Positions 1 to 38,502 of a stretch of DNA of 38,502 bases are shown here, in pieces. The stretch lies in the NCBI GenBank assembly GCA_949398305.1, contig CASLVD010000011.1, positions 1 to 38,502 of the forward strand, in the 5' to 3' direction. This DNA is from an uncultured Candidatus Melainabacteria bacterium. GTDB lineage: Bacteria; Cyanobacteriota; Vampirovibrionia; Gastranaerophilales; Gastranaerophilaceae. The position numbers and the translations under genes were made by a program. The notes under the pieces were generated by a model. That model searched no databases. It was not told where the DNA came from and saw nothing but the letters and a program-made list of their open reading frames with translations. Within the stretch, counting starts at the first letter, position 1. Every line of letters begins with the position of its first letter.

Positions 1-2
1 CA

Positions 3-191
3 CAAAGTGAAGGACTTGAAATTATAACAGATTCAAAAGGCTATATTGAAGTTGATCCAGAAAACCGTTCAACAAATATTCCTTGCATATACGCCGGCGG
101 TGATGTTGCACCTGTCGGTGAATCTAACGCGATTAATGCAATGGGCGCAGGGAAAAAAGCGGCAAAAGCAATTAACGAATTACTAAAATAA
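3..191 (+). CDS. C-terminal end of an FAD/NAD(P)-dependent oxidoreductase (glutamate synthase small-subunit type), 5' partial
   Basis: The reading frame is open from the window edge to TAA at 189-191 and encodes about 62 residues. It contains IYAGGDVAP followed by AINAMGAGKKAAKAI. This is the second nucleotide-binding signature (AGGD...AMGxGKxAA) that closes GltD-like and thioredoxin-reductase-like flavoproteins, in which the Asp contacts FAD. The family normally moves electrons from NAD(P)H to glutamate synthase or to a ferredoxin-type partner; which one cannot be decided from the tail. The next gene begins 10 bp downstream, so the two are probably cotranscribed. Confidence 0.8.
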   Translation, partial: QSEGLEIITDSKGYIEVDPENRSTNIPCIYAGGDVAPVGESNAINAMGAGKKAAKAINELLK

Positions 192-201
192 GGATGAAAG
201 A

Positions 202-615
202 ATGGCTAATATTTTTAAACTTGATGAACCAATAGGACGCAAACAATTTATTATTACATTAGGAGTTTTGTTATTTTACACCGTGTTTGCAATAATTATA
301 TCTGTCTGTGCAAGACACGTTTTTGACATAAATCAAATTACCGCAATAGTAATAATCTTATTTGCATTACTTTCATTATTACTCCTTATTTATATAAACT
401 GGGTAAATTATGTAAAAAGAGCTTGGGATTTAATCAAAGACAAACAAAAAGCGATATTTTATGTTACAGCCTGGTTTGTTGCAAATATTGCAATGAGTTT
501 TATTCCGGTTTTAAGATACGTTAGTGTCGTAATTGCTATAGTAATTTTTGGTATTTGCTTATTATTACCGGGATTACCGCAATTGTCTGATGAAAAAGAT
601 TCAACACAAGAATAG
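202..615 (+). CDS. DUF805-like small membrane protein
   Basis: 137 residues with about four hydrophobic segments (roughly residues 17-37, 45-66, 86-104 and 106-124). The layout matches DUF805 proteins: an N-terminal GRKQFI (family GR.sRkeyw), then a polar stretch N-Y-V-K-R-A-W-D after the second helix that replaces the family's NRRLHD-like motif. Function is unknown for the family; the protein should sit in the inner membrane. An AAGGA is 8-12 bp before the ATG. It lies between a flavoprotein gene and a secreted-protein gene with gaps of 10 and 2 bp, so it looks like the middle gene of an operon. The family call is by pattern only. Confidence 0.6.
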   Translation: MANIFKLDEPIGRKQFIITLGVLLFYTVFAIIISVCARHVFDINQITAIVIILFALLSLLLLIYINWVNYVKRAWDLIKDKQKAIFYVTAWFVANIAMSFIPVLRYVSVVIAIVIFGICLLLPGLPQLSDEKDSTQE

Positions 616-617
616 TT

Positions 618-1451
618 ATGATTAAAAAAGCATTATTTATTACAGGTTTAATACTATTTGCCGGAGTTTTGCCGGCATTTTCGCTTGAACTTGATATGTC
701 TGTAGATGATGAAATCAAAAGAAAATACGATTCATCAAAACTTGAATACGATGTACTGCCTAATTTACCGAAAGTCAGTCCTTCAAATTCTCAAACCTCA
801 GTTCCGAAAACAACTCCTGTATATTCTACGACAACAAAACCGCCCACTATCACAAAAATCGACAGATCTGACGCTATAAAAATTCCTAACCGAACAAAAT
901 TTCAGGTAAAATCTAATCAGACAATATCAAATTGGTTAAAAGCAGGATCGACAGTTTCATTTAAAACCACAGCACCGGTATTTAAAAAAGGCGGTGTGTC
1001 AATTCCTGCCGGAACAACTATTTTCGGCACTGTTACGGATTCTCACCTTCCGCAAAAAACCGGAAACGGCGGACTTGTTGTTATTAAAGTAACAGGGCTT
1101 TCATATAACGGAAAAACATACGCCGCAACAGGGAAAGTAACAAAAGCCAACGCTAAAAAAATATTTTTTAATAACATAAAAGGTAAAAGACAATATCTTG
1201 CAGGTGTCGGAAAACAAATAGATAAAGGCGAAGCCTTCTACAGAAAAACAAAAAACACCGCAAATAAAATGTCAGATAACCCTATACTTGTAATACTTTC
1301 ACCGATACCTGTTGTTGTCGGATATGCAGGATACGCAGTATGTACGGTTTTATCACCTATTACGGGTTTAAACAACAAGGGCGGAAATATTTCTATTCCT
1401 GCCGGAAGCAGTTTTGAACTAAAACTACAGGATGAAGCTTTTGTTTATTAA
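618..1451 (+). CDS. Secreted protein of unknown function with a beta-rich C-terminal domain
   Basis: 277 residues. Residues 1-22 are a typical Sec signal peptide (two Lys, a hydrophobic core, PAFS-LE cleavage region). Residues about 40-90 are a Pro/Ser/Thr-rich linker. Residues about 100-277 form a Gly/Lys-rich, probably all-beta domain in which the phrase (V/I)SIPAGT(T/S) recurs near residues 131 and 259. It starts 2 bp after the preceding stop, so translation is probably coupled. The layout 'linker, barrier-like domain with SIPAG, hydrophobic PIP..GY segment, second SIPAG' resembles the secreted protein at 32657-33214, suggesting distant paralogy. I do not recognise a catalytic motif. The periplasm or outer envelope is the likely location. 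Confidence 0.7.
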   Translation: MIKKALFITGLILFAGVLPAFSLELDMSVDDEIKRKYDSSKLEYDVLPNLPKVSPSNSQTSVPKTTPVYSTTTKPPTITKIDRSDAIKIPNRTKFQVKSNQTISNWLKAGSTVSFKTTAPVFKKGGVSIPAGTTIFGTVTDSHLPQKTGNGGLVVIKVTGLSYNGKTYAATGKVTKANAKKIFFNNIKGKRQYLAGVGKQIDKGEAFYRKTKNTANKMSDNPILVILSPIPVVVGYAGYAVCTVLSPITGLNNKGGNISIPAGSSFELKLQDEAFVY

Positions 1452-1510
1452 AATGTAACGCTTTCTTTATTTTTCTTCTAAAGAAAATAAAAATATGGTA
1501 AACTAAAGGT

Positions 1511-2152
1511 ATGTTTACGGGAATTGTAGAAGAAATCGGCAAAATTAAATCCTTAAAAAAAGAAAATAACGGTGCAGTTATTGAAGTTGAATGTAAAACA
1601 GTTCTTCAAGACACCAAAACAGGAGACAGTATTGCAATAAACGGGGTTTGCCAGACTGTAACAAAGATAAGTACAAACAGTTTTTGCGCAAACGTTAGCG
1701 ATGAAACCCTTGCAGTTACAAATTTCAACAACCTAAAAAACGGTGACAGCGTAAATCTTGAGCGTGCACTTACACTTAATTCAAGACTAGGCGGACACAT
1801 TGTTTCAGGGCATATTGACTGCAAGGGTAAATTATTGTCTTGTAAAAAACTCTCTGAGTTTTACGACCTTGAATTTGAAATTCCGTATGAACAAGAAAAA
1901 TACGTTGTTTCAAAAGGTTCAATTACAATAAACGGAATCAGCTTAACTGTTGCAAAAATCGAAAACAATACAATAAAAACCGCAATAATCCCGCACACAT
2001 TTAACAATACAAACTTAAAAACCCTTGTTCCGGGAAATTATGTTAATATAGAAACAGATATCCTGGGTAAATATGTTGAAAAATTATTATCCGTAAAAGA
2101 TAATAAAAGCAGCATTAGCATGAGTTTTTTACAGGAGAACGGATTCGTATAA
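1511..2152 (+). CDS. ribE: Riboflavin synthase, alpha chain
   Basis: Converts two 6,7-dimethyl-8-ribityllumazine molecules into riboflavin plus the pyrimidinedione. The 213-residue length is normal. The protein begins with the diagnostic MFTGIVEEIG and contains two lumazine-binding repeats (about 1-96 and 97-200), the second opening with GGHIVSGHID. The start has AAAGG only about 2 bp before the ATG, which is too close to be a good ribosome binding site. The gap to ribBA is 1 bp, so the two are one operon. No FMN riboswitch fits in the 59 bp upstream. Genes for RibD and lumazine synthase (RibH) are not in this window. Confidence 0.95.
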   Translation: MFTGIVEEIGKIKSLKKENNGAVIEVECKTVLQDTKTGDSIAINGVCQTVTKISTNSFCANVSDETLAVTNFNNLKNGDSVNLERALTLNSRLGGHIVSGHIDCKGKLLSCKKLSEFYDLEFEIPYEQEKYVVSKGSITINGISLTVAKIENNTIKTAIIPHTFNNTNLKTLVPGNYVNIETDILGKYVEKLLSVKDNKSSISMSFLQENGFV

Positions 2153-2153
2153 A

Positions 2154-3368
2154 ATGGAAAATAAAACTTTTAAATTTGACAGTATAGAAGAAGCATTGAT
2201 AGATTTTGCCGCAGGTAAACCTATAATAGTTGCAGATGATGAAGACAGAGAAAATGAAGGCGATGTAATTATTTCGGCTGAAAAAGTTACACCTGAACTT
2301 ATAAATTTTCTTGCAACAGAAGTTAAAGGCTTAATTTGTCTTGCGATTTCAGACGATATAGCAAGACAGCTTGATCTGCCGCAGATGGTTGAACAAAACT
2401 CAGAAGGTATGAAAACCGCATTTACAGTAAGTATTGATGCAGCCGAAAAATACGGGGTAACAACAGGAATTTCAGCATTTGACAGAGCAAAAACCGTTGA
2501 AGTTGCAACCGCCCGTGATGCAGTGCCGTCAGATTTGAGACGTCCGGGTCATTTATTTCCTTGTGTTGCAAGACGCGGCGGGGTTTTGGAACGTACAGGA
2601 CACACCGAAGCCGTTGTTGATCTTGCAAGACTTTGCAATCACAGACCTGCAGGTGTAATGTGCGAAGTTATGGCACCTGACGGTCATATGGCAAGACGAG
2701 ATTATCTAAGAAAATTTGCAGATGAACACTGTATGAAATTTATATCAGTCGCAGAATTGATTGCATACCGCTTAAAATCAGAAAAATTAGTCACAAGAGA
2801 AGCTGAAACAATCCTCCCTACACCACACGGAGAATTTAAGCTTTACGCTTATAAAAACCAAATTAATGGAACAGAACACGTTGCACTTGTTAAAGATGAC
2901 GGTTCTGATAAAATTCCGGCAGTAAGAGTTCACAGTATGTGTCTGACAGGAGATGTTTTCCACAGCTTAAAATGCGATTGCAACTCCCAATTAAATAACG
3001 CACTTGACTACATCAACCAATACGGCAAAGGGGCTTTAGTCTACCTTACAGATCACGAAGGCAGAGGAATAGGGCTTTGTAACAAAATAAAAGCTTACAA
3101 ACTTCAAGAAGAAGGTCAAGATACAATAGAAGCCAATATTTCACTCGGTTTTAAATCCGATTTAAGAGATTACGGAACAGGTGCACAAATTCTGGTTGAT
3201 TTAGGATATAATACATTTAATCTTATTACAAACAACCCTAAAAAAATTATAGGGCTGGAAGGATACGGGCTGAAAGTAAATGATATTATAAAAATATCAT
3301 CAGAAATCACACCATACAACCAAAAATATATTGATACTAAAAAAGAGAAAATGCACCACTACTTATAA
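2154..3368 (+). CDS. ribBA: Bifunctional 3,4-dihydroxy-2-butanone-4-phosphate synthase / GTP cyclohydrolase II
   Basis: 404 residues, the normal size for the fusion. The N-terminal half (about 1-205) is RibB, with the acidic metal/substrate loop DDEDRENEGD at 28-37 that handles ribulose 5-phosphate. The C-terminal half (about 207-404) is RibA, with the zinc cluster Cys263, Cys274 and Cys276 in CLTGDVFHSLKCDC and the DHEGRGIGL loop that opens GTP. The two halves supply both precursors of the lumazine made by RibH. It follows ribE directly. An AGGAG lies about 14 bp before the ATG inside the end of ribE, so coupling to ribE translation is plausible. Confidence 0.95.
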   Translation: MENKTFKFDSIEEALIDFAAGKPIIVADDEDRENEGDVIISAEKVTPELINFLATEVKGLICLAISDDIARQLDLPQMVEQNSEGMKTAFTVSIDAAEKYGVTTGISAFDRAKTVEVATARDAVPSDLRRPGHLFPCVARRGGVLERTGHTEAVVDLARLCNHRPAGVMCEVMAPDGHMARRDYLRKFADEHCMKFISVAELIAYRLKSEKLVTREAETILPTPHGEFKLYAYKNQINGTEHVALVKDDGSDKIPAVRVHSMCLTGDVFHSLKCDCNSQLNNALDYINQYGKGALVYLTDHEGRGIGLCNKIKAYKLQEEGQDTIEANISLGFKSDLRDYGTGAQILVDLGYNTFNLITNNPKKIIGLEGYGLKVNDIIKISSEITPYNQKYIDTKKEKMHHYL

Positions 3369-3382
3369 GGAGCACAATTAAA

Positions 3383-4360
3383 ATGTATAATACAAGAATT
3401 TTAACAGCGGAAGAATTTGGAAATTTTGAAGATTTATATGAAGATTTTCGTAAAAAAGCAGCCACAGAATATAATTTTGAACTTGAGCCTTTAGATTATG
3501 ACGGTTTTTTAGATGCAATTGATAAAGATTTAATAAAATGTATCGTGCTGTATGAAAATGACGAACCTGTTGCATTTTTAGTTTACACAACAGCAATCTC
3601 GGAAGCTGTGGAACTAAATATTATCCACAGTACTGATAAAACAGATTACAGTCTTCGCGCTAAAGAACTTTTAACAAAATTCTTAGATATAACAAAAACT
3701 CTTCGCAAAGAAAAAATTGTATGCTATCCGATGCTCGGCAGTCAAAAAGAATTAATCAATATCATTGCAAAATTGGGCTTTAAATTTATCGGAATTGAAG
3801 TTTTAAGGTTTAAATTTGACTCCGATACCTCAAAAGAAATATTTGACAGAGCAAGAGTAGTTAAACTTCCTGAAGATTACGAGGTTGTTTCCTGGAAAGA
3901 CCAATATTTTGAAAACGCAGTTGAAGTTATTAATGAATCATTCAAAGAAAGCTCTGATGCGTTATTTGACCCGAGATTTACAACAGAAGAAGGTACCCGT
4001 GATATTATTACAAAAGTTGTAAAAGATGTTTACGCGGAATTTATGCCAAATTCAACAAGTGTACTTCTATATAAAGGTGAACCGGTAGGCTTTGCGTTCA
4101 TGAACCTCACAGGCGGTTCTATCGTAAATATTCCGCTTGTCGGAATAAAAGAAGCTCATCAAGGTAAAGGACTTTCTACAATTATGCTTAAACATTCAAT
4201 AGATTACATTATGAATGCAATTAAGCTTTACGGCACACCTATTACAGAAATCAATACAACTACAGAAACAAATAATCTTCAGGCTTTAAGATTATACAAA
4301 AACCTCGGATTTTTGGAAGATTACAGTTATCCTCAATCTTATATGCCGACAGAAGTATAA
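3383..4360 (+). CDS. Tandem GNAT-family N-acetyltransferase
   Basis: 325 residues, about twice a single GNAT domain. The N-terminal half (1-150) has the GNAT beta-strand pattern (CIVLYENDEPVAFLVY) but no clear acetyl-CoA loop. The C-terminal half (about 165-325) has the full pattern: VLLYKGEPVGFAFM, then the acetyl-CoA pyrophosphate loop QGKGLS at residues 260-265, then the LRLYKNLGF motif near the end. So one active and one degenerate domain are likely. The substrate is unknown. AAGGAG is placed well before the ATG, and the gap to ribBA is 14 bp, so it may be the last gene of the riboflavin transcript. Confidence 0.85.
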   Translation: MYNTRILTAEEFGNFEDLYEDFRKKAATEYNFELEPLDYDGFLDAIDKDLIKCIVLYENDEPVAFLVYTTAISEAVELNIIHSTDKTDYSLRAKELLTKFLDITKTLRKEKIVCYPMLGSQKELINIIAKLGFKFIGIEVLRFKFDSDTSKEIFDRARVVKLPEDYEVVSWKDQYFENAVEVINESFKESSDALFDPRFTTEEGTRDIITKVVKDVYAEFMPNSTSVLLYKGEPVGFAFMNLTGGSIVNIPLVGIKEAHQGKGLSTIMLKHSIDYIMNAIKLYGTPITEINTTTETNNLQALRLYKNLGFLEDYSYPQSYMPTEV

Positions 4361-4399
4361 ATTCTGGACTTTTCACCAAAAATCAGTTAAATTAGTTGT

Positions 4400-5542
4400 A
4401 TGGCAGGCATTGATGTAAAAAGATTTCTGAACAATTTTACTCAGAATTACAAAGGACAAACGTTTCAAGCGAAAGGAACGTTTAATTCTCCTGCACCCTC
4501 TCAGCCCCTGCCTTCAACAACACCGCAGCAAACAGCACAAAACACCGGCTTAGCCCAAAACCTTACACAAAATGTTCAAATTGCTCAAAACATTCAGCTA
4601 AATAACTTACAAAATATGGACAGAGCAATTTATGCAAAAGAAGTTATGGGGATTCCGAAAAACGTAAACGAATTTATTTATATGATTCAACGCGGGATGA
4701 CTCAAAGCCAGTTTAATCAAATGTTTGCCAATCAGATGGCAGCTCAAAGAAATAATCTTTCACAGCTGCAGGCACAAATTCTGGCTCAACTTCAAGGACT
4801 GAGCACGTCTACCGCTAAAGAAATGATTAATATACAATTATCAAGCCAGGTTCAATCCTCATTACGAACCCTTGAAATCCTCTCAGGCGGAATGATTGAT
4901 CTTAACCAAATTTCAATGCTGCTTCAAAAAAACGGCAAAGAAGGGATTACAAAGCTTATAATGTCAATGACAGAAGCTTCAAAATCAGGGGTTTCAGACC
5001 TTTCACAGATAAAAGAAATGGCAAAATTTATTAATGCAAGTGTTTCTATTGCATCTGAAAACAATCCTCAAAAAACGTTAAAATTACTTTTAATGCTATA
5101 TCTTCCGTGGCTGCCGCTGGAAGACGGAGTCGGTTTTGACCTTGAAATCCAACAAAAAAATGAACCCAAAGAAGAAAGCGACAGCATTTTGGTAATTACA
5201 GTTTCCACACTTCATTTTGGCATTGTCAAAGCAACCCTAATACTTGAATCCTCAAATTCTGTACAGGTTTTGATTGAATGCAGCGAAGAATTTCCAAAAA
5301 ATGAACTCAATTTGAGAATAAATAACGAGCAAAAATTTTATGCAATGGATTCTGTAATCTCTTACAGTTTGAATAAAACAAAATCTTCGGATTCACCGGT
5401 TCAAAATGCCAACATAAACACATCACAAACGACCCAAATCAATCCGTATTTACTTTTAATGGCCCATACAGTAATTAAACATATTATTGATATAGATAAC
5501 AATAAAAAACTGGGGATAACTTCACACACAGATGAGTTTTAA
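4400..5542 (+). CDS. Q/N-rich protein with a FliK-like C-terminal domain
   Basis: 380 residues. Residues 1-75 are low complexity, rich in Gln, Pro, Thr and Asn. Residues 75-230 are helical and Gln/Met/Leu rich. Residues about 232-315 carry LPWLPLEDG followed by alternating hydrophobic strands (ILVITVSTLHFGIVKATL, then SVQVLIECSEE), which recalls the C-terminal domain of the flagellar hook-length protein FliK. No other flagellar gene is present here, so the function is open. There is no Shine-Dalgarno sequence. TAAATT ends 6 nt before the ATG and TGGACT lies 17 bp upstream of that, so a leaderless transcript is possible. Confidence 0.6.
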   Translation: MAGIDVKRFLNNFTQNYKGQTFQAKGTFNSPAPSQPLPSTTPQQTAQNTGLAQNLTQNVQIAQNIQLNNLQNMDRAIYAKEVMGIPKNVNEFIYMIQRGMTQSQFNQMFANQMAAQRNNLSQLQAQILAQLQGLSTSTAKEMINIQLSSQVQSSLRTLEILSGGMIDLNQISMLLQKNGKEGITKLIMSMTEASKSGVSDLSQIKEMAKFINASVSIASENNPQKTLKLLLMLYLPWLPLEDGVGFDLEIQQKNEPKEESDSILVITVSTLHFGIVKATLILESSNSVQVLIECSEEFPKNELNLRINNEQKFYAMDSVISYSLNKTKSSDSPVQNANINTSQTTQINPYLLLMAHTVIKHIIDIDNNKKLGITSHTDEF

Positions 5543-5628
5543 TATTTATTAAAAAACTAGCAAAATTTCTGAATTTCGGGTTTTATAATACAAAACTCTT
5601 ATTTTGCGTGTAGAAAATTCAACATATC

Positions 5629-5657
5629 TTTACAATAGCACTAAAAAATGCTATAAT
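5629..5657 (+). promoter_or_regulatory. Sigma70-type promoter for the 5736 gene
   Basis: TTTACA (5629-5634), a 17-bp spacer and TATAAT (5652-5657) give near-consensus -35 and -10 boxes. A dyad ATAGCA-N8-TGCTAT (5635-5640 and 5649-5654) fills the spacer and overlaps the -10 box, so a repressor could sit here. Transcription would start near 5664 and leave a leader of about 70 nt. A second isolated TATAAT is at 5584-5589 without a good -35. Confidence 0.7.
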
Positions 5658-5680
5658 TACAGGCAATTAGAGTTAAGAAC

Positions 5681-5698
5681 AGGTTAAGGGGTTAGCCT
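5681..5698 (+). other. Small leader hairpin between promoter and start codon
   Basis: AGGTTAA and TTAGCCT pair over 7 bp (one G-U) around a GGGG loop. It lies in the predicted untranslated leader, some 25 nt before the strong AAAAGGAG ribosome binding site of the 5736 gene. A minimal open frame ATG-AAA-ACT-GAA-TAA (5704-5718) follows it. No U-run follows, so it is not a terminator. Confidence 0.45.
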
Positions 5699-5735
5699 AA
5701 AAAATGAAAACTGAATAACAAAAAAGGAGTCTAGT

Positions 5736-6458
5736 ATGGCAGTATTACCGATCAATAGTGTGAATACAGGAAATCATACATTAAATTTTCAAGGTAGAAA
5801 AAGAAAAGCTGAAAAAAATATTAGTGAAGAAAGATACGAACAGCCTAATCAAGCAGGGAAAATGGTTACAATACCTGTTGCAGTTTTGATGGCACTTGCA
5901 ACAACATCATTAAACGCAAAAACACCTGCAAATCAAGAATTTGACAGAAACATTGACCAAACAGAACTTTTAGCATACGTATCTCCGTCCGAGCAATCAA
6001 CAACACAGCAGCCTGAAAAAACCAAGGATTATTATACATACTTAAATAAATTAAAAAATGCAGGACGCGTAATCAAAACCATAGAAGTTCCGGGCCGCGA
6101 ATCTTATACTATGGTTTTATTGAGGGATGAAGCACTCAGAGAAGGCGAAAGGGATTTCTGTGACCGAATTATTCTACTGCCGCACCAACAAGTCGACTTT
6201 GATAAAAACGGAAATTTCCAAGAAGCTCCGGAAATAACAAAACTTATTTATCATGATATAGGGGATAATGAGTTTTGCGGTGTATTTGTTGAATGTATGA
6301 GAAAGGTAAATAATAAATACACAACAAAATCAGGTGAAATTAAATTACCGGATGATGCTGCAAATATAATTATTAGATTACTTAATAATAAAAGTGATTA
6401 TGTGAACTTTACAGATATAAAATTCGAAAGAACACAAAGCGCAGATTTACAACGTTAA
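5736..6458 (+). CDS. Unknown protein with an N-terminal NFQGRKRK tag and one membrane segment
   Basis: 240 residues, not recognised. The N-terminus is polar and includes LNFQGRKRK (residues about 18-26). A hydrophobic stretch MVTIPVAVLMALATTSLNA at about 43-61 could be an internal signal-anchor or a delayed signal peptide ending in SLNA. After a Gln/Thr-rich linker, residues about 100-240 look like a folded domain with mixed charge and two Cys (DRDFC-like GERDFCDRII and NEFCGVFVECM). The start is secured by AAAAGGAG and by the promoter at 5629. The next gene begins 85 bp later with no terminator between, so the two may be expressed together. Confidence 0.65.
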   Translation: MAVLPINSVNTGNHTLNFQGRKRKAEKNISEERYEQPNQAGKMVTIPVAVLMALATTSLNAKTPANQEFDRNIDQTELLAYVSPSEQSTTQQPEKTKDYYTYLNKLKNAGRVIKTIEVPGRESYTMVLLRDEALREGERDFCDRIILLPHQQVDFDKNGNFQEAPEITKLIYHDIGDNEFCGVFVECMRKVNNKYTTKSGEIKLPDDAANIIIRLLNNKSDYVNFTDIKFERTQSADLQR

Positions 6459-6543
6459 AAATTGTAAACATTTCCAACATTTGTGAAATTCAACCTAAAA
6501 GAATTTTTTCATGAATTAGTATATATAGTTTTGAGAAAACAAC

Positions 6544-9500
6544 ATGGCATTAGATAATGACGTAAAAAGACTGGACCAAGCCTCCGGTACAACAACCCCG
6601 CAAACGACATCTCCGGCAAAACAGGATGACGCATCTGCTTCTACGTCTACAAGTACCTCCGGTTCTTCTACTGCCGGCTCACTTTTTACAAGTGACCAAA
6701 ATTCAACTCAAACAACATCTCAGCCAAAAGCTTCAAGCTCCGGCTCTGTTTTCACTGATGCAAAAGAAGCTAAGAAAACAGAAACTGCGACTGCTCAAAA
6801 TACCGGCAGCGCTGAACCAAAGAAACCTAAAAAAGAAAAAGATTTTACAGAAAAAGAAGTAATTGATTTTATTAATTCTTTAGACAAAGCTTTACCAGAA
6901 AAAGAAAAAATAAAGCTAATAAAAAAACACTTCGCATTAAAAAACAAAAAAGATATAACTGAACTTATTCAAAGAGCTCAAGTTGTTGCAACAACAGACA
7001 AACTTTTTGCACAATTAAAAATAGACTCGCAGCTTTCTACTGAAAAACTAAATAAGGAAATGCGAGAAAAACTTGACGAAGAAATATATATTGATGCTCT
7101 CCAAAGATTATCTGGTAAATCCAAAGAAGAAGCAACAAAAATATACAGAAATAACAAAAAAAATACACGAGCAGAAGAAACTCCGAAAAAAACTTCGGAT
7201 GAACCGTTAGTTACAGATGAAGAACTACTCTCTCCGGAATGGAAAAATAAAACTTATAAAGAGAAAATTGATGTATACATGGAATTGTATCTTGAAAGAA
7301 ATGACAAGAAATATACTCAATTAAGCGATGACGAAAAAGAAGCTTACCGTCAAAAAGAAATACAAAAACTTAATAAATTTTTAAAAGAGAACAATAGAGG
7401 TATTGGATTAGATAATGCAAATGCTTCTAAACAAATGATGATGTTACCTGAATACATCAATGTTTTAGAAGCATTAAACAAAAAAGAAACAAGTATTGAT
7501 CAATTCTTAAATTGGAATCCGAACAGACAAAAAAAATTTATCAAACAAACTAATCATGAAACTTCATTAAATAACACCATTGAAAAAGCTAATAATATAA
7601 AAAATTTAATTTCTGAAGAAAGACGTAATAGCGAAGAATGGAAAAAACTTACTAAAGAAGAAAAATTATACATATATGCTGATGCATATTTTACCAAAAA
7701 TAATCCTGAGTATGCAAAATTGTCCCCTGAAGATAAAAAAACTTACTTAACTACAAAAACTGATGAAGTTTTAAGTTGCATACTGGGTGACCTGTCAAAA
7801 GAGCTTAGTACAAACGACCTAAAAAAAGAAAAAGATAAATTATTAGAAATTGCAACACAATGTTTAGAATTAGCAGAACAAGGTAAACTAACAAAAAAAG
7901 AACTGGATAATATAACATACAGTACTATGGCTAAAGAAATGGACCATGAAACTGTAGAAGCGTTCAACGATATTATTGCGAAAAATCCAAATGCCAATAT
8001 CAGACAGCTAAAACAAGCAGTTAGAAAAAATGATTCAATTTCAGGAAATCAAAAAAATGCTATGCTTAAAACTTTAAGACACCTTGAAACGTTGGATTCT
8101 GACGGCATAGTATATGAAAAGAAAAATTACCATAAAATAGCTCTCCAAAATAATTGTGATACTCTTGACGAATTCATCAATCAATACATTACAAAAGAAT
8201 CAAGTACAGAACAAATTTCTGAATTAGCTCAAAATATTTCACCTAAAGAAATATTAATTCTAAAAGCTCGATTAGAAAAACTTGGCTTTGATAAAGAATA
8301 CATTACCAAAACTCTAAGTGCTTCCCGTGACTTTAAGATAGCAGAAGCAATGACCGAAGAAAACGGTGCAAAAATTGAAGAAGAATTACACTGTCAAAAT
8401 ACTTATTGCGACGACAGAGAAGGCGTAATTCGAAAACGAAATACAATTTTTCAAGTAGTTAAATTAAAAACTGTTGAAGATATCACACTACAATCAGTCA
8501 ACCGCGGTGATAGAGAATACATCAAGGACAATTCTGCTGCATTAAATGAAACTTTCTCACCTGAAACAGTTATCAAAATCCAAAAAAACATTGCAAAAAG
8601 TGATGAAGTTTCCGATGCCGGTAAAGCTATTGCTGCAGAAACAATCATTGAAACTGCAAAAAGTGATACTGTCAGAGTTCAATATAGCAAAGAGTTATCT
8701 TCTGACGAAAATACAAGTGCAGCTTTCCTTGAAGGTTTGGCTGCAGGTTCTAAATATGTAACAACTAACAGTGCAAAAACAGAATATAATTCATATGTAG
8801 AAACCGCAGCAGCAAGCTTCCCTCCGGAAACTCAAAGTGTTATTAAAACAGCAATGAAAACCGGTAAAGTTTCTCAAGAAACTCTATCAAGAACAACTCC
8901 TCCGGCAGCTTATGACAGCCCGTCAGAATCAAGCAGAAGTTCAGGTAATAAAAGTTCATCTTCTACCGGAAATTATCAACCGGCAGCAAATAACTCTGCT
9001 CCACAAGCTTCACCGCAAGCTCCTGTAAGTACACCTATTGCACCAACAGGGCCTGTTGTTTACGGCGCTTCTAACCATGCTCCAACTACAACACCTAATA
9101 TAATAGATACTACATCTGATACAAGACCGACTTACAATACCCCAACAACAAGGGCATACTCTCCTTCTGAAAACGATTCAAAATCAGCTGCACCAGTTTC
9201 AAAACCTCATACTACGCAAAACAAAACTCAGGTTAAAGATGCAACAACTTCAGCTCTTGAAGCTAAAAGAGATGCCGTTGGTGAAAAAATTCTTCAATAC
9301 CAGGAACACGTAAAAGAATCATACATCGAAAGAACCAACAAAAATATTTCTGAAGAAGATGCAAAAACTATTGCTGAAATTATTACAACAGAAGATAGTT
9401 CCAATATTCCTGAAGAAATGCATGAAAAAATAAAAGAAATCTTTGAAAAAAATAATATCAATGCTATTTACGATATTATTACAACAGAATTCGGCGCAAA

Positions 9501-10362
9501 TGCTCAGGAAAAATTCATTGAAGTACTTGCAAAATACGGTTCTTCAGAAATAATAAGTGCATTTGTAAATGACAAGAAAAATGATTCTACTATTATTAAA
9601 ACGTTGTACTTAAAATGTACAAACAAAATGGTGAAATCAGAATTACTAAGTATGCTTCCGAAAGATACAATCCATCAAATGATTTCTGACGGTATTATTG
9701 CAAACCTGAACGATATAGACACTAAAATCCTAAAGGAATTCTTGTTAAAAAACGGCGCAATAATGAGTAATTCTAACTTTGCAAGCTACAGAAAGTATTT
9801 CTCCCTTGATGATTGGACAAAAATTCTTAACGAAAGAAATACAGCACGCGGAATTATTTCCCCAAAAACCAACCCTCAAGACACTGTACAAGAAACACCA
9901 GAATCCCAAACAGAATATGCTAAAAATCCGATGCAGTCAAATCCTGCATTTGGACCAAAGCAGCCTAAACAGCCGGAACAAAATGAACCTATTCCACAAA
10001 CAAGATTCCAAGCCGGTGAAACCGTCAAAACATTATCTGACGGCACTGTAATAACAAATCAAGGAACTACTTTTGCAGGAATCAGCAACAACATCGCAGA
10101 CGATGCATTCAAAATTGTTGATAAGCCTAAACAAAACAAAGAAGGTTCACCAATCGGCATGAATGATGAAGTTCTAACCCCGGGTTCTGAAGAATGGAAA
10201 CGCAAATATAACAAACAGCAAGAACCGCCAAAGACAGCATTTACAATGGCTTCAATGGATGAAGATGAAGACGATTTTGGAATGCCGTTTGGCTCAAACA
10301 AAGTCGGTATGGGAACGAAAATCAACAAAAAATTCCCTAAAGGTTTCAGATTTAACGCATAA
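6544..10362 (+). CDS. Very large (1272 aa) helical and low-complexity protein of unknown function
   Basis: Not recognised. Residues 1-90 are Ser/Thr/Gln/Ala low complexity. Residues about 95-775 are charged, Lys/Glu-rich and mostly helical. They include two copies of a roughly 52-residue repeat: SPEWKNKTYKEK...YTQLSDDEKEAY at about 228-280 and SEEWKKLTKEEK...YAKLSPEDKKTY at about 361-413. Residues about 775-900 are a Pro/Ser/Thr linker. Residues about 903-1104 are a second helical, HEAT-like region. The tail (1105-1272) is Pro/Gln rich, then acidic (DEDEDDFG), and ends in KKFPKGFRFNA. There is no signal peptide and no membrane segment. Only a weak GAGA precedes the ATG. A strong terminator begins at the stop codon. 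A scaffold or structural role is possible but is inference only. Confidence 0.75.
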   Translation: MALDNDVKRLDQASGTTTPQTTSPAKQDDASASTSTSTSGSSTAGSLFTSDQNSTQTTSQPKASSSGSVFTDAKEAKKTETATAQNTGSAEPKKPKKEKDFTEKEVIDFINSLDKALPEKEKIKLIKKHFALKNKKDITELIQRAQVVATTDKLFAQLKIDSQLSTEKLNKEMREKLDEEIYIDALQRLSGKSKEEATKIYRNNKKNTRAEETPKKTSDEPLVTDEELLSPEWKNKTYKEKIDVYMELYLERNDKKYTQLSDDEKEAYRQKEIQKLNKFLKENNRGIGLDNANASKQMMMLPEYINVLEALNKKETSIDQFLNWNPNRQKKFIKQTNHETSLNNTIEKANNIKNLISEERRNSEEWKKLTKEEKLYIYADAYFTKNNPEYAKLSPEDKKTYLTTKTDEVLSCILGDLSKELSTNDLKKEKDKLLEIATQCLELAEQGKLTKKELDNITYSTMAKEMDHETVEAFNDIIAKNPNANIRQLKQAVRKNDSISGNQKNAMLKTLRHLETLDSDGIVYEKKNYHKIALQNNCDTLDEFINQYITKESSTEQISELAQNISPKEILILKARLEKLGFDKEYITKTLSASRDFKIAEAMTEENGAKIEEELHCQNTYCDDREGVIRKRNTIFQVVKLKTVEDITLQSVNRGDREYIKDNSAALNETFSPETVIKIQKNIAKSDEVSDAGKAIAAETIIETAKSDTVRVQYSKELSSDENTSAAFLEGLAAGSKYVTTNSAKTEYNSYVETAAASFPPETQSVIKTAMKTGKVSQETLSRTTPPAAYDSPSESSRSSGNKSSSSTGNYQPAANNSAPQASPQAPVSTPIAPTGPVVYGASNHAPTTTPNIIDTTSDTRPTYNTPTTRAYSPSENDSKSAAPVSKPHTTQNKTQVKDATTSALEAKRDAVGEKILQYQEHVKESYIERTNKNISEEDAKTIAEIITTEDSSNIPEEMHEKIKEIFEKNNINAIYDIITTEFGANAQEKFIEVLAKYGSSEIISAFVNDKKNDSTIIKTLYLKCTNKMVKSELLSMLPKDTIHQMISDGIIANLNDIDTKILKEFLLKNGAIMSNSNFASYRKYFSLDDWTKILNERNTARGIISPKTNPQDTVQETPESQTEYAKNPMQSNPAFGPKQPKQPEQNEPIPQTRFQAGETVKTLSDGTVITNQGTTFAGISNNIADDAFKIVDKPKQNKEGSPIGMNDEVLTPGSEEWKRKYNKQQEPPKTAFTMASMDEDEDDFGMPFGSNKVGMGTKINKKFPKGFRFNA

Positions 10363-10399
10363 AGAACCGGTAATCAAGATTTGACAACCGGTTCTTTTT
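10361..10399 (+). terminator. Rho-independent terminator of the 6544 gene
   Basis: AAAGAACCGGT (10361-10371) pairs perfectly with ACCGGTTCTTT (10387-10397) over 11 bp around a 15-nt loop and runs into TTTTT. The first stem base pairs overlap the stop codon. Confidence 0.92.
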
Positions 10400-10426
10400 A
10401 TGTTGTAATCTTTTTACAGCAGGCGG

Positions 10427-10525
10427 GGGTAAATATTGCCACCAACAGTCTTGAGAATTGTAAAGTCAATGTATAGATTGGGTAAATATTGCCACCAACC
10501 ATCTTGAAAATTGCAAAGTCAATTT
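10427..10525 (+). repeat. Two-copy 53-bp direct repeat containing a promoter
   Basis: GGGTAAATATTGCCACCAAC begins at 10427 and again at 10480, and similarity continues for about 46 bp through TTGARAATTGYAAAGTCAAT. Each copy contains promoter-like boxes: TTGAGA-N17-TAGATT in copy one and TTGAAA-N17-TATAAA in copy two. A more diverged relative begins at 21869 after ftsY, so this may be a small dispersed family. Confidence 0.8.
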
Positions 10526-10532
10526 ATATAAA
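10504..10532 (+). promoter_or_regulatory. Promoter for ispH-rpsA
   Basis: TTGAAA (10504-10509), 17 bp, TATAAA (10527-10532) in the second repeat copy. A start near 10539 gives a leader of about 44 nt to ispH. The equivalent positions in copy one (TTGAGA at 10451, TAGATT at 10474) form a weaker second promoter. Confidence 0.65.
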
Positions 10533-10582
10533 AGAGCACTACGGTAACCCTGTGAGTCCAATAGAAAGAAGACAATTATAAA

Positions 10583-11455
10583 TTGCCGAAAGAAATTAAA
10601 TTAGCAAAATTTGCAGGTTTTTGTTACGGAGTAAAAAGAGCCGTTGAAACTGTTAAAAAGCTGAAAACTGAAAACCCTGAACGCAATATTTGTGTGTTAG
10701 GCGAACTTATACACAATTCTCAGGTTATTGAGGAATTAAATGCGTTAGGGATTCAGTCATTAAAAGAATTACCGCAAAAAGGTAACGGTATTTGTGTTGT
10801 CAGAAGCCACGGCGAAAGTCCAGAAGTCTTTAAAAAGATTGAAAAAGCAGGGTTTGAAGTTTATGATCTCACCTGTCCGGATGTTAAAAAAGTTCAACAG
10901 CAAGCCATTGAACTTGCAAAAGAAGGCTATTATGTAGTAATTGTAGGAAAAGCCGAACATCCTGAAGTAATTGCAATTAAAGCAAATGCCCAACAATTCA
11001 GTGACAAAGTTATTGTTGCATCTGACATAAACCAGCTTGAGCCGTTTGCACAAAAACTAAAATCTCATAAAAAAATCGGTGTAGTTGTTCAAACTACACA
11101 AATGCTTTCTACTTTAAACGAGATAATAACATATTTAACACCGCTTTCCAAAGAATTAAAAATTGCCAATACAATCTGCCAGAGTACCTCAATGCGCCAA
11201 TCAGAAGCCATTGAACTTGCAAAACAAAGCGATTTGATGATTGTTGTCGGCTCTAAAAAAAGTGCAAATACAACCCACTTAGCAGAAATTTTAAGAAATA
11301 CAGCTTCAACAATTCACATTGAAACCGATGCTGAATTAGAAGCATATAACGAACTAATTGAAAAATCACAAAAAATTTCTATTACGGCAGGAGCTTCAAC
11401 TCCGCAAAACGTAATAGACAAAGTCATTGAAAACATACAAAGAAAAGGAGAATAA
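10583..11455 (+). CDS. ispH: 4-hydroxy-3-methylbut-2-enyl diphosphate reductase
   Basis: Last enzyme of the MEP isoprenoid pathway; it reduces HMBPP to IPP and DMAPP with a [4Fe-4S] cluster. The three cluster cysteines are in their family contexts: Cys14 (AGFCYGVKRA), Cys98 (DLTCPDVKK) and Cys199 (TICQSTSMRQ). The HGESPEV, GKAEHPEV and SKKSANTTHLAEI substrate-site motifs are also present. The 290-residue length is normal. The start is TTG at 10583, preceded by a loose AGAAAGAAG; no ATG is available in frame near the conserved N-terminus. The S1-protein gene follows after 3 bp, an order that mirrors the IspH-S1 fusion proteins known in some Firmicutes. Confidence 0.95.
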   Translation: MPKEIKLAKFAGFCYGVKRAVETVKKLKTENPERNICVLGELIHNSQVIEELNALGIQSLKELPQKGNGICVVRSHGESPEVFKKIEKAGFEVYDLTCPDVKKVQQQAIELAKEGYYVVIVGKAEHPEVIAIKANAQQFSDKVIVASDINQLEPFAQKLKSHKKIGVVVQTTQMLSTLNEIITYLTPLSKELKIANTICQSTSMRQSEAIELAKQSDLMIVVGSKKSANTTHLAEILRNTASTIHIETDAELEAYNELIEKSQKISITAGASTPQNVIDKVIENIQRKGE

Positions 11456-11458
11456 AAA

Positions 11459-12520
11459 ATGACACAAGTATTAGACGAATTCGAAAAACTATTAGAAGAA
11501 AGTTTTTCAAACGGACACTCAGTAGCAGATATCGTTGAAGGTTCTGTATTGAGAAAAGATCAAGACGGCTACCTAATCAGCGTTCGCGGTGCTAAAACAG
11601 AAGCTTTCTTACCAAATAAAGAAATCTCATCTTCAGAAGAAGAAACTCCGTTAGAAATCGGTGATGTTAAAGAATTCTACGTTCTTAAAGAAGAACATGA
11701 TGAAGACGGTATGTTACTTTCATTAAAAAGACTTGCATTTGCTCAAGCTTGGGCACAACTTAACGATGCTAAAGTTCAAGGCGATACAATCCTTGCAAAA
11801 GTTGTTTCAGTTGTTAAAGGCGGTGTATTAGTTGATGTAGCTGATTTGAAAGGTTTCATTCCATCTTCTCAACTTAGAACAGGAACTCCGTTTGACGGTC
11901 TTTTAGATCAAAAAATCGAAGTTAAAGTTCTTGAAGCTGATCCTAAGAAAAATAAACTTATCCTATCTCAAAGACAAGCTGTTGCAGAACAAAGAGATCA
12001 AGTTGTTGACAACATCTTAGCATCATTAGAAGAAGATCAAATCGTTAAAGGTGAAGTTGTAAGAATCGCAGATTTCGGTGCATTCGTTGACATCAACGGT
12101 ATTGACGGTTTACTTCCAATTTCTGAAATTTCTTGGCAAAGAATTAAACACCCATCAGATGTTATTTCTTTAGGCGAAACTTTAGAAGTTAAAATTATCA
12201 AAATTGATAACGAACTAAAAAGAATTTCACTATCACTAAAAAGAATGGGCGAAGATCCATGGCAGCAAATTGAAGGCCAATTCTCTGAAGGTCAGGTAAT
12301 TTCAGGTACTGTAAATAAAGTTACAGGATTTGGAGCATTCATCAATATTTTCCCTGGTGTTGAAGCATTATTACCGGTTTCTGAAATGGCAGAAGAAAAC
12401 GTTAATCCGTTCAACAAATTCAAAGTTGGTGACAGTGTTGAAGTTTTAATCAAAAAATTCACACCTCAAGAACACAGAATTGCATTGAGCATTAAAGATA
12501 TCAATAGTGATGCTGAATAA
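11459..12520 (+). CDS. rpsA: Ribosomal protein S1 homologue with four S1 domains
   Basis: 353 residues with four OB-fold S1 repeats at about 20-88, 102-170, 190-262 and 272-345. The third and fourth have the classic pattern (GEVVRIADFGAFVDINGIDGLLPISEIS; GTVNKVTGFGAFINIF). S1 holds mRNA on the 30S subunit. Cyanobacterial and related S1 proteins are shorter than the six-domain enterobacterial one, and this size fits. AAAGGAG lies at the end of ispH. Codon choice is more biased (GAA, AAA, GTT, CTT) than in the neighbours, as expected for a highly expressed gene. A strong terminator follows. Confidence 0.92.
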   Translation: MTQVLDEFEKLLEESFSNGHSVADIVEGSVLRKDQDGYLISVRGAKTEAFLPNKEISSSEEETPLEIGDVKEFYVLKEEHDEDGMLLSLKRLAFAQAWAQLNDAKVQGDTILAKVVSVVKGGVLVDVADLKGFIPSSQLRTGTPFDGLLDQKIEVKVLEADPKKNKLILSQRQAVAEQRDQVVDNILASLEEDQIVKGEVVRIADFGAFVDINGIDGLLPISEISWQRIKHPSDVISLGETLEVKIIKIDNELKRISLSLKRMGEDPWQQIEGQFSEGQVISGTVNKVTGFGAFINIFPGVEALLPVSEMAEENVNPFNKFKVGDSVEVLIKKFTPQEHRIALSIKDINSDAE

Positions 12521-12546
12521 TTAGCAAAAACGATAATTTATGTATT

Positions 12547-12580
12547 AGCGGCGCAAAAATATTTTTGCGCCGCTTTTATA
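12547..12580 (+). terminator. Rho-independent terminator after rpsA
   Basis: AGCGGCGCAAAAAT (12547-12560) is directly followed by its perfect reverse complement ATTTTTGCGCCGCT (12561-12574), then TTTTAT. Folding would leave a small loop of A/T bases. It rules out a TTG at 12565 as the start of the next gene. Confidence 0.93.
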
Positions 12581-12588
12581 TAAGTATT

Positions 12589-13161
12589 ATGAAACTAACG
12601 AAACTTAAAGCTTATCTGACAGAGCCTTCAAAGTGCTTTATTCCAAAGTGCAAAGCTCATTGTTGTATAAATGCGCCGTTACCTGAAGATTTCTTACCAA
12701 AGCATCAGGATAAAATACAACGTCAAATTTTTGGCAGCTTTAACATGGGAGTAAATGATCTTCGAGATACATATAACTCTATCATTTACAGTACACGTCC
12801 TATTATTTTTATTGGTTATGATACCGAAGGTAAAATGCTTGCAACCATTTCACCTGAAATGGTAGAAAAATTAAACATCCAAAGTATGGAAGATGTAAAT
12901 AGATTATTGAACGAATATGAAGCAAGAAAAATATATAATTACTGTCCATTTATCCAAAGCGACGCAAGATGCAGTGTTTATTCAGAACGTCCGCCAATTT
13001 GCAGGGAATTCGGCACTGAACCGGGAGATATAAATAAGTGTCCGGAAAAAGCTTCCCGACTTGAAATTGCTAAATACAAAGCAAAAGATTTCATTGACTT
13101 ATATAAAGAAGTATTTAAAACAATGTGGAAACAAATCCGCAACAAAAAGCCTGTCGAGTAA
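12589..13161 (+). CDS. YkgJ-family cysteine-cluster (CxxxCxxxCC-type) protein
   Basis: 190 residues from ATG 12589. The N-terminal cluster CFIPKCKAHCC (about residues 15-25) and the C-terminal YCPFIQSDARCSVYSERP-PICREFG and NKCP cysteines match the zinc- or iron-chelating YkgJ/CxxCxxCC family, a presumed metal-binding domain of unknown role. I chose ATG 12589 because an upstream in-frame TTG lies inside the terminator hairpin. No Shine-Dalgarno sequence is visible. TATATA (12577-12582) ends 6 nt before the ATG, which could allow a leaderless message. Confidence 0.85.
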   Translation: MKLTKLKAYLTEPSKCFIPKCKAHCCINAPLPEDFLPKHQDKIQRQIFGSFNMGVNDLRDTYNSIIYSTRPIIFIGYDTEGKMLATISPEMVEKLNIQSMEDVNRLLNEYEARKIYNYCPFIQSDARCSVYSERPPICREFGTEPGDINKCPEKASRLEIAKYKAKDFIDLYKEVFKTMWKQIRNKKPVE

Positions 13162-13216
13162 AATTTTTCTTATACATAATGTACTCTATATCTTTGTAAA
13201 GGAAACATCTCAAAAA

Positions 13217-14344
13217 CTACCCCCCCCCCCGAAGTTCAGTATTCACAGGTATTTTGACCAAATTCGCTTTTTGTTTGAAATATTTAGTACAAGGTTCTTC
13301 GACCAAATGGTATGTAAAAATTCCCATACATATTGCTGTTGATAATACTAAAAATATATTCAAAATCGGATAAGAATATACAAAACCCGGATGTATTTTC
13401 CATATTAAATTTTGAAACATTTCATAGATAAAAATATGAGTCATATAAATTGAATAAGTATATTTGGACAAATTTACATAAATATCTTTATCGAAAAATT
13501 TAGAAATAAATCCTTTATTAAACATAAATAAAACAATAATTCCAACAAATGCCACAATAAAAATCATATGATTTTTAAAACATAGTTTGTGCAATAATAA
13601 ATTATTGATAATAAAATACAAACAAACAAATTCACATATGGTAAGTAATATTTTTGATTTCAGAGAAATTATACAATTTTGAATCTTATCAACATTTCTT
13701 TTATACCAATCTCCAATAAAATACCCTAACCCAATTCCACCTATAGCACGCATCATACCAACATTAAAAATATAATAAAATGTTTGTTCATGATTATTAA
13801 TTTTACCGCCTTTTGCCTGTATTAAAAAGGTGTAGACAGTAAAAACACTAAGGGCAACAAATAAATCAACATATTTTTTATCAACATTTTTCAAAAGGTA
13901 AAATAACAATGTTAATACCCATAACATAGAAGACACATACCAGAACTGTCCGACATTCTTAACTTCTAAAACCATACCTGTACCATTTAAACATAATAGA
14001 TTTAAAATATTATCATACAGTGTAAATTTCACCAGCCCTGTAAATGAAAACACAAAATATAACAACATACAAAAAATCAAAACAGGATAAAGTCTTACAA
14101 GTTTCTTTTTCAAAAATGTCCATAATGAGATACTTGATTTAAAAGTTAAAACAAAAAACACGCCTGATAATATAAAAAACAAATCAACTGCTTTTTGTCC
14201 GTTACAAGTCATCTTAAACAGATGATCATACAAATTTATATCTGCAAACAATCCATGCAGCCTGCTATTTTTAAATAAATGAAAACATATAATTACAATA
14301 CACCCTATCAAGCGTAAAAATTCTATATTTCTAATTTTTGACAT
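13217..14344 (-). CDS. Acyltransferase 3 family membrane protein (OafA-like)
   Basis: 375 residues with about ten membrane helices. The N-terminal NIEFLRLIGCIVIICFHLF, with its conserved Arg and His, and the SGVFFVLTF segment are typical of acyltransferase 3 proteins that O-acetylate surface glycans. ATG 14344 is preferred over an in-frame TTG at 14359, because GAGAAAG sits 6-13 bp before it. It is the last gene of the minus-strand surface-polymer operon, following the SDR by 15 bp. The C-terminus is encoded by an 11-G tract (13220-13230) that reads ELRGGG-stop. One G more would add a 16-residue tail; one fewer would end three codons later. Confidence 0.88.
   Translation of the reverse strand: MSKIRNIEFLRLIGCIVIICFHLFKNSRLHGLFADINLYDHLFKMTCNGQKAVDLFFILSGVFFVLTFKSSISLWTFLKKKLVRLYPVLIFCMLLYFVFSFTGLVKFTLYDNILNLLCLNGTGMVLEVKNVGQFWYVSSMLWVLTLLFYLLKNVDKKYVDLFVALSVFTVYTFLIQAKGGKINNHEQTFYYIFNVGMMRAIGGIGLGYFIGDWYKRNVDKIQNCIISLKSKILLTICEFVCLYFIINNLLLHKLCFKNHMIFIVAFVGIIVLFMFNKGFISKFFDKDIYVNLSKYTYSIYMTHIFIYEMFQNLIWKIHPGFVYSYPILNIFLVLSTAICMGIFTYHLVEEPCTKYFKQKANLVKIPVNTELRGGG
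13220..13230. repeat. Homopolymer tract of 11 C/G at the acyltransferase 3' end
   Basis: Eleven consecutive C on the + strand (G in the gene's sense) in an otherwise AT-rich region. The tract makes the last four codons (CGG-GGG-GGG-GGG) before TAG. Such runs slip during replication, so the C-terminus may vary between cells; a sequencing miscount is the alternative. Confidence 0.9.
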
Positions 14345-14359
14345 ACTTTTCTTTCTCAA

Positions 14360-15424
14360 TTATTTCTTAAAATTTTCAATCAACCTGCTATACATATCTT
14401 CCAGACTGACTGACGGAGTCCAGCCGGTATCTAAATAGTATTTAGTAGTATCTAAATAGTATTTAGTAGTATCTAAATAGTATTTAGTAGTATCCGGATA
14501 CAACCTGTCATCAACATTTATTTTCAAATTCGAACTCGGGTATTTCTTACATAACATTTCTGCCATTTCTCGAATTGAACAGGTTGTATCCGGATTTGCA
14601 ATATTATAGACTTCTCCGTTATGTCCTATTTCTGACATCAGCAATAAAGCTATAACACAATCCGTCACATAACAATAACTTCTAACAGTTAACCCCGGTG
14701 TCTTTAATATAATATCTTTATTTTCGACAATATTTCTTGCAAACTGCGCAAAAACCCGATTATCATTATAATCCACACCTGAACCGATTATTTGAGACAG
14801 ACGTGCAATTTTTACCGGCACATCATACTGTGAAAAATACGCACAGCACATATTTTCGGCAAGCCTTTTACCAAGCGGATATGAATTTCTGACTTTCATT
14901 AAATCCATATATCCATAATCACTTTCTTTTAACGGTTCAACACGTTCTGTAGAGATATTTCCATAAACCTCCATTGAAGAAAGATATATAACACTTTTTA
15001 CAGCTTTATCTTTTGCGAATTCCAGAATATTTTTTGTTCCGATAACAATAGTATCAATAGTTTCAACAGGATTTTCAACGAAACCTTTTGATGCTGTACC
15101 ATTTGCTGTGTGTATTATAAAATCAACGGCAGGACAATTTATTTTTTCTGTTATATCCTGAAATATAAAATGCAAGTTAGGTGTTATTTTATCCGCAAAT
15201 TTTTTTATAGTCTTTTCTTTGTTTCTTGCCAGTGCATATATCGTAATATTTAAATCATACTTTTCATTTGCCAGAAGCAGTGCAGTTATAATTTGAAAAG
15301 CAATCATGCCGGTTGCTCCGGTTATTAAAATTGAAGAATTTTTATAAAAATCCCAATTTATACACTTTGAATTAAGAATTTCAAAACTATCATTTTTTTC
15401 AATTTCATTTAAAAATTTTATCAT
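14360..15424 (-). CDS. NAD(P)-dependent SDR epimerase/dehydratase of a CDP-alditol-type locus
   Basis: 354 residues, extended SDR. The Rossmann motif is ITGATGMIA (residues 34-42; the usual third Gly is Ala42). The catalytic set is Ser149/150 (IYLSSMEVYG), Tyr182 and Lys186 (SYPLGK). A family-like C-terminal phrase GWTPSVSLED is at 334-343. Just before it, residues 311-331 are three exact copies of DTTKYYL, where one would be expected. The gene overlaps the cytidylyltransferase gene by 4 bp. The pair recalls the two halves of Haemophilus Bcs1 (IspD-like plus SDR), which makes CDP-ribitol, but the true product is not shown by sequence. Confidence 0.85.
   Translation of the reverse strand: MIKFLNEIEKNDSFEILNSKCINWDFYKNSSILITGATGMIAFQIITALLLANEKYDLNITIYALARNKEKTIKKFADKITPNLHFIFQDITEKINCPAVDFIIHTANGTASKGFVENPVETIDTIVIGTKNILEFAKDKAVKSVIYLSSMEVYGNISTERVEPLKESDYGYMDLMKVRNSYPLGKRLAENMCCAYFSQYDVPVKIARLSQIIGSGVDYNDNRVFAQFARNIVENKDIILKTPGLTVRSYCYVTDCVIALLLMSEIGHNGEVYNIANPDTTCSIREMAEMLCKKYPSSNLKINVDDRLYPDTTKYYLDTTKYYLDTTKYYLDTGWTPSVSLEDMYSRLIENFKK
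14428..14490 (-). repeat. Perfect 3 x 21-bp tandem repeat inside the SDR gene
   Basis: Units at 14428-14448, 14449-14469 and 14470-14490 are identical (TATCTAAATAGTATTTAGTA plus G). The period is a multiple of three, so copy number can change without a frameshift. Each unit adds DTTKYYL just before the conserved GWTP. Confidence 0.97.
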
Positions 15425-16173
15425 TTTGTCCCCATTTTTATACCAAATGCATCTAAATCTTCCTTATAGCGGATTAGTGCTCTTAAAATATACAAATCTT
15501 CTATTGTTGTAATTTTTATATTTCCGCGGTTACCGCCAATCATAAATGTTGTTTTTCCAAGAGTCTTATAAAGAGTACAAGAATCTACAATATCAACATA
15601 ATCAGGATTCTTTTCTCTCGTAATTTCATGAGCTTCCAAAATTTCATCAAGAATAAAAGACTGAGGTGCTTGAGCTGAATATGTATTTTTACGATAAGGA
15701 ACAGTTTTAGGATTCACGTTATTATCACTTATCAATATTGTTTCAAAACAGGAAGTACAGGTTATCGCGTTACCGTTTTTGCTTGCACACTCAATATTTC
15801 TTGAAATTACATCCTGCGTAATATTTGGTCTAACGCCGTCATGAATTAACACAATCGAATCACCTGAGTTTTCTTTTCTTGCAAGAACAAGTGCGTTATA
15901 AATTGAATCCTGACCTGTAGCACCGCCTTTTACGATTCCTGCGGTCTTAGTTATATAGTGGAATTTGACCAGATCCTGCATATACTCATAATAATCAGGA
16001 TGAATTGCGATATAAATTTTATCAATTTGTTCATGTTTTTGAAACAATTCAAGAGTATGAACAATAATAGGTTTATCATTAATTTTCAAAAACTGTTTTG
16101 GAACAGATTTTTCTCCACGGCTTAAGCGCTGACCGGTTCCGCCGGCAAAAACTATTGCAATATTATTTCTCAT
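15421..16173 (-). CDS. IspD/TarI-like cytidylyltransferase
   Basis: 250 residues. The nucleotide-binding motif AGGTGQRL (10-17), the PKQFL (25-29), VLIHDGVRP and the C-terminal GNRGNIKITTIEDLYIL identify the IspD/TarI group that joins CMP to a polyol phosphate. The genomic setting, beside an SDR and two TagF-like transferases, favours a ribitol- or other alditol-phosphate substrate over methylerythritol phosphate, so I do not name it ispD. It overlaps the TagF-like gene upstream by 11 bp and the SDR downstream by 4 bp, a sign of tight translational coupling. It could still be the cell's only IspD; the rest of the genome would decide. Confidence 0.85.
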   Translation of the reverse strand: MRNNIAIVFAGGTGQRLSRGEKSVPKQFLKINDKPIIVHTLELFQKHEQIDKIYIAIHPDYYEYMQDLVKFHYITKTAGIVKGGATGQDSIYNALVLARKENSGDSIVLIHDGVRPNITQDVISRNIECASKNGNAITCTSCFETILISDNNVNPKTVPYRKNTYSAQAPQSFILDEILEAHEITREKNPDYVDIVDSCTLYKTLGKTTFMIGGNRGNIKITTIEDLYILRALIRYKEDLDAFGIKMGTK

Positions 16174-17416
16174 TTATACCCTCATTCATAATTTCCTCAA
16201 TTAAATCAACAGCGCGTTCTGAAGCGTGTCCATCTTCCATACAGCCTTTTTCTTGCAGGAATTCCTCAACTTTCTTCCTGTAAGATTTATAATCAAATTC
16301 AAGAATATTTTTACGCAGCTCATCGTTATTCTTTGCAACAGGAAAAGGTGTTGACGTCAACGGATAATAAAAACCCCTGTCCTCGTCAAATTCTTTAATG
16401 TCTGTTGCATAAATAAATCCAGGTTTGCGGCTTAGCATAAAATCAAATATACAGCTTGAGTAATCGGTAATCGCAATATCTGATGCGACTAGAAGCTCTT
16501 GAATATCAGGATACTCTGATACATTATAAATATTTTCCCGCTGAGGAATTACTCTTTTCTGATATTGTCTGAAATTTGGATGTAAACGAACCAACACAAC
16601 CCATTTACCACCGAATTTTTCTGTTAAAGTTTCTAATAATTCTTCGTATTCGATACCAAAACAATATATCCTGCCATCATCTCTATAAGATGGTGCATAT
16701 AAACATATATGAACATCTTTATTTAACCCTAAAACATTTCTGATTTTCTCATTTATAACTGTAGAATCGCTGAAAAATATATCATTTCTCGGATGACCAA
16801 ATTGTTTTATTTCACCATGCTCATCAAAATTTCTTTTGAATAAATCATTCTCAAACTGACTATTTGATAACAAATAATCTAATGATTCAGAATCTTTTTT
16901 CTCATAACCATCCCAATTTACTCTATTCAAAAAATTCGGAGCATCAGCATCAAGCTTCTTTATCCCTAAAGAACCATGCCAGGTATTTATATAAATCTGA
17001 TTTCTTTTTTTAATAAGTCCTGCTTTAAAAAAACAAATTTTTCTAATAGTTGCAATCCAAATTTTAGATGTAGCCAATTCTTTTAATGCCTTTAAGGAAT
17101 AGTAATTGACCAATTTTACTTCGGGCGGGAAATTGCCGGACTCTGCTTCGATTTTCGGATTTTTTACCAGCCAAACTAATTTATAAGGCAGTTTACGTCT
17201 GATTATTTCATCAGTAATATATTTCGGATTACATCCATAAGTATTCCCGCTATAATTTGAAATAACAATTTTTTTATCCTCAACAGGAAGATATTTATAA
17301 ATCCATTTGAAAATCACCTTACTATTTACCTCAAAAGGCAGACCGAAAATATAAATAAATTTCGAAAATTTGTTATTTTCAATACCAAATATATGTGTAA
17401 GAAAACTAAATTTCAT
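16163..17416 (-). CDS. CDP-alditol glycero/ribitol-phosphotransferase family protein (TagF-like), copy 2
   Basis: 417 residues of the CDP-glycerol:polyglycerophosphate transferase family (Glyphos_transf). Motifs in order: YINTWHGSLGIKKLD with the catalytic-type His147, GHPRNDIFF (about 207), LYAPSYRDDG, VLVRLHPNF, and ASDIAITDYSSCIFDFML (about 308-325). The family transfers polyol phosphate from a CDP carrier to a growing polymer at the inner face of the membrane. Its start codon overlaps the stop of the upstream paralogue by 1 nt (TAATG). It is a tandem duplicate of the gene at 17416-18666; the last 150 residues are much more alike than the middle. Confidence 0.9.
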   Translation of the reverse strand: MKFSFLTHIFGIENNKFSKFIYIFGLPFEVNSKVIFKWIYKYLPVEDKKIVISNYSGNTYGCNPKYITDEIIRRKLPYKLVWLVKNPKIEAESGNFPPEVKLVNYYSLKALKELATSKIWIATIRKICFFKAGLIKKRNQIYINTWHGSLGIKKLDADAPNFLNRVNWDGYEKKDSESLDYLLSNSQFENDLFKRNFDEHGEIKQFGHPRNDIFFSDSTVINEKIRNVLGLNKDVHICLYAPSYRDDGRIYCFGIEYEELLETLTEKFGGKWVVLVRLHPNFRQYQKRVIPQRENIYNVSEYPDIQELLVASDIAITDYSSCIFDFMLSRKPGFIYATDIKEFDEDRGFYYPLTSTPFPVAKNNDELRKNILEFDYKSYRKKVEEFLQEKGCMEDGHASERAVDLIEEIMNEGINEK

Positions 17417-18666
17417 TACTTAACACCTTTACTCATAATTTCCTCAATCAAATCCACAACACGTTCTGAAGCGTGCCCATCTTCCATACAGCCTTTATCT
17501 TTTAAAAATTCTTCAACTTTTTCGCGGTAAGACTCGTAGTTAAAATTCAGAATATTTTTTCTTAATTCTTCATTATGTTGAGCAACAGGGAAAGGTGTTG
17601 AAGTCAGCGGATAATAAAAACCCCTGTCATTATCGTATTCTTTAATATCAGAAGCATAAATAAATCCGGGTTTACGGCTTAGCATAAAATCAAATATACA
17701 GCTTGAATAATCTGTAATCGCAATATCTGCTGCAACTAAAAGCTCTTGAATATCAGGATATTCTGACACATTAATAATATTTTCATTTTGAGGGATTAAA
17801 CGCTGCTGAAATTTCACAAATCTTGGATGCATTCTAACTAATATTTTCCACTCACCGCCGAATTTTTCTTTTAAAGAATCTAATAAATTATCATATTCCA
17901 ATCCAAAACAATATAATCTTCCATCATCTCTAAAAGACGGCACATACAATAGTATATGATCAGATTCAGATATTTCATAATAATCTTTAACTTTCTTACA
18001 TATTTCTGAATTGTCTTTATAAAAAACATCATTCCTTGGATGACCATAATTTTTATATTCATTATTAAACCACATAGCACTTTTAAAAACTTTTAATTCG
18101 AAATCGCTATTAGTAAGAAAAAAATCCATCATTGCAGAGTCTTGTTTTGCATAATTTACCCAGGCTTGATTTTCTTCAGAAACAAAAGCACTTACATTAG
18201 CATCCAATTTTTTAATCCCCAAACTGCCATGCCAGGTTTGAATATAGTACTGATTCTGTCTTTTTAATAACCCTTTTTTAATAAATCGGACTTTACGTTG
18301 ATTATCAATCCATACTTTTGCAGTAGCCAGTTCTTTTAAAGCTTTTAAACTGAAAAAATTTACCAGTTTTATTTGTTTCGGGAAATTCTCTAATTCGGCT
18401 TCATCACCTGGATTTCGTACAAGCCAAACCAATTTATAAGGCAGCTTTCGTTTAATTATTTCCTGAGTTATATATTTAGGATTACATCCATATCCGGCGC
18501 CGTCAAAATTAGACAAAACTATTTTATTATTATCAATAGGTAAATACCTGTAAAATTTACACAATAAAGAGCCGCTAAACCGAATAGTAACACCCAATAA
18601 ACAAATAACTTTTGAATACCCCTGATTTGTAACTGCAAATATCCGCTCCAACCAACTTAATTTCAT
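17416..18666 (-). CDS. CDP-alditol glycero/ribitol-phosphotransferase family protein (TagF-like), copy 1
   Basis: 416 residues, first gene of the minus-strand operon. The same motifs are present: YIQTWHGSLGIKKLD, YGHPRNDVFY, LLYVPSFRDDG, ILVRMHPRF and AADIAITDYSSCIFDFML. AGGAAG lies about 6 bp before the ATG. Two transferases in a row may act as primase and polymerase, as with TagB/TagF in Gram-positive teichoic acid synthesis, or may add two different polyols. The divergent XRE gene starts 147 bp away and could control the operon. Confidence 0.9.
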   Translation of the reverse strand: MKLSWLERIFAVTNQGYSKVICLLGVTIRFSGSLLCKFYRYLPIDNNKIVLSNFDGAGYGCNPKYITQEIIKRKLPYKLVWLVRNPGDEAELENFPKQIKLVNFFSLKALKELATAKVWIDNQRKVRFIKKGLLKRQNQYYIQTWHGSLGIKKLDANVSAFVSEENQAWVNYAKQDSAMMDFFLTNSDFELKVFKSAMWFNNEYKNYGHPRNDVFYKDNSEICKKVKDYYEISESDHILLYVPSFRDDGRLYCFGLEYDNLLDSLKEKFGGEWKILVRMHPRFVKFQQRLIPQNENIINVSEYPDIQELLVAADIAITDYSSCIFDFMLSRKPGFIYASDIKEYDNDRGFYYPLTSTPFPVAQHNEELRKNILNFNYESYREKVEEFLKDKGCMEDGHASERVVDLIEEIMSKGVK

Positions 18667-18760
18667 ATATGACTTCCTATATTCTTAATTCCACATGACA
18701 AACAATAACATAAAAATTAAATCATGCAACATGCACCATAATTAGGTTATTGGCACTTTT

Positions 18761-18774
18761 CTACTATCGGGTAG
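18761..18774. promoter_or_regulatory. Possible operator between the TagF-like operon and the XRE gene
   Basis: CTAC-TATCGG-GTAG is a short inverted repeat in the 147-bp divergent spacer. TTGGCA (18750-18755) lies just before it. The core TCGGGTA recurs at 38440-38446 downstream of the related XRE gene at 38158. TTAATATTAA (18798-18807), a perfect 10-bp palindrome, is a second candidate site right before the XRE start. Confidence 0.3.
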
Positions 18775-18813
18775 TTTATATTTTTATCGTGGATTACTTA
18801 ATATTAATAAACT

Positions 18814-19047
18814 ATGGGAAAACGAGTTTATAAATATGATAAGGTTCTTTGCCGAAAGTTCGGAAAACGTGTTACTTATTTGAGAAAAGAAGCAGGAGTA
18901 ACTCAAGAAGAACTTGCTTTTAGAACAAATATTTCCCCGAGCTACCTCAGCGCCATTGAAAGAGGAATTACAGATACAACTATTTCTACCCTGAAAAGAT
19001 TATCCAAATCATTAGAAAAAGATATTATTGACTTTTTTGCATTTTAA
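18814..19047 (+). CDS. Small XRE-family helix-turn-helix regulator
   Basis: 77 residues, nearly all one Cro/CI-type HTH. The recognition region is TQEELAFRTNISPSYLSAIERG (about residues 30-51), with the usual Gln after the first helix and ERG after the recognition helix. It lies divergent from the surface-polymer operon and is a likely regulator of it or of itself. It is closely related to the 72-aa regulator at 38158 (both have QEELAFR and ERGI). No ribosome binding site is visible. TATTAA ends 6 nt before the ATG, so a leaderless message is possible. Confidence 0.85.
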   Translation: MGKRVYKYDKVLCRKFGKRVTYLRKEAGVTQEELAFRTNISPSYLSAIERGITDTTISTLKRLSKSLEKDIIDFFAF

Positions 19048-19117
19048 TTTCTTTACGCATTTTTTTTTTCGTGATAGCATAATTCCATACAAGTTATGAA
19101 AATTATGAGGTAAAAAT

Positions 19118-19777
19118 ATGCAAGCGCGCAGAGCAGCAAGAGAATTAGCATTTATTCTATTTTCTCAATTCGATAAAAAAATTACAAACTATTCAAAAGA
19201 AAACTTAGATGATATTATCTTAAAATCAGTAAGAATTCTTTCAAGCAGTGCTCAAGATGATTTAAAAATTTCACTTGGTGCATTAATTGACATGAAAAAT
19301 AAAATTGATGATTACGAAGCAGAACACGAAATCAATTTAAACAGACCACTGGAAGCGGCGAATATTCCTGTTCCGATGCCGACAACATCTGATATGACAG
19401 GCAGAATCGATGAAATGATTGAAGTTGCGGAAAAAGCATTACTTGCATTAGAAATCGCAGAATTCACTACTCTTGAATCCCAATCAGAAGTTAAAAATTA
19501 TGCAATCACTATCGCAGAAGCATTCCAAAAAAATCACGAAGAAATCGATGGAATGATTAAAAAATACTCTACTGGCTGGGATTTTGACAGATTGGTAAAA
19601 ATGGACAAAGATATCTTAAGAATTGCGATTTCCGAACTTGTATATATCAAAGAAGCTCCAATGAAAGTTATCGTAGATGAAGCAGTTGAACTTGCTAAAA
19701 AATACTCAACAGATGACAGCTCATCATTTATTAACGGAGTATTGGCAAAAGTTATCGTTGAAAACGGTATTGCATAG
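19118..19777 (+). CDS. nusB: Transcription antitermination factor NusB
   Basis: 219 residues. The N-terminus MQARRAARELAFILFSQFD and the C-terminus (about 140-217: WDFDRLVKMDKDILRIAISELVY...VIVDEAVELAKKYSTDDSSSFINGVLAKV) are the two conserved parts of NusB, which binds boxA RNA with S10 during rRNA transcription. The protein is longer than the 140-aa enterobacterial form because of a central insert (about 50-120), as in cyanobacterial-type NusB. GAGGT precedes the ATG. A strong terminator follows. Confidence 0.92.
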   Translation: MQARRAARELAFILFSQFDKKITNYSKENLDDIILKSVRILSSSAQDDLKISLGALIDMKNKIDDYEAEHEINLNRPLEAANIPVPMPTTSDMTGRIDEMIEVAEKALLALEIAEFTTLESQSEVKNYAITIAEAFQKNHEEIDGMIKKYSTGWDFDRLVKMDKDILRIAISELVYIKEAPMKVIVDEAVELAKKYSTDDSSSFINGVLAKVIVENGIA

Positions 19778-19795
19778 AAAATTTTTCATACATTT

Positions 19796-19836
19796 AACGC
19801 GCCGGATGAAATTTCATCCGGCGCGTTATTTTTTAT
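19796..19836 (+). terminator. Rho-independent terminator after nusB
   Basis: AACGCGCCGGATGAAA (19796-19811) is immediately followed by TTTCATCCGGCGCGTT (19812-19827), a perfect 32-bp palindrome, then ATTTTTTATT. The opposite strand has no T-run after the stem, so it serves nusB rather than the convergent XRE gene. Confidence 0.93.
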
Positions 19837-20099
19837 TCTTCACTTACAGAAAAACCATCGGGAAGTTCCTTTTCCAATTCCTTCATAAATTGTGAAAGCG
19901 TTAACCCGAACGCACCCGAAAGTTTGAATAATGTAGTAAGCTGCGGATCTTTGACTGCCCGTTCAATATCACTAATAACAGATGACGGAATATCATATTC
20001 AGCACCTAATATAAACTGACTTTTTCTGCCGCGCAAGCGTTTAACTGTTTTTGCTAACGATGCACATATAATTTTTTTCTTACCCTCTTGCATATTCAT
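19833..20099 (-). CDS. XRE-family regulator (antitoxin-like HTH)
   Basis: 88 residues with one HTH (about 14-70). ILGAEYDIPSSVISDIERAVKDPQLTTLFKLSGAFGLTLSQFM has the XRE pattern, and the C-terminus is a short acidic tail. It converges on nusB with the terminator between them. Its start lies 27 bp from a 20-bp perfect palindrome that it probably binds, also controlling the divergent prepilin gene. Two ATGs are possible (20099 and 20093); neither has a clear ribosome binding site. A solitary HigA/antitoxin-like regulator is an alternative reading, but no toxin gene adjoins it. Confidence 0.8.
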   Translation of the reverse strand: MNMQEGKKKIICASLAKTVKRLRGRKSQFILGAEYDIPSSVISDIERAVKDPQLTTLFKLSGAFGLTLSQFMKELEKELPDGFSVSEE

Positions 20100-20125
20100 A
20101 ATATTGAATGTAATATAATATCATA

Positions 20126-20145
20126 CCTATCGCGTACGCGATAGG
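20126..20145. promoter_or_regulatory. 20-bp perfect palindrome, probable XRE operator
   Basis: CCTATCGCGTACGCGATAGG reads identically on both strands and stands out as GC-rich in an AT-rich spacer. It lies between the divergent XRE (start 20099) and prepilin (start 20163) genes, with TATAAT-like sequences on its left (20112-20121). Its symmetry and position fit a homodimeric HTH repressor that autoregulates and also controls the pilin gene. Confidence 0.75.
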
Positions 20146-20162
20146 ATAAAAAAGGAGGTTAT

Positions 20163-20909
20163 ATGGAAAATAAACAAATAGATTCCCTCCCCACCGGTGG
20201 GGGAGGGGTAGGGAGAGGGGGAGAGAAGCTCGCCTTCACTTTAGCTGAGATTTTAATCACTTTAGGAATAATCGGAATTGTAGCAGCACTTACTATTCCG
20301 GGACTTATAACAGCGCACAGGAAAAAAGTTATTGAAACCAGACTGGCAAAATTCTATTCAACAATGAATCAGGCAATAAAGTTAGCAGAATATGACTACG
20401 ATGACAGAACTGGTTGGGATGAACTTGGAAAAGGTTTTATTCAAGACGAAGATGGTAACGACACAAAGGAAACCGTTGCCATAAGTTGGGTACAAAAATA
20501 TCTTTTACCATATATAAAATCAGATGTTAAAGCAACAGACAAATACGGAAAAGTACAGTTACATTTTCAAGATGGCAGCATGGTTACCTTATCTTCTTCA
20601 TCCTGGATTTTTTACCCCGATGCAACAAAATATCATGAAACAGAAGATAAGGGATTTAATCAACAAGAAGCTACAGGGAAATATGCTTTTACTTTTTTGT
20701 ACGCACCGACTTGTACAAACAAAGAAAAATGTAAATACGTAGGTGACGGAGTAGAACCATATAAATATGGTTGGGATGGCACAAAAGAACGATTACTATA
20801 CGATGAACATTTTGGCTGTGCTAAAGAAAATGTTATACGAGCATACTGCACCGAGTTAATTAAACAAAACGGATGGAAAATACCAAGCAATTATCCAATA
20901 AAGCTTTAA
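20163..20909 (+). CDS. Type IV pilin/pseudopilin-like protein with a repeat-derived leader
   Basis: 248 residues. The prepilin core is KLA-FTLAEILITLGIIGIVAALTIPGLI: cleavage would be after Ala24, Phe25 becomes residue +1 and Glu29 is the conserved +5 Glu. Ala instead of Gly at -1 is shared with the second pilin at 37351. The leader is unusually long because residues 8-21 (SLPTGGGGVGRGGE) are encoded by a GC-rich palindromic element. The C-terminal domain (about 60-248) contains four paired-looking Cys and ends in NGWKIPSNYP. AAGGAGG is ideally placed. Prepilins are cleaved by PilD and act in pili, secretion or DNA uptake. Confidence 0.88.
   Translation: MENKQIDSLPTGGGGVGRGGEKLAFTLAEILITLGIIGIVAALTIPGLITAHRKKVIETRLAKFYSTMNQAIKLAEYDYDDRTGWDELGKGFIQDEDGNDTKETVAISWVQKYLLPYIKSDVKATDKYGKVQLHFQDGSMVTLSSSSWIFYPDATKYHETEDKGFNQQEATGKYAFTFLYAPTCTNKEKCKYVGDGVEPYKYGWDGTKERLLYDEHFGCAKENVIRAYCTELIKQNGWKIPSNYPIKL
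20185..20220 (+). repeat. GC-rich palindromic element inserted in frame in a prepilin leader
   Basis: CCCTCCCCACCGG is followed by CCGGTGGGGGAGGG-like sequence, giving an almost perfect hairpin (one bulged G), and then TAGGGAGAGGGGG. It is by far the most GC-rich stretch in the window. It lies within the coding region, between the start codon and the conserved KLAFTLAE. Confidence 0.75.
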
Positions 20910-20938
20910 TATAAATAATTTTATGATATTATTTTAAT

Positions 20939-21859
20939 ATGTTTGGATTCTTTAAAGATAAATTTGAAAACCTGAAAGATGCAGTTTCTAATACTGCAAA
21001 ATCTCTGGTTGGTGATGTTTTAGCAAATGTAGATAACTCAGAAGAAGAATACTCCGAATTCGCACTTGATGATATTGAAGATACACTAATCAGCGCAGAT
21101 TTAGGTGTAAACTACGCGGCTGAACTTGTCGATAATCTTAGAAATAAAAAAAATGCAAAACCCTCTGAACTTAAAAACTATCTTAAAGAAGAATTCAAAA
21201 AAACATTAGCAAACGCAGGTTCAACAGAACTTAATTACAAGGAAAACGAATTAAATATATATTTTATTGCAGGAGTAAACGGAGCAGGCAAGACCACGCT
21301 CATAGCCAAAATGGCATACCGTTTCAAACAGGAAGGTAAAAAAGTTTTAATAGCAGCAGGTGATACATTCCGAGCTGCCGCAGAAGAACAGTTAAACATC
21401 TGGTCTGAACGCGCAGGAGCTGATATTGTGCGCCGAGATAAAGCAGATCCGGCATCTGTTGTTTATGAAGCCATTCAAAAAGCTAAAAAAGATAATTATG
21501 ACGTGATTTTGATTGATACCGCAGGACGCTTGCAAAATAAATTCAACTTAATGGAAGAATTAAAAAAGATTAAAACAGTAATTGATAAACAAGCACCTGA
21601 ATCACTGCGTGAAAGCATTCTTGTAATTGATGCAAATACAGGTCAAAACGGTTTACAGCAGGCAAAAGTTTTCACTGATGCCGTAAATTTAACATCTGCG
21701 GCTTTAACAAAATTGGATGGAAGCGCTAAAGGTGCAATAATTATTGCTATTGCAAAAGAGATGAAACTTCCTGTAAAACTTGTAGGTGTGGGTGAAAAAA
21801 TGACAGACCTGAAAGCTTTCAATCCGGACGAATTTATAAGTGCACTATTTGAGGGGTAA
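20939..21859 (+). CDS. ftsY: Signal recognition particle receptor FtsY
   Basis: 306 residues; the GTPase that docks SRP-ribosome complexes at the membrane. The NG domain has G1 GVNGAGKT (112-119), the DTFRAAA insertion-box helix (142-148), G3 DTAGR (193-197), G4 TKLD (257-260) and GVGEKMTDL near the end. The acidic A-domain found in E. coli is reduced to about 40 residues, as in many bacteria. There is no Shine-Dalgarno sequence. TATTAT (20927-20932) ends exactly 6 nt before the ATG, suggesting a leaderless transcript independent of the upstream pilin gene. Confidence 0.95.
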   Translation: MFGFFKDKFENLKDAVSNTAKSLVGDVLANVDNSEEEYSEFALDDIEDTLISADLGVNYAAELVDNLRNKKNAKPSELKNYLKEEFKKTLANAGSTELNYKENELNIYFIAGVNGAGKTTLIAKMAYRFKQEGKKVLIAAGDTFRAAAEEQLNIWSERAGADIVRRDKADPASVVYEAIQKAKKDNYDVILIDTAGRLQNKFNLMEELKKIKTVIDKQAPESLRESILVIDANTGQNGLQQAKVFTDAVNLTSAALTKLDGSAKGAIIIAIAKEMKLPVKLVGVGEKMTDLKAFNPDEFISALFEG

Positions 21860-21868
21860 AAGGGCAAA

Positions 21869-21899
21869 GGGGTAAATTTGTTGCTACCAATCATTTCCA
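21869..21899 (+). repeat. Diverged relative of the 53-bp repeat
   Basis: GGGGTAAATTTGTTGCTACC followed by AATCATTT aligns with the start of the 10427/10480 repeats (GGGTAAATATTGCCACCAAC) if two extra bases are allowed. The TTGAAA/TATAAA promoter part is not kept. It fills most of the 70-bp gap between ftsY and the M14 gene. Confidence 0.45.
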
Positions 21900-21929
21900 A
21901 GTCATCTCAACAGTTTAAAGGGGAGTAAG

Positions 21930-22580
21930 ATGCTTAAAATTTTAGAATCTGCAACTACAAAATCAGGTAATAAAATAGAATTAATCGGGACACCTGGAAA
22001 AGGAAAAGTTTTAATTATCGGTGTTTTTCACGGCGATGAACCTCAAGGAAAATATTTAATTGAAAAATATATACAAAACCATTCATGTCAATCAAGAGGA
22101 AAATTACTTTTTATTCCTTGCCTAAACCCTGACGGGCTTTTGAAAAACACAAGATGCAACGCAAACGGTGTTGATTTGAACCGAAATTTCCCGACAAAAA
22201 ACTGGGGGGTAAATAAAGGAGACAATGCGACTTGCGATGATGAAACCACTGCATACTACGGCGGGAAATCCCCTGCAAGTGAAACTGAAACAAAATTTGT
22301 CATAGATGTTATAGAAAAATACCAGCCGGTTCTTATTTTAACACTTCACGCGCCATACAAAGTTGTAAATTATGACGGACCTGCAGAAGATATTGCACAA
22401 AAAATTTCAGATATAATCAATTATCCGGTTGAAGCAAGTATCGGATACCCGACACCGGGAAGCTTCGGAACTTATTGCGGAGTAGAAAGAAATATTCCGA
22501 CCATAACACTTGAGCTTGATGAAGAAATCCCTGTAGAAGAACTGGTTGAACCGGTATTTGAAATTTTTGATATGTTTTAA
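21930..22580 (+). CDS. M14-family zinc carboxypeptidase, murein peptide amidase (MpaA)-like
   Basis: 216 residues, short as in MpaA-type enzymes. Zinc ligands are His34 and Glu37 (GVFHGDEPQGK) and His140 (LTLHAP). VDLNRNFP (81-88) supplies the substrate-binding Asn/Arg, and the catalytic Glu is Glu195 in TITLELDEE. MpaA splits the gamma-D-Glu-meso-DAP bond of recycled murein peptides in the cytoplasm. There is no signal peptide, which fits. GGGGAG precedes the ATG. Other small-substrate M14 enzymes are possible. Confidence 0.85.
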   Translation: MLKILESATTKSGNKIELIGTPGKGKVLIIGVFHGDEPQGKYLIEKYIQNHSCQSRGKLLFIPCLNPDGLLKNTRCNANGVDLNRNFPTKNWGVNKGDNATCDDETTAYYGGKSPASETETKFVIDVIEKYQPVLILTLHAPYKVVNYDGPAEDIAQKISDIINYPVEASIGYPTPGSFGTYCGVERNIPTITLELDEEIPVEELVEPVFEIFDMF

Positions 22581-22628
22581 ATTAAATAATTTTTGTAGTA
22601 CAATCAATTCAGAAACGAGGGATTTATT

Positions 22629-24005
22629 ATGAAATTATTTAACTCATACACAAACACTGTTGAAGAATTTAAACCGATTGACGGTAACAAAGTTAAAATG
22701 TATGTCTGCGGGCCTACCGTATATGATTACGCGCACCTCGGACACGCAAGATGTTATATCACATGGGATGTTTTATACAGATATTTAAAATTCCGCGGAT
22801 ACGATGTTACATATTGCCGCAACGTAACAGATGTTGATGATAAAATCCTTAAAAAAGCAGAAAAAGAAGGAAAAACACCAACAGAAGTTTCTCAATACTG
22901 GTATAAACAATTTACAAATTCAATGAAATCGTTAAATACTTTATCTCCTGATATTGAACCATTTGCTACTAAAACTTTGGGCGAAATGATTTCAATCACA
23001 AAAGATTTAATTGCAAACGGATATGCCTATGAAGCCGGCGGTGATGTTTATTTCAGAGTTAAAAAATTCCCTCAATACGGTTACCTTTCAAAACAGCCGA
23101 TTGACCAATTAGAAAGCGGTGCAAGAATCGAAGTCGGCGATTTAAAAGAAGATCCGCTTGATTTTGCATTGTGGAAAAAAGACGAAAAATTCGGATACAA
23201 TTCACCATGGGGTGTTGGCAGACCGGGCTGGCATATTGAGTGTTCTGCTATGAGCAGAAAATACTTAGGCAAAACTATCGATATCCACGCAGGCGGAGCA
23301 GATTTAATCTTCCCGCACCACGAAAACGAGATCGCACAATCAGAATGTGCAAACGGATGCAAATTCGTAAATTACTGGCTTCACAACGGCTTTGTAACCA
23401 TAAATAAAGAAAAGATGTCAAAATCTTTAGGTAATTTCTTAACAATCGATGATATGTTAAAAAATTATGATGCAAACACATTAAGATTATTTATTTTAAC
23501 AAACCACTACAGAATGCCTGTAGAATTCTCGGACGAAGCTTTAACATCAGCTCAAGCAGGTGCAAAACGTTTAACCAATGCAAAACAAACTCCAATTAAT
23601 GAAGAACTTGATATTACAACAACCGATGAATATAAAGCGTTTGTTGAAGCAATGGATGAAGATTTAAATACTTCAAAAGCTCTTGCTATTCTGTTTGACC
23701 TTGCTACCCGTGCAAATAAAGATGAAAAAGATGCTTATACAATTCTATTCAAACTAGGTTCTACACTTGGTTTTACATTTGAAAAAGCATCTTTATCTGA
23801 TGAAGATTTAACAAAAGCAATTTCACACGTTTCAGAAATTCTGGGACAGGAATTTTCTTCAATGGAGGAAATTATTGAACTTCGTAAACAAGCCCGCGCT
23901 GAAAAGAATTGGGACATTGCAGACAAAATCAGAATCGCGTTAGATGAATCCGGAGTAATCCTAAAAGATACTAAAGAAGGAACAACAATTGAAGCTAAAG
24001 GTTAA
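22629..24005 (+). CDS. cysS: Cysteinyl-tRNA synthetase
   Basis: 458 residues, class I synthetase of normal length. It has the HIGH-type motif HLGH (36-39), the preceding zinc ligand Cys27 in YVCGPTVYDYAH, the zinc-site region PGWHIECSAMS and HHENEIAQSE, and KMSKS (262-266). The C-terminal anticodon-binding helices end with RIALDESGVILKDTKEGT. GAGGGA is 10-15 bp before the ATG. Its last 17 bp overlap the start of the SpoIID-domain gene. Confidence 0.96.
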   Translation: MKLFNSYTNTVEEFKPIDGNKVKMYVCGPTVYDYAHLGHARCYITWDVLYRYLKFRGYDVTYCRNVTDVDDKILKKAEKEGKTPTEVSQYWYKQFTNSMKSLNTLSPDIEPFATKTLGEMISITKDLIANGYAYEAGGDVYFRVKKFPQYGYLSKQPIDQLESGARIEVGDLKEDPLDFALWKKDEKFGYNSPWGVGRPGWHIECSAMSRKYLGKTIDIHAGGADLIFPHHENEIAQSECANGCKFVNYWLHNGFVTINKEKMSKSLGNFLTIDDMLKNYDANTLRLFILTNHYRMPVEFSDEALTSAQAGAKRLTNAKQTPINEELDITTTDEYKAFVEAMDEDLNTSKALAILFDLATRANKDEKDAYTILFKLGSTLGFTFEKASLSDEDLTKAISHVSEILGQEFSSMEEIIELRKQARAEKNWDIADKIRIALDESGVILKDTKEGTTIEAKG

Positions 24006-25707
24006 TATATTAAAAGCAGTAACTGTTTTGACTGTATTATCTTTGAGTTTACCGTCATATGGTTCGTTTTTGAAAGATATTCAGCCTGTTTCGCCTGTAG
24101 AAATAAAAAAAGAAGCAAAAATTGATATTAAAACTCCGAAATCAAAAATTGTGCGTGTCGGAATAGGTTCAACAAGCTTTTCCACATACGAATGGGATAA
24201 TACTGAAATCTACGGTACAGGTGAATTTGAGCTATATAACAACAAGACCTATATAAATACATACGACAGTTCAAATTCAATTAAAGTTTCAATGTCGGGA
24301 AAGATTTTTATCCTGAAAGATTCTGAAAATAAAGTAATAGCAAAGGTTTCAGGTCCTATTATTTTCAAAACAGATTTTGGCTATTTCGGAGTTCAGAACC
24401 TTAAACGGGCCGGCAAAGATGCCCTTTATCGCGGTCAAATAGAACTTGTACCTGCTGCAAAAGAAGGAAAATTTCATATAGTAAATGTTCTTGAAGTTGA
24501 AGAATACTTAAAAGGAGTTGTCCCAAATGAAATGCCTGTGCGTTTCGGTTTAGAAGCCTTAAAAGCCCAAAGTGTTGCTGCAAGAAACTATGTTCTATCG
24601 CCGCGGGTTAAAGCCAATCCGAATTATGATGTAGTAGATTCTGTCGCAAGTCAGGTTTATTTTGGTGCAAACACTGAAAAAGACTTATCAAACCAAGCAG
24701 TAAAAGAAACTACAGGGATTGTAGCACTTTACGGTTGGGATTTAATCCTTGCACAATATTCATCAACCGCAGGAGGATATACTGAATGTTTTTCAAATGC
24801 ATTTTCCGATCCTGTAACAAAAAAATTCCCGTCCGAATCAAAACCATATTTGACTGCAAAACCTGATTATGACACAACAGAACCATTGGATAATGAAAAA
24901 TCTGCTGCAAAATTCTATAAATCAAAACCGGCATCTTATGATGTAAAATCACCATATTTCCGCTGGGAAAGAGAATGGAACGGGCAGGAAATTCAAGATG
25001 CAGTACAAGCAAATATAGCAGCACAAAGCACAACAGGGTTTATAAAACCTGCAGTTGCAAAAGACGAAACTATCGGAATAATTAAAGAAATTAAAGTTCG
25101 AAAACGCGGAGATTCCGGCAAAATCATTGAACTTGAAATTATAACTGATGATAAAAATTACACAGTACAAAAAGAACTTGTTATAAGAAGGCTCTTCACT
25201 AATAAAGGTAAGGCTTTACCAAGTGCAAATGTAGTTTTTGAGCACGAATATAACCAAGACGGCGATTTAATTTATATTAAAGCTTACGGCGGCGGTTTCG
25301 GCCACGGTGTTGGTTTAAGCCAATACGGCGCCGGATTTATGGGAAGTGAACTCGGCCAAAGTTTTGACAAAATCCTAAAACATTACTATTCAGGAATTAC
25401 CCTTGCAACAGAACCTGTCGTACTATCAAATGAAAACAACAATATAATTCAACAATTTTATACAAAATCAGGAAAAGCCATTCTTGTTGCAGATAACAAA
25501 TATAAAGCAAAATGTATAAAAGCTTTAATTAATAACAACGAAACAGATATTGAACTTAACACCGCGCAAAGATATAATCAAATAGATTTATCAAAATATT
25601 TACAACGCGGAATGAATACGATAAAATTTTACTATCCTGAAATACAGGGCGGAATAAGAATTTATATAGAACCGGTTGGTGAAGATGACAGATACTGTAA
25701 TAACTAA
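23989..25707 (+). CDS. Secreted SpoIID/LytB-domain protein (peptidoglycan lytic type)
   Basis: 572 residues. A signal peptide (1-26, ending SLPSYG) is followed by a linker. The SpoIID domain (about 155-470) carries LEVEEYLKGVVPNEMP with the catalytic-type Glu181, ALKAQSVAARNYVL, YSSTAGGYTECF and GGGFGHGVGLSQYGA. SpoIID cleaves glycan strands in sporulating Firmicutes; non-sporulating relatives use the domain for septal or general wall turnover. The C-terminal 100 residues are a separate beta-rich region. It overlaps cysS by 17 bp and murJ by 23 bp, so three unrelated functions share one transcript, two of them concerned with the wall. Confidence 0.9.
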   Translation: MKLKVNILKAVTVLTVLSLSLPSYGSFLKDIQPVSPVEIKKEAKIDIKTPKSKIVRVGIGSTSFSTYEWDNTEIYGTGEFELYNNKTYINTYDSSNSIKVSMSGKIFILKDSENKVIAKVSGPIIFKTDFGYFGVQNLKRAGKDALYRGQIELVPAAKEGKFHIVNVLEVEEYLKGVVPNEMPVRFGLEALKAQSVAARNYVLSPRVKANPNYDVVDSVASQVYFGANTEKDLSNQAVKETTGIVALYGWDLILAQYSSTAGGYTECFSNAFSDPVTKKFPSESKPYLTAKPDYDTTEPLDNEKSAAKFYKSKPASYDVKSPYFRWEREWNGQEIQDAVQANIAAQSTTGFIKPAVAKDETIGIIKEIKVRKRGDSGKIIELEIITDDKNYTVQKELVIRRLFTNKGKALPSANVVFEHEYNQDGDLIYIKAYGGGFGHGVGLSQYGAGFMGSELGQSFDKILKHYYSGITLATEPVVLSNENNNIIQQFYTKSGKAILVADNKYKAKCIKALINNNETDIELNTAQRYNQIDLSKYLQRGMNTIKFYYPEIQGGIRIYIEPVGEDDRYCNN

Positions 25708-27289
25708 AGAAGATAAAACACCAGGTGTATTAAAAGCCGCATGGCTTATTGCAGTTGTAACAATTGTAAGTAAGCTTATCGGGTTTGTCCGTGATATTAT
25801 TATTGCCAATTATTATGGTGCATCATTAGTTTCTGATGCTTATTATTACGCATATCAAATCCCGTCACTTTCATTAATTTTACTTGGCGGAGTCGGCGGC
25901 CCGTTTCACAGTGCTACCGTTGCTATATTTTCAAAACTAATTCCAAACCTAAAAGATAAACCGAGCGAAGAAGTTAATAAGTTGTATTCAACCTTTATGA
26001 ACGCAACAATAATATTTTTCCTAATTCTTTCAGCAATAATATTTTTATTCCCGAAACAAATTATGGGATTGATTATATCAGGCGGTTCTGCTGAAATGAT
26101 AAACCTTGCAGCAGCTCATTTAAAAATTATGACACCGCTTCTTGTAATCGGAGGAATTGTCGGGATTTACTACGGAATTTTAATTATTTATAGACAGTTT
26201 ATGCTGCCTAATTTATCTCCGATAGTTATGAGCCTTGCTATAATCGGGGTTGTAATCGCAGTTCCAAATGACCAAAAGGGTTACGCACTTGCTATTGCAA
26301 CAACAATCGGGGCAGTGTTACAGCTTGTTATTCAATATCCGAACATCAGAAAACTAGGCTACCGACTGCGTCCGAACTTTGAATTTACAACAAACCCTTA
26401 TTTTAAAGAGATTTGCGAACTGCTTTTTCCTGCGGTTTTAAGTTCAACAGTTGGTCAGATTCACATTTATGTTGATATGTTTTTTACATCTTCAATTTCA
26501 GAAGGCGCGTGGACTGCTATCGGTTATGCAAACAGAATTTTTCAATTTCCTGTAGGGATTTTGGTTACGGCTTTTCTTGTACCGCTTTTTCCTATTTTTG
26601 CAAGACTTGTTGCGGATAAAGACTATGACGGCATAAGAAATTACTTTAATAAAGGTGTCGGAGTATTATTTTTCGGAGCGATACCGATTATTATAGGGAT
26701 TCTGGTTGTCGGAATGGACGCTGTAAGACTTGTTTTTGAACACGGTGTATTTGATTCAACTGCGACATTTATGGTTACGGAAGCTTTATGGTTTTTGTCT
26801 GTTTCAATTATTCCGTATGTATTTAGAGACTCAATTACAAGAGTTTATTATTCTTTTAATGATTCTGCAACTCCTTTTGTCGTAGCGTTTTCATCTATTG
26901 TTTTAAAATTATTCCTGAACTGGATTTTAATATCAAAAATGCACTTTGGAATCGGCGGAATCACACTTTCTACATCACTTGTAACCCTATTCAATGCTGT
27001 AGTTCTCGGGGTTCTGATTACAAAAAAATTAAATATGAATTATAAATCATTGTTCACAAACTTGTTAAAAATGATAATTTCAGGTATCATAACACTTGGA
27101 GTTTGTTTCATCTGCGCATCAGAAATCGACAAACTTCTGCACCTGCCTATGATTCCGTTTGAAATCATAAAAATCAGTTTAATAGCAATTATCTGTCTGG
27201 GTATATATATTCCGCTGAATTTATTATTTAAAATGGAATACGCCGGAGAATTGTTTAATAGATTAAGAGCAAAAATTTTAAGAAAATAA
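25685..27289 (+). CDS. murJ: Lipid II flippase MurJ
   Basis: 534 residues with about 14 membrane helices, MOP superfamily. The N-terminal pattern SKLIGFVRDIIIANYYGAS, with the conserved Arg-Asp, and the internal GILVTAFLVPLFPIFARL are MurJ/MviN hallmarks. It flips undecaprenyl-PP-MurNAc-pentapeptide-GlcNAc across the inner membrane. ATG 25685 is preferred over an in-frame TTG 9 bp upstream, since GGTGAAG stands just before it. Adjacent to a wall-cleaving SpoIID protein. Confidence 0.93.
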   Translation: MTDTVITKEDKTPGVLKAAWLIAVVTIVSKLIGFVRDIIIANYYGASLVSDAYYYAYQIPSLSLILLGGVGGPFHSATVAIFSKLIPNLKDKPSEEVNKLYSTFMNATIIFFLILSAIIFLFPKQIMGLIISGGSAEMINLAAAHLKIMTPLLVIGGIVGIYYGILIIYRQFMLPNLSPIVMSLAIIGVVIAVPNDQKGYALAIATTIGAVLQLVIQYPNIRKLGYRLRPNFEFTTNPYFKEICELLFPAVLSSTVGQIHIYVDMFFTSSISEGAWTAIGYANRIFQFPVGILVTAFLVPLFPIFARLVADKDYDGIRNYFNKGVGVLFFGAIPIIIGILVVGMDAVRLVFEHGVFDSTATFMVTEALWFLSVSIIPYVFRDSITRVYYSFNDSATPFVVAFSSIVLKLFLNWILISKMHFGIGGITLSTSLVTLFNAVVLGVLITKKLNMNYKSLFTNLLKMIISGIITLGVCFICASEIDKLLHLPMIPFEIIKISLIAIICLGIYIPLNLLFKMEYAGELFNRLRAKILRK

Positions 27290-27329
27290 GCTAATTTAAA
27301 AATCAAATAAGAAGAGTTAAGTTATACAT

Positions 27330-27686
27330 ATGAGATTACAAGTAGGACCAAGTATTGATAATAATAAAGTACGACTGGATTTTAGAAAAAGTCCGGCAAA
27401 GCCTGATAATATTCCAAGCTATGAAATAGAAAAATCAAAAGCAGATGAATTTGTAAAAAAATATAACTCTCAAGAGAAAAATTTAGTTATATTAACAATA
27501 ATTTCTGCTGCAGTTTGTGCAATACTCGGAATGTTTGCAAGTTCTCATAAAAATTCTTTTCTTAGAACAATCCTTGGACTTGCCGGCGGAACTGTTGTCG
27601 GCACAGGTATAGGTATCGGAATATCTTCTTACAAAAAAAATCATCTGATGGATGAATATAACGTAAACGAAGTTCCTAAAAATTAA
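27330..27686 (+). CDS. Small membrane protein with a glycine-zipper helix, unknown function
   Basis: 118 residues. A polar N-terminus of 50 residues with VRLDFRKSP is followed by two hydrophobic helices (about 53-70 and 80-100). The second is a glycine zipper (GLAGGTVVGTGIGIGIS) of the kind that packs helices in membranes. GAAGAG precedes the ATG. It follows murJ by 40 bp with no terminator and precedes another small membrane protein by 17 bp. The family is not recognised. Confidence 0.65.
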   Translation: MRLQVGPSIDNNKVRLDFRKSPAKPDNIPSYEIEKSKADEFVKKYNSQEKNLVILTIISAAVCAILGMFASSHKNSFLRTILGLAGGTVVGTGIGIGISSYKKNHLMDEYNVNEVPKN

Positions 27687-27703
27687 TAATTATCGGAGTA
27701 TGA

Positions 27704-28156
27704 ATGAAAGAGAAATTTAAACCTGTAACAGACGAAAGTCCTATGATGATTGTTTCGGGAATACTTGTGTTTTACGTATTGATTGCAGGATTTATTTTTT
27801 ATCTTTATTTATTACATAGAATCACACTTTTACCTTGTATTATAACCGTCTTGATTTTTACAGGAATATATTTTCCGAGATTTTTGATTATAAATAAACT
27901 CAAAAACAAAGATGATATAAAAATCCTTGATGATTCTATTTTGATAAATGGCTGTAGGATTCCATTTGCTGAAATAAAAGATTTTCGTACAGAAGACAAA
28001 AAACCTCAGGTCGTATTTTTTATGAACAATAAAATGGTTGTTTTCGCGCAAAGCAAATTCTACCTTCGTTTAGCTTACGGACAGATTGAATTTAATGCAA
28101 TAGGCACAGAAAAAATTAAGCTTTTAAAGGAATTTTTAAATAATATAATAAATTAA
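27704..28156 (+). CDS. Membrane protein with a PH/YcxB-like cytoplasmic domain
   Basis: 150 residues. Two membrane helices (about 16-37 and 44-64) are followed by a soluble domain (about 72-150) with the alternating pattern IKILDDSILINGCRIPFAEI. This resembles bacterial PH-like domains of the YcxB type, in which a strand pair reads 'v.dd.i.i.g..ipf.ei'. Function is unknown. CGGAG precedes the ATG. Its stop overlaps by 4 bp the convergent XRE gene. The domain call is tentative. Confidence 0.6.
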   Translation: MKEKFKPVTDESPMMIVSGILVFYVLIAGFIFYLYLLHRITLLPCIITVLIFTGIYFPRFLIINKLKNKDDIKILDDSILINGCRIPFAEIKDFRTEDKKPQVVFFMNNKMVVFAQSKFYLRLAYGQIEFNAIGTEKIKLLKEFLNNIIN

Positions 28157-28479
28157 TCTTCTAACATTAAAGTATCGCAAATATTTTTTATTATTTTCAC
28201 ATTTTTTAACGATGTATTTTGAAGATAAATATTTATATTATCAATCATTGCTTCTCTATTTGCCAATTCTTTTTTTTCAAAAACATTTCCGATATCAATA
28301 TTTAAAATTTTGAAGATTTTTTCAACAACAGATAAAGAAGGGTATGAAGTACCTGTTTCTATTCGGCTAATATATTTAGGGTCAACCCCGACCTTGCAAG
28401 CAAGTTCAGCTTGAGTAAGTTTTAGTAACTTACGATTTTTCTTCACCAAACTGCCTACAAGTTTTTTTATATCCTGCAT
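28153..28479 (-). CDS. XRE-family regulator, divergent from the hexapeptide transferase
   Basis: 108 residues. The HTH (about 8-68) contains LTQAELACKVGVDPKYISRIETGTSYPSLSVVEKIFKIL. The last 40 residues are a helical extension, perhaps for dimerisation. The next gene starts 141 bp away on the other strand, with an inverted repeat over its promoter (28525-28549) that this protein may bind. There is no ribosome binding site: TATAAT on the minus strand (28491 to 28486) ends 6 nt before the ATG, consistent with a leaderless message. Confidence 0.85.
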   Translation of the reverse strand: MQDIKKLVGSLVKKNRKLLKLTQAELACKVGVDPKYISRIETGTSYPSLSVVEKIFKILNIDIGNVFEKKELANREAMIDNINIYLQNTSLKNVKIIKNICDTLMLED

Positions 28480-28524
28480 TTTTTTATTATAAAAGATAAT
28501 TCAGGTTTTAAAAACCAACAATCT

Positions 28525-28565
28525 GTTAGAACTTCATTGACATTCTAACTATTTGTTAGATAATA
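28525..28565 (+). promoter_or_regulatory. Promoter with overlapping operator for the hexapeptide acyltransferase
   Basis: TTGACA (28537-28542), 16 bp, GATAAT (28559-28564) is a near-consensus promoter. GTTAGAA (28525-28531) and TTCTAAC (28543-28549) form a perfect inverted repeat astride the -35 box, and a third TTGTTAGA half-site (28554-28561) abuts the -10. Binding by a dimeric HTH protein here would block transcription. Confidence 0.75.
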
Positions 28566-28620
28566 TAACATATAGTTGGAATTTAAGAATAAAAGACAAA
28601 CATTTAGTAAGAAAAATATT

Positions 28621-29151
28621 ATGTTTAAGAAGCTGTACAGCAGTTTAAAAGTTACTGCAAATATTAGAAAAATCAGATATCATTTGTATAAAAGACGTTT
28701 AAAAGCATGCGGAAACAGAGTAATTTTTGCAATGGGGGTTAAGTTTTTCAACCCTAAGAATATTGTAATAGGAGAGAATGTCCGAATCGGCGCACGTTCA
28801 ATTTTATCAGGTCAGGGCGGTATAACTATAGGCAGTAATGTAAGCTTAGGCCCTGAGGTTATAATCTGGTCAGCTAATCATAATTATATGCAGCCCAAAG
28901 AACTGCCTTATGACAATGAATATATAAAACGACCTGTTATAATTGAAGATAATGTTTGGCTTGGAGCAAGATCTTCAATTGTTCCGGGAGTTAAAATTGA
29001 AGAAGGGGCAGTAATAGGACTTGGAGCAGTCGTTACAAGAGACGTTCCAAAATGCGCTGTTGTTGCCGGAAATCCTGCCAAAATTATAAAATACAGAAAC
29101 ATTGAAGCTTACGAAAAACTAAAATCAGAAAATTCCTTTCATAACGTATAG
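28621..29151 (+). CDS. Hexapeptide-repeat (left-handed beta-helix) O-acetyltransferase
   Basis: 176 residues from ATG 28621. The central part has repeated (I/V)GxxxxI turns (VIGENVRIGARSIL, ITIGSNVSLGP), the catalytic-type SANHNYM (the His of this family), and the standard end IEEGAVIGLGAVVTRDVPKCAVVAGNPAKIIKYR. This group acetylates sugars or antibiotics with acetyl-CoA; a surface glycan is the likely substrate. A TTG at 28576, 45 bp upstream, coincides with the predicted transcription start (about 28571) and is not used. Only a weak AGTAAGAA precedes the ATG. Confidence 0.88.
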   Translation: MFKKLYSSLKVTANIRKIRYHLYKRRLKACGNRVIFAMGVKFFNPKNIVIGENVRIGARSILSGQGGITIGSNVSLGPEVIIWSANHNYMQPKELPYDNEYIKRPVIIEDNVWLGARSSIVPGVKIEEGAVIGLGAVVTRDVPKCAVVAGNPAKIIKYRNIEAYEKLKSENSFHNV

Positions 29152-29167
29152 AAATTAAGCTTTTGAA

Positions 29168-29196
29168 GAAATTTTAAAATACTATCAAACAGTATT
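29168..29196 (-). terminator. Weak hairpin at the 3' end of comM
   Basis: On the minus strand AATACT-N7-AGTATT (29196-29178) overlaps the comM stop codon and is followed by TTAAAATTT. The stem has only 6 bp, mostly A-T, so termination would be weak. Confidence 0.3.
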
Positions 29197-30726
29197 ATCT
29201 AATATAGAACTTCCCTTATATTGAAGTGCCTGCATAAGATGAATTTGTGTAATATCTTTACTTGAATCCAAATCCGCAATTGTTCTTGCAAGTTTAAGGA
29301 TTCTGTCATAACGTCTTCCGGAAAGCTGATATTTCACTATCGCAACTTTTAACAATTCTTTTGATTTATCATCAAGTTTACAATACTTTTTAATCAAGTC
29401 TGTCGTAAGCTCTGAATTTGTTAAAATCGGTTCATTCTTATAACGTTCTATTTGCATTTGACGGGCTTTCACAACACGCTTTCTGATTGATGCGGAATCT
29501 TCTTCCGCGTCATTTGTCGACATAAGTTCAGCAGATGTTAACCTCGGAACTTCAATTTGAATATCAATTCTGTCTAATAACGGTCCTGAAAGTCTTGACT
29601 GATACCTGTTTATTTGGGAATCCGTACAGGTGCATTGTTTTTCTTTATCACCCAAAAATCCGCAAGGACAAGGGTTCATTGCTCCAAGAAGCATAAATTT
29701 TGCAGGATATTTTATTGAATGTTTAGCACGCGAAATAACAATTTCACCATCTTCTAACGGCTGACGCAAGACTTCTAAAACACTTCTTGGGAACTCAACC
29801 ATCTCATCTAAAAATAACACCCCGCGGTTTGCAAGCGTAATTTCACCGGGTTTTGGATTGCTTCCACCACCGATAATCCCATATGATGATGCAGTATGGT
29901 GAACAGCACGAAATGGCCGTTTCATCATCAAAGGTTCATCTGACGGTAAAAGCCCGCATATACTGTAGATTTTAGTAAGTTCCAAAGCTTCTGACAATTC
30001 AAGCGGCGGCAAAATTGACGGAAAACACTTTGCCATAAGAGTTTTACCTGAGCCGGGAGAACCTGTCATTAAAATATTATGTCCTCCTGCAGCTGCAATT
30101 TCCAGCGCTTTTTTAGCTTTTTGCTGACCTTTTACATCTTTAAAATCGAACGCGTAATCCTGACAAGATGCACGATTTAAATAATCCTTCACATCCACAA
30201 CTGTCGGCGGAATCTTAGTTTCTATAAAATGGTTTACAACATCTGTTAAATGTTTCGCGCCAAATACATTTACTTCTCCGTTTAATGCAGCTTCTTTTGC
30301 GTTAACATAAGGTACTATTACATTTTTTACACCTGCCTCTTTTAGCCCTAATACAAGCGGCAAAACCCCGTTTACTCCGCGCAAAGTTCCATCCAAAGAC
30401 AGTTCGCCTATAAAAGCATAATCTTTGGTTTTCTCAGAATCCATAACCTCTTCTTCTGTCAAAATTCCGACAGCAATCGGCAAATCAAAACTTGTCCCTG
30501 CTTTTTTCAAATCCGCTGGAGCAAGGTTTATTATAACTTTTTTAGACGGAAACGAATACCCCGAATTTTTTATTGCAGACTTTACCCTGTCACGAGCTTC
30601 GTTTACCGAAGCATCAGGCAAGCCGACAATAGCCATCCCAGGCAGTGAATTTGCCACATCCGTCTCAACCGAAACTTCGTATGCCGTAATTCCTATAACC
30701 GTTGCCGTTTTTACTGTATTAACCAT
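29185..30726 (-). CDS. comM: YifB/ComM-family Mg-chelatase-like AAA+ ATPase
   Basis: 513 residues, full length. An N-terminal ChlI domain (about 20-140: GLPDASVNEARDRVKSAI, GELSLDGTLRGVNG) is followed by an AAA+ core with Walker A GSPGSGKT (222-229) and a Walker B-type VLFLDEM. A Cys-rich insert NPCPCGFLGD...CTC and the C-terminal helix bundle follow. ComM is a helicase that drives branch migration during natural transformation; prepilin genes on both sides would fit a competence setting, though that link is inference. No ribosome binding site is seen: TATACT (30738 to 30733) ends 6 nt before the ATG. Confidence 0.93.
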   Translation of the reverse strand: MVNTVKTATVIGITAYEVSVETDVANSLPGMAIVGLPDASVNEARDRVKSAIKNSGYSFPSKKVIINLAPADLKKAGTSFDLPIAVGILTEEEVMDSEKTKDYAFIGELSLDGTLRGVNGVLPLVLGLKEAGVKNVIVPYVNAKEAALNGEVNVFGAKHLTDVVNHFIETKIPPTVVDVKDYLNRASCQDYAFDFKDVKGQQKAKKALEIAAAGGHNILMTGSPGSGKTLMAKCFPSILPPLELSEALELTKIYSICGLLPSDEPLMMKRPFRAVHHTASSYGIIGGGSNPKPGEITLANRGVLFLDEMVEFPRSVLEVLRQPLEDGEIVISRAKHSIKYPAKFMLLGAMNPCPCGFLGDKEKQCTCTDSQINRYQSRLSGPLLDRIDIQIEVPRLTSAELMSTNDAEEDSASIRKRVVKARQMQIERYKNEPILTNSELTTDLIKKYCKLDDKSKELLKVAIVKYQLSGRRYDRILKLARTIADLDSSKDITQIHLMQALQYKGSSILDNTV

Positions 30727-30754
30727 ATGGCTAGTATAGCATAATTACAATTAT

Positions 30755-30783
30755 TTGTCTTTTATGTTAAACCATGATAAAAT
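30755..30783 (+). promoter_or_regulatory. Promoter for the M16-like gene
   Basis: TTGTCT (30755-30760), 17 bp, TAAAAT (30778-30783) in the divergent spacer between comM and the M16 gene. A start near 30790 gives a leader of about 15 nt that just includes the GGAGAG ribosome binding site. Confidence 0.6.
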
Positions 30784-30804
30784 TAACCCGTGGAGAGACT
30801 AAAA

Positions 30805-32019
30805 ATGACTAAAGAAATTTCTAAATTAAAAAATAATATTGAATACATTTATAAACAAAACAAAAACACCCCGAGAATGGCATTATGCTTAAACTTTTCA
30901 ATAAATGAACCTGAAGAAAAACCGGGGATTTATTCGCTTGTATCAAGACTTTTACTTCAAGGTACAAAAAAATACAACAGCGAAGAACTTGCAAATGAAT
31001 TTGAAAAATATGCAATAGATTTTTCAAGCGACCTGTTCCCTAATTATCTTCGCTTAAACTTCCTTTGCCTTAACGAGGATTTTTCAAAAGCAATTGAATT
31101 AATGAATGAAGTCATTACGAATTCTACATTTGATGAAATTGAAAAAGAAAAACTTAAATTGAAAGGTGAAATCATAGCAGAATTAGACTCTCCGCGAGCA
31201 AAAGCAATGGATTCATACTGCAAAGCCATGTATGAAAACCACTACTACGGAAATTCAATGACAAAAATTCTGGAATCTCTTGATTCTATTACAAAAGATG
31301 ATGTTATTAAAGCTTATAACTTAATTCTCAACGACAGTAAAAAAGCTCTTGCAATTGTCGGAACACTTGATAAAAATGAAATTTTACCACAAATTGACGA
31401 AACTTTAGGTGAGCTTCCGCCGTCAATCGACAATAATTTCAATATAACTAAGCCTGAATTAAAAGAGAAAAAAGAAATTATAAACATTAAACCTGATCTT
31501 AATCAGGCACACATTATCAAAGGCTGGCCGGTTCAAACATACGGTGAGGAAGATTATCCGGCATTTATTCTTTTAAATATTATCCTTGGTGCAAGCGGCC
31601 TGTCTTCAAGACTATTCCTTGAACTTCGTGATAAAAAAGGTTTGGCATATGTTGTAAGAAGTTCTTATGAAACATATAAACTTATCGGTAACTTTATGAT
31701 TTATATCGCAACAGAACCTAAAAATATAGAAGTTTCACTCAAAGGATTTAACGAAGAAATAGAAAAAATCAAAACAATTCCGGTAGATGAAAAAGAACTT
31801 GAAGATGCTAAAAATAATCTTCTTGGCAAATATGCATTCCTTGATGAAACCAATATTCAACAAGCCTGCTCTTATTCAAAATACGGCGTTTTAGGTTTTG
31901 GCTTTGATTATGTTGATAAGATTAAAAAAATGGTTAAAAATGTTACATCAGAACAGATTCTAAACTGTGCTCAAAAATATTTTAATGACACATATGTTTT
32001 GTCAATAATCAAACCATAA
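30805..32019 (+). CDS. M16 (insulinase/pitrilysin) family protein lacking the zinc motif
   Basis: 404 residues with two M16 domains (about 10-200 and 215-404). Where active members have HxxEH in a GxxHFLEHMxFxGT context, this protein reads GIYSLVSRLLLQGT, so the zinc ligands are absent. The second domain keeps the LRDKKGLAYVVRSSY phrase used for substrate binding in the inactive half of M16B dimers. It therefore resembles the non-catalytic partner of a heterodimeric M16 peptidase, yet no catalytic partner gene adjoins it. There is no signal peptide. ATG 30805 is chosen because GGAGAG lies 7 bp before it; an upstream GTG (30790) is inside that site. Confidence 0.88.
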   Translation: MTKEISKLKNNIEYIYKQNKNTPRMALCLNFSINEPEEKPGIYSLVSRLLLQGTKKYNSEELANEFEKYAIDFSSDLFPNYLRLNFLCLNEDFSKAIELMNEVITNSTFDEIEKEKLKLKGEIIAELDSPRAKAMDSYCKAMYENHYYGNSMTKILESLDSITKDDVIKAYNLILNDSKKALAIVGTLDKNEILPQIDETLGELPPSIDNNFNITKPELKEKKEIINIKPDLNQAHIIKGWPVQTYGEEDYPAFILLNIILGASGLSSRLFLELRDKKGLAYVVRSSYETYKLIGNFMIYIATEPKNIEVSLKGFNEEIEKIKTIPVDEKELEDAKNNLLGKYAFLDETNIQQACSYSKYGVLGFGFDYVDKIKKMVKNVTSEQILNCAQKYFNDTYVLSIIKP

Positions 32020-32081
32020 CTTATCAGCTAATAGTTTTTTATTTTGTTTTTGGCAAAAATCCTTATTGAGAGGATTGTTGC

Positions 32082-32645
32082 GTGAAAAATAAAATTTGGA
32101 AATTAATATATTTTATTTATCTTATAATCCTCTCAGGATTTATGTTTCCCTGTACCGCATTAGAAAACGAAACAGCAACAGGATATATTCAAACCTCAAC
32201 TGATGACATAGAAACTATTTTCAGGAATAATATTCCGCTTCAAGATTCTGTAATCTACACACAAGTGCCGCGCGGACTTGTCGTAAGTTTAGACAGTCTG
32301 ATTTTTTTTGAAGAAGATAGTGATGAAATATCAGAATGCTCAAAATGCGTACTTGATATAATAGGTGATATTCTTTTGTTCATCGACAAACCCTGCATAA
32401 TCGAAAGTAATACCCCCAAAAACACCTATCAAAAAACCTGCTACCGCTCAGACTGGGAACTTACAATGGTTCGAGCTGAGAAAATAGCCGACTATCTTAT
32501 AAAAGTACGCAAAATCCCGCCTGAAAAAATTCGAGCAGCAGGATTTGGAGCAATGATGCCTTTTGATGACAATGTTTCATTTAAAGGAAATCTTAACCGA
32601 AGAATAGATTTTGTAATATTAAACCGGAATAACACTCCTCACTAA
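32082..32645 (+). CDS. Secreted protein with OmpA/MotB-like domain
   Basis: 187 residues. The signal peptide runs to about residue 27 (FPCTALE). The OmpA-like domain (about 68-185) shows the ordered motif DSLIFFEEDSDEI, then LTMVRAEKIADYLIKVRKIPPEKIRAAGFGAMMP and NRRIDFVIL, the peptidoglycan-binding pattern of the family. An unusual insert holds four Cys (SECSKCV, KPCI, KTCYR). The start is GTG at 32082 after GAGAGG. It would tether an envelope component to the wall. It converges on the 32657 gene with an 11-bp gap. Confidence 0.82.
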   Translation: MKNKIWKLIYFIYLIILSGFMFPCTALENETATGYIQTSTDDIETIFRNNIPLQDSVIYTQVPRGLVVSLDSLIFFEEDSDEISECSKCVLDIIGDILLFIDKPCIIESNTPKNTYQKTCYRSDWELTMVRAEKIADYLIKVRKIPPEKIRAAGFGAMMPFDDNVSFKGNLNRRIDFVILNRNNTPH

Positions 32646-32656
32646 ATCGTAATAAA

Positions 32657-33214
32657 TTATTTCCAATCAGGATAATAATATACCGTTACAACATCAGTTG
32701 TTTTAATCCGTGCATGCCCGCCCATTATAAGGTTTGTAAGCGAACCGACAAATGGTATTATGGTTAAAGACCACTTCAAAGGATAAACCCAAAAGCATCT
32801 GTTTTGACCTTTTTTAGTATAAGAATCCATAAGTTTAGACTTTTCAATATTAGGGATTTCAAAATCCCCAAGAATTATTTCAGCAGGAAAACCATTCATA
32901 CCGCTTGTTATTATTGTTTCAATTTTTGCAGTAACAATTTGATCTTTTTTTAAGATGGTTCTTCGCTTGCAGTATGTATCTTGCAAAACTTTAAACTTAA
33001 TAACCTGTCCTTCTGTCAGGTTATCTTTTGTTGAAATCGGCTCAATTATCCCCAGTTTGACAGGAACTCGATATGTACTTTCAAAATTATAAGGAAGAAC
33101 TTCTGTTTGTACGATTTTGGTATCAGCATTTTCGACAGGCAAAACATCTTCACAATATCCCGCAGCAGGATATATTAGGCATAAAAATAAAAATATCAAA
33201 AAAATCTTATTCAT
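32657..33214 (-). CDS. Secreted protein of unknown function, partner of the pseudo-M48 gene
   Basis: 185 residues. The signal peptide (1-20, ending AAGYCED) is followed by a beta-rich domain with KFKVLQDTYCKRRTILKKDQIVTAKI and a hydrophobic stretch (about 146-165) ending GGHARIKTTDVVTVYYYPDW. Overall order and spacing resemble the secreted protein at 618-1451 (glycine/lysine-rich barrel, hydrophobic loop, C-terminal strand), so they may be distant paralogues. It overlaps the upstream gene by 8 bp, so translation is coupled to the degenerate M48 protein. Confidence 0.7.
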   Translation of the reverse strand: MNKIFLIFLFLCLIYPAAGYCEDVLPVENADTKIVQTEVLPYNFESTYRVPVKLGIIEPISTKDNLTEGQVIKFKVLQDTYCKRRTILKKDQIVTAKIETIITSGMNGFPAEIILGDFEIPNIEKSKLMDSYTKKGQNRCFWVYPLKWSLTIIPFVGSLTNLIMGGHARIKTTDVVTVYYYPDWK

Positions 33215-33905
33215 ACTTTAATTCCTCGTATGACTTATATTTGATTTTTTCCTCAAGTTTTTTACGATTTTCAATTGATGTAAGTAAAAAATTTTGATAA
33301 TATTTGTTATTAATGTATTTATTATTTTCAAGATATTGCGGGTATTTATATGTGATATATTCATAAATTCTTGCTAATCGTTTTGATGTAAGATTATGTC
33401 TTGAAAATTTATCAAATCTTTTTTGCGGGCAGGTTTTATTTATATAAACAATCAAAGCTAACGGATTATAACCTGCATTTACCATAAAATCAACGGCTCT
33501 TTTATCAGCCGCAGTTTCAAACTTTTTAGAACTTAGCGCAACCTGAACAGAATCAATTGTTCCACCCCACACTCCATCATATGATTTTATAACTGTTGAA
33601 ATTTCTCTTGAAATTAGTGCCGCAAGTTCATCATCTGTTTGAACAGAATTATAAAGCCCGTCATAAATTATTATCTGCCGTTTTGTTAAAGCTTTATCCG
33701 TGGTTAATTTTTTCTTTTTAGTTCTTTTGTCATATGTAAAAACTATTCTTCTTGTAATTTTGTTATGATTTAAAATATTTGTGCCGACATTATCTATTCG
33801 TGTTTGTACAGCATTAATTTCTTCAAGATTTAAATCTTTTTCTTGTACTGCTTCACAAGCCATAGGAGTAAACATTAATAAGAATATTGCCAAAAATTTT
33901 TTCAT
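33207..33905 (-). CDS. Secreted M48-like peptidase homologue with a destroyed zinc site
   Basis: 232 residues with a signal peptide (1-19). The order of motifs follows M48 peptidases: DDELAALISREIST (residues 91-104) stands where LAxVLAHEISHxxxxH is expected, so HExxH has become RExxT. Then AADKRAVDFMVNAGYNPLALI stands where ExxADxxGxxxMxxAGY is expected, with the zinc-binding Glu replaced, and SRHNLTSKRLARI replaces the HPxxxxRI motif. So the fold is probably kept but not zinc chemistry. GAGGG precedes the ATG. It is divergent from an intact M48 gene 151 bp away. Confidence 0.8.
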   Translation of the reverse strand: MKKFLAIFLLMFTPMACEAVQEKDLNLEEINAVQTRIDNVGTNILNHNKITRRIVFTYDKRTKKKKLTTDKALTKRQIIIYDGLYNSVQTDDELAALISREISTVIKSYDGVWGGTIDSVQVALSSKKFETAADKRAVDFMVNAGYNPLALIVYINKTCPQKRFDKFSRHNLTSKRLARIYEYITYKYPQYLENNKYINNKYYQNFLLTSIENRKKLEEKIKYKSYEELKYE

Positions 33906-33999
33906 AAAACCCTCAATTCCTTATTTTATTATATTTAAAAAGATATATTTCGACAAATTGTAAAGTTAAAAATTATAGACAAGTGGGTATATATTTTAC

Positions 34000-34028
34000 T
34001 TGATAAATCAGAGATTTTTTTATAAAAT
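34000..34028 (+). promoter_or_regulatory. Promoter for the M48 lipoprotein gene
   Basis: TTGATA (34000-34005), 17 bp, TAAAAT (34023-34028), with an overlapping TATAAA at 34021. A start near 34035 leaves about 22 nt including TTAGGAG. This rules out the in-frame TTG at 34000 as a start codon. Confidence 0.6.
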
Positions 34029-34056
34029 AGATCTATTAGGAATTAGGAGTTTGAAG

Positions 34057-35340
34057 ATGAAAAAGTTAATTATACTGATGCTTACGCTGCTCGTGCCATT
34101 AGGCGCATGTGCAAAAAAAACATATTTGGATATTCAGCTGGATGAAGTTAAAAAAAGCCAACAGTATAATACTGTAAATAAGTTTAAAGGGAATTCGCAG
34201 CAGCTTAATTTGGATACAGATATATCAACAAAACAAGCAAGCTTGGTAAAAGATCCCGGACTTATTCATATCCCGACAGCTGAGCCTGTTGATGAAGAAA
34301 AATATGCAAGTAAGCTGGCTAAAGATGAAGAAACATATAAAAAAGTTAAATCAAGATTTTCACAGCGTAATTTTGACGGAACCGGTGTTAATTATTACAG
34401 AGTATACAGGATTGCCGAAAGAATTATTCGTGCCAACAATCTTGATTATGTAAACTGGCGTATTGCAATCAGAAAAACTCCGGTGCATAACGCATCTGCC
34501 AGTGAGGGTAATTTTATATTAGTAAATACCGGAATGTACGATACATTAGGTGATAATGATGATGCTTTAGCCTGGGTCTTAGCACATGAAATGTCACACT
34601 TAATTTTGGGACATATATCACGTTCTAAGGATTTAAGAGCTTCATATGAATATAATAAACGAGTTTATAGAGGAATGAGAGCGTCTGCCGGTAAAGATAT
34701 TCTTGCTACTAAAATTAATATACAGGAAAATAATATTTTAAAAGCAGAACGTCATATGGAATACATGGCAGATTCAGAAGGTTTAAATTTGATTATCAAA
34801 GCCGGTTATTCTCCTGAAAAAGCTATTGAAGCAGTGAACTTATTAAATGCATTATCAGGTAATTATGACTTTGGCGGTGATCATCCTCATGCTGTTTACC
34901 GTCTTAATAATTTTAGAGATACTTTAATGATAGCCAATCCAAACTGGGTAAATATAGGCAGAGAAAATATTTATAATGGTGAAGTTTTGCCTTGTAAAAT
35001 GGGCTCAGACAGAGTTTCTGTTATTATTCCAAAAGCCAAAAAGCCTAAAGTCTCTTATCAATTAGAAACCCCGGAAGAACGAATAATCAGAATGGCTTAT
35101 GTTACATACAAAAAAGGCTATTTAGGCAGTGCCAAAAATTATTTTAAAAAGTGGATAGAATTAGATCCCGGAAATTATGTACCTTATTTATACTTATCAT
35201 ATGCAAATGAAGTTAATTATAAAGCATTTAATAATTCAAAATTCCTTAGACGAGCCCAAAAAGCAGTAAAAAAAGCTTATAAATATGCACCGTATTCACT
35301 TGATGTTCAAGCTCAAATGAAAGATTTGGAAAAATTATAA
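34057..35340 (+). CDS. M48-family metallopeptidase, lipoprotein, with C-terminal helical repeats
   Basis: 427 residues. The N-terminus MKKLIILMLTLLVPLGAC has a lipobox (LGAC), so Cys18 is probably lipidated. The M48 domain (about 105-300) has HEMSH at 177-181 (WVLAHEMSHLILGHIS), the third ligand in HMEYMADSEGLNLIIKAGY and HPHAVYRL downstream. The C-terminal 90 residues look like TPR-type helices (YKKGYLGSAKNYFKKWIELDPGN). This is the BepA/LoiP-like layout used for outer-membrane protein quality control. TTAGGAG fixes the start. It is divergent from the inactive homologue at 33207. Confidence 0.9.
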   Translation: MKKLIILMLTLLVPLGACAKKTYLDIQLDEVKKSQQYNTVNKFKGNSQQLNLDTDISTKQASLVKDPGLIHIPTAEPVDEEKYASKLAKDEETYKKVKSRFSQRNFDGTGVNYYRVYRIAERIIRANNLDYVNWRIAIRKTPVHNASASEGNFILVNTGMYDTLGDNDDALAWVLAHEMSHLILGHISRSKDLRASYEYNKRVYRGMRASAGKDILATKINIQENNILKAERHMEYMADSEGLNLIIKAGYSPEKAIEAVNLLNALSGNYDFGGDHPHAVYRLNNFRDTLMIANPNWVNIGRENIYNGEVLPCKMGSDRVSVIIPKAKKPKVSYQLETPEERIIRMAYVTYKKGYLGSAKNYFKKWIELDPGNYVPYLYLSYANEVNYKAFNNSKFLRRAQKAVKKAYKYAPYSLDVQAQMKDLEKL

Positions 35341-35377
35341 GCCTCATATAAAGTTTATATTAATGTCCAAAATGCTA

Positions 35378-35386
35378 TGGTATAAT
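35378..35386 (+). promoter_or_regulatory. Extended -10 promoter for the aminotransferase gene
   Basis: TGGTATAAT is a perfect extended -10 (TGnTATAAT) with no good -35. It lies 40 bp before the start, with AAAGGAGA between. Confidence 0.6.
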
Positions 35387-35425
35387 AGACTTATAAAGAG
35401 CGGTAGTTTAATAAAGGAGATAAAG

Positions 35426-36550
35426 ATGATTCCTATTTTTGATTCAAAACGTCAATACTCTCAAATTGGCGAAGAAGCTGAAAAAGCAGTTTGCGAAGTT
35501 ATGAGATCCGGATGCTATATTCTTGGACCTAATGTTAAAGCTTTAGAAAGCGAACTTGCTGAATATATCGGCTGTAAATATACTGTAGCATTGAACTCTG
35601 GTACTGATGCATTGCATATCGCATTACGTGCTTTAGATATCGGTGCAGGTGATGAAGTTATTACAACAGCATTCACATTTGTCGCAACTGCTGAAGCTAT
35701 CGGCATGGTTAATGCTAAACCTGTTTTTGTTGATATTGACCCTGATACATTCAATATTGACCCTAAAAAAATAGAAGAAGCTATCACTCCAAATACAAAA
35801 GCAATTATTCCTGTTCACTTATACGGTCAGCCTTGTGATATGGATGCAATTATGGCAATTGCGAAAAAACATAATTTAAGAGTAATTGAAGACTGCTGTC
35901 AGGCTATTGGTTCTTTATACAAAGGTAAAATGGTCGGTACATTCGGTGATATCGGATGTTACAGCTTCTATCCGACTAAAAACCTTGGTACAATGGGTGA
36001 TGGCGGACTTTGTACAGTTAACAGCGAAGAATTAAGAGACAGACTTATCGCTTTAAGAAACCACGGTTCTATGGTTCGATACCACAATGACGAACTTGGT
36101 GTAAACAGCCGTCTTGATGAAATTCAAGCTGCAATCTTAAGAGTTAAAGCAAAACATATCGATGAGTGGAATTCTCAAAGACGTGAACATGCCGCATATT
36201 ATAACAAATTATTTGCAGAATGTTCAGATATCCAAACTCCAAAAGAATTGGATGATACATACTGTGTTTACCACCAATACACAGTTAAAATTCCTAACCG
36301 TGATGAAGTTCATAAAATGCTTGGTGAAAACGGCATCGGCGCTATGTTATATTATCCGATTCCGCTTCACTTCCAAAAAGTTAATGCATGGCTTGGTATG
36401 GGAAAAGGCTCATTGCCTGTAACTGAAAAAAATACTGAAGTTGTAATTTCACTTCCTATGTTCCCTGAATTAACTAAAGAAGAACAAGACACAGTTGCAA
36501 AAACACTAATTTCTTGTATTGAAAAAAGTAAATCAGCAGCTGCTGTATAG
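35426..36550 (+). CDS. DegT/DnrJ/EryC1/StrS-family PLP aminotransferase
   Basis: 374 residues, fold type I. ALNSGTDALHIALRAL, VDIDPDTFNID, PVHLYGQPCDMDAI, EDCCQAIGS and the PLP lysine region SFYPTKNLGTMGDGG (Lys185) are in the family order. These enzymes aminate keto-sugars on nucleotide carriers, for O-antigen or glycoprotein glycans; WbpE-type 3-amino sugars are the closest match in motif, unproven. AAAGGAGA selects ATG 35426 over an upstream TTG at 35363. It stands alone between terminators, away from the surface-polymer operon. Confidence 0.92.
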   Translation: MIPIFDSKRQYSQIGEEAEKAVCEVMRSGCYILGPNVKALESELAEYIGCKYTVALNSGTDALHIALRALDIGAGDEVITTAFTFVATAEAIGMVNAKPVFVDIDPDTFNIDPKKIEEAITPNTKAIIPVHLYGQPCDMDAIMAIAKKHNLRVIEDCCQAIGSLYKGKMVGTFGDIGCYSFYPTKNLGTMGDGGLCTVNSEELRDRLIALRNHGSMVRYHNDELGVNSRLDEIQAAILRVKAKHIDEWNSQRREHAAYYNKLFAECSDIQTPKELDDTYCVYHQYTVKIPNRDEVHKMLGENGIGAMLYYPIPLHFQKVNAWLGMGKGSLPVTEKNTEVVISLPMFPELTKEEQDTVAKTLISCIEKSKSAAAV

Positions 36551-36557
36551 TAATTGT

Positions 36558-36580
36558 AATTCTGAACCCGATTCAGAATT
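36558..36580 (+). other. Hairpin just after the aminotransferase stop
   Basis: AATTCTGAA pairs with TTCAGAATT over 9 bp around CCCGA. It is followed by TTAAATT rather than a T-run, so on its own it is a weak terminator; it stands directly before the main one. Confidence 0.5.
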
Positions 36581-36587
36581 TTAAATT

Positions 36588-36624
36588 AAAAGGCGGACTT
36601 ATCATTTTGATAAGTCCGCCTTTT
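36588..36624. terminator. Strong bidirectional terminator
   Basis: AAAAGGCGGACTTATCA (36588-36604) pairs perfectly with TGATAAGTCCGCCTTTT (36608-36624) over 17 bp with a TTT loop. T-runs end the stem on both strands, so it can stop the aminotransferase transcript and the convergent pair of small genes whose last stop codon is 6 bp away. Confidence 0.93.
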
Positions 36625-36629
36625 AACTG

Positions 36630-36875
36630 TTATCCAATCCAGCCCATTTTATCAGGGTTTGCTTTGAGTCCGTTTTGTTGAAATAAATTGCTGTTTGACC
36701 ATTCGGCAATATTATCTGTTTGTTTATTTTGAAACATTACCTGCAAAAGATTATATAACGGAGAGCTTTTAGATAATGTTGTATTATTAGTCAAACCGGT
36801 ATCAGGTACATTATACTGACTATTGAAGTCTGTACCCGGTTTTGGATTAAGTTGTATTCCGCCGATTTGCTGCAT
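36630..36875 (-). CDS. Small protein of unknown function, second of a pair
   Basis: 81 residues, polar, Asn/Gln-rich (MQQIGGIQLNPKPG... ending NPDKMGWIG). No signal peptide, membrane segment or cysteine. AAGGAG is well placed before the ATG, which makes it a real gene despite its size. It lies 19 bp after the 36895 gene on the same transcript and ends at the shared terminator. The family is not recognised. Confidence 0.7.
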   Translation of the reverse strand: MQQIGGIQLNPKPGTDFNSQYNVPDTGLTNNTTLSKSSPLYNLLQVMFQNKQTDNIAEWSNSNLFQQNGLKANPDKMGWIG

Positions 36876-36894
36876 TATCTAAATTCTCCTTAAG

Positions 36895-37251
36895 TTATGC
36901 GTAAGTGTGCATTGAAAAACATCCGCCTGCCGGATTTCCCATTTCATTGTAAGCGCGAAGATTTCCAACCCCCGGATGCTGACAATAAACTTTATCGCCG
37001 ACATTAATTTGTTCGTTCGGGTCATTCATTGCACTATAATATGCGTTACTGACATTTGTACTAAAACCATTACAATAAAACATGCCTTCAACATATTTTT
37101 TTAATTGTCCAAATGTATTACTTACAAGATTTCTTGTTTCATCATCAGACTCTTTAATTTCATTAAAAGTTGTTTTTACAAATTTAGGATCAGAAGCTAC
37201 AACATTGTTATTGTATGCCATTGCTGAACTTGCACCATTATCAAAAGCCAT
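36895..37251 (-). CDS. Small protein of unknown function, first of a pair
   Basis: 118 residues, Asn/Ala/Ser-rich, with three Cys (MFYCNGF, VYCQHPG, GGCFSMH) that could form a metal site or disulfides. The short phrase INVGDKVYCQHPGVGNL is the most conserved-looking part. No signal peptide. AAAGGA precedes the ATG, and TATACT (37291 to 37286) lies upstream as a possible -10. Not recognised. Confidence 0.65.
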   Translation of the reverse strand: MAFDNGASSAMAYNNNVVASDPKFVKTTFNEIKESDDETRNLVSNTFGQLKKYVEGMFYCNGFSTNVSNAYYSAMNDPNEQINVGDKVYCQHPGVGNLRAYNEMGNPAGGCFSMHTYA

Positions 37252-37350
37252 AAATTTATCCTTTATACTCTGCTCTTTTATATATAAAGTATATAAGAAG
37301 TAAATAATTGCTTTTTATAAGATAGATGACTTAATATTTTGTAATAATTA

Positions 37351-38067
37351 TTATTTATATTTTATTTTACGTCTCCAAACTTTGTCCGGGATTTTCCAAT
37401 CATTTTCAATAACTTTATTAAGGCAGAAATAAGCACTTCCATTATAACAATTATTATCAATTTCAGCTTTACTTTTTGAATATCCTGCCGGCACCAAACC
37501 TTTTTCTGTCCATGCCATAACAAAAACGTCTTTGCCTAACACATTAGGTTTCGTTTTACCATTTGCATCAAAAAAGAAAACAAGTCCGCTTTCATCAGTA
37601 TCAATCCCGAACAGACTCATCATGTGTTCTGCCAAATACCCGTCCAACATAAAAGATGAACCCTTAACGATATTGAAACTTATAATACCACTTCCAATAC
37701 CTTCTGAATCTCCGACTTTAGAGCCTCCAAGATTATAAATTTGATGCCAGCACCCTTTTGGAACCCTGTCAACACATACCTGTCCAACTTTCATGTGCTT
37801 GGCTAAAAAGTTATCAAACCATTCTTTTAAAAATTTACTGTTTCCATCTGCTACCGTACTGTAAGAAATATCTTCATCTTCCGCATAGCGTAAAGTTTGC
37901 TGAATAGTTGAATATGTTGCTTTTATTTGAGTTTCAAGCTGCTTTTTTTGATAATTTGAGATAAGCACCGGTATTGTAATCGCCGCAACTACCCCAATGA
38001 TGCCGAGGGTAATGAGAACCTCGGCTAATGTAAATGCAAGTTTGAAGTTACATTTTTGATTTTTCAT
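37351..38067 (-). CDS. Type IV pilin/pseudopilin-like protein
   Basis: 238 residues. The 11-residue leader MKNQKCNFKLA is followed by FTLAEVLITLGIIGVVAAITIP: Phe12 is +1 and Glu16 is the +5 Glu, with Ala at -1. The C-terminal domain has about four Cys (QVCVDRVPKGCWH, NNCYNGSAYFC) and closes in NDWKIPDK. It is a paralogue of the prepilin at 20163, which has the same core, the same NxWKIP end but a longer leader. AAGGAAAATAGT precedes the ATG. The neighbouring divergent XRE gene starts 90 bp away and may regulate it, as at the other pilin gene. Confidence 0.88.
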   Translation of the reverse strand: MKNQKCNFKLAFTLAEVLITLGIIGVVAAITIPVLISNYQKKQLETQIKATYSTIQQTLRYAEDEDISYSTVADGNSKFLKEWFDNFLAKHMKVGQVCVDRVPKGCWHQIYNLGGSKVGDSEGIGSGIISFNIVKGSSFMLDGYLAEHMMSLFGIDTDESGLVFFFDANGKTKPNVLGKDVFVMAWTEKGLVPAGYSKSKAEIDNNCYNGSAYFCLNKVIENDWKIPDKVWRRKIKYK

Positions 38068-38086
38068 TACTATTTTCCTTTTATTC

Positions 38087-38123
38087 TTAATAGTTTACTA
38101 TGAGTATTAATACTTTAATAGTT
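38087..38123. promoter_or_regulatory. Candidate operator between prepilin and XRE genes
   Basis: TTAATAGTT occurs at 38087-38095 and 38115-38123, flanking a perfect 12-bp palindrome AGTATTAATACT (38103-38114). The position, in the 90-bp divergent spacer, fits a regulatory site for the XRE protein. Confidence 0.45.
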
Positions 38124-38157
38124 AGAAAGAAATTTGTCAAGAAGATAGAATAATAAA

Positions 38158-38376
38158 ATGCGAGATGAGCTTTTATTTAAAATCGGACAAAGTGTAAGAT
38201 ATTTGCGCAACAAAAAAGGAATTTCACAAGAGGAATTGGCATTTCGTGCCAATTTAAATATGAATTCTATCAGTACATTAGAACGCGGAATAAATAACGT
38301 AAAAATAAAAACATTATATAACATAGCTTCTGCATTAGATGTAAATATAGAAGAAATTTTGAACTGCAAATTCTAA
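38158..38376 (+). CDS. Small XRE-family regulator
   Basis: 72 residues, one Cro/CI HTH: SVRYLRNKKGISQEELAFRANLNMNSISTLERGINNVKIKTLYNIASAL. It shares QEELAFR.N and ERGI with the 77-aa regulator at 18814, so they are paralogues. It is divergent from a prepilin gene. No ribosome binding site; TAGAAT (38146-38151) ends 6 nt before the ATG. Confidence 0.85.
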   Translation: MRDELLFKIGQSVRYLRNKKGISQEELAFRANLNMNSISTLERGINNVKIKTLYNIASALDVNIEEILNCKF

Positions 38377-38473
38377 TTTCGACTTTCACCCCTATTTGTT
38401 AAGTTTTGTAAAGTGTAAAATGTACACTATTCTTGCTCTTTCGGGTAATAGAAAATTTTATAAAAACATCTTA

Positions 38474-38502
38474 TTGACATATAAAATTATATGTGCAATA
38501 AT
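38474..38502 (+). promoter_or_regulatory. Promoter with palindromic operator at the window edge
   Basis: TTGACA (38474-38479), 17 bp, AATAAT (38497-38502). An 18-bp palindrome ACATATAA-AA-TTATATGT (38477-38494) fills the spacer and part of the -35. Upstream, AGTGTA-N5-TACACT (about 38414-38430) is a second dyad. The gene it drives lies beyond the window. Confidence 0.6.

Follow-up and report, generated by a model that had tools for sequence, protein, structure and literature searches.

A boxC/TM-type palindromic repeat in a prepilin leader of a Candidatus Melainabacteria genome and its likely link to DUF559 genes

Background

Repeats of the boxC/PIT/TM family are small, GC-rich and widespread in bacteria, where they have been linked to genome instability; their presence in E. 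coli, cyanobacteria and numerous other genomes has been known for decades, with their mobility left unexplained. As described by Holder et al. 2015 (PMC4666352), the E. coli form, TMECO (formerly boxC or PIT), measures 34-37 nt (e.g., CCCTCGCCCCTTTGGGGAGAGGGTTAGGGTGAGGGG), is found in 23 copies in MG1655, always in intergenic positions, and is present in more than 260 genomes; CD and NMR on E. coli oligonucleotides revealed an intrastrand triplex in vitro. The same authors state that they themselves found no mobility genes beside TM, and work cited in their paper (PMC4666352) attributes neither promoter nor terminator activity to PIT/boxC in E. coli. Short palindromic repeats also occur in frame in unrelated protein genes, i.e., the RPE of Rickettsia (about 100-150 bp; PMC3767692) and the WPE of Wolbachia, while in REP/RAYT systems palindromes with a GTAG foot flank a small gene for a Y1 HUH transposase and are accompanied by many orphan palindromes.

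Results and Discussion

The prepilin leader contains a 36-nt element of boxC/PIT/TM design

The window, i.e., the whole stretch of 38,502 nucleotides that was analyzed, comes from a genome of 1.92 Mb in 109 contigs (G000, hereafter the own genome; other G numbers denote relatives in the same genus). It contains a prepilin gene with the following features:

20154..20158, + strand: Shine-Dalgarno-like GGAGG, upstream of the prepilin ATG
20163..20909, + strand: prepilin gene, 248 aa, with the processing motif FTLAEILITLGIIG and a body matching Pfam DUF6613
20163..20234, + strand: prepilin leader of 24 residues, with cleavage before F25 predicted from the class III signal motif
20185..20220, + strand: boxC/TM-type palindromic element, CCCTCCCCACCGGTGGGGGAGGGGTAGGGAGAGGGG, read in frame as (S)LPTGGGGVGRG(G); its consensus matches E. 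coli TM sequences (PMC4666352)
20185..20192, + strand: arm a, CCCTCCCC
20200..20207, + strand: arm a', GGGGAGGG, which pairs with arm a
20211..20220, + strand: third arm, GGGAGAGGGG, equivalent to the third triplex strand in published TM

The reading frame begins MENKQIDSLPTGGGGVGRGGEKLA^FTLAEILITLGIIG (^, predicted cleavage), and the ATG at 20163 is supported by the GGAGG at 20154-20158; no other in-frame start was present between the element and FTLAE. Judging from the FTLAE processing motif, the leader would be removed by prepilin peptidase. The initial annotation had proposed that a palindromic, GC-rich element codes for part of this leader, and residues 8-21 (SLPTGGGGVGRGGE) were confirmed as the part concerned; its description of a paralogue with an 11-residue leader without the element also held (MKNQKCNFKLA; about 37351-38067, minus strand). 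GC-rich in AT-rich surroundings and placed 22 nt past the start codon, the element codes for most of the 24-residue leader, the leader bases beyond 20220, up to 20234, being outside the repeat.

In a text search of open-licence literature for the DNA string of the element, a single paper, that of Holder et al. 2015 (PMC4666352), contained the boxC sequence as a motif under study. Compared with Table 1 of that paper, our copies showed the same design of about 34-37 nt (36 nt here) with three arms, CCCTC(G/T)CCC...GGGAGAGGG-NNN-GGGTGAGGG, in the order arm, loop, arm', TTA/CCG and third arm, and near-identical letters (CCCTCGCCCCTTTGGGGAGAGGGTTAGGGTGAGGGG in E. coli vs. CCCTCGCCCCTTGnGGGAGAGGGnTAGGGTGAGGGG here). 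As in E. coli, many copies are dispersed in each genome, some of them as inverted pairs. In layout, length and letters, the window element is thus a boxC/PIT/TM repeat; its third arm is recognized here from the sequence, and the triplex itself was seen with E. coli oligonucleotides. Unlike TMECO, the family described here has many protein-coding copies, favors prepilin leaders and bounds DUF559 genes with pairs of palindromes. Several copies depart from the intergenic location by lying in frame inside genes, this location being a property reported for one genome (MG1655) rather than a structural definition. Both the protein-coding boxC copies, with prepilin leaders as their preferred place, and the DUF559 genes bounded by inverted boxC-type palindromes are new.

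The two best other copies in the own genome had E values of 4e-6 and 5e-5. A covariance model (R1) was built from the nine clearest copies of the own genome, window copy included, plus one sister copy, and these ten training copies align to the consensus CCCTCGCCCCTTGnGGGAGAGGGnTAGGGTGAGGGG. The model recovered the window copy, itself one of the training sequences, at E = 2.3e-9. Within the window, no second match of the 22-nt core of the element was found (0 expected in shuffles), and no Rfam family matched around the element at the gathering threshold. The RNA fold of the element region reached -31.7 kcal/mol (z = -2.4). As a bare 36-nt DNA strand, the hairpin alone did not outperform composition-matched shuffles (z = -0.65), and the reality of the element therefore rests on its recurrence and not on folding energy. 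A G-quadruplex was also considered, as the G-rich part fits the motif, and was set aside in favor of the triplex that the published NMR on E. coli oligonucleotides indicates.

Copies are dispersed in the genus and lie in frame in unrelated genes

About 12 copies of the element were found in the own genome, and 41 of 46 genomes of the genus contained it, with 0 to 66 copies per genome. The family is dispersed both in the genome and in the genus, and copies differed between relatives. Many unrelated genes contained in-frame copies, with the element in either orientation and read in several frames. In the own genome, these include a second prepilin (C63:7504), an ABC ATPase and Mfd (C7:42193, a TIGR00580 match; ...DFILDALAPSGRGEGRGGYKIIIATDYPER). 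The Mfd of G005 has the element at a different place, so that each of the two Mfd genes is the other's empty site, being filled where the other is not. In relatives, in-frame copies were found in AlaRS (G014), LeuRS (G044), hydroxylamine reductase (G005), CoaBC (at one common site in G018 and G027) and FolC (in G021 and G022; G034 shows a weak match at another site). Stop codons occur in two of the six consensus frames, and the window copy, like that in the own Mfd, uses one of these two. In the third arm of the window copy GGGAGA replaces the consensus GGGTGA, which removes the in-frame TGA, and the Mfd copy has lost this TGA by the same replacement.

The initial annotation had likened the element to Rickettsia-like palindromic elements. 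The likeness stands for behavior, as both RPE and WPE are short palindromic repeats in frame in unrelated protein genes, and fails for family, as RPE are repeats of about 100-150 bp with other sequences, specific to Rickettsia and Wolbachia, whereas the element has a conserved core of only 36 nt, belongs to boxC/PIT/TM by sequence and occurs in many phyla. In-frame copies thus extend the idea of "selfish DNA in proteins" from Rickettsia past the Rickettsiales.

In the genus, the nearest and only close homologue of the window pilin, G039:C3:124602, is 66% identical to it; this homologue starts with MKKA^FTLAEVLITLG, i.e., with a plain 4-residue leader without the element, and no R1 match reached the threshold in the G039 genome. 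As the neighboring genes of this homologue differ from those of the window pilin, orthology is judged from sequence similarity only. In-frame copies elsewhere in the genome, for which the initial annotation had proposed to look, are present in the prepilin at C63:7504 and in Mfd, and with its dispersed copies and a homologue that lacks it, the element is neither unique nor conserved as leader in all orthologues.

Prepilin leaders are a preferred place of the repeat

The own genome encodes about 110 prepilin N-termini. Besides the window prepilin, that at C63:7504 contains the element in a leader read in a different frame (MKKHTVSDKYNESKYNHLLTYLLTPKYPRSLRERDRERGKKAG^FTLAE), and the leader of a third prepilin (C21) contains a sister form. 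Copies reading openly into FTLAE numbered 3 of 12 in the own genome, 14 of 40 in G005 and 21 of 44 in G014. The expected number in the own genome is 0.06 of 12, open leader frames representing about 0.5% of the genome; at a generous 450 nt per pilin, expectations are 0.3 in the own genome and, with pilin numbers of 210 and 105 that are first-look candidates, 1.7 in G005 and 1.0 in G014. These counts represent non-independent events, as paralogues share leaders, most clearly in G014, and P values for leaders overstate independence because duplication or leader exchange partly relates the copies within a genome. Prepilin leaders nevertheless hold far more than their share of copies. Leader copies occupy three sense frames and both orientations (nine of those in G005 are inverted); it therefore appears that an open frame, and not a particular peptide, is kept.

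One could propose that recombination or gene conversion between the approximately 110 pilin paralogues, and not new insertion, is the main way in which the repeat spreads among leaders. Many leaders of G014 are alike beyond the element (TTLLQDYLIPRPWWERG...), contigs often end at such leaders, and contig C61 of the own genome and G045 have one leader in common, all of which would fit this proposal. Against it, the copies in the window (contig C11) and in C63 differ in frame and flanks, both orientations occur, and copies are also found in unrelated genes; we consider recombination somewhat unlikely as the main route.

DUF559 genes are bounded by inverted palindromes

In relatives, a DUF559 (PF04480) domain turned out to lie between the two members of three strong element pairs. 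Strong matches to this domain were present in 34 of the 46 genus genomes, and GC-rich palindromes of boxC design stood beside DUF559 in nearly all of 30 loci, usually on both sides and inverted; R1 matches adjoin DUF559 genes. For a model-free assessment, the two flanks of each locus were aligned to one another, the right one as its reverse complement (cut-off score, 15), with segments 400 nt further out as controls. Inverted flanks reached the cut-off in 48 of 63 DUF559 loci as compared to 1 of 56 outer segments. By sample, the numbers were 22/28 vs. 1/26 in the genus, 16/21 vs. 0/16 in a phylum-wide sample that was selected independently of the pattern but has most of its loci from the own family, and 10/14 vs. 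0/14 in ten distant genomes selected for holding the palindrome pattern (Desulfocapsaceae, Geobacteraceae, Magnetospirillum, Gemmataceae, Parvularcula, Omnitrophota and Syntrophaceae). Control segments at RAYT loci (1/16) and pilin loci (0/20) rarely or never did so. Paired palindromes were often near identical within a locus and different between loci. Moreover, genomes with strong DUF559 matches had a mean of 13.2 R1 copies as compared to 3.3 in the others (P = 0.0004, Mann-Whitney test, uncorrected for phylogeny). A PD-(D/E)XK-like site, D...E-x-D (alignment positions D86, E97 and D99), was invariant in 40 DUF559 proteins. The one strong DUF559 match of the own genome has a variant palindrome (CCTCCCCAATGGGGGAGG) on its flanks, in place of exact window-element copies.

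Flanking pairs were seen in two orientations, with the third arms pointing either towards the nuclease gene (mostly in intergenic loci) or outwards (in MpaA and PriA). In at least six relatives, a boxC-DUF559-boxC cassette is translated in frame within an MpaA-like amidase, between ...FHGDEPQGKYLIEKY and LLFIPCLNPDG..., and in other genomes of the family a cassette lies in frame in PriA, directly before the motif LLHGVTASGKTEVY. Pfam recognized no splicing domain in the amidase cassettes. The window contains the uninterrupted counterpart of the amidase gene:

21930..22580, + strand: MpaA-like M14 amidase gene, uninterrupted; the same gene holds the cassette in relatives
22071..22100, + strand: empty site matching the cassette position, IQNHSCQSRG between EKY and KLLFIPC

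As inverted palindromes bound DUF559 genes and whole cassettes lie in frame in PriA and the MpaA-like amidase, DUF559 is the likely mobilizer; flanks and cassettes suggest that it spreads the boxC family. This link, consistent across several phyla, provides a specific and testable mobility candidate, and among the open-licence publications that mention DUF559, no title or abstract linked it to repeats. The control genomes in which DUF559 was matched do not include E. coli, which has 23 boxC copies (PMC4666352), and the repeat can therefore persist without DUF559.

The arrangement resembles REP/RAYT in combining a small nuclease-type gene, flanking palindromes and many orphan palindromes, and differs in that the nuclease is DUF559 (PD-(D/E)XK, Vsr-like) and not a Y1 HUH transposase, and in that the GTAG foot is absent. 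With homing endonuclease genes, inteins and the ShiLan-type in-frame phage insertion (PMC11855218), it shares a nuclease cassette in frame at a recurrent site of a conserved host gene (MpaA, PriA); it differs in that boxC palindromes bound the cassettes, orphan palindromes occur elsewhere and the amidase cassettes have no splicing domain that Pfam recognizes.

Alternatively, boxC palindromes could be the insertion targets of DUF559 cassettes and not their termini or products, as a cassette within two palindromes could come from insertion into a palindrome and many boxC copies stand without DUF559. We judge this rather unlikely, given that the flanking pairs are inverted and that only 14% of partner-swapped flanks reach the cut-off as compared to 22/28 with their own partners. 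Furthermore, the MpaA-like gene in the window already looks like a palindrome-free empty site, although it belongs to a species other than the cassette carriers.

A model for the leader copy and remaining explanations

The explanation that we favor, and regard as probable, is that the leader element is a boxC-type repeat moved by DUF559, now or formerly, and tolerated since the leader is cut off. The copy would be a non-autonomous boxC/TM-type palindromic repeat that inserted into the leader, or arrived by recombination with another leader, and would persist because prepilin peptidase cuts the leader off, an open frame being the sole requirement. DUF559 may nick or cut the palindrome or its targets, with repair or replication then copying the repeat; short copies would derive from the boxC-DUF559-boxC cassette in the way that REPs derive from RAYT loci. 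The leader peptide need not have any specific role, its presence presumably being neutral, and any effect of the hairpin on pilin translation would be secondary. More tentatively, and with slightly more doubt than belief, we suggest that DUF559 (Vsr-like) nucleases drive a widespread class of minimal mobile elements, of which boxC/TM palindromes in general are the termini and orphan derivatives; these elements would insert in frame into protein genes without splicing and find a safe haven in cleaved prepilin leaders. As seen from the in-frame copies, essential enzymes (Mfd, PriA, aminoacyl-tRNA synthetases) and leaders of secreted proteins can accommodate a structure-forming DNA repeat.

Selection of the leader hairpin for control of pilin translation or mRNA stability seems improbable. 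Its place shortly after the start codon and the RNA fold reported above would suit such a role, while most other prepilins of the own genome, and the nearest homologue, have no such hairpin, and the E. coli work cited in PMC4666352 points to neither promoter nor terminator activity.

Mobilization of the element as a REP by RAYT is highly improbable, even though RAYT-like genes (PF01797) occur in 21 of 46 genus genomes and an R1 copy was present within about 1.5 kb in 4 of 20 RAYT loci (two of these at the same locus). The RAYT genes (L247-L259) are surrounded by a palindrome of their own, GTAGGTTGGGCATACTTGCCCAAC, with the classical GTAG foot, and RAYT was rejected as boxC mobilizer on these grounds; in the 20 loci, no boxC copy adjoined a RAYT gene, the only Y1 match of the own genome is interrupted by a stop, and the window element is not a GTAG-foot hairpin flanking a Y1 gene. 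A true RAYT/REP pair, with the palindrome GTAGGTTGGGCATACTTGCCCAAC, coexists with the boxC family in the genus.

Long leaders exist among type IVb prepilins, but an ancestral functional peptide that is GC-rich by chance is practically untenable here, as the sequence is a near-identical dispersed repeat, is missing in the nearest homologue and is read in different frames in different genes.

Other features of prepilin leaders and repeat copies

The pilin expansion is unusually large, with about 110 prepilin genes in the 1.9 Mb of the own genome and more than 120 first-look candidates in each of G001, G005 and G039. In approximately 20 prepilin genes of the own genome (e.g., L086, L140, L047 and L137), 8-11 consecutive G follow the start codon at a distance of a few codons; only two genes (10 G) are in frame with FTLAE, and 14 (9 G) are one base off, which looks like phase variation of a pilin family by slipped-strand mispairing within the leader. 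In many own leaders (e.g., L106, L123, L134, L112 and L113), two FTLAE copies enclose a repeated insert, FTLAEGATHVAMPPV...PTPAEEGFTLAEVLITLG, an arrangement that would fit the insertion of an element at the FTLAE codons with target duplication. Other dispersed repeats (GATTCCGGCTCGGAGGCCGGAATGAC-type palindromes and CHSEGEARKNPAD... coding repeats) are strung in frame in L116, L138 and L152 of the own genome and in leaders of G005 and G014, and leaders thus seem to collect several repeat families. In L215, L236 and L241 (G014) and L226 and L234 (G005), more repeats are nested within the boxC palindrome of the leader, with the frame kept open.

Some copies (C5:33846, C28:790, C44:15574 and C3:12922 in the own genome; L166 and L268) end right before a start codon, where GAGGGG could act as a Shine-Dalgarno site. 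Elsewhere in the window (14427-14494), a 21-nt unit, GTATCTAAATAGTATTTAGTA, is present in three exact tandem copies.
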